Origin: Gammaproteobacteria bacterium
GTDB taxonomy: Bacteria; Pseudomonadota; Gammaproteobacteria; GCA-001735895
DNA length: 48,590 nucleotides
Direction: 5' to 3'
Assembly (NCBI GenBank): GCA_024225395.1
Contig: JAAEMR010000119.1
Location: forward strand, 1-48,590
Shown: piece by piece, positions 1-48,590 of the stretch
Position numbering within the stretch: the first letter of the stretch is position 1
How the letters are laid out: the number at the start of each line of letters is the position of its first letter
The notes under the pieces: model-generated
What the model was told of the DNA's origin: nothing
Databases searched by the model: none
Seen by the model: the letters and a program-made list of their open reading frames with translations, nothing else
Made by a program: the position numbers and the translations under genes

Positions 1-225
1 CTAGTGGATTATTTTCTGGCTACTAAAGATTTCAAGCACCCTGCCATGGCAAAACATCAGCGTATTTTTGTCCGAATGAGGATGATTGAAGTTATTAAAG
101 CTGTTGATCCAGCTAACCCGCCCGACTGGATATGGATTATTGTTGAGCCAAAGAATGGAATCTTACCATTCTTGATACCTACGCTTCGTCGCAAATTGCA
201 TGAGATACTTAAGCATGAAGCATAG
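1..225 (+). CDS. Hypothetical protein, C-terminal part (open at window edge)
   Basis: The reading frame is open from the first base and ends at a TAG-containing stop region near 225. A GTG at 4 could be a start, but no ribosome binding site is visible because the window begins there, so this is more likely the end of a longer gene. The visible 74 or so residues are basic and rich in Ile/Trp (a PPDWIWIIVEP stretch) and end in a basic helix. I do not recognise the family. No downstream gene follows for over 550 bp. Confidence 0.4.
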   Translation, partial: LVDYFLATKDFKHPAMAKHQRIFVRMRMIEVIKAVDPANPPDWIWIIVEPKNGILPFLIPTLRRKLHEILKHEA

Positions 226-792
226 GAGATATAAAAGCCCTACCCATAGGATGCGGTAAAAGATGATACGTTGACTTATTCATCTTGTTGTATAATTTTA
301 GTGAACGGATATGTTCGGCAATGAACCGACTAATCACTTGATAATGATCCTTCGAACAGCATAACCTCAGGTTATCGTCGACACTACTGGTAGCAGCCGT
401 TCAATATTCCAGTGCGCAGGTCTCTGGAAAAATCTGAGCAAATAAATCTTTTGTGAAATTAATTGAGAAGCGTCATGTTTTAAACTTGCTGGTTTCCCTT
501 GCCGGACATAGGAGGCTGTAGGACTTTCAGTTTAAAGATCAATCAACGAATCATTCACATTTGCTGTAGTCACCACCATACGCAGGGTATGTGAAAATAA
601 ATTTGATATTTTATTTAATCTTACCGCAATGATCTAATTTTTAATTTAACTGTTGGAATTGATTCAAATCATGACAGTCAAAATCAATTTAAGATAGTTT
701 TAAAGATCAATAATATTATTCAAGCTTCAAATAAATTGTAAGTTTTGTTTCTTCCCCTTTTTACGAGTATTTATATATAGGAAGGTATGTAA
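226..792. other. Gene-poor region upstream of the PiT permease
   Basis: No convincing ORF, RNA gene or strong terminator was found in these 567 bp. The left half (about 300-560) has balanced base composition and could be decayed coding sequence, but I cannot identify a parent. The right half (about 590-780) is very AT-rich and is the likely promoter region of the downstream permease operon. A purine-rich ribosome binding site (AGGAAGG, about 779-785) precedes the GTG start at 793. Confidence 0.4.
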
Positions 793-2424
793 GTGTTTGG
801 CCTATTCAAAGAAATAACGGAGGCCGCAGAATCCTCCAGTAAGGGTGACTTTCTTAAATTTGGTATTGTTATCATGTTCATGATAGCAGTAATGATTTTA
901 AGTTTTAACTCTATGGGGGAGCTACCAACAAATGTATTCTTAGTTATAGCCTCACTTTTTGGTGCCTATATGGCCATGAATATTGGTGCCAATGATGTCG
1001 CTAATAATGTTGGCCCTGCAGTGGGTTCTAAAGCCCTGACATTGGGTGGCGCAATCATTATCGCGGGTATATTTGAAGCTGGAGGTGCTTTTATTGCCGG
1101 TGGTGATGTAGTTGGTACTATTAAAAAAGGCATTATCGACATTGATGCTTTCGGAGGTGATACCAATAGTTTTATCTGGGCCATGATGGCAGCACTACTC
1201 TCAGCGGGCTTATGGTTGAACCTGGCAACAAAATTTAAAGCGCCCGTTTCCACAACCCACGCAATTGTGGGTGGCGTGATGGGTGCCGGTATTGCTGCCG
1301 GTGGATTTGCCATCGTATCCTGGGGAACCATGGGTAAAATTGCTGCCTCATGGGTAATATCTCCGGTACTGGGAGGCATAATTGCAGCAATATTCTTATA
1401 CTCTATTAAGGTAAATATAGTTTTTAAGAAAGATAAAGTCGTAGCGGGTAAATTTTGGGTTCCAGTTTATGTCGCTATTATGACATGGGCATTTACGACT
1501 TACCTGACTTTAAAAGGTCTTAAAAAAATATGGCCGGATATTGTCGATTTACTACCATTTTTGCCCGATGAAAAGAAACCGGGCTTTATGGTCGCTGCTA
1601 TTTTTGGTGTGATACTAGCGGTTATCATTTTTGTCTTGATTTCTAAGAGCGTGACAAAGAAGAATAACTTAAAAAATAATAGAAGCAGTATCAATACTTT
1701 ATTTACTGTCCCGCTTATCTTCGCTGCGGCACTATTAAGTTTTGCTCATGGCGCAAATGACGTCGCCAATGCTATTGGGCCACTAGCTGCGATTAGTGAT
1801 GCTGTCAATAACGGTGGTATTTCATCGAAGGCCAGTATTCCAATCTGGGTTATGGCTGTTGGCGCAGTGGGTATAGTTATTGGTCTGGCATTATACGGTC
1901 CAAAGTTAATTAAAACGGTAGGTTCAGAAATAACAGAACTTGACCAGATGAGAGCATTTTCCATCGCAATGGCTGCCGCTATCACCGTAATTATTGCCAG
2001 CCAGCTTGGGCTACCGGTTAGTTCTACTCATATTGCAATTGGAGGCATCTTTGGTGTTGGCTTCTTACGGGAATACCTGCAGGACCATAAAGAAGTTATT
2101 AAACTGGATGAAGAAGAAAAAAAACTGGAGAAAGATGAAAACAAACTGGAACAATATCTGGATAATCTTCAGGAATTATTAGATCTGGATGAAGATAAGA
2201 AAGATAAAAAGATTTTCAAACAAATCGCTAATCTTTATGGAATGGTCGAGAATGAGGAAAAAATTCTTGCAAAAAGGCAACGCATGGCTGACAAGTTACA
2301 GCGGAAAAAATATGTAAAAAGAGACGCTTTTAAGAAGATTATTGCAGCGTGGATTATCACTGTACCTGTCTCAGCCATTCTTTCTGCGAGTATCTATTTC
2401 ATGGTTAGAGGTATGATGATTTAA
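793..2424 (+). CDS. pit: PiT-family inorganic phosphate permease
   Basis: This is an inner-membrane permease of the PiT/SLC20 family, which moves inorganic phosphate (often as metal-phosphate or with cations). The duplicated family signature is clear: GANDVANNVGPAVGS near residues 64-78 and GANDVANAIGPLAA near 320-333, each within its own half of hydrophobic segments. A second pair of repeated motifs (APVSTTHAIVGG and LPVSSTHIAIGG) marks the internal duplication. Between the last two membrane regions lies a highly charged coiled-coil insert of about 75 residues (roughly 430-505). The start is a GTG preceded by AGGAAGG. It leads an operon with a CBS protein (67 bp downstream) and a second permease. 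Phosphate is the default substrate; sulfate or another oxyanion cannot be excluded. Confidence 0.93.
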   Translation: MFGLFKEITEAAESSSKGDFLKFGIVIMFMIAVMILSFNSMGELPTNVFLVIASLFGAYMAMNIGANDVANNVGPAVGSKALTLGGAIIIAGIFEAGGAFIAGGDVVGTIKKGIIDIDAFGGDTNSFIWAMMAALLSAGLWLNLATKFKAPVSTTHAIVGGVMGAGIAAGGFAIVSWGTMGKIAASWVISPVLGGIIAAIFLYSIKVNIVFKKDKVVAGKFWVPVYVAIMTWAFTTYLTLKGLKKIWPDIVDLLPFLPDEKKPGFMVAAIFGVILAVIIFVLISKSVTKKNNLKNNRSSINTLFTVPLIFAAALLSFAHGANDVANAIGPLAAISDAVNNGGISSKASIPIWVMAVGAVGIVIGLALYGPKLIKTVGSEITELDQMRAFSIAMAAAITVIIASQLGLPVSSTHIAIGGIFGVGFLREYLQDHKEVIKLDEEEKKLEKDENKLEQYLDNLQELLDLDEDKKDKKIFKQIANLYGMVENEEKILAKRQRMADKLQRKKYVKRDAFKKIIAAWIITVPVSAILSASIYFMVRGMMI

Positions 2425-2491
2425 GTTATGAGACTCACAAAAATTAACTTTCCTGCCGGGTAGTTATTATTCGTCTCAAAGGAGCCCACTG

Positions 2492-3073
2492 ATGACAGCT
2501 AAAAACATAATGAGTTTTCGTCTGATAAAACTCAGTCCAACAGACAGAGTATGCGATGCCCTTAAATTAATGCATACGCATCAGATTCGTAATCTTCCTG
2601 TGGTTGATAATGACGACCAGTTTATCGGTCTGTTTGGTATACGTCGAATGATTACTCTGTTACTTCCAAAGGCGGCACAGATAAACTTTGGCCTTAAAGA
2701 GCTAAATTTTATGCCGGATGAAGTCGAGGCGCTGTACGAAAGGCTAGGTGAGATCGGTGAAAAGCCAGTCACAGAATTTCTTGAGAAAAAGAAAAATCTG
2801 CTATTTTGCAAACCCTCCACAGCTTTTCCAGAAGTACTGGAACTATTGGAGCAGAATCCGGGTAGTAGCCTGCCTGTGATTGTGCTGAAGGGAAAGAAAA
2901 AGAAACTGATAGGCATGGTGTCAGCCTGGGACATACTGGATAAGCTGGTCATGAATATGTTTTCCAGTGAGGCGGAAGGATATCAGGGTGCTGTCTGCAG
3001 CGAACAGACCAGAATAGAAGATAGCAAAGTGACTAAAGATAAATCCAGTCAAGATATCACAGGGGAGGACTGA
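2492..3073 (+). CDS. CBS-domain pair protein, putative transporter regulator
   Basis: This soluble 193-residue protein holds two CBS motifs (about residues 5-60 and 95-155), which together form a Bateman module that usually binds adenine nucleotides. The typical 'HQIRNLPVVDNDDQFIGLF' and 'SLPVIVLKGKKKKLIGMVS' strands are visible. The tail of about 35 residues is polar. A strong AAAGGAG site (2478-2484) precedes the ATG, and its TGA overlaps the ATG of the next permease as ATGATG/TGATG, indicating translational coupling. Lying between two permeases, it probably senses nucleotide or energy state and modulates one or both; that role is inference. Confidence 0.85.
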   Translation: MTAKNIMSFRLIKLSPTDRVCDALKLMHTHQIRNLPVVDNDDQFIGLFGIRRMITLLLPKAAQINFGLKELNFMPDEVEALYERLGEIGEKPVTEFLEKKKNLLFCKPSTAFPEVLELLEQNPGSSLPVIVLKGKKKKLIGMVSAWDILDKLVMNMFSSEAEGYQGAVCSEQTRIEDSKVTKDKSSQDITGED

Positions 3074-4419
3074 TGATGCATGGTGAATCCGATGTAGTTT
3101 CACATGTCATTTTTGGTATGGATCCTTTTTGGGTTTCCTGCGTACTTTTTATCGTGACTTATGCCGTTATTGTTACGGAAAAAATCAATCGTGCCATTGT
3201 CGCGGGAATTGGTGCGGGGCTGATGATTACGTTGGGCGTAGTTAACCAGCAACAGGCAATAGCGGGGGTAGATTTCAACACCCTGGGGTTATTAACAGGA
3301 ATGATGGTGATTGTAGCAATCACCCGACGTTGCGGAGTATTCCAGTTCGTGGCCATCTGGTCCGCCAAGAAGGTAGATGCCAGACCCTGGGGAATCCTGC
3401 TGATGCTGTCTGTAGTGACGGCAGTGTTTTCGGCGATTCTGGATAATGTGACCACGGTGCTACTTATTGCCCCCGTTACCCTGTTGATTACTGATGAACT
3501 GAAGGTTAATCCTTACCCCTATCTGTTCGCCGAAATTTTCGCTTCCAATATTGGTGGAACTGCTACGCTAATCGGTGATCCACCCAACATTATGATTGGT
3601 TCTGCAGTTGGTCTTAGTTTTAATGATTTTCTGTTGAATTTAGCACCCATAACCCCGGTTATCATGTTAGTAACCATGATTATCATCTACTTTATCTGGG
3701 GAAGGGGGCTGGAAGCTACCGATGAGGCACGCCAACGCATCATGAACTTTCGTGAGCTAGAAGCAATTACCGATGTCCGGCTACTAAAACAATCTATGGC
3801 TGTTCTTTCTCTTGTTGTCACCGGTTTTGTATTTGCTCACCCGCTGCACCTGGAGCCTGCGACTATCGCCATGTTTGGGGCAGGCCTGCTTCTGCTGGTG
3901 AGTAATCTGGGCAGGGATGCTGAACAACAGACTGATGATGTGCATCACACGTTTGGAGAGGTTGAATGGGTAACTATTTTTTTCTTCGTTGGCCTGTTTA
4001 TTGTAGTGAGCGGAATTGAGCATGCTGGCCTGCTGAATTTACTGGCCAACTGGGTTATCGGCATGACGGGTGGAGATATGACGGTCACAGCGATTTCCAT
4101 CATCTGGGTTTCGGCCATTGCTTCCGCACTGGTTGATAATATTCCGTTTGTGGCCACGATGATTCCGATGATTGAGTCCATGGCACCAACATTCGGTGGT
4201 GCTGAAAATCTGATGCCACTGTGGTGGTCACTAGCGTTAGGAGCCTGTTTGGGTGGCAATGGCTCTCTGATAGGAGCCAGTGCTAACCTGATAGTTGCCG
4301 GTTTTTCAGAACGGGCAGGCCATAGAATACGATTTCTGAGATTCATGGCGATGGCTTTTCCGCTGATGCTAATCAGTATATGCATAGCCACACTGTATGT
4401 TTATCTGAGGTATCTTTAA
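3073..4419 (+). CDS. SLC13/ArsB-NhaD-type ion permease
   Basis: A 448-residue polytopic membrane protein of the ion transporter (IT) superfamily. Diagnostic motifs are ILDNVTTVLLIAPV (about 120-133) followed by NIGGTATLIGDPPNIMIG (about 158-175), with the related repeat ALVDNIPFVATMIPM and GGNGSLIGASANLIVAG in the second half, giving the inverted-repeat arrangement of ArsB, NhaD and SLC13 proteins. The exact substrate (arsenite, Na+/H+, sulfate or dicarboxylate) cannot be read from the sequence. An AGGGGAGGA ribosome site lies just upstream and the start overlaps the CBS gene stop. No arsR or arsC lies nearby, which argues mildly against a dedicated arsenic operon. Confidence 0.88.
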   Translation: MMHGESDVVSHVIFGMDPFWVSCVLFIVTYAVIVTEKINRAIVAGIGAGLMITLGVVNQQQAIAGVDFNTLGLLTGMMVIVAITRRCGVFQFVAIWSAKKVDARPWGILLMLSVVTAVFSAILDNVTTVLLIAPVTLLITDELKVNPYPYLFAEIFASNIGGTATLIGDPPNIMIGSAVGLSFNDFLLNLAPITPVIMLVTMIIIYFIWGRGLEATDEARQRIMNFRELEAITDVRLLKQSMAVLSLVVTGFVFAHPLHLEPATIAMFGAGLLLLVSNLGRDAEQQTDDVHHTFGEVEWVTIFFFVGLFIVVSGIEHAGLLNLLANWVIGMTGGDMTVTAISIIWVSAIASALVDNIPFVATMIPMIESMAPTFGGAENLMPLWWSLALGACLGGNGSLIGASANLIVAGFSERAGHRIRFLRFMAMAFPLMLISICIATLYVYLRYL

Positions 4420-4869
4420 GCTCTGGAAAAGTTTTTTTATTTAACGTTGGTAAGTAATATTCAAAGCATAAATGGTGATCTAAATACTACCACTTGAGTC
4501 TATACCTTTTGAAGAATATGTACCTGTCATTGGTAAATATCTAAATCACTTTCGACAACAATTCAAAAGTCTGACTTCATTACTATTTAAGAATAAAGAT
4601 TTGATATTCAAAGTGGATTTAATTGTTGATTTTATAAAGCCATAATAACCTACTATTTTAATAGAGTATTTGTAATGGTATATTCATAAGCATTCCCATA
4701 AGGGGCATGTTTTTGAGTTATGATTACTATTAATTTTGGGATTTAAGTTAATAACCGGTTGAACTCACACCACATCAGAGACGATCCCTACAGCCTGTCA
4801 GGAATGTTTCTGAAGGATTGATGTCTGCCGATGAAGAAAGCCAGGTCAGAAAATTGAATAACAAGGATC
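4420..4869. other. Intergenic region between permease operon and yraN
   Basis: This 450-bp AT-rich stretch has no recognised gene. No hairpin with a T-tract follows the permease. A very short ORF at 4821-4877 (18 residues, MSADEESQVRKLNNKDHE) has a weak AAGGA-like site and overlaps the yraN start; it may be a leader or chance. A 12-bp inverted repeat (CTATT-TT-AATAG, near 4652) is the only other structure noted. Confidence 0.35.
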
Positions 4870-5235
4870 ATGAATAACCCAGGTTCGTTTTTAGAGAATG
4901 TTGCACTGCGCTGGCTAAAAGCCAAGGGCCTAAAAGTAGTCGCCAAGAATTATCTCAGCCGAGTTGGAAAAATCGACATAATCATGCTGGATGACGACAC
5001 CTTGTGCTTTATAGAGGTCAAATACCGAAGAAGCCAAGATTTTGATGAAACAGACTTAAATATACCAGCATCAGAGCAACAGAAAATTACCCAGACTGCG
5101 TTAAGCTTTGTCAGTCGTCAACACAAATACCTCAATTACCCGCGACGTTTTGATGCGTTGTTAATCGAGCCAGGTATTGATGATCCCTATGATATAAACT
5201 GGATCAAGCATGTATTCAGTGCCGAAATTTATTAG
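4870..5235 (+). CDS. yraN: YraN family (UPF0102) endonuclease-like protein
   Basis: A 121-residue protein of the YraN/UPF0102 family, which has a restriction-endonuclease-like fold. The core is visible: an N-terminal helix (FLENVALRWLKAKGLKVVAKNYLSR), the strand GKIDIIMLDDDTLCFIEVKYRR with the D and the EVK of a PD-(D/E)XK-type site, and a C-terminal YPRRFDALLIE strand. The usual acidic residue in the GEID motif is lysine here. AAGGA lies about 7 bases upstream of the ATG. In many gammaproteobacteria yraN sits next to rsmI and lpoA; here it stands alone and converges on der. The cellular role of the family is not settled. Confidence 0.85.
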   Translation: MNNPGSFLENVALRWLKAKGLKVVAKNYLSRVGKIDIIMLDDDTLCFIEVKYRRSQDFDETDLNIPASEQQKITQTALSFVSRQHKYLNYPRRFDALLIEPGIDDPYDINWIKHVFSAEIY

Positions 5236-5363
5236 AGTAATCACTGAAAAGGATCGTGAAGAGCCTGTTCCCATCCAAACAGGATCCACCGGTTAGTCAT
5301 TTAAGATGTCGTTAAACTGGTCGGTTGATTCTTGCCAATTTAGCCAGAACCTGCCCTATTGAA

Positions 5364-6752
5364 TCACTTTTTCTTTTTTACAAACTTCATCATACGCTTC
5401 TTTTTTGATTGCTGACGTTTGGTGAGTTTATTACGTTTTCCGGCAAACGGATTATCTCCAACCTTAAACTCTATACGCACGGGCGTTCCCATCAATTTTA
5501 ATTTCTTGATGTAGAACTTCATCAGGTATCTTTTATAGGATTCGGCAAGTGAATCGGTTCTACTGCCATGAATGATGATAATAGGAGGATTTTTTCCTCC
5601 CTGATGAGCATAACGTAATTTGGGTTTGCGTCCGTTCTGCATCGGGGGATTGTGTTTGAACACGGCCTCTTCCAGCAGATCAGTTAAATCTTTGGTATTA
5701 AACTGTTTAAACGCTGAAGCATAAGCCTGGTCGATCGATTTCATCAAATCTCCGACCCCGGTGCCATGCAATGCAGAAATAAAATGCTGGTTAGCAAAAT
5801 CTACGAAATTCAGCCGACGATGCAATTCCGTTTTATTGTATTCACGTTGTTCAGGTTCCAGCCCATCCCATTTATTGATAGCTATAGCCAGCGAACGGCC
5901 ACTGTTTAAAACATAACCCAGCAAAGTTAAATCCTGGTCTGTTATTCCATCACGGGCATCGACAACCACAACGACCACATTGGCTTTTTCTATAGCATCC
6001 AGGGTTTTGATAACACTGAATTTTTCAACGGTTTCATGTACTTTACCCCGACGCCTGACACCGGCAGTATCGATCAAAGTATAGTGTTTGCCATGTCGCT
6101 CAAATGGAACAGGAATCGAATCACGAGTCGTCCCTGGCTGGTCAAATGCAACAACACGCTCTTCACCGACCAGGCGATTTATTAAGGTAGATTTTCCGAC
6201 ATTCGGTCGACCAATAATGGCTATAGAAGGCCCTTCAGGTTCTTCATCGGATTCAACATCATCGGGGAAATCACGCATCACCTGTTCAACCAGCGGGTTG
6301 ATACCCTTGCGTTGGGATGCAGCAACCATCGCCATCTCTGAAAAGCCCAGTGCAAAAAAATCAGCTTCCGCAAATTCAGGGTTCACGCCGTCAATTTTAT
6401 TCAGTACAACCGTTGTTTGCTTTCCTGCTTTACGCACCATAGAGGCAATGACTTCATCGCCACTGTTGATGCCCGTTCTCGCATCCACCATGAATAAAAC
6501 AATATCTGCTTCCTGTAAAGCAAGCAGGGTTTGCCTCGCCATCAGGTCATCCAGACTTTGTTGTTCACCGCTCAGTCCGCCGGTATCGACGATAATAAAT
6601 TTCTTTTGTCCTACTTTTCCAACGCCATATTGTCGATCCCGTGTAAGACCGGGTTCATCGGCAACAATGGCATCGCGAGTACGAGTCAACGCATTAAACA
6701 GTGTTGATTTACCGACATTGGGGCGCCCTATCAGGGCAATCACAGGAATCAT
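5364..6752 (-). CDS. der: Ribosome biogenesis GTPase Der (EngA)
   Basis: Der is a double-GTPase required for maturation of the 50S ribosomal subunit. Both G domains are visible: GRPNVGKST at about residues 9-17 with DTGG and NKID, and GRPNVGKST at about 181-189 with DTAG and NKWD. A KH-like domain follows (about 350-440, with HGSRTDSLAESYKRYL and PVRIEFKVGDNPF), then a strongly basic tail ending KKRMMKFVKKKK. Length (462) is normal. It is the last gene of the ndk-to-der operon, 12 bp after bamB, an order conserved in gammaproteobacteria. Confidence 0.97.
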   Translation of the reverse strand: MIPVIALIGRPNVGKSTLFNALTRTRDAIVADEPGLTRDRQYGVGKVGQKKFIIVDTGGLSGEQQSLDDLMARQTLLALQEADIVLFMVDARTGINSGDEVIASMVRKAGKQTTVVLNKIDGVNPEFAEADFFALGFSEMAMVAASQRKGINPLVEQVMRDFPDDVESDEEPEGPSIAIIGRPNVGKSTLINRLVGEERVVAFDQPGTTRDSIPVPFERHGKHYTLIDTAGVRRRGKVHETVEKFSVIKTLDAIEKANVVVVVVDARDGITDQDLTLLGYVLNSGRSLAIAINKWDGLEPEQREYNKTELHRRLNFVDFANQHFISALHGTGVGDLMKSIDQAYASAFKQFNTKDLTDLLEEAVFKHNPPMQNGRKPKLRYAHQGGKNPPIIIIHGSRTDSLAESYKRYLMKFYIKKLKLMGTPVRIEFKVGDNPFAGKRNKLTKRQQSKKKRMMKFVKKKK

Positions 6753-6764
6753 GATAAATTTCTA

Positions 6765-7952
6765 TTAAAGTCCAAAATCAAAATCGGTAGAGGAAGGTGA
6801 TTGAATTTCTTTATTTTGTGTTAACACGGTTACCTCACCACTGACATCAATGACAATTACCCTGGAATCCTGAGCCTGGGGTTGGGCAATATAACGAACC
6901 TCAGAAGGCTGGATCCGCGCTAGCTGAGCTCCATCTATTTTACTTAGCCAGTGTATATAACCTTCGAAATCAGCGACCACTATCTTGTCATCCAAAATCA
7001 GTGGAGCGGTTAACTTTCGCGCATTGAATACGTCCTGTTTCCAGAAGGCACTACCTGTACGCCGGTCAATCGACCACACATGACTTCTATCATCAGTTAA
7101 ATAAAGAGCTTCACTATCAGCATCCATCGCCTGGAAGCTGGAAAATTTACGTGACCATAATACCTGACCGCTGTTAAGCGTCAGAGCGACAAGATCACCC
7201 TGAAAAGAACTGATATAAATAATATTATCGCGTAGCAAAAATTGTCCATCGAGATCAACCAGACGTTCAATTTCTGTTCTACCGCGTGGACTGGTAACAG
7301 TATGTTCCCACACTGTGGAACCATTTTCACGGTTAAAAGCGACTAATTTCCCATTATCGAAACCACTGATGACCAACTCTTCAGTGACCAGTGGATAACT
7401 GCTGCCGGTTAATGATAAAGCAGGCACCCGTCTGGAGACAGCCCATAGCAACTCTCCATCAGCAGTACTCAGAACGGATAATTTACCATCCACCGTTCTA
7501 ATAAAAACCTGTTGCCCGTCAACAACTGCTTTGGTACGGATTTCACTTTTTAACTGGTGCTTCCAGCGTTGTTTAACAGATTTCTCATCATAGTCGAATA
7601 ACACCACTTCACCATCGCGTGAACTCGCGACCAGGCTCAGGGCATCACCAGACACACCGGCAACCGATGACAACCCGGTCTTTAATGTCCAGTCGATGTT
7701 ATTGTTTTCTATATCCAGACGAGAAAGTAGCCCTGTTGTATCAATGGTATAGATTTTATTACCGGTGATAAAAGGCTGCATATCAATATATTTATTAACT
7801 GAACCTTTACCAGAATCCCTGGACCATAATTTTTTCACATATTCAGGTTTATCAATTTTAGTCAGCTCTGCTGGAGGCTCACTATTATCAACATCTGAAC
7901 AGGCCGTTAAGAAAAATAGTAACGATAGCAGTAACAGTCGAAAAAAAATCAT
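6765..7952 (-). CDS. bamB: Outer membrane assembly lipoprotein BamB
   Basis: BamB is the beta-propeller lipoprotein of the BAM complex, which inserts beta-barrel proteins in the outer membrane. The signal peptide ends in the lipobox LTAC with the lipidated Cys at 18, followed by D at +3 (S-D), compatible with outer-membrane sorting. The rest consists of repeated PQQ-like blades, each with the pattern of a hydrophobic strand followed by G-x-x-x-W (for example NGSTVWEHTV, SGQVLWSRKF, TGSAFWKQDV). Its 395 residues match the family. It lies 3 bp after yfgM and 12 bp before der. Confidence 0.95.
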   Translation of the reverse strand: MIFFRLLLLSLLFFLTACSDVDNSEPPAELTKIDKPEYVKKLWSRDSGKGSVNKYIDMQPFITGNKIYTIDTTGLLSRLDIENNNIDWTLKTGLSSVAGVSGDALSLVASSRDGEVVLFDYDEKSVKQRWKHQLKSEIRTKAVVDGQQVFIRTVDGKLSVLSTADGELLWAVSRRVPALSLTGSSYPLVTEELVISGFDNGKLVAFNRENGSTVWEHTVTSPRGRTEIERLVDLDGQFLLRDNIIYISSFQGDLVALTLNSGQVLWSRKFSSFQAMDADSEALYLTDDRSHVWSIDRRTGSAFWKQDVFNARKLTAPLILDDKIVVADFEGYIHWLSKIDGAQLARIQPSEVRYIAQPQAQDSRVIVIDVSGEVTVLTQNKEIQSPSSTDFDFGL

Positions 7953-7955
7953 GGA

Positions 7956-8603
7956 TTAGCTATTCATCCCGGCAAGACCCAGATCATCTATCTTTTGCTG
8001 AAGAAATTGAGGGTTTGCAGAAGCAGGTTGAGCAAGACGCGCTCGCTGGTAAGCATCACGAGCACTGCTGGCGTTACCCTGTGCGACCAGAATATCGCCT
8101 TTAAGTTCTTCAAATGACGCCGCAAATTCATCGGGGAAATCAACTGTTAGCACTTCCAGCGACTGATCCAGTTTGCCCTGCTGGAATAAAATAGCTGATA
8201 AACGTTTACGGGTCAGCATTTCGAGAGAAATATCAGGTTTAGCTTCTATCAGTGCCTGAAGTTGCTGCGCCGCTTTGTCATATTCTCCGGTTTCGACAAA
8301 AACCTTAGCCAGTGATAAACGAGCTAAATCAGCATAAGCCGTCGAGGAATAGTTATCCAGAATTTTAAACGCTTCATCAATGGCTGCATCGTTATTTTCA
8401 TTTTCAATGGAACCAACCATATTGGCAAAATGAGCAGATGCTTCTGCTGCTACATTAGTCTGATAGTCGACCCAGTAGCGCCAGCCCATCAATCCGCCTA
8501 TTCCGATAACAAGACCGGCAATCACAGAACTTCCATTGTCTGACCACCATTTTTTAATCCGTTCTACCTGTTCATCATCTGTTACAAAATCATTCATGTT
8601 CAA
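7956..8603 (-). CDS. yfgM: YfgM: Sec translocon-associated TPR protein
   Basis: This 215-residue protein is the YfgM family: a cytoplasmic N-terminus containing EQVERIKKWWSDNG, one membrane segment at about 25-44 (SSVIAGLVIGIGGLMGWRYW), and a periplasmic region of TPR-like helical repeats (LLARLSLAKVFVETGEYDKAAQQL and similar). In E. coli YfgM associates with SecYEG and the periplasmic chaperone PpiD. The gene order hisS-yfgM-bamB-der is the standard one and supports the name strongly. Confidence 0.94.
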   Translation of the reverse strand: MNMNDFVTDDEQVERIKKWWSDNGSSVIAGLVIGIGGLMGWRYWVDYQTNVAAEASAHFANMVGSIENENNDAAIDEAFKILDNYSSTAYADLARLSLAKVFVETGEYDKAAQQLQALIEAKPDISLEMLTRKRLSAILFQQGKLDQSLEVLTVDFPDEFAASFEELKGDILVAQGNASSARDAYQRARLAQPASANPQFLQQKIDDLGLAGMNS

Positions 8604-8629
8604 AATCCAAGTTTGTTTATGTAAATATT

Positions 8630-9904
8630 CTAGTTGATTAATAATGTTTTAATTTGACTGACCAGCTCAGACTGATCTATTTCCAGCTGCTGCGAGTCGT
8701 TGCGTAAAAATTTTATGTTTATGGTTGAATTTTCAACTTCACTTTCTCCCAGTATCAATGCCAGGGAAGCGCCTGATTTATCAGCTTTTTTCATCTGGCT
8801 TTTAAAACTTCCCCCGCCTGAATGAGCAACCAGGTAGAGTCCGGGTAATTCATTACGTAACATTTCTGCCAGCTTTTGACCCTGTTTCGCGGTATTAGCT
8901 CCCGACATCACAAAATAAATATCGACCTGTTTCTGTGCTTTAATTTTCTGCTGATCCTGAAGCATCAAAACCAGTCGATCTATGCCCATGGCAAAACCCG
9001 CAGCATAAGTTGGCTTTCCACCCAGTTGTTCGACCAGGCTATCATATCGCCCACCGGCACAAACGGTTCCCTGGGCTCCCAGTGAATTGGTTACAAATTC
9101 AAAAACAGTATGACTATAGTAATCCAGTCCTCTGACCAGACGGGGGTTAATACTGTATGCCTGACCGTTAAAATCAAGCATTTCCAGTAATTGTGCAAAG
9201 TGATCAGCAGATTGCTGATCAAGATTATCTTTAAGTTTGGGAGCGGCTTCGATCATATTCTGCATTTTGCTATTTTTACTATCCAGAATTCTCAACGGAT
9301 TCGTGTCAAGTCGACGCAGACTATCATCATCCAGTTCATTCATATGGTCACGAAAATAAGCCACCAGTAAATCCTTGTATTTCAAGCGTGTTTCAGCGGT
9401 TCCCAGTGTGTTTAACTGCAGCTCAATATTTTCAAGCCCCAGTTGTTTCCAGAAACGTGAAACCATAAAAATAAGCTCTGCTTCAATATCGGCTCCAGGC
9501 ATTCCAAAAGTTTCTGCGCCCAGTTGGTAAAACTGTCGATAACGTCCTTTCTGAGGTCGTTCACGGCGAAACATCGGTCCGCTATACCATAGACGCTGCT
9601 GCTGATTAACCAGTAAACCATTCTGAATTCCGGCTCGAACAACACTGGCGGTGCCTTCAGGACGTAAGCTCAGGTTATCGCCCCCCTTATCATCAAAACT
9701 GTACATTTCCTTTTCGACTATATCCGTAACGTCTCCAATCGAACGTTTGAATAATGCCGTTTTTTCCATAATGGGTGTACGAATTTGCTGATACCCATAA
9801 CTTTCAGCCAGTTGACGCCAGCCATCTTCCAGTTGATACCAGGCATCCATATCTGCAGGCAGCAGGTCGCGCATACCGCGTATGACTTTAATTTGATCTA
9901 CCAT
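8630..9904 (-). CDS. hisS: Histidyl-tRNA synthetase
   Basis: A class II aminoacyl-tRNA synthetase that charges tRNA-His. Motif 2 is visible as FRRERPQKGRYRQFYQLGAE, the histidine-binding signature as GLDYYSHTVFEF, and motif 3 as YAAGFAMGIDRLVLML. The N-terminal RGMRDLLPAD and the C-terminal anticodon-binding domain (about 325-424) complete the family's usual 424 residues. It begins 1 bp after the rodZ stop. In many relatives ispG stands between rodZ and hisS; here it does not. Confidence 0.97.
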   Translation of the reverse strand: MVDQIKVIRGMRDLLPADMDAWYQLEDGWRQLAESYGYQQIRTPIMEKTALFKRSIGDVTDIVEKEMYSFDDKGGDNLSLRPEGTASVVRAGIQNGLLVNQQQRLWYSGPMFRRERPQKGRYRQFYQLGAETFGMPGADIEAELIFMVSRFWKQLGLENIELQLNTLGTAETRLKYKDLLVAYFRDHMNELDDDSLRRLDTNPLRILDSKNSKMQNMIEAAPKLKDNLDQQSADHFAQLLEMLDFNGQAYSINPRLVRGLDYYSHTVFEFVTNSLGAQGTVCAGGRYDSLVEQLGGKPTYAAGFAMGIDRLVLMLQDQQKIKAQKQVDIYFVMSGANTAKQGQKLAEMLRNELPGLYLVAHSGGGSFKSQMKKADKSGASLALILGESEVENSTINIKFLRNDSQQLEIDQSELVSQIKTLLIN

Positions 9905-9905
9905 G

Positions 9906-10925
9906 TTACTGCCCTATTTTTAACCGAGCAGTATTATCAGATTTGATGACATTGCTCAGGTCAACATCCTCTCCTTTATAGGTCATAGTGACACCGTAAC
10001 CATTACCCAGAAATGCGCTGATGGGCGCCTGACCGGTAACCGTAATTTTTTCACCCGAACGTAACAGGTCATAAACCAGTTTTTTACCGGTTGCATCTTT
10101 GATAGATGCCCAGGTATCAGCATTAACAATAATCACCAGATCATCATTATTTGATAGCGGCGGCTCTATAACCATTTCAGCCTGTTCAAGCTGATCATCG
10201 ACCGGCTCCATGCTGCCTGCTTGTTCAACTTCCATACTCCGCTCTGATGTAGACTCAATGTTATCGACAGGTTCTGGTTCTGGCTCTGGTTCTGGCTCTG
10301 GTTCGGTTTCTTCAGAAGCCATTTGCTGATCTTCAGCCTGCTCCTGTTGCATATCCATCGAATCGACAACTGATTTTATTTCCCGCTGTAGTGAATTTTG
10401 GTCTTCCTCAGTAGTGGTTATTTGAGGAGTCGTTTCGACGGTATCCTGCGTCGTCGCAACTTCAGTCTGTAAATTATCCCGACCCTCCAGGCTAAGGGTC
10501 TCGGGTGTCTGTTGATACCGGTTCCACCACCAGGTGGCTAACAGCGCTACCAGACCAATAATAACGATATAGGTAATCCTCTTAACTTTGGAATCGTCAG
10601 AATTAATTTCAGGAGAAGTATTACTGGTTGACGATATAGGAGGGTCGCCATCCATATAAATAGTTAAATACTGCTGAATAATCTCATCTTCATCGAGACT
10701 TACCAGGCGGGAATACGCCCTCAGGTAACCTTTTACAAAAATAGGGGCCGTTATATCTTCAAAATGATTTTCTTCCAGGCTACTTAAAATCCCAATAGAT
10801 AAATGCATTTTACTGGCAACTTCTTCAACCGTCATACCTTTTGATATTCTTGCTGCCTGCAGTCTATCCCCCGGCCCGAGTTTAGGCTGAGACTGCTCAC
10901 CCTGTGAAGAATCTTGTTCTATCAT
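9906..10925 (-). CDS. rodZ: RodZ-like cytoskeletal protein, HTH and DUF4115
   Basis: RodZ links the MreB cytoskeleton to the elongation machinery. From the chosen ATG the protein has 339 residues: a Cro/CI-type helix-turn-helix domain (about 22-66, RLQAARISKGMTVEEVASKM), one membrane span (about 117-134, IVIIGLVALLATWWW), a long acidic and low-complexity periplasmic linker with a run of Glu-Pro repeats, and a C-terminal DUF4115 domain (DTWASIKDATGKKLVYDLLRSG). I prefer the ATG at 10925 because it overlaps the pilW TGA as ATGA; a GTG at 10943 would add six residues and neither has a strong ribosome site. The Glu-Pro run is encoded by near-identical 12-bp units. Confidence 0.9.
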   Translation of the reverse strand: MIEQDSSQGEQSQPKLGPGDRLQAARISKGMTVEEVASKMHLSIGILSSLEENHFEDITAPIFVKGYLRAYSRLVSLDEDEIIQQYLTIYMDGDPPISSTSNTSPEINSDDSKVKRITYIVIIGLVALLATWWWNRYQQTPETLSLEGRDNLQTEVATTQDTVETTPQITTTEEDQNSLQREIKSVVDSMDMQQEQAEDQQMASEETEPEPEPEPEPEPVDNIESTSERSMEVEQAGSMEPVDDQLEQAEMVIEPPLSNNDDLVIIVNADTWASIKDATGKKLVYDLLRSGEKITVTGQAPISAFLGNGYGVTMTYKGEDVDLSNVIKSDNTARLKIGQ

Positions 10926-11689
10926 AGATCTAATGCCAACCACTGTTTGTACTCGTCAGAACCTGGAAAATTTACTCTTAATTGTTCAGCTAAAAGTGCC
11001 ACTTTGGATTTATCCCCCATTTCCTGTTCATTTTGAATTGAAAGCCAAAGGCTACGCGCGGATGCATTACCGGTTAAATGAAACCGCTCCAGGTAAAGAC
11101 TGGTCAGGTTATAATCTTTTTCATCAAAAGAAATCGAAGCCATTTTAATTAATGCGGGACGATAGTTACTGGAAACAGCAAGCGCTTTGGTCAGGTATTC
11201 CTTAGCTTTATCCTTATCCTGTTTAGATGTTCCCTGGTTTTGAATACAGGAAGCAGCACTGGTATAAGCGACTTGAGGTGAACGATAAAACGGATTTGCT
11301 ATAGCCTGCATAAAAATTTTATTAGCTTCTTCATACCTTTCATCAACACATAAAAAAACGCCGAAATTATTCAGAGCTTCTGAATTCTGATCGTCCAGAG
11401 AGATTGATTTCCTGAAGTATTCTTCCGCTTTTTCTTTTGCCAGGAAGTGGTTTTGTAAGACCGCTAAAGCATGATAGGCCTGAGATGAATTTGGATCCTG
11501 CCTTATTGCCTTCATCAGTTTTTCATTAGCCAGCTCATGATTCCCGCGATTGTAATAACCAATCCCTAGCTGCACATTGATTTTACTGGCTTTCACATTT
11601 TTAGAATCATTTTTATCCGCCGTCACACAAGCCGTTAACAGTAATATGACTGGCCAGATTAAAAGTGAATAATAGTTAGTTCGATACAT
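10922..11689 (-). CDS. pilW: Type IV pilus biogenesis/stability lipoprotein PilW (PilF)
   Basis: An outer-membrane lipoprotein with TPR repeats that helps assemble the PilQ secretin for type IV pili. The signal peptide carries the lipobox LTAC with Cys at 21. TPR motifs follow ([37 protein letters not shown] region from about residue 41, then further copies up to about 200). Length 255 is typical. The start overlaps the end of rlmN by 14 bp and its stop overlaps rodZ, as in many gammaproteobacteria. Other pil genes are not in the window. Confidence 0.92.
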
Positions 11690-12800
11690 TAGTATGCCCT
11701 GTAATGCTTTCTATACTCAGTTGATGCTTCTGACTTCTTCTACTTTTGTCTTTAAACTTCCCGACCAGTTGCCCGCAGGCTGCATCGATATCTTCACCAC
11801 GAGTTTTACGTGTGACCGTCACAATGCCATGATTCACCACATATTCCCGAAAGCGGTGAATGGCATTTCCGCTCGAACATTCATAAAGCGCATGTGGGTA
11901 AGGATTAAAGGGGATTAAATTCAATTTACTGGGAATATGCTTTAATATTTTGACCAGTTGCTGTGCATGTTCCAGGCTGTCATTGATGCCTTTGAGCATA
12001 ACATATTCAAAGGTAATGCGGCGGCGATTATGCTCTTCTACGTAAGCTTTACAGGCATCCAGTAATTGTTTGATGGGGTATTTGGTATTCAACGGTACCA
12101 GTTGATCGCGTAATTCATCATTAGGTGCATGTAATGAAACTGCCAGACTCACATCGGTGAACTCACTCAATTTCATCATTGCAGGTACGACGCCTGCAGT
12201 ACTTATCGTGACACGGCGTTTGCTCAGGCAATAAGAAAAGTCATCACACATGATATTAAGTGCAGACATCACTGCATCAAAGTTAAGCAACGGCTCCCCC
12301 ATTCCCATCATCACCACATTAGTAATGCCATTTTCATAACCATCTTTAACCAGCGCATGATGAGCCAGGAAGAGCTGCCCCACGATTTCAGCCGTGGTTA
12401 AATTTCGATTAAAGCCCTGCTTACCCGTAGAGCAAAAAGAACAATTTAAGGTGCAGCCGACCTGCGATGAAATGCACAGTGTCATGCGTTTATCTTCAGG
12501 AATTAATACACACTCAACTGCATTTTCCACTCCGTCCATGTGCAGCAGCCACTTTCGAGTACCATCTTTAGACTTTTGGTCCAAACTGACTTCAGGAAGT
12601 GTTACCACGGCCTGATCATGTAATCGGGCACGCAAAGATTTAGCCAGATCGGTCATCTGATCAAAATCTGTTACCCCACGTTGATGAATCCATTGCATAA
12701 CCTGTTTAGCACGAAATGGCTTTTCACCAATGGACAAGAAAAACTGCTCCATCGACGGGCGATCCAGGTTAAGTAAATTGATTTTAGTTTGTGTACTCAT
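11676..12800 (-). CDS. rlmN: 23S rRNA (A2503)/tRNA (A37) methyltransferase RlmN
   Basis: A radical SAM enzyme that puts a methyl group on C2 of A2503 in 23S rRNA and of A37 in some tRNAs. The CxxxCxxC iron-sulfur motif is CTLNCSFC (Cys 116, 120, 123). The SAM-binding GMGEPLLN, the STAGVVPAM and the C-terminal DIDAACGQL with the methyl-accepting cysteine are all present. The 374 residues fit the family. It lies 17 bp after ndk and overlaps pilW. Confidence 0.97.
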
Positions 12801-12817
12801 AAATAGCTGCAGTGAAA

Positions 12818-13249
12818 CTATCTCAGGCGTTCACAAAGTTCATCATCAGTGAAAAAATAAGCAATTTCATTTTTAGCTGTTTCAGGGCCATCAGAACCAT
12901 GAACTGCATTCTCATCGATGGTTGACGCAAAATCGGCTCGAATAGTTCCGGCTGCAGCTTCCGCAGGATTAGTGGCACCCATGACTTCACGGTTTTTATC
13001 AATAGCGTTTTCACCCTCTAGAACCTGAACCATGACAGGGCCGGAAATCATGAAATCAACCAGGTCTTTAAAAAAGGGACGCTCTTTATGTACCGCATAG
13101 AAACCTTCAGCTTTTTCACGACTGAGTTGCATCATTTTGGCAGCAACAATAGACAAACCGGCTTTTTCAAATCTGGCATAAATTTCACCGATCACATTTT
13201 TTGAAACCGCATCCGGTTTAATGATTGAAATAGTTCTTTCAGAATTCAT
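12818..13249 (-). CDS. ndk: Nucleoside diphosphate kinase
   Basis: Ndk transfers phosphate between nucleoside tri- and diphosphates through a phosphohistidine. From the ATG at 13249 the protein has 143 residues, the family's standard length, starts [15 protein letters not shown] and places the catalytic histidine of NAVHGSDG at exactly 117. The frame stays open upstream to another ATG at 13315, but the extra 22 residues resemble nothing in the family and a GAG-containing ribosome site precedes the inner ATG. It is the first gene of the operon running down to der. Confidence 0.96.
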
Positions 13250-13562
13250 AAGTATTCTCGTAAAGTTATAGGTAGCCTCAGATGAATTTTTCATGAGGGC
13301 GGGCTTCTTAAGCATAATAAGGATAAATGAAACGCAGTCATTTATTGTTTAATTTGTATGCATAATAAACCGGCTGATTTTACTAGTGTTTGAGCGTTAA
13401 CTGAAGTTATCAAGAGTCATTTTTCAGGAAAAAATGTGTTTTATTGTTCAAATACCTGATTCTTATCGACCTTAGTCCTTAATTCGACCACAAACAGGTC
13501 TTTCTCCGCTATTTATAACCGTTATAATGCATCTCATTTTTATCTCTTACTATTAGGATTCC
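13250..13562. promoter_or_regulatory. Divergent promoter region of ndk and thrC
   Basis: These 313 bp separate two divergent genes and must hold both promoters. For thrC a good -10 (TATAAT, 13523-13528) is visible but no good -35 at the right distance, so an activator may be needed. An AGGA site (13555-13558) precedes the thrC ATG. No riboswitch or threonine-attenuation leader could be recognised. The ndk promoter could not be pinned down. Confidence 0.4.
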
Positions 13563-15038
13563 ATGTTATTTATCGAAACCCGAGGCAATGACGGCCAACA
13601 TTCAGCTTCTGTCCCTTTCTCTGAAGCCATCCTTAGTCCAATGGCTTCTTTTGGCGGCCTGTATAGCCCGCAAACCCTGCCAGAGTTGACCACAGATTTT
13701 TTACAGGCACATGTAAATTCAAGTTACAAGCAACTGGCATTTTCCATTCTCAGTGCATTTGATGTCGACATAAACGACGAGGTATTGAATGAAGCATTAG
13801 CCTTATATGATCATTTTGATGACACTTCCAACCCGGTACCGGTTGTTCGGGTCAATGACGAGCTGTATGTTAGCGAACTTTACCATGGCGTGACTCGAGC
13901 CTTTAAGGATATGGCATTGCAACCTTTTGGCGTTGTTCTATCCTCACTGGCACAGCAACGTAATGAGCAGTATTTAATTCTCGCCGCGACAAGTGGAGAC
14001 ACAGGGCCGGCCGCACTGGAAACCTTTAAAAACAGGGAAAATGTTCGCGTTGTCTGCCTCTATCCTGACGGCGGGACATCGGATGTTCAACGCCTGCAAA
14101 TGGTGACAGAAGATGCCGACAACTTAAAAGTCATTGGCATCAAAGGATCTTTCGATGATGCTCAAAACGCATTAAAGCAATTGTTAAGCTCAACAGCCTT
14201 CAAGCATAAACTGCAACAAAAAAACATTTCATTGTCAGCTGCAAACTCGGTCAATTTTGGGCGTATTATTTTTCAGATTATTTACCACATCCATTCTTAT
14301 CTGGAACTGGTTCGTCAACAAGTGATAAGTCTGGGTGATAAAATTTACCTTAACGTTCCCTGCGGTAATTTCGGCAATGCCTTAGGCGGATATTACGCCT
14401 GGAAAGCGGGTTTGCCGGTAGAAAAAATTATCGTGGCTTCTAACAGCAATAATGTTCTCACTGATTTAATTTCAAGCGGAAGTTATGACCTGACACAAAG
14501 AGACCTGATCGCCACAACTTCACCGGCTATGGATATTCTGATTTCTTCCAATGTTGAGCGTATTTTATTTGATATGTTCGGTGCAGAACGGACTCATGAG
14601 CTGATGCAATCACTTATCGAACATAAGCGCTATCAATTAAATGAGGATGAGCTTTCAACGCTTCAGCAACATTTCGTGGCTGATTTTTGTGATGATGAAA
14701 GTGGAAAAAAATACATCAAAAAAGCGTTTGATGACGGTTACCTGATGGACCCTCATACAGCCACCTGTTTCAAAGCGCATGATAGCTGTCGCGATAAGCC
14801 GTTAAAATCTATCATTTACTCAACTGCGGAATGGACCAAGTTCTCACCCGTTATCGATAATGCCTTAACCGGTCATGTTGATAGTCATGATATCGATGCA
14901 TTAAAATCTATCGCCGAAACCGCAAACATTAAAATTCCTGAAGTTATTCAGGCACTGTTTGATAAACCTGTCAGCCAGAAAACGGTTGTTGATAAACAGA
15001 ACATTGAAGCCGAAATTCTGGCTTTTCTGGATCAGTAA
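13563..15038 (+). CDS. thrC: Threonine synthase
   Basis: A PLP enzyme converting O-phosphohomoserine to threonine. The N-terminus FIETRGNDGQHSASVPFSEAI and the segment ELYHGVTRAFKDMALQPFG place it in the longer, E. coli/fungal-type class; the PLP-binding lysine is K115 in AFKDMA. The phosphate-binding PCGNFGNALGGYYAWKAGLP and the ATSGDTGPAALE motif are intact. At 491 residues it is a little longer than the E. coli enzyme. It converges on hom, whose product feeds the pathway, with a palindromic element between them. Confidence 0.95.
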   Translation: MLFIETRGNDGQHSASVPFSEAILSPMASFGGLYSPQTLPELTTDFLQAHVNSSYKQLAFSILSAFDVDINDEVLNEALALYDHFDDTSNPVPVVRVNDELYVSELYHGVTRAFKDMALQPFGVVLSSLAQQRNEQYLILAATSGDTGPAALETFKNRENVRVVCLYPDGGTSDVQRLQMVTEDADNLKVIGIKGSFDDAQNALKQLLSSTAFKHKLQQKNISLSAANSVNFGRIIFQIIYHIHSYLELVRQQVISLGDKIYLNVPCGNFGNALGGYYAWKAGLPVEKIIVASNSNNVLTDLISSGSYDLTQRDLIATTSPAMDILISSNVERILFDMFGAERTHELMQSLIEHKRYQLNEDELSTLQQHFVADFCDDESGKKYIKKAFDDGYLMDPHTATCFKAHDSCRDKPLKSIIYSTAEWTKFSPVIDNALTGHVDSHDIDALKSIAETANIKIPEVIQALFDKPVSQKTVVDKQNIEAEILAFLDQ

Positions 15039-15071
15039 AGCAGAGTCAATTCAGGAGACTGAACTCAATTA

Positions 15072-15145
15072 GTAACTATTCAGCGTAATTAATAAAGTCA
15101 AAAATCTTTAAATTGACTGTTTATTGAAACTCGCTGAATAGTTAC
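15072..15145. repeat. 74-nt palindromic element between thrC and hom
   Basis: A perfect 14-bp inverted repeat, GTAACTATTCAGCG at 15072-15085 and its complement at 15132-15145, encloses a second, slightly bulged one (AATAAA.GTCAA against TTGAC..TTTATT). The whole folds into one long hairpin with a small AT-rich loop. It lies between convergent genes, so it could act as a bidirectional terminator, but the size and the long arms look more like a REP or MITE-type element. There is no T-tract directly after either side. Confidence 0.7.
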
Positions 15146-15150
15146 CTCAA

Positions 15151-16467
15151 TCATTCAGAGGATAAACTTTCCACTCGAATCCTGGTCACTTCACCACTCA
15201 CTGAATCGAGCTGGTGTATTAATTCGATCGCCTTATTCATCTGTGCCTCACGAATACGCTGAGTCAGCATAATAATTGTCGCTGTTGCCTCACCCTCGGC
15301 AGGCTCTTTCTGTAATATGGCTTCAATAGAAATTTCATTTTCACCCATGATATGCGTGATATCAGACATGACACCCGGTTTATCTGCCGCATTAAGACGT
15401 AAATAATAGGCAGTTTCAACGTCATCCATTTCGAGGATAGTTGTGTCATTAATTTGATCAGGCTGAAATGCCAGGTGAGGAACCCGGTTATCAGGATCAG
15501 TCGTCAACGAACGTGTTACATCCACAATATCGGCTACCACTGCCGATGCCGTTGGGTCGGCCCCTGCCCCTGCTCCATAGTATAAAGAAGGCCCGAGTTT
15601 GTCAGCCATAATCAACACCGCATTCATTACTCCATCAACATTAGCAATTAAACGCTTTTCAGGAATTAGCGTGGGGTGCACACGCATTTCAATGCCCTTA
15701 TTGGTCAAACGCGTCATTCCAAGATGCTTAATTCTATACCCCAGCTCAGACGCATAAGTCACATCATCCTGTGAAACTTTACTGATACCTTCGGTATAAA
15801 CTTTGTCAAACTGCAATGGCACACCAAAGGCAATCGAGGACAAAATACACAGCTTATGCGCTGCATCAATGCCTTCAACATCAAAAGTCGGATCTACTTC
15901 GGCATAACCCAGTGCCTGTGCCTCTGCCAGTACATCGGCAAAGTCACGACCCTTATCACGCATTTCAGTCAGAATAAAATTACCGGTTCCATTGATAATG
16001 CCTGCAATCCACTGGATTCTATTAGCACTCAAACCTTCGCGTATTGCCTTGATGATAGGAATACCACCGGCAACGGCTGCTTCAAATGCAACCACAACGC
16101 CTTTTGCCTGGGCGGCAGAAAATATTTCATTACCGTACTTAGCGATTAACGCCTTGTTAGCAGTGACCACGTGTTTGCCATTTTCAATCGCCTGCAAAAC
16201 CAGTTCTCTGGCTGGAGAGTCTCCGCCGATGAGCTCAACAACAATATCAACATCCGGATTATTGACCACTTCGAAAGCGTCTTCGGTAATTTCAACTTGA
16301 CCGGTGCCGTCTGGCCTGTCATTTCCGAGGCCACGAGCAGCAGCATGAATGACCTGAATTTCTCTTCCAGCACGACGTGCTATTTCAGCTGCATTATTCG
16401 CTAAAACGCTAGCGGTTCCGCCACCTACTGTACCTAATCCTAATAACCCAATGTTAACCGGTTTCAA
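15151..16467 (-). CDS. hom: Homoserine dehydrogenase with ACT domain
   Basis: Hom reduces aspartate semialdehyde to homoserine with NAD(P)H. The nucleotide-binding loop GLGTVGGGTA is at about 10-19, the central catalytic domain contains TANKALIAKYG and INGTGNFILTEM, and an ACT regulatory domain occupies about 355-430 (YYLRLNAADKPGVMSDITHIM), the usual site of threonine feedback. It is 438 residues, monofunctional, with no aspartokinase fused. It follows the aminotransferase gene by 33 bp, an order seen in several gammaproteobacteria, and converges on thrC. Confidence 0.96.
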   Translation of the reverse strand: MKPVNIGLLGLGTVGGGTASVLANNAAEIARRAGREIQVIHAAARGLGNDRPDGTGQVEITEDAFEVVNNPDVDIVVELIGGDSPARELVLQAIENGKHVVTANKALIAKYGNEIFSAAQAKGVVVAFEAAVAGGIPIIKAIREGLSANRIQWIAGIINGTGNFILTEMRDKGRDFADVLAEAQALGYAEVDPTFDVEGIDAAHKLCILSSIAFGVPLQFDKVYTEGISKVSQDDVTYASELGYRIKHLGMTRLTNKGIEMRVHPTLIPEKRLIANVDGVMNAVLIMADKLGPSLYYGAGAGADPTASAVVADIVDVTRSLTTDPDNRVPHLAFQPDQINDTTILEMDDVETAYYLRLNAADKPGVMSDITHIMGENEISIEAILQKEPAEGEATATIIMLTQRIREAQMNKAIELIHQLDSVSGEVTRIRVESLSSE

Positions 16468-16500
16468 TGTTTTACCTCTGTTATATCTAATTTCAAATAA

Positions 16501-17688
16501 TTATTGCGCTGCTGCTTTTTTAAACATTTCGCGAATACCACGAATAGCCTGACGTGTACGATGTTCATTTTCAATCAAACTAAAACGCACATGATCATCA
16601 CCGTACTCACCAAAACCAATTCCAGGTGATACCGCAACTTTCGCTTCCTGCAGCATTAATTTACAAAACTCCAGTGAACTCATGTGACTGAACTGGGGAG
16701 GAATCTTGGCCCATACGAACATAGTCGCTTTGGGGACTTCAACATCCCAACCGACAGAACTTAAACCATTGCACAGGGTATCACGTCGACTTTTATACAT
16801 TTGGCGAATTTCTTCGACCACAGACTGATCACCTTCCAGTGCACTGACAGCAGCAACCTGAATGGGGGTGAACATGCCATAATCCATATAGGATTTGATG
16901 CGCTGTAATGCAGCCACCAGTGTTTTATTTCCACACATGAACCCAACACGCCAACCGGGCATATTGTATGTTTTTGATAAAGAGTAAAATTCAACAGCAA
17001 TATCTTTAGCGCCTTCTACCTCGAGTATTGAAGGTGCTTTATAACCATCATAAGTAATTTCTGCGTAAGCAATATCGTGAACCACCCAAATTTTATGTTC
17101 TTTGGCAATAGCCACTACCTTTTCAAAAAATTCCAGTTCCACGCATTGCGTCGTCGGATTGCCGGGAAAACTAATCACCAGCATTTTCGGTTTTGGCCAG
17201 CTATTTTTAATGGCTTTTTCCAGTTCAGCAAAAAAATCTATGCCCGGCGTTAAAGGGACATGACGAATATCCGCTCCCGCTATGACAAAACCATAAGGAT
17301 GAATCGGGTACGAAGGATTAGGTACAAGCACCGCATCGCCCGGTCCTACTGTCGCCAGAGCCAGGTGCGCCAGGCCTTCTTTGGAGCCAATGGTGACTAT
17401 GGCTTCTGATTCGGGATCAAGATCAACATCGTATTTACGTTTATACCAGGCGCAAACTGCCTGGCGTAAACGCGGAATGCCACGAGACAAAGAATAACGA
17501 TGAGTATCACCACGTTGAGCTGCTTCGCACAACTTGTCTACGATGGGCTGTGGCGTGGGTTGGTCCGGATTTCCCATACCAAAATCGATGATATCCTCAC
17601 CTCTCGCTCGCGCTGCTGCTTTTAACTCATTGACGATATTAAAGACATAGGGAGGAAGGCGTTTTATACGTAGGAAATCGTCGTTCAA
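16501..17688 (-). CDS. alaC: AlaC-type PLP aminotransferase
   Basis: A fold-type I aminotransferase of the AlaC family (glutamate-pyruvate transaminase). It starts with the family's conserved [36 protein letters not shown]; the PLP lysine is K239 in [15 protein letters not shown], and NPTTQ and the C-terminal [10 protein letters not shown] arginine motif are present. The 395 residues agree with the family. It is co-transcribed with hom. Some annotations call this group LL-diaminopimelate or aspartate aminotransferase-like, so substrate assignment is less sure than family. Confidence 0.9.
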
Positions 17689-17794
17689 GGGAGTTACTCA
17701 ATTTGGGTAAATTAACAGGACGGGCAACCTTAACATAGCGCCGGAGACTGTCAATAGACTGGATATAGAATCATCTTTATTATAACCTTCGCGT

Positions 17795-18172
17795 ATGGCA
17801 TTAGCAGAAGATATCATTTCCAACAAGTTCAGTATTCAGGCTTATGAACGCGATCAAATCACTATAAATGACAGAATTTATACTGAAAGCCTGGTGTTAT
17901 CGCCTGACAACCTCATCGAATCATGGTCAGTCAATTCGGTAACTGAATTAAGGACTGAACACCTGGAATGTATTTTCGACTTAAAACCCGATGTAATTTT
18001 ACTGGGAACCGGTGAAAAACAGATTTTCCCGGATATACATATTCTCGGTCATTTTGCCAGTCGGGGACTGGGTGTTGAAGTCATGAATACCGGGGCGCTT
18101 TGCAGAACCTATAATATTCTGGTGGCTGAAGATCGCCAGGTTGTTGCAGCATTTATCCTCGGGTCTAATTAA
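17795..18172 (+). CDS. Mth938/NDUFAF3-like domain protein
   Basis: A 125-residue single-domain protein of the Mth938 (DUF498) family. The core pattern is visible: SIQAYERDQITINDRIYTESLVLSPD, then PDVILLGTGEKQIFP and RGLGVEVMNTGALCRTYNILVAEDRQVVAAFIL. Eukaryotic relatives (NDUFAF3) help assemble respiratory complex I; the bacterial role is not known. A TAGAAT box at 17766-17771 could be its -10. It stands alone between divergent aminotransferase and convergent acetyltransferase genes. Confidence 0.85.
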   Translation: MALAEDIISNKFSIQAYERDQITINDRIYTESLVLSPDNLIESWSVNSVTELRTEHLECIFDLKPDVILLGTGEKQIFPDIHILGHFASRGLGVEVMNTGALCRTYNILVAEDRQVVAAFILGSN

Positions 18173-18189
18173 ACACTACTCCTCAGTGA

Positions 18190-18819
18190 TCAGTTAGACA
18201 GCGTAACGCCTTCTTCTGCCAGAGCCCTGGTTCGCTGGGCATAACATTCACGAGCATCTTTCACCATGTAATGCTCACCAGAGTGTATAAAACCCAGTTT
18301 ACTGTAGAAACGTTTAAGCTGTTTTTTAAGCGCGGGAGTCCGCTGTTCAGTGTCTCCATCAATGATGGGATATGCCTTTAAGGCTACCAGTGTCTTGTTC
18401 ATATCGACAATCTGACTCATGCGTTTAAGCATTTCGGTACCGATACTAAGGTTACGAAATTTTGCATCGACAACCAGTTCATCGATATACACCAGACTGC
18501 CACAGGGGGTCGTTTCTGGTTCATCTTTACTGCAACATTCAACAAAACAATTATTATCTGAAATAATATGCCTACCCAGATCAGATATTTCCGGTGAAAT
18601 AGAATCAAATAAATCCTGAATATCACCATAGGCTTTGCGCGCACTGGAGATATCAAGACGGTGACCTTTAAGCTTTGCAACCACTTGCTCTTCAGCATCG
18701 TCATCCCAGACCACCGCCTGACCCTTGAAGTCAACCAGTAAATTACTGAACTCTTCATTGTCAGATGGCTTTAGAGAGAACTCAAATTCCAGCTCTGAAA
18801 GTATATTGGATTGCATCAT
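18190..18819 (-). CDS. GNAT-family N-acetyltransferase
   Basis: A 209-residue protein whose C-terminal half has the GNAT order: strand LVYIDELVVDAKFR, the acetyl-CoA loop RNLSIGTEML (about 138-147), then LVALKAYP and FYSKLGFIHSGEHYMVKD. The N-terminal 90 residues are acidic and unlike a known domain. The substrate cannot be told. It is divergent from the HDAC-family gene across 117 bp that hold overlapping small inverted repeats. Confidence 0.78.
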   Translation of the reverse strand: MMQSNILSELEFEFSLKPSDNEEFSNLLVDFKGQAVVWDDDAEEQVVAKLKGHRLDISSARKAYGDIQDLFDSISPEISDLGRHIISDNNCFVECCSKDEPETTPCGSLVYIDELVVDAKFRNLSIGTEMLKRMSQIVDMNKTLVALKAYPIIDGDTEQRTPALKKQLKRFYSKLGFIHSGEHYMVKDARECYAQRTRALAEEGVTLSN

Positions 18820-18833
18820 ATTCGCTAACTATA

Positions 18834-18854
18834 TTAGTTTTTACTAAAATAGTA
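18834..18854. promoter_or_regulatory. Overlapping inverted repeats between GNAT and HDAC genes
   Basis: Two short inverted repeats overlap: TTAGT-TTTT-ACTAA (18834-18847) and TACTA-AAA-TAGTA (18842-18854). They sit 15 bp upstream of the acetyltransferase start in the shared divergent promoter region, where a repressor could act on both genes. AT-rich sequence makes such repeats common by chance. Confidence 0.3.
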
Positions 18855-18936
18855 TAGAAACCATATTTTTCAAGTAATTCTCAAAAATTTAGTGTAATGT
18901 AAATCGAATAAGTAAATACTAAAAAACCCTCAAAAC

Positions 18937-19884
18937 ATGTCCAGATCATCTATTGCCATTATTTCCGGTGCTGAACTCGCTGATTATCATTTTGGAGACA
19001 AACACCCCTTCGGACCTTTACGACATCAGGCTTTTCTGGATGGCATAGAAACGATGGGACTAACCAGTCAGGTTGAGTGGTTACCCCCCGTTCAATGTAA
19101 GCGGTCAGATTTACAGACTTTTCACACAGATGACTATATCCAGAAAGTTAAACAATGTTCTGACCTGGGAGAAGGTTTTATAGATCACGGTGACACACCT
19201 GCCCGAAAAGGAATCTTTGAAGCAGGTTCAACCGTAGTGGGTTCGGTACTGGACATGACCGATCGAATCATGAAAAAACAGTATAAACGTGGCTTTGTAC
19301 CGATTGCCGGACTTCATCATGGCTACAAAGATCATTGCAGTGGTTTTTGTATTTTCAATGACTGTGCCATTGCCTTTGAACATTTACGCAATAACTGGCA
19401 ACTACAAAAAGTATTATATGTCGATATTGATGCCCATCATGGCGATGGCGTATTTTACAATTATGAAAGTGACTGTAATTTGTTCATTGTAGATTTCCAT
19501 GAAGATGGACAGTTTCTTTACCCGGGAACAGGTGATACCGATGAAACAGGCACGGGTCCGGCTCAAGGATACAAGATAAATTTCCCTATGCCGATGCAGG
19601 CGAAAGACGTAGATTTCGATCAACAATGGGCGGTTGCAGAAATGTTCATTCGCTCCATTGAACCCGAATTCATCATCCTGCAGTGCGGCGCTGACAGTAT
19701 GAAAGGCGACCCGATAACTCATCTTGAATATAGCCAGAAATCCTATCAGTTAGCCGCTGAAAGTTTATGCCGTATTGCCGATGAATTCTGTGATGGTCGA
19801 ATCATCGGTCTCGGTGGTGGTGGTTATAACATGGAAAACATTTCAAAAGCCTGGCCCGAGGTGGTTAAAGCGCTTCTTCGCTGA
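18937..19884 (+). CDS. Histone-deacetylase-superfamily amidohydrolase
   Basis: A zinc-dependent deacetylase of the arginase/HDAC fold, 315 residues. Catalytic elements are intact: the His pair H127-H128 in GLHHGYKDH, zinc ligands D165 and H167 in DIDAHHGDG, zinc ligand D253 in QCGADS, and the transition-state tyrosine Y297 in GGGGYN. Substrates in this superfamily include acetylated lysine, polyamines and acetoin-pathway enzymes (AcuC); none can be chosen here. No clear ribosome site precedes the ATG. It is divergent from a GNAT acetyltransferase. Confidence 0.9.
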   Translation: MSRSSIAIISGAELADYHFGDKHPFGPLRHQAFLDGIETMGLTSQVEWLPPVQCKRSDLQTFHTDDYIQKVKQCSDLGEGFIDHGDTPARKGIFEAGSTVVGSVLDMTDRIMKKQYKRGFVPIAGLHHGYKDHCSGFCIFNDCAIAFEHLRNNWQLQKVLYVDIDAHHGDGVFYNYESDCNLFIVDFHEDGQFLYPGTGDTDETGTGPAQGYKINFPMPMQAKDVDFDQQWAVAEMFIRSIEPEFIILQCGADSMKGDPITHLEYSQKSYQLAAESLCRIADEFCDGRIIGLGGGGYNMENISKAWPEVVKALLR

Positions 19885-19956
19885 ACATGCATTATCGATT
19901 CAGCGTATTTAATAACAAAAGTTATTCACCACGAAGAACACGAAGAAAAACCATGA
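19879..19956. repeat. CGCTGAA hairpin and single CACGAAG-type repeat arm
   Basis: A perfect 7-bp inverted repeat (CGCTGAA 19879-19885, TTCAGCG 19899-19905) overlaps the stop of the deacetylase gene. The next bases resemble the inner part of the palindrome at 15072. At about 19923-19950 follows ATTCACCACGAAGAACACGA and more, one arm of the CACGAAG repeat family that is present as an inverted pair at 35269-35420. Confidence 0.55.
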
Positions 19957-20010
19957 AAACAGGTGATTAATGTTAATTAATTTTAATCTCTGAATATCGG
20001 TATAACTATC

Positions 20011-20052
20011 TTGATAATTATCAAATTAACGGCATTTCTGCAATGCTAGAAT
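20011..20052 (+). promoter_or_regulatory. Class II FNR/Anr-type promoter of the hemerythrin gene
   Basis: TTGATAATTATCAA at 20011-20024 is an exact match to the FNR consensus TTGAT-N4-ATCAA. A -10 box TAGAAT lies at 20047-20052. If transcription starts 7 bases further (about 20059), the FNR site is centred at -41.5, the exact position used by class II FNR promoters. This predicts induction at low oxygen. Confidence 0.75.
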
Positions 20053-20096
20053 TCGGTACTTCTTATTCACACCTATCAATTTAAGGAATTGATAAT

Positions 20097-20534
20097 ATGA
20101 CCCTCTCAAGTTTAAACCCCGAAAGCATTCCAATGGTCAGTATAGATTTCATGAATCAGACCCATCTGGAAGAAGTGGAAATGGTAAACACGTTGATGAA
20201 TGCGGTTAAAGAGAATCTATCCGGCACTCAAAATAACAGTAAAATATCACAGCAACTGGAGCAATGGCTGGAACATACAAAAGCCCATTTCGCGCGTGAA
20301 AATGAGCTAATGCAGGAAACGGGCTTCCCGGCTTTTCCTGTTCATTCCGATGAACATGAAGTTGCGCTTAACAGAATGCAAACGGTGGTAGAAGCCTGGG
20401 AGCAAAATAAAGACATAGACCTGTTAAATGATTATGTTTTCACCCTGTGGCCGAACTGGTTTAAAGCTCATGTCAGTTCTATGGATAAAATGACTGCCGA
20501 GTTTGCGTTGATGAATGGTTATAGTGAAGATTAA
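20097..20534 (+). CDS. Bacteriohemerythrin
   Basis: An oxygen-binding di-iron protein of 145 residues with one four-helix hemerythrin domain and no fused signalling domain. All seven ligands fit: H23, H64 and E68 (HFARE), H83 and H87 (HSDEH), H125 and D130 (HVSSMD), at the usual spacings. AAGGAATTG precedes the ATG. Upstream is an FNR-type promoter, consistent with oxygen storage or delivery under microaerobic conditions. Its stop overlaps that of the convergent Sel1 gene by 3-4 bases. Confidence 0.94.
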   Translation: MTLSSLNPESIPMVSIDFMNQTHLEEVEMVNTLMNAVKENLSGTQNNSKISQQLEQWLEHTKAHFARENELMQETGFPAFPVHSDEHEVALNRMQTVVEAWEQNKDIDLLNDYVFTLWPNWFKAHVSSMDKMTAEFALMNGYSED

Positions 20535-21181
20535 CTTTTGGTAGATGATGAATCAGTAATTTCCTTTTTCAGGCTAATGATTCGTGTTAAACCTGCCTGC
20601 TTTTGATTCGCTGATATCACTCGAGATAACTCGATCAATGAGTCAGTTGCCAGTTTGTAGCCACCCTCTAAAGCAATTTTAAACCAGGCATAAGATTCAA
20701 CATAATCAACACTGACGCCCTGCCCCTGCATAAACATTTCACCCATCATGTACTGTGATGTGGCTACACCCCGATAAGCACTCTGTTTCCAAATATCAAA
20801 AGCTTTTTTATAATCCTGCGTCCATTCAGGCTGGGCTTCAAATACATCACCACCATAATAATATTTTAAAGCCAGCAAATTCTGCGCCGGTAGATAAGAA
20901 CTTTCTGCCGCCCGGATCCACCACCTGGCTACAATCTTTTGATCAGGTGCTACGCCATCGCCCGCATCATACATTTCACCCAGCACTGTTTGTGAAGCGG
21001 CATCACCCATTTCAGCAGCCTGTAGACAAACGGTGGCAGCTTTCGAGTAATCAGAGTCATTAAACAGTTGCAAACAACGGTCTGCAGGTTGATCAGCAAC
21101 AACACAGTTAAACATCAGCAACAGCGACAATATCAGTGCAGATTTTACAATATTCATAATATTCCCATAATTTTTTAACAT
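20531..21181 (-). CDS. Exported Sel1-repeat protein
   Basis: A 216-residue protein with a signal peptide (hydrophobic core SALILSLLLMFNCVVA) and Sel1-like repeats: AAEMGDAASQTVLGEMYDAGDGV, AAESSYLPAQNLLALKYYYGG and SAYRGVATSQYMMGEMFMQGQGV. Such repeats mediate protein contacts in the periplasm. The first ATG overlaps the permease stop as TAATG; an inner ATG at 21157 with a weak GGGA site gives a more conventional signal peptide, so the start is uncertain. It is the last gene of the long operon that contains lpxK and kdsB. Confidence 0.8.
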   Translation of the reverse strand: MLKNYGNIMNIVKSALILSLLLMFNCVVADQPADRCLQLFNDSDYSKAATVCLQAAEMGDAASQTVLGEMYDAGDGVAPDQKIVARWWIRAAESSYLPAQNLLALKYYYGGDVFEAQPEWTQDYKKAFDIWKQSAYRGVATSQYMMGEMFMQGQGVSVDYVESYAWFKIALEGGYKLATDSLIELSRVISANQKQAGLTRIISLKKEITDSSSTKS

Positions 21182-21957
21182 TAAAAATTAACCCAACCCA
21201 TTTCAAGATTATATTTAAACAGCATTCCAAGGCACATAAAAACAACAATGTATCGGAGAATCCGGGGGTTTATTTTGAATAGAAAGTGAGAACCAATCCA
21301 GGCACCAATCGCCTGACCAGCCATCATTAACAGACCAACCACCCAGACCACCTGACCAGCTACCAGGAATATCAATAAGGATGCAAAATTGGTCGAAAAA
21401 TTTAGCGTTTTTGCGATCGCAGTTGAATTAATAAGGCCATGACCGCGTAAAGCAACACCGGCTAAAGCAAAAAAAGAACCTGTACCGGGCCCGAACATAC
21501 CGTCGTACCAACCAATTGATGGAACAACCATCATGTTATAGTTTCGACTCGAAATTTTAGGCTTCTTATCATTTTCATCAGCATGGGGGGCGACAAGAAA
21601 ATAAATAGCTATGATAAAAAGAATCGACGGAACGATAAAATTGAGTAAATCTGTATCCATGAATTGAACGGCAACGGAGCCTGAAGCTGAGCCGATAAAT
21701 GCAAACAGCATTAAAAACTTTACATCCTCAAAACTGACCTTTTCCTTTTTAAACATCATCAGGGTCGCAGTAGCTGTACCCATACTACCCTGTAATTTAT
21801 TAGTGCCGAGTGCAGCAAGGGGTGGTATTCCACTTAAAATCAAAGCCGGTAATGAAATTAACCCACCACCACCAGCCAGTGTATCCACGAAACCGGCTAT
21901 TATCGCCACAGAAAATAGCAATATAAGAATTTCCAGGGAAATACTAAAGAATTCCAA
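21181..21957 (-). CDS. TauE/SafE family (TSUP) membrane permease
   Basis: A 258-residue polytopic inner-membrane protein of the TauE/SafE (DUF81) family, associated with export or import of sulfur-containing or organic anions. The family hallmark GFVDTLAGGGGLISLPALILSGIPPLAALGTNKLQGSMG occupies about residues 22-60, and PGTGSFFALAG with a further TM repeat follows in the second half. It lies 38 bp after nudF and overlaps the Sel1 gene start by one base. Substrate not determined. Confidence 0.9.
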   Translation of the reverse strand: MEFFSISLEILILLFSVAIIAGFVDTLAGGGGLISLPALILSGIPPLAALGTNKLQGSMGTATATLMMFKKEKVSFEDVKFLMLFAFIGSASGSVAVQFMDTDLLNFIVPSILFIIAIYFLVAPHADENDKKPKISSRNYNMMVVPSIGWYDGMFGPGTGSFFALAGVALRGHGLINSTAIAKTLNFSTNFASLLIFLVAGQVVWVVGLLMMAGQAIGAWIGSHFLFKINPRILRYIVVFMCLGMLFKYNLEMGWVNF

Positions 21958-21995
21958 AATGTATTCCCGGGGAGTAAATCAAACTTGATACCTGC

Positions 21996-22592
21996 TCAAA
22001 CCCATTCGCTGCGTAAGCGCTCACGATTGAGTAACAGCCATTGCATGCCGATTATACTGGCTGATGAATTAATCGTGCCATCAAGAAGCCATTTTTCAGC
22101 CTGTTTAAAATCGACAGCTTCGACCAGAATATCTTCAAATTCGTGATCGAGGCCAAATACGCCGCCTACTCCCTCACTATTTACCCTGCCACAGTACAAT
22201 GAACATTGCTCAGTGCTGCCACCGGGACTGACATAATACTGGCAAATTTTTTCAAGTTGAAAAATGTCACAACCGGCCTCTTCCATGGTTTCTCTTTGTA
22301 CCACATCCTGTTCAGATTCACCCGGTTCAATGATGCCTGCAACGACTTCTTTCATCCAGGGTTGATCAAGAGTACCGATACCTCCACAGCGAAACTGCTC
22401 GATAAGTACCACTTTATCCAGAATGGGATCATACGGAATGACTGCAACTGCGGAGCCCCGCTCGAAAATTTCACGTTGAAAGGTATCAGTCCAGCCACCG
22501 CCATATTTTTCATGTTGCAGATGGAATTTCTCCATGCGGAAATAACCCTGGAAAATAATGTCATGCTGAACAATTTTCCACTCATACTTCAT
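21996..22592 (-). CDS. nudF: Nudix hydrolase, ADP-ribose pyrophosphatase type
   Basis: A 198-residue Nudix enzyme of the NudF/TrgB group, which cleaves ADP-ribose to AMP and ribose-5-phosphate. The Nudix box runs from G86 to about 108 with E92, R100, E101, E104 and E105 in the order GIIEPGE...RETMEEAG. The upstream strand VVLIEQFRCG is typical of ADP-ribose pyrophosphatases. Its ATG overlaps the kdsB stop (ATGA), so it is translated with the KDO genes, an unusual neighbour for it. Confidence 0.88.
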   Translation of the reverse strand: MKYEWKIVQHDIIFQGYFRMEKFHLQHEKYGGGWTDTFQREIFERGSAVAVIPYDPILDKVVLIEQFRCGGIGTLDQPWMKEVVAGIIEPGESEQDVVQRETMEEAGCDIFQLEKICQYYVSPGGSTEQCSLYCGRVNSEGVGGVFGLDHEFEDILVEAVDFKQAEKWLLDGTINSSASIIGMQWLLLNRERLRSEWV

Positions 22593-23332
22593 GATTGTAG
22601 GTCCTTTAATTGCTGGGTAACGAGGCGTAAATCCTGCTCGGTATCAACCCCTATACCGGGCATTTGTATTGCCTGTTCGGTGTGAATGTTATAGCCGTAA
22701 TACAATGCACGAAGTTGTTCCAGCTTTTCACTTTGCTCTAACATGCAGGGTTTCAGGCTGGCATATATTTTTAAAAAATCCACCCGGTAAGCATACAGCC
22801 CGATATGACCAGAGTAAGAGACGTTCGGGTATTCACGCTCATAAGGAATACTGGAACGACTGAAATACAAAGCCCTGCCATTAGCATCACAGACCAGCTT
22901 AACCTGGTCAGGATCTATGGCCGCTTGTGCATCAATGGATTTGTGCAGAGTCGACATTTCAAAACCTGAACTCACCAGGTTTGAAGCTACCTGGGTCAGG
23001 TTAGCTGCGGGCATGAGGGGTTCATCGCCCTGTAAATTAACGATAATCGTGTCATCCGACCAACCCATCAACCCGGTCACTTCTACGATTCGATCCGTGC
23101 CAGTTTCGTGATCACTGCGGGTTTTACAGCATTCTCCACCAAAGGATTCTACCGATTCAATAATTCGATCATCGTCAGTTGCGATAATGACCTGCTCTGC
23201 CTGACTGGCTTTAGCGGCCAGATAAACCCACTCAATCATGGGTTTATCTAGAATTTTTATCAGCGGTTTACCCGGTAGCCGTGTTGATGCAAACCTGGCA
23301 GGTATAACGACTTTAAAACTTTGTGCACTCAA
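22589..23332 (-). CDS. kdsB: CMP-KDO synthetase (3-deoxy-manno-octulosonate cytidylyltransferase)
   Basis: KdsB activates KDO with CTP for addition to lipid A. The N-terminal [18 protein letters not shown], the [14 protein letters not shown] and the [12 protein letters not shown] motif are diagnostic, and the length (247) is standard. The only start that gives a complete N-terminus is a TTG at 23332, overlapping the ycaR TGA as TTGA, so translation is probably coupled. Next gene nudF overlaps its end by 4 bp. Confidence 0.96.
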
Positions 23333-23514
23333 AGGTTTTCAATTTCCTGTGCATTCAGTTCGCGAGCTTCTTCCGGCAGCATCACCGGAATACCATCACG
23401 AATGGGATAAGCAAGCCTGGAACTGCGTGATAATAATTCCTGATTGTTTTTATCATAAACCAGCGGTCCCTTGGTTACAGGGTCTACTAAAATATCGAGT
23501 AAGTGTTTATCCAT
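23329..23514 (-). CDS. ycaR: Trm112/YcaR family small protein, cysteine-free
   Basis: A 61-residue protein of the UPF0434/Trm112 family, normally found between lpxK and kdsB, as here. The [14 protein letters not shown] and [18 protein letters not shown] segments match. The family often carries cysteines in CPxC near residue 12 and a later one; this copy has none (VDPVTKG), so it cannot bind zinc that way. Eukaryotic and archaeal Trm112 activates methyltransferases; the role in proteobacteria is unknown. It overlaps lpxK by 8 bp and kdsB by 4 bp. Confidence 0.92.
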
Positions 23515-24487
23515 TAAGTTTGCGCTCTAAAAGTGTTAACAGGCGATATTGTAAATCATCTGACAGGGTTAGTTCGAGGGGTACCACCCAAATATTTTCG
23601 GTGGAGAAAGGTCTTAATTTAACGGCATCTTTATGAGTGACTAAAAGCGGGACATTTTTAAACGCCAAAAGATGCTGCGGGGTAAAAATTTCATGATCAC
23701 TAAACGCATGACAATCGAGCTCTAGTCCCTGCTTGCGCAAAGCCTCAAAAAACAATTCTGGAAAGCCTATCCCGGCAAGTGCAGAAACTTTCTGCCCGAC
23801 AAAATCAGTCAACTCACATTGCAGCTCCGGTTTTGTCAGGTTCCAGCATCTACCGAAATGTTCAGCAACATCCTCCCCGTCACGATTGATCACCAGGTCA
23901 GCCGTTAACAAACGACTTTGGGGTTCGCGTAACGGCCCTGCCGGCAGACAGAAACCATTCCCATAAGCCTGTTGCCGTTGCACAATAATTTCTAAATCTC
24001 TGGCAAGAGCGTAATGTTGCAAGCCATCATCAGTAATTAAAATATCCAGCTCAGGAAATTGCTTAAGCAATGTGCTGGCAGATTTAACTCTGTTAGCACC
24101 CACCGCTATCGGGCACTTACATAGTTCGGATAACATGTTAGCTTCGTCACCGGCTTTGTCCGATATTTGAGCCTGGCTCAGAATTGTCGTTTGCTGTTCA
24201 TGATCACTTTTATAGCCACGCGTTAAGATACCGGGGCGATAACCCTTTTTTTGCAGCAGCTTCAGCAAGCTGGCGACAACGGGGGTTTTACCATTTCCAC
24301 CGAGAGAAATATTACCGACAATGAGTACCGGAACAGACAGCTTCGTACTTTTTAATAATTGCTTTTGATAAAGCACAGCCCTGATTTGAACTAACAGACA
24401 AAATAGTAACGATAACGGCCATAACATCAGGGAAACGGGGTTTTTACTCCATAACCACCAGCCTTTTTGTCGAGAACTTTCAGTCAT
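23507..24487 (-). CDS. lpxK: Tetraacyldisaccharide 4'-kinase LpxK
   Basis: LpxK phosphorylates the lipid A disaccharide precursor at the 4' position on the inner face of the inner membrane. A hydrophobic N-terminal anchor (about 17-35) precedes the P-loop GGNGKT (63-68) in [15 protein letters not shown]. The [19 protein letters not shown] segment with the catalytic Asp-Asp and the RNREP-like GPLREP are present. Length 326 is standard. It starts 17 bp after msbA, the classic msbA-lpxK pair. Confidence 0.96.
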
Positions 24488-24504
24488 AAGTCGATTAACT
24501 GGAC

Positions 24505-26280
24505 CTAGGTTTGAGTAGCATGAGCTTTGTTATCGGTAAACTGCATGGCATGCAAACGGCTATACACCCCGTCAAGTTTGATCAACTCATCATGAGTCCC
24601 CTGCTCTTCAATCTCGCCATCCGTCATAACTATAATTAAATCTGCATGTTCAATAGTCGACAGGCGATGCGCTATGACCAGGGTTGTTCGATTAGAAATG
24701 AGATTCTGAATAGCATGCTGAATATGTCGTTCAGACTCGGTATCCAGTGCTGATGTCGCTTCATCCAGCACTAAAATGGGCGCATCTTTTAACAGTGCCC
24801 TGGCGATAGCGAGACGCTGGCGTTGGCCGCCAGATAATAAAACGCCTTTTTCCCCCACTTCGGTATCCAGCCCCTCCGACATTTTTTGAATGAATTCCCA
24901 GGCATAGGCCTGCTTTGCGGCTTCTATAATTTGCTGTTCATCTGCTTTATCGAGTATTCCATAGGCAATATTATTTCGAATCGTGTCGTTGAACAGGCGC
25001 ACATCCTGTCCGACATAAGCAATTTGTCGTCGTAAATCAGCCAGTTTGTAATCACGAATATCATGACCATCGAGGATAATAGTTCCTTCCACTAGTTCGT
25101 ATAAACGCGGCAACAGGTTAACCAGGGTTGATTTACCGCTGCCCGAACGCCCGACTATTGCAATCGTCTGATTAGTGTTAACCGTGAAACTGACATTATC
25201 CAGTACCTTCTCTTCATGTCCCTGATAAGAAAATGTAATATTTTTAAATGCAAGTTCTCCACTTGCTTTATCCAGCTGTAATTTCCCGTTGTCCTGTTCA
25301 TCGGGTTTCGATAGCAGTTCAAAAACAGATTCTCCTGCTGCAATGCCTCTTTGAATTTTTTCATTCACCGATGATAAACTGCGCATCGGGGCCAGCAGAC
25401 TGGTCATGGCAAATAAAAATGCAACAAAATCACCCGACGTAATTTGTCCCTGCATGGAGTCCGAAGTTGCAAAAGCCACGATAATGGAAAAAGCAATTGC
25501 GACAATGAGCTGAATTAGCGGCATGCTGATCGCCTGGGTAGTCGTCAACTTCAAATTCAGTTTCATATTTCTATGGTTAATAACTTTAAACTTTTCTGTT
25601 TCAAACTGTTCACCACCAAATATTTTGACCACCCGGTTCGAATCAATTACTTCCTGGGACACATGCGATACTTCTCCCATCGAATGCTGAATATTTTTAC
25701 TGATTTTACGAAACCGGCCGGACACATTCACCACAATAATAAATACCAGGGGGCCCACTGTTAGAAAAATAGCTGATAACTGCCAGCTTAAATATATCAT
25801 CGTGGAAGCCAGCACCAGTATTCTCAGGGTATCCTGAATAAAAGTGGTTAAAGCGGTAGAGACCGAGGCTGCAATTTGTTCTATATCAAAAGAAAACTTG
25901 GTGATAATGGAACCCGAAGATGATTTATCATATTCAGTGGTATTCAGGGTGAGCAGCTTGTGAAACATTTGCTTACGTAATTTATTAATGACCTGTCGCC
26001 CGATATAAGCCATGCAATAAGTTCTTATAAAGGAAGCCACCATACGGATGATAAATATAATGATGATGGCAATGGGAATCCACTTCAGCATAGTTTCATC
26101 CCGGTGATTAAAACCATCATCAAGTAATGGTTTCATCATATAGGCAAACGCTCCCTCAGTGAGGGCAAACACGATCATCCCCATAACCGCAAATACAAAA
26201 TAAGCACGAAATTCTAAAGCGATAGATAATAAAGCTGTGTAGGCATTTTTCCCTTTTAGCTTATCTTGTATTGGTTGCAA
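24505..26280 (-). CDS. msbA: Lipid A/phospholipid flippase MsbA
   Basis: An ABC exporter half-transporter of 591 residues that flips core-lipid A across the inner membrane. Six membrane segments fill about 1-320; the nucleotide-binding domain has Walker A GRSGSGKST (K383), signature LSGGQRQRLAIARAL, Walker B ILVLDEATSALD and the switch histidine in VIAHRLST. Its position between exbD and lpxK supports MsbA rather than another exporter. Confidence 0.95.
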   Translation of the reverse strand: MQPIQDKLKGKNAYTALLSIALEFRAYFVFAVMGMIVFALTEGAFAYMMKPLLDDGFNHRDETMLKWIPIAIIIIFIIRMVASFIRTYCMAYIGRQVINKLRKQMFHKLLTLNTTEYDKSSSGSIITKFSFDIEQIAASVSTALTTFIQDTLRILVLASTMIYLSWQLSAIFLTVGPLVFIIVVNVSGRFRKISKNIQHSMGEVSHVSQEVIDSNRVVKIFGGEQFETEKFKVINHRNMKLNLKLTTTQAISMPLIQLIVAIAFSIIVAFATSDSMQGQITSGDFVAFLFAMTSLLAPMRSLSSVNEKIQRGIAAGESVFELLSKPDEQDNGKLQLDKASGELAFKNITFSYQGHEEKVLDNVSFTVNTNQTIAIVGRSGSGKSTLVNLLPRLYELVEGTIILDGHDIRDYKLADLRRQIAYVGQDVRLFNDTIRNNIAYGILDKADEQQIIEAAKQAYAWEFIQKMSEGLDTEVGEKGVLLSGGQRQRLAIARALLKDAPILVLDEATSALDTESERHIQHAIQNLISNRTTLVIAHRLSTIEHADLIIVMTDGEIEEQGTHDELIKLDGVYSRLHAMQFTDNKAHATQT

Positions 26281-26301
26281 AATAGTACCCTGTTAACGAT
26301 C

Positions 26302-26718
26302 TTATTGAGTGGCTTTGGTGGTTGCTATAGATAACCGGCTTAAACCCATCTGCCCGACTGTATCCATTGCTGTCACCAGAGATTGCACCGGAGACTTGGC
26401 ATCAGATTGAATCACCACGGGCATGTCCCTGTTGTTACCGATTACACGGTGAATTTCAATTAGTAAAAGCTCTGCTGACTGGTTCTGTAATCTTTTACCA
26501 TTGACATAATAAAAACCCTGGGGATCTATCATAATGGTCATTTGATTCTGTTGAGCAGGTTCGTTCGCGGAAGCTTCGGGTAAATCAATTTTAAGCTCGG
26601 AAGTACTATCGAAGGTGGTTGATACCATAAAAAATATCAGCAGTAAAAAGACGACATCGATTAAAGGCGTCAGGTTAACGGTCGCTTCTTCTTCCTGTGT
26701 TTGACTGCGAAACTGCAC
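26302..26718 (-). CDS. exbD: ExbD/TolR-family proton-channel protein
   Basis: A 138-residue ExbD protein: short cytoplasmic N-terminus (QFRSQTQEEEATVNLTPLIDVV), one membrane helix with the conserved proton-carrying Asp in LIDVVFLLLIFFMVSTTF, and a periplasmic domain. I chose the GTG at 26718, two bases after the exbB TAA, because it yields the usual family N-terminus; an ATG at 26760 in the same frame would overlap exbB by 41 bp. With ExbB it forms a proton-driven motor. The site between comEC and msbA is conserved in pseudomonads. Confidence 0.92.
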   Translation of the reverse strand: MQFRSQTQEEEATVNLTPLIDVVFLLLIFFMVSTTFDSTSELKIDLPEASANEPAQQNQMTIMIDPQGFYYVNGKRLQNQSAELLLIEIHRVIGNNRDMPVVIQSDAKSPVQSLVTAMDTVGQMGLSRLSIATTKATQ

Positions 26719-26719
26719 T

Positions 26720-27352
26720 TTAAGCGCCCTTTTTGGCTTTTGCCATGTTGCGATCTCCATGCAGCACTTCCACCAGTTTCATCGCTTCCTGTTCCATGCC
26801 TACCACCAGTTCATCGATTTTACGTTTTAAATATCGATAAAAGATCAGGCTGGGAATAGCGACACTTAATCCGGTGGCGGTGGTAATTAAAGCTTCAGAA
26901 ATACCACCTGCTAAAATAGTAGGATCACCAACGCCTACCGTGGTGATCGCAGTAAATACTTTAATCATGCCAATAACTGTACCCAACAGACCCAGTAAAG
27001 GAGTGATAGTTGAAATAGTGCCCAGAGTGTTGAGAAATTTTTCCAGCTCATGGGTGACGAAACGACCGGTTTCTTCAATGCTTTCACGTACCAGATCACG
27101 TGACAGGTGACGATTGATAAGGCCTGCTGCCAAAACTCGTCCAAGTGGAGAGCCCTGTTCTATTTCGATAATATTTTTTTCAGTCAGTTGCTTTTTTTGC
27201 AGTAAATTCCAGATACCGGTCATTAATTTTTCGGGAATTACTTTTTTTGTCTGCAGTGTCCATAAGCGCTCGGCAATGATGCCTGCAGCAATTATTGAAC
27301 ACAGCAAAATGGGGTACATTAGCCATCCACCTGCCTGAACCAGTTCTAGCAC
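26720..27352 (-). CDS. exbB: ExbB/TolQ/MotA-family proton-channel protein
   Basis: A 210-residue inner-membrane protein with three helices (about 10-30, 110-135 and 150-175) and the family core TITPLLGLLGTVIGMIKVF. The GTG at 27352 is the likely start: AGGAG lies 7 bases upstream and the protein then begins VLELVQAGGWLMYPILLCSII, the usual ExbB N-terminus. The longer frame to 27424 adds 24 residues without family resemblance. It pairs with ExbD, probably powering a TonB-dependent or lipid-related process; no tonB is adjacent. Confidence 0.92.
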   Translation of the reverse strand: MLELVQAGGWLMYPILLCSIIAAGIIAERLWTLQTKKVIPEKLMTGIWNLLQKKQLTEKNIIEIEQGSPLGRVLAAGLINRHLSRDLVRESIEETGRFVTHELEKFLNTLGTISTITPLLGLLGTVIGMIKVFTAITTVGVGDPTILAGGISEALITTATGLSVAIPSLIFYRYLKRKIDELVVGMEQEAMKLVEVLHGDRNMAKAKKGA

Positions 27353-27454
27353 ATTTATCTCCTGATGAATAAAATCGAGGTTTTTATGATAATCAGGTGA
27401 AACTAAAGTCACCCATAAAATCATGCGGCATAATACTGATAATAAAGCGATTTG

Positions 27455-29767
27455 TCAGTACCATAGTCGTGGATGTTGCTGGCGATATTTCTCCACTGTG
27501 CATTTTTTGCTATAACAGATGACCTGTATTGCACCCGCTTTATCCGTTTGCATGGCCCGGCTTCCAGTTTTTAAATACCTTTGTACAATTTCAGCTCGAG
27601 GAAATCTCCAGCGGTTTAAAAATCCAGTGGTATAAATAATGTCTTTTGCAGCTACCGAACTGATAAATTCATCTGATGAAGAGGTTAAACTTCCGTGGTG
27701 AGGCGCTACTAATACAGAAGACTTTAATGCCGGCCAGTCTGTATTCAACAATGCCTGTTCCTGTTTACTCTCGATATCACCAGCTATCAGAATACTCTTT
27801 TGTTGTATTGATACTTTTAATACACAGGATCGATCATTATCAGAAGCGGATAAATCGGGTTGATTACTGATAAATTGAAAGCTGACACCGTCCCATGTCC
27901 AGCTTTTTGTGTAATGACAGTCTTCTACAACATTTAACTGCGGGAATTTTTTCAAGATGCCCTCCGGTGTACCAGAGTACAGGGGGACCCCCCTGTAATC
28001 ATCCTGTAGCGCATAAAAGCCTCCAGAATGATCCTGGTCAGCATGGCTGATTACTATTCGATCGGGTCGAGTAATGCCTTCATTCAACATAAAAGGTAAT
28101 ACCACCCACTCACCTAAACTGTATCCAGTTTTATTGCCGGGCCCAAAATCATAAATCAAGCTATGATGAGCAGTCTGTAATACGATCGATGTACCCATGC
28201 CCACGTCCAGAACGGTCATTTTCACTTGTTGACCGGTTCTCGGGGCTAAGCTCCAGAACACAATCGGAACAATGAAAAACAACAGTAAAACCTTCGAAAT
28301 AAAACCTTTGGGAAGCAGCAGCAGAAAAAAACCTATACAAAGCAAAATAAGCTGCCAGCTATCTATTTCGGCGATATTGATAGCCTGTAAGCCGTTATTT
28401 AATAACAGTTCAAGGTAATCCGTTAACAGACTTAACAATTTATCAAGTAACGCATAAAGGGTCTGCAACAAGTTCTGTGGAAGCCAGAACAACATCAACA
28501 AAATAAAGTTAAGCGGCACAATGATAAAACTAACCAGGGGTACGGCAATTAGGTTAGCAGCGAGGCTGGCACTGTGAATCTGACCAAAAATAAAAATACT
28601 CAGGGGTATAAATAAAATAGAGAACAACAGTTGAATAATGATCAATTGTTTAAAACGTGAAGTTTCTCGTTGCAGCAAAAAAGCGCCAAAAGCAATAATC
28701 ATCAATGCAGAAAAAGTTAACCAGAAAGATTCTGACAGAACCGCCAGAGGCGAAACGATGATAATCAGTACCAATGCTGCATTAATACTGTGTAATAAAT
28801 TGAAGGGAGATCTCAAAAACAGGCTGACTAATACGACAGTTAACATCAACATAGCACGCTGAGCCGGTAAATCGAAACCCGACAGCAGGCTATAACTGAA
28901 CCCACCCACCCAGGCCATCAGCATAGCCACTTCCTTTTGTTTCAAGCGCCCGGCAGAAAGTAATTTTGACCAGAACAGCAATCCCAGCGTATAAAACACT
29001 CCGGCAACTATGCCTATATGCAAACCTGAAACGGCTATTAAGTGTGCAGTTCCTGTTTTATTCAGCAAGCTTCGAGTCTGATGCGAAATATTTCCTCTGT
29101 AACCCAGTGCAAGAGCCTGGATCAGGCCGGTCTTTTCACAGTTTACACAGGATTTTTCTATATGCTGCTTTACTCCATGCCGAATCACATTCAGTGAAAA
29201 TGAGTTATCAGGCTGCTGCATATTTTGAGAAGATTTCACTACATAACCAGTAGCCTGAATGCCTCGGGCAAACATCCACCTTTCGTAATCAAAACCACCG
29301 GGGTTTTGAAACCCATGCGGCTGTTTTATCTTTATAGTCAATTGCCAGATTTGACCCGGTGCAAGCACTTCAGGTGCATTGCGCCAGTTCAACCTGATTT
29401 TTTCAGGTAACTTATTTGAGCCCGTATTTTCTGAGCCCTTATTAAACCAAACAGGTTTTAACAGAAAATTAGTTGATATAGGTGAAGTTCTGGGGATATT
29501 TAAAACTTCCCCAACCACAATAAGTCTTTTATTATTCAGGTCTGAAGAAAGTCGATGATCCAGTTGCCAGTGAATTGCTGCTGTTGCCCATAAAAAACTT
29601 GCGAGCATTAATCCGGCAATCCTTAAATGTGGATTGATAAATGCCACAAACAGACAAATTGGTAACCACGAAATCCAGTAACGATCAACTAGCTGTGGTG
29701 ATAAACAGGCCGCAACTGCAGCCAGTAAGATGACGATCCCTGTTGTCAAAATAAGTCCCTTTCCCAA
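27455..29767 (-). CDS. comEC: ComEC/Rec2 DNA-uptake channel protein
   Basis: An inner-membrane protein of 770 residues that carries single-stranded DNA into the cytoplasm during natural transformation. It has an N-terminal membrane/OB-like region (about 1-200), the Competence membrane domain starting near the TGTAHLIAVSGLHIG motif and running to about 500, and a C-terminal metallo-beta-lactamase domain with HADQDH at 575-580, VAPHHGSLTSSSDEF and a late His-poor end. Together with the PilW gene it suggests competence potential. It leads the exbB-to-Sel1 gene series, 102 bp before exbB. Confidence 0.95.
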   Translation of the reverse strand: MGKGLILTTGIVILLAAVAACLSPQLVDRYWISWLPICLFVAFINPHLRIAGLMLASFLWATAAIHWQLDHRLSSDLNNKRLIVVGEVLNIPRTSPISTNFLLKPVWFNKGSENTGSNKLPEKIRLNWRNAPEVLAPGQIWQLTIKIKQPHGFQNPGGFDYERWMFARGIQATGYVVKSSQNMQQPDNSFSLNVIRHGVKQHIEKSCVNCEKTGLIQALALGYRGNISHQTRSLLNKTGTAHLIAVSGLHIGIVAGVFYTLGLLFWSKLLSAGRLKQKEVAMLMAWVGGFSYSLLSGFDLPAQRAMLMLTVVLVSLFLRSPFNLLHSINAALVLIIIVSPLAVLSESFWLTFSALMIIAFGAFLLQRETSRFKQLIIIQLLFSILFIPLSIFIFGQIHSASLAANLIAVPLVSFIIVPLNFILLMLFWLPQNLLQTLYALLDKLLSLLTDYLELLLNNGLQAINIAEIDSWQLILLCIGFFLLLLPKGFISKVLLLFFIVPIVFWSLAPRTGQQVKMTVLDVGMGTSIVLQTAHHSLIYDFGPGNKTGYSLGEWVVLPFMLNEGITRPDRIVISHADQDHSGGFYALQDDYRGVPLYSGTPEGILKKFPQLNVVEDCHYTKSWTWDGVSFQFISNQPDLSASDNDRSCVLKVSIQQKSILIAGDIESKQEQALLNTDWPALKSSVLVAPHHGSLTSSSDEFISSVAAKDIIYTTGFLNRWRFPRAEIVQRYLKTGSRAMQTDKAGAIQVICYSKKCTVEKYRQQHPRLWY

Positions 29768-29817
29768 TAGTAGGAGAAAGTAACTTAATAGAATTTTGAA
29801 AATATTACAATCGAGAT

Positions 29818-30336
29818 ATGCCGAGGAAAATTATTAGAAAGTTAATGCCGCACCCAACGCGCATTACTGAAAACTCTGTGATAAAAAAACTGGGTCCAAA
29901 ATTACAGGACCCGGGTATCTGGCATGTAAATCGTCGATCTGTATCCGGTGCTATCGCTGTTGGCCTTTTCTGCGCGGTAATGCCTATACCCTTCCAGATG
30001 TTATTAGCCGCAACTATGGCTATTCTTTTTCATGTCAATATTTTAATCGCAGTCCCTACCGTCTGGGTTAGCAACCCATTCACCATTGCCCCGATTTTTT
30101 ATTACTGTTACCAGGTTGGCATTTCTATTTTAGGCTCTAGCAGGCAAGCTTTTAACTTTGAATTATCATTTTCCTGGCTAGCCAATGAGTTGCACTTCAT
30201 CTGGCAACCGTTTTTACTGGGTTGTCTGGTAGTTGCTTCTGTCAGTGCCTTTGTAGGATATTCTTTTGTCCGGTTACTTTGGCGTTATTTAATCTGGCAA
30301 CAAATCAGAAAACGTCAAAACCGTTATACCGACTGA
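29818..30336 (+). CDS. DUF2062 membrane protein
   Basis: A 172-residue membrane protein of the DUF2062 family: a basic N-terminus followed by DPGIWHVNRRSVSGAIAVGLFCAVMPIPFQMLLAATMAILF and NILIAVPTVWVSNPFTIAPIFYYCYQVG, with the conserved PxPxQ and NPxT motifs, then a last helix and basic tail. Function unknown. It is divergent from comEC by 50 bp, a neighbourhood also seen in pseudomonads. Confidence 0.9.
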   Translation: MPRKIIRKLMPHPTRITENSVIKKLGPKLQDPGIWHVNRRSVSGAIAVGLFCAVMPIPFQMLLAATMAILFHVNILIAVPTVWVSNPFTIAPIFYYCYQVGISILGSSRQAFNFELSFSWLANELHFIWQPFLLGCLVVASVSAFVGYSFVRLLWRYLIWQQIRKRQNRYTD

Positions 30337-30358
30337 TAAACCTCATCCATGATCAATC

Positions 30359-31009
30359 ATGTTTGACATTCTATTCAGTTTTAATTTTGTCTGGATAGCT
30401 GCATTAATCATAGTGCTGGCCACCACTACAGCCTATTTCTGCCTCTTTTTACATCGACACCTCCTCTATATTCCAGCAGCAGAATGGCTCACAGAACATA
30501 TATATTGTCCAATCATCAGGGTATTCCTGCTAATACTCATGGCATTTTTGTTATTCCCGTTAATGTTCGAAAATACAGCTTACAGCCAGCTATTCCAGTT
30601 ATTTTTTCAACCCAGTTTTCTCGTTAATATGATCAATATCCTGTTTTTAAGCAGTCTGGTCTTTTCATTTATCGCAATACTTAATCACTCCGCAGTGGCC
30701 ATGCCTATATTAAGCTGTATAGCCACTGGTTTATTTTTTCAACATCAAATAGCTATTCCGGCAGATATTGAATTTAGCTGGATAACCAGCGGAAGCGTAT
30801 TCGGCAAGATTTTGCTGTGGATGATTGTGACTTACATGATCAGCCGCTGGCTAAGCGAAACGGTGTCAGAATGGATTGATTTACGATTCATGGTGACCGA
30901 TAGTAAAAACTTGATCACCGATATTAATTACCTGGTTCTACAAATACCGATTGTTCTGGTTTATGGGCAGAGCCTGACGATGCAAACTGTAGAGTTTTCA
31001 TCTACATAA
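30359..31009 (+). CDS. Polytopic membrane protein of unknown family
   Basis: A 216-residue protein with about five or six hydrophobic segments (near 8-30, 52-70, 85-110, 112-130, 145-165 and 190-206) and few charged residues. I do not recognise a domain. It starts 22 bp after the DUF2062 gene, with which it is probably co-transcribed, and lacks a clear ribosome site. Its stop lies 10 bp from that of the convergent riboswitch-controlled gene. Confidence 0.72.
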   Translation: MFDILFSFNFVWIAALIIVLATTTAYFCLFLHRHLLYIPAAEWLTEHIYCPIIRVFLLILMAFLLFPLMFENTAYSQLFQLFFQPSFLVNMINILFLSSLVFSFIAILNHSAVAMPILSCIATGLFFQHQIAIPADIEFSWITSGSVFGKILLWMIVTYMISRWLSETVSEWIDLRFMVTDSKNLITDINYLVLQIPIVLVYGQSLTMQTVEFSST

Positions 31010-31019
31010 TTGATTCCGG

Positions 31020-31349
31020 TTAAAAAAAAGATCTAAAATATATCCCAATAATCTTTTCACTATTTTCTGCCACATCGATTTGATCATCTAAATTATTCTC
31101 CCTCAAGATCTGTCCGGAAGCCGCCATCAAATCTTCTGACGTAAATACCATTCCTAGCTCGATATTCGAACTTCTTGGGTTCGGCAGGGTGAACTGCGGA
31201 TCATCAAATGAGACCTGCGAAAGACTACTCATCACAATGTCAGGATGCAGGTATGGCGAAATCTTGATTGTATTAGAACTGGAATCGGCAAATACACTAA
31301 AACTGCCAATCATGAACAGGATGGTTGATTGTAGTATAAGAATGCGCAT
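31020..31349 (-). CDS. Small exported protein controlled by a c-di-GMP riboswitch
   Basis: A 109-residue protein beginning with a signal peptide (ILILQSTILFMIGSFSVFA, cleavage after about residue 21). The mature part of about 88 residues is mildly acidic, has no cysteine and includes SPYLHPDIVMSSLSQVSFDD and an EDLMAASGQILREN helix; it ends in IIGIYFRSFF. I recognise no family. GAGG lies about 10 bases before the ATG. A GEMM-I riboswitch covers its 5' leader, so expression responds to c-di-GMP; that suggests a role in surface life, adhesion or matrix. Confidence 0.75.
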   Translation of the reverse strand: MRILILQSTILFMIGSFSVFADSSSNTIKISPYLHPDIVMSSLSQVSFDDPQFTLPNPRSSNIELGMVFTSEDLMAASGQILRENNLDDQIDVAENSEKIIGIYFRSFF

Positions 31350-31377
31350 GTCAAATTTACCTCAAAAATGTAAATAA

Positions 31378-31496
31378 CATGCTGGTTTATTCGAAAGCGA
31401 GAAACTGTTACTGGTAACCTGCTACCTTAGGAAGTACCTTTAGGCCATTGGTTTTGCGTCACTGGCTTTCACCAGTTTTGCCTTTTTCAGCATGTG
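31378..31496 (-). ncRNA. Cyclic di-GMP-I (GEMM-I) riboswitch
   Basis: On the minus strand the leader contains, in order, AAGGCAAAACTGGTGAAAG, CCAGTGACGCAAAACC, AATGGCCTAAAGG and AAGGTAGCAGGTTACC. These match the GEMM-I consensus: GCAAA, the GAAA-tetraloop P2 stem (CTGG-TGAAAG-CCAG), GACGCAAA, GGCCTAAA and GGTAGC-GGTTACC of P3. An outer 8-bp helix pairs bases 31488-31495 with 31378-31385 and could be part of the expression platform. No intrinsic terminator is visible, so control may be at translation initiation. Confidence 0.93.
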
Positions 31497-31501
31497 TCAT
31501 C

Positions 31502-31529
31502 ATTATAGCCAATAATTTAAATATGTAAT
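31502..31529 (-). promoter_or_regulatory. Promoter of the riboswitch-controlled gene
   Basis: Read on the minus strand: -35 ATTACA (31524-31529), 16-bp spacer, -10 TATAAT (31502-31507, perfect). The predicted transcription start near 31495 coincides with the 5' edge of the outer helix of the riboswitch, which supports both calls. Confidence 0.65.
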
Positions 31530-31629
31530 CTATTCCAGACCAACGGTTATGATTTATGGTATCTGGGGTAAGTAGTTTTATTTTACAGACTGTTACTGCT
31601 ATCTAACATAATTATAACGCGTGAGTTAT

Positions 31630-32313
31630 TTACTGAGTACTACCCAGCTTTCCATCATGCATTTCCCATTGAAACTGCATACTGCCGGCGATATTCATAT
31701 CGTGTGTCACTATCACTAAAGCCGTGTTTTGTGACTCATTTAAACTTAACATCAATTCCATCATCGCAGCAGCCGTTTTTTCATCGAGATTACCCGTAGG
31801 TTCATCTGCAAGCACACAGTCAGGATGAGTGACCAGGGCTCGTGCTAGTGCAATTCGCTGACGCTCACCACCAGACAGTTCACCCGGTTTATGTTCAGAT
31901 CGATTTTCAAGACCCACCTGTTGCAATAAAAGCATTGCCTGCTCGGTCGCATCTGTCTGAGCTTGTCTTCTGATCAGCAATGGCATCATAATATTTTCAA
32001 GCGCGGTAAATTCAGCCAGTAAATGATGAAACTGATATATAAAACCAAGATGATTATTGCGTAACAATCCGAGCTTTTTTTCTGATAGCTTTTCCAGTGA
32101 AGTTCCCATCACAGCGACACTGCCGCCAGTGGCTCTATCGAGCCCACCCAGTAAATGCAACAAGGTACTTTTCCCGGCACCGGATGCTCCAATGATGGCA
32201 TGTTTTTCACCGGTATTAACCTGGAAATCAATCTGTCTTAAAACATCGACAGAGAGTTCACCCTGTTGATAAGTTTTACTCAGACCCTGTACATCCAGCA
32301 CTACATTACTCAT
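31630..32313 (-). CDS. lolD: LolD, ATPase of the lipoprotein-releasing complex
   Basis: An ABC ATPase of 227 residues that drives release of outer-membrane lipoproteins to LolA. Walker A is GASGAGKST (K48), the signature LSGGERQRIALARAL, Walker B CVLADEPTGNLD and the H-loop VTHD. The LolD-typical GFIYQFHHLLAEFTALENIMMP replaces the usual Q-loop surroundings. It overlaps lolC by 8 bp. Confidence 0.95.
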   Translation of the reverse strand: MSNVVLDVQGLSKTYQQGELSVDVLRQIDFQVNTGEKHAIIGASGAGKSTLLHLLGGLDRATGGSVAVMGTSLEKLSEKKLGLLRNNHLGFIYQFHHLLAEFTALENIMMPLLIRRQAQTDATEQAMLLLQQVGLENRSEHKPGELSGGERQRIALARALVTHPDCVLADEPTGNLDEKTAAAMMELMLSLNESQNTALVIVTHDMNIAGSMQFQWEMHDGKLGSTQ

Positions 32314-33562
32314 AACTTAATGCCTCGGCAGGACGTGTAGAAGATGCTTTCAGTGCGGGGTAAATCGTCGCGATTACCGATACGGTAAAAGACAGAATGG
32401 CAATTCGAACCACATCAGAGGATTTCATTTCAGCGGGTAATTCGGTGATGGGGTAAACACCGGTCGGTAGAAACTGTGTCTGAAAGAAACTTTCCAGAGC
32501 AGGAATAATGACATCGATATAAGACGCAACTGAGATGCCTGCAATCAGGCCAAATAAGGTACCCACAAAACCGATCATCGTGCCCTGGACCATGAACACC
32601 AGTGTCACAGATGCTGGAGACAAACCTAATGTTCGCAAAATGGCGATATCAGCCTGTTTATCGGTCACCACCATGACCAGCGTTGAAACAATATTAAATG
32701 CGGCCACGGCAACAATAAGGGAGAGAATAATAAACATAACCGTTTTTTCAGTTCTCACCGCTTTAAAATAATTACTATGCCTGAGTGTCCAGTCAGATAC
32801 CCAGTAATCAACACCCAGCTGCTCGCGCAATTCATAACGCACTTCAGGCGCTTTATCCATATCAGCAATTTTAAGGCGTAAGCCTGTCATTGCTCCATCC
32901 AGACGAAAAAGTTTAGAAGCATCCTGAGCATGAATAATCGCTGAACTGCGGTCATATTCATAAACGCCTATCTCAAATAGACCAACAACCTTGAAGCGAC
33001 GAAGCCTGGGTAAAAAACCTAACGGAGACATACTGGACTGTGGAGTAATCATGGTCACTCGATCCCCGGGAACAACATCAAGATTAGACGCCAAACCCGT
33101 TCCCAGAATAATGCCATATTCACCCGGCACCAGTTCATCAAGCGTTCCAAACACCATATGTTGATGAATCTCTGACACCTGAGTTTCTGATTCCGGCAAA
33201 ATACCCCGGATAATAGCGCCACTCACAGAGGCAAGATTGGACAACATGGCTTCAGCATCTACATATGGAGATGCTCCAATGACCTGCCCATTCAGAGATG
33301 CTTTTTCACTCAATGATTCCCAGTCCCGTAATTTATTATCGTAGCTGGAAACCGTTACATGCGAAACCATGCCCAGAATCCGGCCTTTTAACTCCTGTTC
33401 GAAACCATTCATAACAGATAACACGACAATTAAAGCCATCACACCCAGTGCAATGCCCAACATTGAAATCATCGAGATAAAAGAAATAAAGTGGTTACGA
33501 CGTTTGGCACGTGTGTAACGTAAACCGATAAGTAGTTCGACAGGTAAATTCATGGGCGGCAT
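32306..33562 (-). CDS. lolC: LolC/LolE family lipoprotein-releasing permease
   Basis: The membrane partner of LolD, 418 residues: one N-terminal helix (about 25-50, with FISFISMISMLGIALGVMALIVVLSVMNGFE), a large periplasmic domain (about 50-265) and three C-terminal helices (about 270-295, 320-350, 380-405) of FtsX type. Only one such permease gene is here, so it could be LolC, LolE or a single LolF-type protein. Confidence 0.92.
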   Translation of the reverse strand: MPPMNLPVELLIGLRYTRAKRRNHFISFISMISMLGIALGVMALIVVLSVMNGFEQELKGRILGMVSHVTVSSYDNKLRDWESLSEKASLNGQVIGASPYVDAEAMLSNLASVSGAIIRGILPESETQVSEIHQHMVFGTLDELVPGEYGIILGTGLASNLDVVPGDRVTMITPQSSMSPLGFLPRLRRFKVVGLFEIGVYEYDRSSAIIHAQDASKLFRLDGAMTGLRLKIADMDKAPEVRYELREQLGVDYWVSDWTLRHSNYFKAVRTEKTVMFIILSLIVAVAAFNIVSTLVMVVTDKQADIAILRTLGLSPASVTLVFMVQGTMIGFVGTLFGLIAGISVASYIDVIIPALESFFQTQFLPTGVYPITELPAEMKSSDVVRIAILSFTVSVIATIYPALKASSTRPAEALSYE

Positions 33563-33619
33563 TTAACCACGATTATCCTTGAGCTCCAATACTCATCACA
33601 AAATATCATCACTGCCGAG

Positions 33620-33656
33620 TTGATGAACGACCTAGGCATGCTATAGTTAAACTATA
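33620..33656 (+). promoter_or_regulatory. Candidate promoter with a 15-bp palindrome
   Basis: TTGATG (33620-33625), a 16-bp spacer and TATAGT (33642-33647) make a plausible sigma-70 promoter for the next gene. The -10 is inside TATAGTT-A-AACTATA (33642-33656), a perfect odd palindrome where a repressor could bind. Confidence 0.45.
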
Positions 33657-33692
33657 AATACAAACATTTATAGGCTTATGGAGATACAACGA

Positions 33693-33986
33693 ATGCCTTT
33701 TAAAATAAATTTAATTTTTGCTTTACTCTTTATTCTTTCTGCTCCCCTGCAGGCTGATAACCTGAATATTCCAGGGCATGATCAATCTGCTTCAAATATT
33801 GTTATGCCTAAACGGGGCATGAATATGGACAGCGTGCTGGAACAATTTGGGGAACCTGTCAGACGCATAGAAGCCATTGGACAACCACCCATTACCGAAT
33901 GGGATTATGGTGATTATCGAGTTTTCTTTGAATATCAGATCGTGCTGCACTCACTGGACCTGACAACCCTGATAATGCCCAGATAG
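33693..33986 (+). CDS. Small periplasmic protein, BamE-like strand pattern
   Basis: A 97-residue exported protein: signal peptide MPFKINLIFALLFILSAPLQA, then a short domain, MPKRGMNMDSVLEQFGEPVRRIEAIGQPPITEWDYGDYRVFFEYQIVLHSLD. The 'G-M-x-x-x-x-V-x-x-x-F-G-x-P' and 'W-x-Y-x-x-Y-x-V-x-F' layout recalls SmpA/BamE-type proteins, but it has no lipobox. I chose the ATG at 33693 because GGAG lies 9 bases upstream and the signal peptide then starts properly; the frame opens at 33678. The function is unknown; similar short proteins are common in gammaproteobacteria. Confidence 0.75.
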   Translation: MPFKINLIFALLFILSAPLQADNLNIPGHDQSASNIVMPKRGMNMDSVLEQFGEPVRRIEAIGQPPITEWDYGDYRVFFEYQIVLHSLDLTTLIMPR

Positions 33987-34204
33987 TTCAACCCGCATTT
34001 CTCACAGGAGTGCTTGCTTGAATAATATTAGTTTTTACGGGTTGTTGAAAAATTACCCGAATAATTCATATTATTTTTGACAACACTCTTTAAATCAGAA
34101 AGTTACCTTTTTTATTATCATTGCATCTAATATGCATATCATTACAATTGCCCGCATAATAAAAGCAAACAAATAAATTAAACCTTTCAACTTTAGGAGT
34201 ACCT

Positions 34205-34393
34205 ATGAGGAATTTTTTAGCCATTTTAATTACTGCATTTACTTTTTTATTCATTGGCCATGCATCCGCTGCCACCAGTCCTTTTAACGAAAAGTCTCTC
34301 GATTCCTTAAATTCTCCACTGGTTTGTGCCGATGAAGAAGAAAAAAAGAAAAAGAAGAAAAATGGTGAAGAAGAAGAGCCTGAGTGTGAGTAA
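34205..34393 (+). CDS. Small exported Lys/Glu-rich protein
   Basis: A 62-residue protein with an excellent ribosome site (TAGGAG, 6-7 bases upstream) and a clear signal peptide (MRNFLAILITAFTFLFIGHASA). The mature 40 residues contain two cysteines (about 41 and 61) flanking a block of charged residues, EEEKKKKKKNGEEEE. I do not know the family. It lies 148 bp before the rhodanese gene, also exported, and a strong hairpin separates them. Confidence 0.7.
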   Translation: MRNFLAILITAFTFLFIGHASAATSPFNEKSLDSLNSPLVCADEEEKKKKKKNGEEEEPECE

Positions 34394-34429
34394 GACCGAA
34401 AGCTAACATATAACAATAAGACCTAATCA

Positions 34430-34488
34430 CAGATTCCCTCCCATACGGTTTTTCCTGAGTGAGAAATCGCATGGGTGTGAATAATCTG
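34430..34488 (+). other. Strong RNA hairpin between the Lys/Glu-rich and rhodanese genes
   Basis: The segment CCCATACGGTTTTTC (34440-34454) pairs with GAGAAATCGCATGGG (34461-34475) over 15 positions with a single A-C mismatch and two or three G-U pairs, with a 6-nt loop. An outer stem CAGATT/AATCTG (34430-34435, 34483-34488) extends it. No T-tract follows, so this is not a simple terminator; it may stabilise or process the transcript, or be a small repeat element. Confidence 0.6.
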
Positions 34489-34541
34489 GCAGGGAAGCTT
34501 TTATTTAACCATAAATCTCATATCCCTTTGGAGGATAAACA

Positions 34542-35198
34542 ATGAAATTAGGAAAAATTCTGACTGCAAGCGCAATTGCCATTGGTATAGCCTTCAGTAC
34601 TCCAGCTTTTTCAGCAGCTGTTAATATCACCAAGAAGATTGAAAGCGTTACCGTTCAGCATGGCGGAAAAAGTGTTAAAATCATGCGTAACCAGAATCAG
34701 AAAAACACAGTTAACCCCGCTTTTGCAAAAACTTCTCGCAAATGCCCTCCTTTCTGTATTCAGCCATCTGCACTGGCTCCCGGTGTCGAAACTATTGGAG
34801 AGCTAGAAGTCATCAATTACCTGAAAATGATAAATGATGGCGATGAATCTATTCTGGTAGTCGATTCTCGTACTCCCGACTGGGCTGCTAAGGGAACTAT
34901 TCCTGGTGCTGTAAACCTTCCCTGGACCAAATTAAACCCTGCTAAAGGCGCTGATCCAATCTCAATTGGTGAAATAATGGAAGGTTCATTCAATGCAATG
35001 AACCTGGAAGGCCTCTGGGATTATTCAAAAGCAAAAACACTGGTCATGTTCTGTAATGGAATGTGGTGTGGACAATCTCCAAACAATATTAAAAACCTGC
35101 TTAAGTTTGGTTACCCTGCACATAAAATCAAGTGGTATCGCGGTGGCATGCAAGACTGGGAAATACTTGGATTATCAACAGCTAAAGCTGTAAATTAA
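34542..35198 (+). CDS. Exported rhodanese-domain protein
   Basis: A 218-residue periplasmic protein: signal peptide ending FSTPAFSA, a linker with the Cys pair C68-PPF-C72, and one rhodanese domain (about 90-212) with DSRTPDWAAKGTIPGAVNLPW and the active-site loop C171-NGMWC-G (second Cys at 176). Rhodaneses move sulfane sulfur or bind thiols through the loop cysteine. GGAGG lies 8 bases before the ATG, and a strong terminator follows. The two cysteine pairs suggest redox chemistry or sulfur relay in the periplasm; partners are not in the window. Confidence 0.88.
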   Translation: MKLGKILTASAIAIGIAFSTPAFSAAVNITKKIESVTVQHGGKSVKIMRNQNQKNTVNPAFAKTSRKCPPFCIQPSALAPGVETIGELEVINYLKMINDGDESILVVDSRTPDWAAKGTIPGAVNLPWTKLNPAKGADPISIGEIMEGSFNAMNLEGLWDYSKAKTLVMFCNGMWCGQSPNNIKNLLKFGYPAHKIKWYRGGMQDWEILGLSTAKAVN

Positions 35199-35220
35199 TC
35201 AAATAGTTTGATTTCTTATA

Positions 35221-35249
35221 AAGCGACGGTTTCGGCCGTCGCTTTTTTT
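35221..35249 (+). terminator. Intrinsic terminator after the rhodanese gene
   Basis: GCGACGG (35223-35229), a TTTCGG loop, CCGTCGC (35236-35242), then a run of seven Ts. A textbook rho-independent terminator. Confidence 0.92.
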
Positions 35250-35268
35250 ATGCCTGCATTAAAAAAAA

Positions 35269-35420
35269 ATTCACCGCGAAGGCACGAAGAGCACGAAGAT
35301 AAATATTGTTAATGCCTGGCTACCTGGTCGTAGGCTATAACAACGAGAGATTAACTGGCTCATATCGAAAAATGGTTTATTAAAAAACACCTTCGTGGTC
35401 TTAGTGTCTTCGTGGTGAAT
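35269..35420. repeat. CACGAAG-type inverted-repeat element (MITE-like), 152 bp
   Basis: The left arm (35269-35298) reads ATTCACCGCGAAGGCACGAA and on; the right arm (35391-35420) ends GTCTTCGTGGTGAAT, its reverse complement with few mismatches over 30 bp. The core of about 90 bp has no ORF. Single arms of the same family occur at 19923. CACCACGAAGxCACGAAG sequences are widespread intergenic repeats in many bacteria. It sits between the rhodanese terminator and mfd. Confidence 0.75.
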
Positions 35421-35469
35421 AGATCTTTTAAAGTGTACAATCTCAAACTTTTTAAGCTCTAGTAATTCA

Positions 35470-38400
35470 ATGATTCATCGGCCTGTTCCAGAAAAACAAT
35501 GTACCCACAAAACAGGGCAGCTTTACGGAGCTAGTCGCAGCCTTTTTGTGGCACAACAAATAAAGCAGTTTAAGGGCTTATCGGTTGTGGTTACCCATGA
35601 CATGGCCGAGGCTGAGCAGTTGGAAAAAGAAATTCGATTTTTTCGTGATGGCCAGTTATCGCTACTCAACTTCCCTGATCTTGAAACACTTCCTTATGAT
35701 AATTTTTCACCGCATCAGGATATTATTTCAGACAGATTACATTGCCTGGCGACCTTACCGCAGCTATCCGGTCGAGCAGTATTGTTCCTGTCTATTGGTA
35801 CTTTACTGCAGAAAATTTCACCAGCCGACTATATTTCCAGTCGCTCTTTTTCACTCAAAACAGGTGACATACTCGATTTAACCGCTTTCAAAATTCGCCT
35901 GACCGAACAGGCTTACCAAAGCGTTTCTCAAGTTGAACAACATGGTGAGTTTACCGTCAGAGGTTCCATCATCGACCTGTTCCCGATGGGATCGGCAACC
36001 CCTTTTCGAATCGAGCTTTTTGATGATGAAATTGAGTCGATACGCAGCTTCGACGTTGAAACTCAACGCTCTATCAAAAAGCTGGATAAAATAGAATTAC
36101 TGCCTGCACGCGAATTTCCGCTGGATCAACAAGGTATCAAACAATTTCGTCAGGGCTTTCGCCAGACCTTTGAGGTTGACCCGAAAACCTGCCCTGTTTA
36201 TGAGGACATCAGCCAGGGTATTTCCTCACCAGGCATAGAATATTACCTGCCGCTGTTTTTCGAACAGTTAAATACCCTGTTCGATTATTTACCGCAAAAA
36301 ACCCAGTTTTTAATGGAACAGTCTGCTTTTGACGGCTGTGATAACTTTCTGCAACAGGTTGAACAACGATATGAGTCCAGACGATATAACCTTGAGCACC
36401 CACTGTTAAAGCCGGATCAGTTATTTTTAACCCATAGTGGTTTTAACCGGGCTTTACAAACCTTCCCTGTTAGCCTTTTTTCCAGTTATAAGTATGAAAA
36501 AGAGAATGACACCACGGTTAATATGGAACTCGATGCTCCGCCGCTATTGACGGTAAAACATCATAATGAAGAGCCATTACAGACCTTAAAACAGTATTTA
36601 GAAAAAATCCCGCATCACAAAATATTGTTCTGTGCAGAATCCAGTGGTCGGCGTGAATTTCTCATCGAGTTACTCAGACACCATGATATCAGGGTGCATG
36701 CAGTTGGCAGTTATGGTGATTTTAATTCAAATACCACAGACAAACTTTTCATCACCGTTTCACCGCTAGAAGAAGGTTTACAACTGAATGACTCAGCCGT
36801 TACCTTCATCGCTGAATCGCAGTTGTTTGGAGACAGGGCCAAACAAACCAGGCATCGTAAATACCGTAAAACACGCGATGCCGAAGCCATCATCAATACG
36901 CTGGCTGATCTCAGTGAAGGCGCTCCTGTAGTGCATGAAGATTATGGTATCGGTCGATATCTCGGGCTTAAAAATATGACAGTAGCCGATATTGAAACTG
37001 AGTTTTTGTGCATCGAATATGCTAACCAGGATAAGCTCTACGTACCGGTTTCCTCATTACATTTAATTTCACGCTACACAGGGGCAGCCGAAGAAAAAGC
37101 CCCTCTGCACAAACTCGGAACAGATCACTGGATAAAAGTTCGTAAGAAAGCACAGCAGAAAATTCATGATATTGCAGCCGAGCTTCTCGAAATTCATGCT
37201 AGAAGAGAAGCTTTGAAAGGCTACCAGTTCTCTCTCAACAAGGATGAATACCAGCAGTTTTCCAGTGACTTCCCGTTTGAAGTTACACCTGATCAGGAAT
37301 CATCAATAGAATCCGTCATGACTGATATGACATCGATAAAACCGATGGACCGTATTGTTTGCGGTGATGTTGGTTTTGGAAAAACTGAAGTCAGTATGCG
37401 TGCCGCGTTCATTGCTGCCAACACCGGAAAACAGGTAGTTGTGCTTGTTCCAACCACCTTACTGGCACAACAGCACTATCAAAATTTTCTTGACCGCTTT
37501 GCAGAATGGCCCTTTAAGCTCGCCCTGCTTTCACGCTTTACTTCGCGTAAAGATCTGACTGAAACTTTATCTCAAATAAAACTGGGAAAGATTGATATTG
37601 TTATTGGCACCCATAAATTATTATCCGACGATATCAAATATAAAGACCTGGGGCTGGTTATCATCGATGAAGAACATCGTTTCGGAGTACGCCATAAAGA
37701 AAAGTTAAAAGCATTAAGAGCTCAGGTTGATTTACTGACATTAACAGCAACACCCATTCCAAGAACCCTGAATATGTCGCTGGCCGGCATGCGAGACCTG
37801 TCAATAATAGCAACACCACCCATGCAACGGCATGCGATTAAAACATTTGTGTCGCAGTGGAATGATGACTCTATCATCGAAGGCTGCCAACGTGAGTTGA
37901 AACGTGGTGGACAGATTTACTTTTTACATAACGAAGTGAAAAGCATTGAAAAAATGGCTTCAGAACTACAGGACATTATACCTGAAGCCCGTATCGGCAT
38001 TGCTCACGGTCAAATGAAAGAGAAAGAGCTGGAACATGTCATGCTCGATTTTTATCATCATCGCTGTAACTTGCTGGTTTGCACCACCATTATCGAAAGT
38101 GGCATTGATGTACCAACCGCCAACACTATTTTCATCAATAGAGCAGACAAACTGGGTTTAGCCCAGCTACACCAGATTCGCGGACGTGTTGGACGATCCC
38201 ATCACCGTGCTTTTGCCTATATGATTACACCGCACCCCAAAGCAATGACATCAGACGCCCGTAAACGTTTACAGGCCATAGAATCCCTGGAAGATCTGGG
38301 GGTTGGGTTCACACTGGCGACACACGATCTGGAAATTAGAGGCGCGGGTGAATTGCTAGGCGACGATCAAAGTGGTCAAATAACAGAAATTGGCTTTACC

Positions 38401-38922
38401 CTGTATTCCGAATTACTGGAAAGAGCGGTACACTCACTAAAATCTAATCGTGAACTTGATTTTGATCAGCCACTGATGAGAGCCTCCGAAATTGACTTTC
38501 ATGTGCCAGCACTAATTCCCGCTGATTATATTCCTGATGTTCATCACCGGCTTATCGAGTATAAACGGTTATCATCAGCTGCTAATGACGATGATATTAG
38601 AAACCTGAAAATGGAAATGATTGATCGTTTTGGCGTATTGCCGGAACCCTTGCAAAACCTGTTTCAGGTGACGGAGCTGAAAATCATCACCAAAGAAATG
38701 GGGATACAAAAAATTGATTTTGGAGCGCAAACTGGCAGAATCATATTCTCAGAAAAACCCAATATCGATCCGATGAAGATCATTCAGTTGATACAGAAGA
38801 AGCCCTTACATTATCAGTTTGACGGTAAACAGACGATGACGCTTACCAAACTGCAACAAGATTTAGATGAAAGATTTATACAACTTAAAAAACTATTAAC
38901 CGAGTTGACAGCAAATGACTAA
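35470..38922 (+). CDS. mfd: Transcription-repair coupling factor Mfd
   Basis: Mfd removes RNA polymerase stalled at DNA damage and recruits UvrA. The 1150 residues show, in order: a UvrB-like damage-recruiting module (about 1-340), the RNA polymerase-interacting domain (about 470-545, HEDYGIGRYLGLKNM), the RecG-like translocase with Walker A GDVGFGKT (632-639) and DEEH (733-736), the TATPIPRTL and QIRGRVGRS motifs, and the C-terminal TRCF domain (about 1000-1100). A TACAAT box (35436-35441) just past the repeat may be its -10. No strong ribosome site precedes the ATG. Confidence 0.97.
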   Translation: MIHRPVPEKQCTHKTGQLYGASRSLFVAQQIKQFKGLSVVVTHDMAEAEQLEKEIRFFRDGQLSLLNFPDLETLPYDNFSPHQDIISDRLHCLATLPQLSGRAVLFLSIGTLLQKISPADYISSRSFSLKTGDILDLTAFKIRLTEQAYQSVSQVEQHGEFTVRGSIIDLFPMGSATPFRIELFDDEIESIRSFDVETQRSIKKLDKIELLPAREFPLDQQGIKQFRQGFRQTFEVDPKTCPVYEDISQGISSPGIEYYLPLFFEQLNTLFDYLPQKTQFLMEQSAFDGCDNFLQQVEQRYESRRYNLEHPLLKPDQLFLTHSGFNRALQTFPVSLFSSYKYEKENDTTVNMELDAPPLLTVKHHNEEPLQTLKQYLEKIPHHKILFCAESSGRREFLIELLRHHDIRVHAVGSYGDFNSNTTDKLFITVSPLEEGLQLNDSAVTFIAESQLFGDRAKQTRHRKYRKTRDAEAIINTLADLSEGAPVVHEDYGIGRYLGLKNMTVADIETEFLCIEYANQDKLYVPVSSLHLISRYTGAAEEKAPLHKLGTDHWIKVRKKAQQKIHDIAAELLEIHARREALKGYQFSLNKDEYQQFSSDFPFEVTPDQESSIESVMTDMTSIKPMDRIVCGDVGFGKTEVSMRAAFIAANTGKQVVVLVPTTLLAQQHYQNFLDRFAEWPFKLALLSRFTSRKDLTETLSQIKLGKIDIVIGTHKLLSDDIKYKDLGLVIIDEEHRFGVRHKEKLKALRAQVDLLTLTATPIPRTLNMSLAGMRDLSIIATPPMQRHAIKTFVSQWNDDSIIEGCQRELKRGGQIYFLHNEVKSIEKMASELQDIIPEARIGIAHGQMKEKELEHVMLDFYHHRCNLLVCTTIIESGIDVPTANTIFINRADKLGLAQLHQIRGRVGRSHHRAFAYMITPHPKAMTSDARKRLQAIESLEDLGVGFTLATHDLEIRGAGELLGDDQSGQITEIGFTLYSELLERAVHSLKSNRELDFDQPLMRASEIDFHVPALIPADYIPDVHHRLIEYKRLSSAANDDDIRNLKMEMIDRFGVLPEPLQNLFQVTELKIITKEMGIQKIDFGAQTGRIIFSEKPNIDPMKIIQLIQKKPLHYQFDGKQTMTLTKLQQDLDERFIQLKKLLTELTAND

Positions 38923-39931
38923 AAAAATAAAGCTTTTGAACATCATGAGCCTTTTTCAAAACTCTTTATTGTTTAAGCTAAAAGATGCATTTTCATTAGT
39001 AAGCCTGGCATTAACCACTGTTTTATTTTATAGCACTGCTAATTTTGCAGCAGATACTGTTGAAGTCACAGAGGCTGAGCCACTGAAAATTTATGATGTA
39101 GAAATAATTGTATTCAAAAATAGTTCTGTTCCCATGGGCCGGGAATTAAATTTACCGACTCCATCGCCTTCTCGTACCGAATTGACACTGGACTTACTAA
39201 ATCCTGACAATGATGAAATAAATGCTGAAAAGGGCTTTTTTACCCTGCTACCCGAAGAAGCTCGGTTACAGGATATTGTTCAACATATTAAAAAATCCAG
39301 CCGCTATAAATTGTTGATCCATACGGGCTGGAGACAACCGGGTCTGGATAAGGAAAATGGCCTGCCCGTGTGGATTAAAGGTGGCCAGAATTTCGGCAAT
39401 GGTTACTCTTCTATCGACCAGTCTGAGCCCATACTGATTGAACCCGTATTGAATAAACCTGTTCCCGAAGAACCGGTACCTGTTGAATCTGAACAAAAAC
39501 GGCTAACAACCCTGGAATCACCGTCATCTGATTCCTCTGAGCCAGAAAAAGAACCCGGTGGACTTTACGAACTCGAAGGTCAGATCATAATTACGCTTTC
39601 GCGATATTTACATACCCAGGCCAATTTAGTACTGCGCAAGCCAGCCACCATACTTAATTTGATTGAGCAATCTTCTACCCCGCCAGATCAAAATGCTGCT
39701 GAACTATCGGCAGAGGAAGACCCTGTTGATGTATTAGCAGACAATAGGTTATTGAACTACGGCCTAAATGAAAAGCGCCGCATGCGAAGTAAAAGGTTAC
39801 ATTATCTGGATAACCCTCAATTTGGCATGCTGGTAATGATAACGCCCTACGAAGCTCCTGAAGAAGTTACCACGATTGAAGAGACTTCTCCAAACCTTGA
39901 AGAAACAGCTAAAGAGCAGGATTCACAATAA
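38915..39931 (+). CDS. csiV: CsiV-family periplasmic protein
   Basis: A 338-residue exported protein of the CsiV family. After a long N-region and signal peptide (SLVSLALTTVLFYSTANFAA) come the family segments IYDVEIIVFKNSS (about 58-70), YKLLIHTGWRQPGL (about 130-143), GLYELEGQIIITLSRYLHTQANLVLRKP (about 208-235) and MRSKRLHYLDNPQFGMLVMITPY near the end. A Pro/Glu/Val repeat (EPVLNKPVPEEPVPVE) forms a linker. CsiV of Vibrio binds peptidoglycan and works with the cell-shape enzyme machinery. It overlaps mfd by 8 bp, a pairing seen in other gammaproteobacteria. Confidence 0.88.
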   Translation: MTKKIKLLNIMSLFQNSLLFKLKDAFSLVSLALTTVLFYSTANFAADTVEVTEAEPLKIYDVEIIVFKNSSVPMGRELNLPTPSPSRTELTLDLLNPDNDEINAEKGFFTLLPEEARLQDIVQHIKKSSRYKLLIHTGWRQPGLDKENGLPVWIKGGQNFGNGYSSIDQSEPILIEPVLNKPVPEEPVPVESEQKRLTTLESPSSDSSEPEKEPGGLYELEGQIIITLSRYLHTQANLVLRKPATILNLIEQSSTPPDQNAAELSAEEDPVDVLADNRLLNYGLNEKRRMRSKRLHYLDNPQFGMLVMITPYEAPEEVTTIEETSPNLEETAKEQDSQ

Positions 39932-40285
39932 TAGCAACCCTGAAATTACCTTCAAAATCAGGTCTTAAACAGTAACTTCAGCAGAGTTAACCCGGTTTTA
40001 AAAGGATCGGCAGATTTAAAAATGGAACAATTTACCTTTTTAGTTTGGCCTGTTACCTTGTTGTTTAAACTGTAAACGGGCACACTAGCACCCCTTCAGG
40101 AATCCATATTATATGACCTAATCGGTAAATTTCATGAAACTGCCGGGGATTAATCAAATAGTACTAATGACCATGTTTACTATTTGATACCTCTTATAGT
40201 TAATCAATATACTCGAACGGGTAATATGGATATTCAGGGTGTTGTAATTACATTAAAATATTTTAAAAAATTTAATAACAAAAGC
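39932..40285. other. Intergenic region before the SH3-domain gene
   Basis: About 350 bp without a recognised gene. It contains a perfect 11-bp inverted repeat, ATCAAATAGTA (40153-40163) and TACTATTTGAT (40178-40188), with a 14-nt spacer and no T-tract, more like an operator or attenuator than a terminator. The frame of the next gene stays open back to 40184, but the first 34 residues look non-coding. Confidence 0.45.
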
Positions 40286-40966
40286 ATGTTTAAATCTTTC
40301 GCTATCAAAACCACGATAATTTTATCGTCAATTATTATTAGTTCTGTATCTCTGGCACAGACACGTTATGTAACTGATCAATTCGAGGTCACCTTACGCA
40401 GTGGTTCCAGCACCTCGAACAGTATTATATCAATGCTTAAAAGTGGTGCAAAAGTTAATGTTATCAAACAGGATTCCGAGACCAAATATTCACTGGTAGA
40501 AACAGAAAAAGGAAAACAGGGTTATATTCTTACCCGCTTTCTGGACAATTTAGCATCAGGCCGTGACCGCTATACTGCTTTAAAAACTCAAACTGAAACA
40601 TTGAAATCAACCATCAGGAGCCTGAAGCAGGAAGTGGATGAAAGTATTGGTGTCATTAATAATGATGCAAATGAAATATCCATGCTCAGGTCTAAACTAA
40701 ATCAAACTGAAAATGAACTGGATGATCTTAAGGCAGCGACTCATGACACGCTATTGATCATTCAACAGAATGATACTTTAAAAAACCGCATCAATGAGCT
40801 GGAAACAGATAAAAGACAATTAGTGGATGAAAATACCAATTACAAAGATAGCACTGCGATGGACTGGTTTATTCGCGGCGCATCGGTATCCCTGGTTGCA
40901 TTTTTACTAGGTATTATCGTTACTAGAATACGCTGGAAAAAGAGAGATTCCTGGAGTAATTATTAA
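40286..40966 (+). CDS. SH3-domain membrane protein (YgiM/TIGR04211 type)
   Basis: From the ATG at 40286 the protein has 226 residues: signal peptide ending SSVSLA, a bacterial SH3 domain (about 27-90, YVTDQFEVTLRSGSSTSNSIISMLKSGAKVNVIK), a coiled coil (about 95-190), then one membrane helix (about 196-217) and a basic tail, KKRDSW. This is the YgiM/TIGR04211 layout. The upstream in-frame ATG at 40184 would bury the signal peptide, so I reject it. It is followed at once (1 bp gap) by a thioredoxin-fold gene. Confidence 0.88.
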   Translation: MFKSFAIKTTIILSSIIISSVSLAQTRYVTDQFEVTLRSGSSTSNSIISMLKSGAKVNVIKQDSETKYSLVETEKGKQGYILTRFLDNLASGRDRYTALKTQTETLKSTIRSLKQEVDESIGVINNDANEISMLRSKLNQTENELDDLKAATHDTLLIIQQNDTLKNRINELETDKRQLVDENTNYKDSTAMDWFIRGASVSLVAFLLGIIVTRIRWKKRDSWSNY

Positions 40967-40967
40967 T

Positions 40968-41543
40968 ATGAGCAGAACGCCATCAACCATGTTAGAGCTG
41001 GGTATTGCTGCAGCTGATTTCTCTCTATTAGAACCGTCTACTGGAAACACGGTAAACCGGTCAGATTATTCAGGCAAACCTTTACTGGTTGTCTTTAGCT
41101 GCAATCACTGTCCTTATGTTTTGCATATTCTTAAACAGTTTTCTGATTATGCAAAAGAGTATCAGCAACAAGGTTTATCTATCGTCATGATTAATGCTAA
41201 TGATGTTGATCATTATGAAGCCGATAGCCCGCAGAAGATGGTTGAACTTATTAAAGAGTATGGCTTTACTTTTCCCTATCTGTACGATGAAACTCAACAA
41301 GTGGCCACTGCATACAGAGCAGCATGTACCCCTGACCTGTTTCTATTTGATGATCAGCACAAGCTGGTATATCGCGGACAATTTGATGCTTCTCGCCCCG
41401 GCACTGACATTCCTGTGACTGGAGAAGATTTAATCAACGCCACTGAAGCGCTGATCAATAACCAGCCTCTTTCTGCCGAGCAAATACCCAGTCTGGGTTG
41501 TAATATCAAGTGGAAACCGGGAAATGAACCCGACTATTTTTAA
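40968..41543 (+). CDS. Thioredoxin-fold redox protein (AhpC/TSA-like)
   Basis: A 191-residue cytoplasmic protein with a thioredoxin fold and the redox motif CNHC in VVFSCNHCPYVLHILKQF (Cys about 43 and 46). The family's C-terminal signature PSLGCNIKWKPGNEPDYF is present, as in many bacterial 'thioredoxin family protein' entries. The precise partner is unknown. GGAG precedes the ATG by about 10 bases; it is probably co-transcribed with the SH3 gene. Confidence 0.88.
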   Translation: MSRTPSTMLELGIAAADFSLLEPSTGNTVNRSDYSGKPLLVVFSCNHCPYVLHILKQFSDYAKEYQQQGLSIVMINANDVDHYEADSPQKMVELIKEYGFTFPYLYDETQQVATAYRAACTPDLFLFDDQHKLVYRGQFDASRPGTDIPVTGEDLINATEALINNQPLSAEQIPSLGCNIKWKPGNEPDYF

Positions 41544-41608
41544 GTGCTGACAAAACTTGGAAGCATGCAAGCTTCTAATGTTTAACACTGAGTAGAAACT
41601 GCAGAATA

Positions 41609-42592
41609 CTATAAGCTCTCATCAGACAGGTCTATTCCATCAATTAGATCATCTATACCTTCATCAAAAAAATCATCCGGTTTAGCAGCCTGTTTTTTGA
41701 CCTCTGCTTGCTGTTTTATATCATCACTTTGGTTGACCTCATCACCCTGGTCGACTTCCAGATGCTCAACCTCCAGGGTTGTTTCCAGTGTGTACTCATG
41801 ATCAGAGCTCTCGTCAACTTTTATCTCATTTACATCTGATTCTACAAACTGAATATCATCAACTGCATTTTGTTGTTGAACAATACCTCTGCCCTGCTCC
41901 ACTGGCCCTGGTTCTATATCAGAGTTCCCGAGATGAGCAATGTCCAGAGTAATGTCTGGAATCTTTATAACCTGTTCTATAATATCTTTACTCTCTAACT
42001 CATTTTCCTTCGCACTCCCGAACTTATTGCCAAATTCAGAAATTATATTACCCATTATCTCCTTGTATATACTTAATTCTTCGGTAAGACGTTTATTTTG
42101 TTCCAGTAAGAGAGCTATCTCTTCCTGAGCTACCTCAGATTGTTCATCATCAGCCAAATCTAATTCAGTATCAGTATCTGCATCTGTATCTGCATCTGCA
42201 TCTGCATCTGCATCTGCAATAGCGGGCGATAACCCTTTATAAGTTTCAATCAATTCAGCCACGCAGGCACCCATACCCACTAATCCATCAGCATCCCGTT
42301 TATGGTAGACATTGATTAGCTTTTGCATAAACTTTTTTTCAGCTTTATCAATATTTTTCACCGCTTTATCAAGATCATTTCCTTCAAAATTATACTTTTC
42401 GCTAAGAAATGACCCTGTTTTTTGCATCCTGATATCCGACTGATTTTTTATTTGCTCAACCAGTTTTTTTATCGCTTCTCTATCTTTATTTTTTCGTTTA
42501 TTAAGGATAAAAACATAGACTGAAATAACGGTCAGTAAGATGACTAATCCTTCAACTAATAATGAGAATAAAACGATAGAAACTTCAATCAT
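41609..42592 (-). CDS. Membrane-anchored acidic coiled-coil protein, DA/DT repeats
   Basis: A 327-residue protein with an N-terminal membrane helix (about 6-30, LFSLLVEGLVILLTVISVYVF), a basic stretch, a helical region to about 120, a repeat of Asp-Ala and Asp-Thr dipeptides (about 127-144), a short coiled coil (about 155-185) and a long acidic tail. It is encoded in part by (TGCATC)n units. I know no family. It overlaps the VWA gene by 8 bp, so the two products are likely partners; most of this one would lie in the cytoplasm. Confidence 0.75.
   Translation of the reverse strand: MIEVSIVLFSLLVEGLVILLTVISVYVFILNKRKNKDREAIKKLVEQIKNQSDIRMQKTGSFLSEKYNFEGNDLDKAVKNIDKAEKKFMQKLINVYHKRDADGLVGMGACVAELIETYKGLSPAIADADADADADTDADTDTELDLADDEQSEVAQEEIALLLEQNKRLTEELSIYKEIMGNIISEFGNKFGSAKENELESKDIIEQVIKIPDITLDIAHLGNSDIEPGPVEQGRGIVQQQNAVDDIQFVESDVNEIKVDESSDHEYTLETTLEVEHLEVDQGDEVNQSDDIKQQAEVKKQAAKPDDFFDEGIDDLIDGIDLSDESL
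42177..42222. repeat. Hexanucleotide tandem repeat (TGCATC/TGTATC)n
   Basis: Seven or eight 6-bp units lie in tandem, TGCATC mostly and TGTATC twice. They encode the Asp-Ala/Asp-Thr run in the acidic protein. Unit length is a multiple of 3, so changes in copy number lengthen or shorten the protein without shifting the frame. Confidence 0.8.
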
Positions 42593-44375
42593 TTACTCCA
42601 CCCTCTTTATCACCCGGCTCATCTTCAAACAATTTAATATCATCTTTTTTGTTGCGTTTTTGCATGAAAAATACCAGGCCAGCCACAATTAAAATGACGA
42701 TGACATTTGCTGCAACGATATAAATAGTAATGTTTAACCAGTCCGTTTCACTCTCTTGTATTGTTTCTTCAACAATTTCAGCGGGTTTATCAACACTGGT
42801 TTCATCTTCTTTTTCAGCTGGATCCGGTTCTTTTTCCGGTTGCTCTTCCAGCTTTACACCCAGAACGACATAATCATCAAGAGTGTGCATTATAGTTTTT
42901 CCGTCAACTGTTTCAGCTGTCATTTTAATCTGGATTTTATATAAGCCATCCTGCTGGTTGGCCAGAACTTTTAACGCTGGTTGACTCCCGGGATTTTTCA
43001 CTTCTACTGGCTGCTGAGTTCCATCCGGTTTAATGAGTAATACGTCCAGCTCCAGAGTTCCAGGTTTAATATACTCATCCCTGCCCATAATACCGAGGTT
43101 ATAAGTTCCGGGTTTTGTTGATTTTTTGATATCCACCTTGACAGGCCATTGGACTTCAATAATAAATCTTTTAGTCCGGGTGAAGGTTCTGGCATCGGCT
43201 TTAACCACAACTTCATGTTTGCCTTCTGCAAGAGGTGCCTTAATTTCCTGCAGGTAGATACCTTTATCTTTTACTTTCCTGGATTTTTTTGGTTGTAGCG
43301 GCAGGTTAGTGATTTTGTCAGCAACGCTATGCTGAAGATTAAAATCAACAAACTTTAAAAAGCTTTTTTTACTGATTTTATTATCTTTGTTATGCAACTC
43401 AAGTTTTAGTTTTAAAGCTTCATCCGGGGTCATATAAGCAGGCAAATCATCGACAATAAGTTTTAACTTTGTCACTATCATCACCCGATTATCATCATCT
43501 ATTTCTGCATCAAGCTTCCATACTCCGACCTGGGGTTTTACTACCGTTATCAGGTCATAACCACTTTCAAAACGCCAACGTACATTTTTGGCATGCTTCG
43601 ATTGCGAGTTATTAACCTTGTCAGGTTGAATTAACGAGGTTTCTTTTTTGCCTTTCCTGAAAACCAGTAACGTCATTTCACTGATACTTTTATCGATAGT
43701 AAAGCTATTGTCTTTAAGCGGAACCGTGTCAGGTTTTGTTGCCCGTTCGAACATGTGGAGGAATATTCGTTGCAAATCTTCTGCAGATTTTGCTACTTCG
43801 AATGAGCCCGCTGTTTTTAGTGCCAGGCGTTTTAACAACACTTCATCAGTTTGATCCGAAAGTGCAATAGTATGAACTTTTATCCCTTTCTTAATCAGTT
43901 CAGGAATTGATTTCTGCAGAACATTTGTACGGGACAGAGCATTTTTAGCCGGATCCTTCGAAATATCCACTTTCCCATCGGTTAGCAGAATCATGTTACG
44001 ACTGGTTTTATCATCCTTTTTCCCCCAGCCTTTACTGGCACGTTTAAGCGCACTTTCAATATTGGTAAATTGCCCTTTGGAATGAATCTTTTTAGCGCCC
44101 TCATCTGCCAGTTGTCGCCAGGTTTCGTTAACGGTTCCCCACTTCACTTCCATATTGACGTAGCGTCCAAATGTCCAGACCCCGGCTTTTGAACCCGTTG
44201 GAATTAATCCATTAATCAGACGTAAAGCAGGCGCACGTAAATTATTAGGATCGGTCTGCTGCATACTTCCAGAAACATCGATCACAATACGAATATCATC
44301 GACCTGGGCAGAATAAAGGGGAAAGGACAATATTAGCCATAAAAGACCATTAAGAAGAGGAGCAGTACGAATCAT
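42585..44375 (-). CDS. VWA-domain periplasmic protein with C-terminal membrane anchor
   Basis: A 596-residue protein: signal peptide (to about residue 23), a von Willebrand factor A domain (about 27-215) with an intact metal site, DVSGSM (D33, S35, S37), the Thr of GQFTNIE near 103 and LTDG near 130, then several beta-rich domains (about 220-510), a Pro/Glu linker, one membrane helix (about 549-570) and a charged cytoplasmic tail. This is a metal-dependent adhesion-type scaffold, mostly periplasmic. Its stop overlaps the start of the acidic coiled-coil gene. Similar proteins occur in marine gammaproteobacteria; the role is not known to me. Confidence 0.85.
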   Translation of the reverse strand: MIRTAPLLNGLLWLILSFPLYSAQVDDIRIVIDVSGSMQQTDPNNLRAPALRLINGLIPTGSKAGVWTFGRYVNMEVKWGTVNETWRQLADEGAKKIHSKGQFTNIESALKRASKGWGKKDDKTSRNMILLTDGKVDISKDPAKNALSRTNVLQKSIPELIKKGIKVHTIALSDQTDEVLLKRLALKTAGSFEVAKSAEDLQRIFLHMFERATKPDTVPLKDNSFTIDKSISEMTLLVFRKGKKETSLIQPDKVNNSQSKHAKNVRWRFESGYDLITVVKPQVGVWKLDAEIDDDNRVMIVTKLKLIVDDLPAYMTPDEALKLKLELHNKDNKISKKSFLKFVDFNLQHSVADKITNLPLQPKKSRKVKDKGIYLQEIKAPLAEGKHEVVVKADARTFTRTKRFIIEVQWPVKVDIKKSTKPGTYNLGIMGRDEYIKPGTLELDVLLIKPDGTQQPVEVKNPGSQPALKVLANQQDGLYKIQIKMTAETVDGKTIMHTLDDYVVLGVKLEEQPEKEPDPAEKEDETSVDKPAEIVEETIQESETDWLNITIYIVAANVIVILIVAGLVFFMQKRNKKDDIKLFEDEPGDKEGGVND

Positions 44376-44611
44376 TTATTTTGTTTATGCTGGGTATGTA
44401 TCATTATTTCGGCAGAAATCGATATATATTGAATTTTATCGGTGTTCATTTATTGAGTTCTTAAGATGAATACGCGTCTCTTTCAAATAGTTGCAACACC
44501 GCTAACGGTGATTTAGGCCGATCTTATTTATCGATTATTTGTCAACTGAGGTACTCGCTTACATCGACTTGTCTTATACTGAGTATAGAAGCTTAAAAAG
44601 GAAAATGTGGA

Positions 44612-46957
44612 ATGGCAGATAGTGCAAATAAATTAAGCGATTATGACATTACCAATTCCTATGATTTGTGTATCAGGGCATTTCGCACTACGCGCAAGCT
44701 GTTAAAACTGAATATCAAATTACATGACGAATCGCATCAACCTTGCAGTAAAACTGTCGAACAGGGCGATATATTTCTATTCAATCACTTTGCGCGCTTC
44801 GAAACGTTTATTCCACAATACCTGATTTATACCGAAACAGGCAGTTATTGCCGGTCGATAGCGTCAGCCGAATTTTTTAACGATGAACGCTTCGCTCCTT
44901 TTCTGAGGTCAATAGGTGTAGTACCCAATACCATGCCCGACCTGTTCCCTTTTATTGCCAGAGAGATTTTACACGGTCGAAAACTGGTCATTTTTCCTGA
45001 AGGCGGCATGGTCAAAGACAAGCGTGTGGTAGACAATAAGGGTAAATACGGAATTTATTCTCGTACGGCGATGGAGGTTCGTAAACATCATCGTGGTGCA
45101 GCAGTCATTGCATTGGCGGTAGATGCCTTTAAAACGGCATTGCTACGTGATTTTTCAAAGGGTCATTATCATCAGATAGAACGCTGGGCAGAGCAGCTGG
45201 ATTTTGAAGACACTGAAAGCCTGATGATAAAGGCACTAAAACCAACGACCATTGTGCCGAGTCATATCACTTTTTACCCGATCAGGGTCAATGATAATAT
45301 TCTGCACCAGGCCGCCAAACTCTTTAACAGGGGAATCAATAAACGTTTTGCTGAAGAATTGATCATAGAAGGAAATCTACTGTTTAAACACACCGATATG
45401 GATATACACTTCTCTAAACCATTAATCATGGGTAAATACTGGAAGTGGTGGGAGAAAATGTTGCTGCCCAATGTCGTTCACCGGTTTCAATCCATACAAG
45501 AACTGTTTAACCTGACCCCTGCATCAGGACACTGGGGTGGACGTATCCACTCATTGGGCATGCAGGCAAAATCAAACCTGGTACGAGACGACTATATGCG
45601 AGCAATGTACAAAAGCGTGACTATAAACCTGAGCCATATCGCTTCTTATATTATTTTGAAACTATACCGACAGGACATTAAACACATAGGCTGTAAAGAG
45701 TTTCACAAAACACTCTATCTATGCATTAAGGCGATACAAAAAAGTAATGCTTTTTTACATCGAAGTCTGAAAAATCCTCAGGAATATGGACCAGTCATTG
45801 AAGGCGGCAGCAGTAGATTGCAGCAATTTTTAGACACCGTTCAAAAAATGGAATTGATCAGCATCATCAATCAACCCGGTGAAGCGGCGTCATACCATTT
45901 TCACCAGAAATTAATCGATGATTTTCACTTTGATGAAGTTCGTACTGAGAATCTCGTCAGCGTGTATGCCAATGAACTGGCTCCGCTAAAATCGGATACA
46001 AAATTATTAAATACGACAATTAGCCGTATTCAAACTGTCGATGCCCGACAAATTGCTGAATACCGTTATGACGATCAACTACTGGCTTATGAGTGGGATA
46101 AAAAGCAATATGACAAACCCCGGTACGATGAGATCAACAAATTACAAATCTTTACCCAGGATGGTAACTGGTTCCGCTTTTTATCCGCAAAAGAAGATGC
46201 CCCGGCAGTGCTGTTAATTCATGGCTTTATGTCGACACCCGCAGAAATGTTAAGCCTGGGTGAAAAATTTAAAGAGCTGGAATTTAATGTCATCGGCGTT
46301 CGCCTGAAAGGACATGGTACTTCACCCTGGGATTTACGCGACCGCGACTGGAAAGACTGGTCTGCCTCGGTTAAACGAGGATTTGACATTTTATCGGCCT
46401 ATAGCAGTCACATTCATGTTATCGGCTTTTCTACGGGCGGGTTACTGGCATTACATCAAGCCATTGAATACCCCGATGAGAAGCTGGCATCGGTCATCTC
46501 GGTGACTGCACCGGTTGAATTCATCAGTAAACAGATGAAATTCGTCCCGCTATTACATCAGGCCAATAAATTAGTACGCTGGGTCAGCTCAGAGGGGCTG
46601 ATACCCTTTAGACCCAATGATACAGAGCACCCGGATATCAATTATTCACATATTCCCATTCGTGCTTTATACCAGTTACAGAAACTGATCAAACAATTCT
46701 TTGAAAACCCGGCACCCATTTCGTGCCCGGTCACACTCTTTCAAGCTGACCAGGATCCGGTAGTCATACCCAAAAGCGTCGACCAGTTATACCAACACAT
46801 TGATTCAACGGATAAACATATACAGATAATAGAATCACAAAGACATGGCATTTTGTATGAAGATATTGATAATACTCAACAGAAAATTATTGATGCAATA
46901 CTAAAGTTGGAAAACCCAATACAGATAAATCAACAGACTCATGCCAAAAATACTTAA
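44612..46957 (+). CDS. Acyltransferase-alpha/beta hydrolase fusion
   Basis: A 781-residue two-domain enzyme. The N-terminal part has the glycerol-phosphate acyltransferase (PlsC) signature: H59 in NHFARFET (HxxxxE rather than HxxxxD) and FPEG at 128-131. A middle region of about 200 residues is helical. The C-terminal part (about 535-775) is an alpha/beta hydrolase of the carboxylesterase/monoacylglycerol lipase type: oxyanion HGFMST, nucleophile S607 in GFSTGG, D715 in ADQDPVV and H745 in QRHGIL. AAGGA lies 10 bases upstream of the ATG. It may remodel membrane or storage lipids by deacylation and reacylation; the substrate is unknown. Confidence 0.88.
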   Translation: MADSANKLSDYDITNSYDLCIRAFRTTRKLLKLNIKLHDESHQPCSKTVEQGDIFLFNHFARFETFIPQYLIYTETGSYCRSIASAEFFNDERFAPFLRSIGVVPNTMPDLFPFIAREILHGRKLVIFPEGGMVKDKRVVDNKGKYGIYSRTAMEVRKHHRGAAVIALAVDAFKTALLRDFSKGHYHQIERWAEQLDFEDTESLMIKALKPTTIVPSHITFYPIRVNDNILHQAAKLFNRGINKRFAEELIIEGNLLFKHTDMDIHFSKPLIMGKYWKWWEKMLLPNVVHRFQSIQELFNLTPASGHWGGRIHSLGMQAKSNLVRDDYMRAMYKSVTINLSHIASYIILKLYRQDIKHIGCKEFHKTLYLCIKAIQKSNAFLHRSLKNPQEYGPVIEGGSSRLQQFLDTVQKMELISIINQPGEAASYHFHQKLIDDFHFDEVRTENLVSVYANELAPLKSDTKLLNTTISRIQTVDARQIAEYRYDDQLLAYEWDKKQYDKPRYDEINKLQIFTQDGNWFRFLSAKEDAPAVLLIHGFMSTPAEMLSLGEKFKELEFNVIGVRLKGHGTSPWDLRDRDWKDWSASVKRGFDILSAYSSHIHVIGFSTGGLLALHQAIEYPDEKLASVISVTAPVEFISKQMKFVPLLHQANKLVRWVSSEGLIPFRPNDTEHPDINYSHIPIRALYQLQKLIKQFFENPAPISCPVTLFQADQDPVVIPKSVDQLYQHIDSTDKHIQIIESQRHGILYEDIDNTQQKIIDAILKLENPIQINQQTHAKNT

Positions 46958-47153
46958 AGAACCCAAAGTGTTAACTGACTTCAACAATGATGCCGTTTGC
47001 ATACTGCCCATTGGTTTTGATTTAACCGATGATAAATGGAATAAAATCTGGGCATTGCACGAAAAGCTGAATCGATTTATGGGGCATGAAGAATTGCTGG
47101 AACTGTTTCCAAATGATGAGTCGTTGAAGCCTAAGAAAATAAAGCCTAAATAA
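46941..47153 (+). CDS. Small acidic-basic protein overlapping the fusion gene
   Basis: A 70-residue ORF that starts within the last codons of the acyltransferase-esterase (17-bp overlap). It contains VCILPIGFDLTDDKWNKIWALHEKLNRFMGHEELLELFPND and ends in a KPKKIKPK tail. No ribosome site is seen, which fits translational coupling. I know no family; composition looks like real coding sequence. Confidence 0.55.
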   Translation: MPKILKEPKVLTDFNNDAVCILPIGFDLTDDKWNKIWALHEKLNRFMGHEELLELFPNDESLKPKKIKPK

Positions 47154-47253
47154 AAACTGGACTTTAGCGGTGCTAATTGCAATATATCAGTTCTGCTTTT
47201 AACAATACTGACGGGGCTCAATAGCGCCCTGTAAATCTTCTGGAATTAGTATT

Positions 47254-47372
47254 GTGTAAACTATTTACATATTAGGTTAAAAATAGTGTCAGGTTGTTTT
47301 ACAACTGGAAGGAAAAAAGTGTCGAAATTTTTTACAACTACACCGTTACAGAGTTTAGAATTATTTACAAGC
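47254..47372 (+). promoter_or_regulatory. Phased upstream repeats (activator sites) of the PEP-CTERM gene
   Basis: Two near-identical 21-bp repeats, 47286-47306 and 47319-47339, share GTGTC at the left and TTTTACAACT at the right. Weaker copies flank them. The TTTACA cores start at 47264, 47298, 47331 and 47364, a 33-34-bp period, so they lie on nearly one face of the helix. They are well placed for a sigma-54 activator, such as the PrsR regulator of PEP-CTERM systems. Confidence 0.7.
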
Positions 47373-47399
47373 CCAGCTATATCCATGCATATTCAATAT

Positions 47400-47415
47400 T
47401 GGCACAAATGTTGCT
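47400..47415 (+). promoter_or_regulatory. Sigma-54 (-24/-12) promoter
   Basis: TGGCAC (47400-47405), 5 bp, TTGCT (47411-47415): an excellent match to TGGCAC-N5-TTGCW. The predicted start is near 47425, 26 bp before the PEP-CTERM gene's ATG at 47451. A GGGGA ribosome site lies at 47440-47444. Confidence 0.85.
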
Positions 47416-47450
47416 TTTAAAACTATAGATTATTTATTCGGGGATAGAAA

Positions 47451-48455
47451 ATGAAAAAAACATTCTTTAGAAGGTCACTACTGATCACAAGCATTGGATT
47501 TGTTTTTAGCGCGTCGGCTCTGGCTGGTGGTCATGATCCAGGTGATATAGATGATATTGACGGACCTAGTAGCGTTGATAATTCAATTGTGATTGACGGT
47601 AAGCTAGATGATCTATCACAATGGGATCATACCTTCAGTGTAAACTTTCAATTTGATAAGGGTGAAACGGGTACCGGTTTTCTGGCTTTAGGTACTCAGG
47701 ATGGAACTGGCAATCAAGTTCTTTATTATACGGTACCAAAACAATTTGTTGATATATCATACGGTGATACTTCCGTAGGCTGGGGTAGTGATTCTGAAAC
47801 AGGTAAAAATCATAAATTAAAAGATTTAATCGGTAGTGATAAACTGGAATTTACAGTTAATAAAGACACAGGTGGTACTCAAAAAGTAAAATTTGAGTTT
47901 AAAGGTAATGTTGCAACTGGTAGCAGTATCATCGAAACAGCAGCAACATCATTAATGTATAACAAGGCCTATGCTGATCTGGCGACTACATACAAAGACA
48001 ATTCACCCACATTAGACAGTGGTAAGTATAAAGATAGTGATTTCCCCTCCCCCGGTATAGCTGATTCTAATAGCAATTATGTATCCACTGACTTAAATGG
48101 TGGAAATTCAGAATGGATTTTTGATGTAGCCTATGAAATAGAATTCGAGAGTGGTATCTTTGATGCTACTGACTGGGCTAATGGTAACCTTGATAATCTA
48201 TTTGTAAATAAGGATTTTGATCAACATGGTACCCACACAGATTTAAACTTTATTTTTGGAGGACATGCATCACCTTCCAAATTAATCATTACATCAGCCG
48301 AATATACTCCTTGTGATCCTAATACCTCCGGTCAAGATCCGAATTGTGGGCCGGGTAATCCGGGCGGCCCGGGCAACCCCGTTCCAGTTCCTGGAACAAT
48401 CTGGTTAATGCTTGCGGGTTTAATCGGGTTTTATAAAACTCGCATCAAATCATAA
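47451..48455 (+). CDS. PEP-CTERM (VPxPG variant) exported protein
   Basis: A 334-residue protein with a signal peptide (KKTFFRRSLLITSIGFVFSASALA) and a C-terminal exosortase-type sorting signal: VPVPG, then the hydrophobic stretch TIWLMLAGLIGFY and a basic end KTRIKS. The mature domain is Asp/Gly/Ser/Thr-rich and beta-like. A short GPGNPGGPGNP linker with two cysteines (CDPNTSGQDPNC) comes before the signal. Exosortase (EpsH) cleaves such proteins for surface release along with exopolysaccharide; exosortase must be encoded elsewhere. Sigma-54 control is described above. The function of this substrate is unknown. Confidence 0.88.
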   Translation: MKKTFFRRSLLITSIGFVFSASALAGGHDPGDIDDIDGPSSVDNSIVIDGKLDDLSQWDHTFSVNFQFDKGETGTGFLALGTQDGTGNQVLYYTVPKQFVDISYGDTSVGWGSDSETGKNHKLKDLIGSDKLEFTVNKDTGGTQKVKFEFKGNVATGSSIIETAATSLMYNKAYADLATTYKDNSPTLDSGKYKDSDFPSPGIADSNSNYVSTDLNGGNSEWIFDVAYEIEFESGIFDATDWANGNLDNLFVNKDFDQHGTHTDLNFIFGGHASPSKLIITSAEYTPCDPNTSGQDPNCGPGNPGGPGNPVPVPGTIWLMLAGLIGFYKTRIKS

Positions 48456-48485
48456 TTGGTATAATCAAAATATATTGCTGGACAA

Positions 48486-48509
48486 AACGCCCCTTCTGGG
48501 GCGTTTTTT
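48486..48509 (+). terminator. Intrinsic terminator of the PEP-CTERM gene
   Basis: AACGCCCC, TTCT loop, GGGGCGTT, followed by further Ts. A strong rho-independent terminator 30 bp after the stop. Confidence 0.92.
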
Positions 48510-48524
48510 ATGGAAGACTTTTTC

Positions 48525-48550
48525 CCGTCTTTTAAAAGACGGTTTTCTTT
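48525..48550 (+). terminator. Second hairpin, possible tandem terminator
   Basis: CCGTCTTTTAAAAGACGG is a perfect 18-bp palindrome (48525-48542) followed by TTTTCTTT. It may back up the first terminator or serve a convergent gene beyond the window. Confidence 0.6.
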
Positions 48551-48590
48551 GTTCAGTATGTTTAGTCACCATTCTCTGAACAGCCTGGTA

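Follow-up and report, generated by a model that had tools for sequence, protein, structure and literature searches.

Near one end of the window, the 48,590 nucleotides of gammaproteobacterial DNA analysed here as a whole, a gene for a PEP-CTERM-type protein, of a class sorted to the cell surface, is preceded by a -24/-12 promoter and by repeats ending in TTTACA. The locus raises the question of which activator uses these repeats, and whether their arrangement belongs to this promoter or to a regulon. A 17-nt motif ending in TTTACA (motif 1) is known together with a sigma-54 motif (motif 2) upstream of proteobacterial PEP-CTERM genes, and was assigned to the response regulator PrsR (Haft et al., 2006; PMC1569441). 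The phylogenetic profile of the motif matches those of PrsR, PrsK and PrsT, and the spacer between the motif and the -24(GG)/-12(GC) core ranges from 32 to 92 nt with a mean of 62.8 (PMC1569441). The motif was noted to be "sometimes repeated", and the mean spacer was given without helical steps (PMC1569441). The explanation favoured for the window, at a probability of about 0.87, is that it holds the promoter of a single-gene PEP-CTERM operon belonging to a PrsK-PrsR-RpoN regulon, with activation by a PrsR ring predicted as set out below.

Promoter elements and the downstream gene

The sigma-54 core (TGGCACAAATGTTGC) is a perfect TGGCAC-N5-TTGC in a scan of the window, in which no other site reaches the maximal score. 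Upstream of it, TTTACA starts at 47264, 47298, 47331 and 47364, in steps of 34, 33 and 33 bp. An earlier interpretation made from the letters of the DNA (the sequence-only reading) had proposed a -24/-12 promoter with two strong and two weak repeats at a period of 33-34 bp, and this description holds in full (Table 1).

Table 1. Promoter elements, gene and predicted hairpins at the PEP-CTERM locus of the window; scores are those of the regulon weight matrix.
Feature	Position	Strand	Details
Weak outer dyad TGTGTAAACTATTTACA, distal	47253..47269	+	Score 11.5; TTTACA 34 bp upstream of the following TTTACA
Strong PrsR-type dyad (motif 1) TGTCAGGTTGTTTTACA, distal of pair	47287..47303	+	Score 22.2; 96 bp between its 3' end and the -24 core
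Strong PrsR-type dyad (motif 1) TGTCGAAATTTTTTACA, proximal of pair	47320..47336	+	Score 22.8; 33 bp downstream of the distal site; 63 bp between its 3' end and the core
Weak outer element GTTTAGAATTATTTACA, promoter-proximal	47353..47369	+	Score 9.5; 33 bp after the proximal strong site
Sigma-54 core (motif 2), TGGCAC-N5-TTGC	47400..47414	+	Maximal score in the window
PEP-CTERM-type protein, 334 aa	47451..48455	+	N-terminal signal peptide by eye; C-terminal VPVPGTIWLMLAGLIGFYKTR
Predicted terminator-like hairpin	48484..48513	+	GCCCC/GGGGC stem, then T run
Second hairpin	48525-48542		Downstream of the gene stop

The strong dyads are written as 17 bp, TGTC-N7-TTTACA. The weight matrix was derived from 20 regulon sites in this genome, including both strong sites of the window and neither weak one, so that the scores of the strong pair are partly circular. 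Dinucleotide shuffles of this upstream region give an expectation of 0.0003 sites scoring at least 20, and of 0.20 sites scoring at least 9, per 450 bp; two sites of the higher class are observed, and the strong pair is therefore far beyond chance. The weak outer elements have individually unremarkable scores, and it is unlikely that both stand one period outside the pair by chance (about 1e-5 or less on a rough estimate). Of the better dyads in the window, only those of the 47287-47414 promoter have a good sigma-54 core at an appropriate distance. A search of the 4.45-Mb genome for GTGTC-N6-TTTTACAACT without mismatch, which the sequence-only reading had suggested as a way to the regulon, recovered two copies at this promoter (47286-47306 and 47319-47339) and no exact copy elsewhere.

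The encoded protein has a tail (NPVPVPGTIWLMLAGLIGFYKTR) of PEP-CTERM type in which the Glu of PEP is not conserved. It falls below the cut-off of Pfam PF07589 (16.6 against 20.7 bits) and narrowly passes TIGR02595 (17.1 bits against a cut-off of 16; 22.1 bits in the genome search), so that the claim of a PEP-CTERM gene at this place is upheld by a marginal match. No orthologue of this protein was present among the fetched loci. The hairpins after the stop codon, together with the end of the upstream open reading frame at 47153, make it likely that the gene is an operon by itself, preceded by a long upstream region, as published for the PEP-CTERM class.

Elsewhere in the window, a 781-aa protein encoded at 44612-46957 combines an acyltransferase-like N-terminal part (below the Pfam cut-off) with an alpha/beta-hydrolase C-terminal part. 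The minus strand at 42585-44375 encodes a 596-aa protein with a TIGR03503 match below the cut-off and a von Willebrand A-like start by eye.

Regulators, regulon and the undetected exosortase

The sequence-only reading depended on the presence of prsR and rpoN, and both genes are found in the genome. PrsR, on contig C118, scores ~626 bits on TIGR02915 (cut-off 502.6) and consists of receiver, Sigma54_activat (AAA+) and HTH_8 (Fis-type helix-turn-helix) domains. PrsK adjoins it (587 bits, cut-off 300), and RpoN is encoded on contig C65 (TIGR02395, 476 bits). The repeats accordingly have a candidate activator in the same genome, and they appear to be the PrsR sites of the published prediction, as had been claimed (PMC1569441). 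Several other full-length NtrC-family activators are encoded as well, so that the case for PrsR specificity is built on the published phylogenetic profile together with co-occurrence. The PrsT profile gives only partial TPR matches, all below the cut-off, in this draft of 265 contigs. The end of contig C118 beside prsK carries a short tandem repeat (L069, 3640-3843), a possible cause of an assembly break.

Fifteen PEP-CTERM matches in the genome exceed the cut-off. The dyads lie upstream, in either orientation, of 11 of the 13 PEP-CTERM genes with a usable start, and also precede the gene on contig C160; L080 and L086 are without the motif, the start of L086 being uncertain. Nearly all sites scoring at least 18 in the scanned stretches of this genome occur in such pairs, and the same dyad pairs are present in genomes of the same genus and in one of the same family. 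The expectation that one motif would mark the whole regulon thus holds for these 11 genes and fails for two, and four iterons were rejected as a regulon rule, since in the other paired promoters the outer phased positions score nothing comparable, though the C160 promoter has a third TTTACA. The window promoter alone has the four-element array, and the rule of the regulon is a pair of 17-bp dyads.

Several loci call for separate description. A PEP-CTERM promoter on contig C78 (L252, 13846-14170) carries a strong pair ~300 bp upstream and, in addition, a weaker pair whose TTTACA elements end 63 and 95 bp before the core. Dyad pairs without a convincing sigma-54 core occur on contigs C4 and C105. 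On the latter, a PEP-CTERM gene on the reverse strand (L259, 1-900) keeps its dyads intact, and its core and start codon are seemingly deleted relative to the C160 locus (L006); this loss appears to reflect decay or an assembly error. On contig C90, a probably secreted protein (L253, 7085-7741), whose VPTP tail is without the Glu of PEP, has a paired PrsR-type element upstream and gives only weak matches to PEP-CTERM subfamilies. A UrtA-type promoter on contig C48 fits the loose pattern but has no good dyads; its gene looks like that of a urea-type transporter, and it was treated as unrelated.

Of the system genes named by the sequence-only reading, prsK and prsR are found above their cut-offs, but epsH is not. 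No EpsH-family exosortase was detected by TIGR02602 or PF09721 in this draft genome, which is 98.85% complete, and a PF09721 search of seven further drafts from this genus was likewise negative; six of these seven encode one to eight PEP-CTERM proteins. In this genome the prsKR genes are on a contig of 3.9 kb, and the closest named relative has prsK on one of 3.4 kb; in the next relative, an XrtA-type exopolysaccharide operon adjoins prsKR. Loss of an island of this kind in assembly or binning is likelier than real absence. It is rather unlikely that the genus keeps a full PrsR-RpoN PEP-CTERM regulon without an EpsH-family exosortase and sorts by a different enzyme, against the published PEP-CTERM/EpsH co-occurrence rule. 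If real, the absence would imply an unknown sorting enzyme.

Spacing of the sites within and outside the genus

In this genome and its relatives, neighbouring dyads (at most 60 bp from one another) are spaced by 31-34 bp in 19 of 22 cases and by 21-23 bp in the other three. The strong dyad nearest to the core is at 79-81 bp in 12 of 18 promoters, and otherwise at 69, 90, 91, 101, 112 or 114 bp.

At 80 PrsK loci of other organisms, among them Neptunomonas and Sedimenticola species, motif 1 and the core co-occur 32 times, compared with 0-2 times for each of 12 scrambled motifs; most of the 32 are upstream of PEP-CTERM-type genes. The motif at these loci is mostly single, and a strict matrix scan of all 80 gave no pair at 28-38 bp. 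The distances between dyad and core cluster at ~69, 81, 91 and 122 bp. Their Rayleigh p is ~4e-6 at a 10.5-bp period, with one orthologue group collapsed, the doubtful loci L147, L149 and L164 left out and some kinship among the loci remaining; the vector length is 0.70 with all 32 co-occurrences. A period of 11.0 gives a slightly better fit than one of 10.5, and the period is therefore just roughly determined. Two dyads with a core were found in 9 of 369 genomes in a class-wide search, with mostly single matches outside the genus, and the pair hence does not seem to be a rule for the proteobacteria at large.

The predicted sites of this genus are paired three (rarely two) helical turns apart, whereas those of other lineages are mostly single. 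In both groups the distances from these sites to the promoter differ by multiples of roughly one helical turn (about 69/80/91/101/113). Neither the paired arrangement nor the helical steps were found described in the open-access papers searched. Together they make a sharp prediction for PrsR binding, and the geometry offers a stricter search pattern for PEP-CTERM-like substrates weakly scored by sequence models, e.g., those with the VPVP and VPTP tails observed in this analysis.

Proposed activation, alternatives and related systems

The mechanism proposed for the window promoter is drawn from established knowledge of NtrC-type activators. RpoN-RNA polymerase would wait as a closed complex on 47400-47414, and a signal sensed by PrsK would lead to phosphorylated PrsR. 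As an NtrC-type AAA+ activator with a Fis-type helix-turn-helix, PrsR would occupy the 17-bp dyads as dimers, probably in a cooperative manner. With three helical turns between them, two such dimers would share a face of the DNA and be well placed to nucleate the activator ring. The fixed spacing from the -24 box would bring this ring to a set promoter face, from which it could contact sigma-54 through a short loop. At the window promoter alone, the weak outer elements may aid PrsR loading. No test of PrsR binding was found in the open-access literature searched.

The repeats could in principle be chance or low-complexity AT-rich sequence beside a fortuitous -24/-12 match, and indeed the region is AT-rich and the outer two elements are weak when taken alone. 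This is very improbable given the shuffled background described above, the recurrence of this geometry upstream of about ten other PEP-CTERM genes and the coincidence of both elements at this place only in the window; chance is refuted for the strong pair and is applicable just to the outer two elements. It is also quite unlikely that the promoter is a real sigma-54 promoter with TTTACA repeats that bind another NtrC-type activator or a nucleoid protein, PrsR being a bystander. The other NtrC-family proteins of the genome and the AT-rich dyad would allow it, but the published motif profile follows PrsR, PrsK and PrsT (PMC1569441), and in unrelated lineages motif and core recur close to prsK, upstream of PEP-CTERM genes, at the excess over scrambled motifs given above.

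Activation by PrsR could also take a different form, in which the four-element array is graded or repressive and PrsR on the weak element at 47353-47369, 30 bp before the core, blocks polymerase at high concentration. This element lies near where the sigma-54 holoenzyme footprint is expected to end, and a comparable third TTTACA occupies this place in the C160 promoter, 30 bp upstream of the core. Such a graded or repressive array is unlikely, as the proximal site is weak (9.5) and no comparable score is found there in the other promoters examined.

In tandem enhancers of NtrC type, the activator dyads form a pair separated by about three turns, and a -24/-12 core follows downstream. The window has the same layout, but its dyad sequence and its predicted activator differ. 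The pepA promoter of Aquincola tertiaricarbonis, from a different lineage, shares with the window a PEP-CTERM gene and a -24/-12 promoter; it is RpoN-dependent and has a mapped start site at TGGCAC / CTGCTT and a predicted enhancer upstream (PMC9850573). The closest likeness is to the element of Haft et al. (2006), with which the window shares the 17-nt motif 1 (in two strong copies), the TTTACA end, the sigma-54 core, and PrsR and PrsK in the genome. Its spacer of 63 nt compares with the mean of 62.8 nt and is within the range of 32-92 nt, and its downstream gene is of the same PEP-CTERM class, in a probable single-gene operon and with a marginal match. Unlike the 2006 systems, this assembly is without a detected exosortase and without PrsT above the cut-off. 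Unlike the 2006 element, pairing at 31-34 (or 21-23) bp is usual in this genus, and the window has four elements. The window element is therefore already known in outline, having been predicted in 2006; the pairing and the helical steps are the features for which no description was found in the open-access papers searched.
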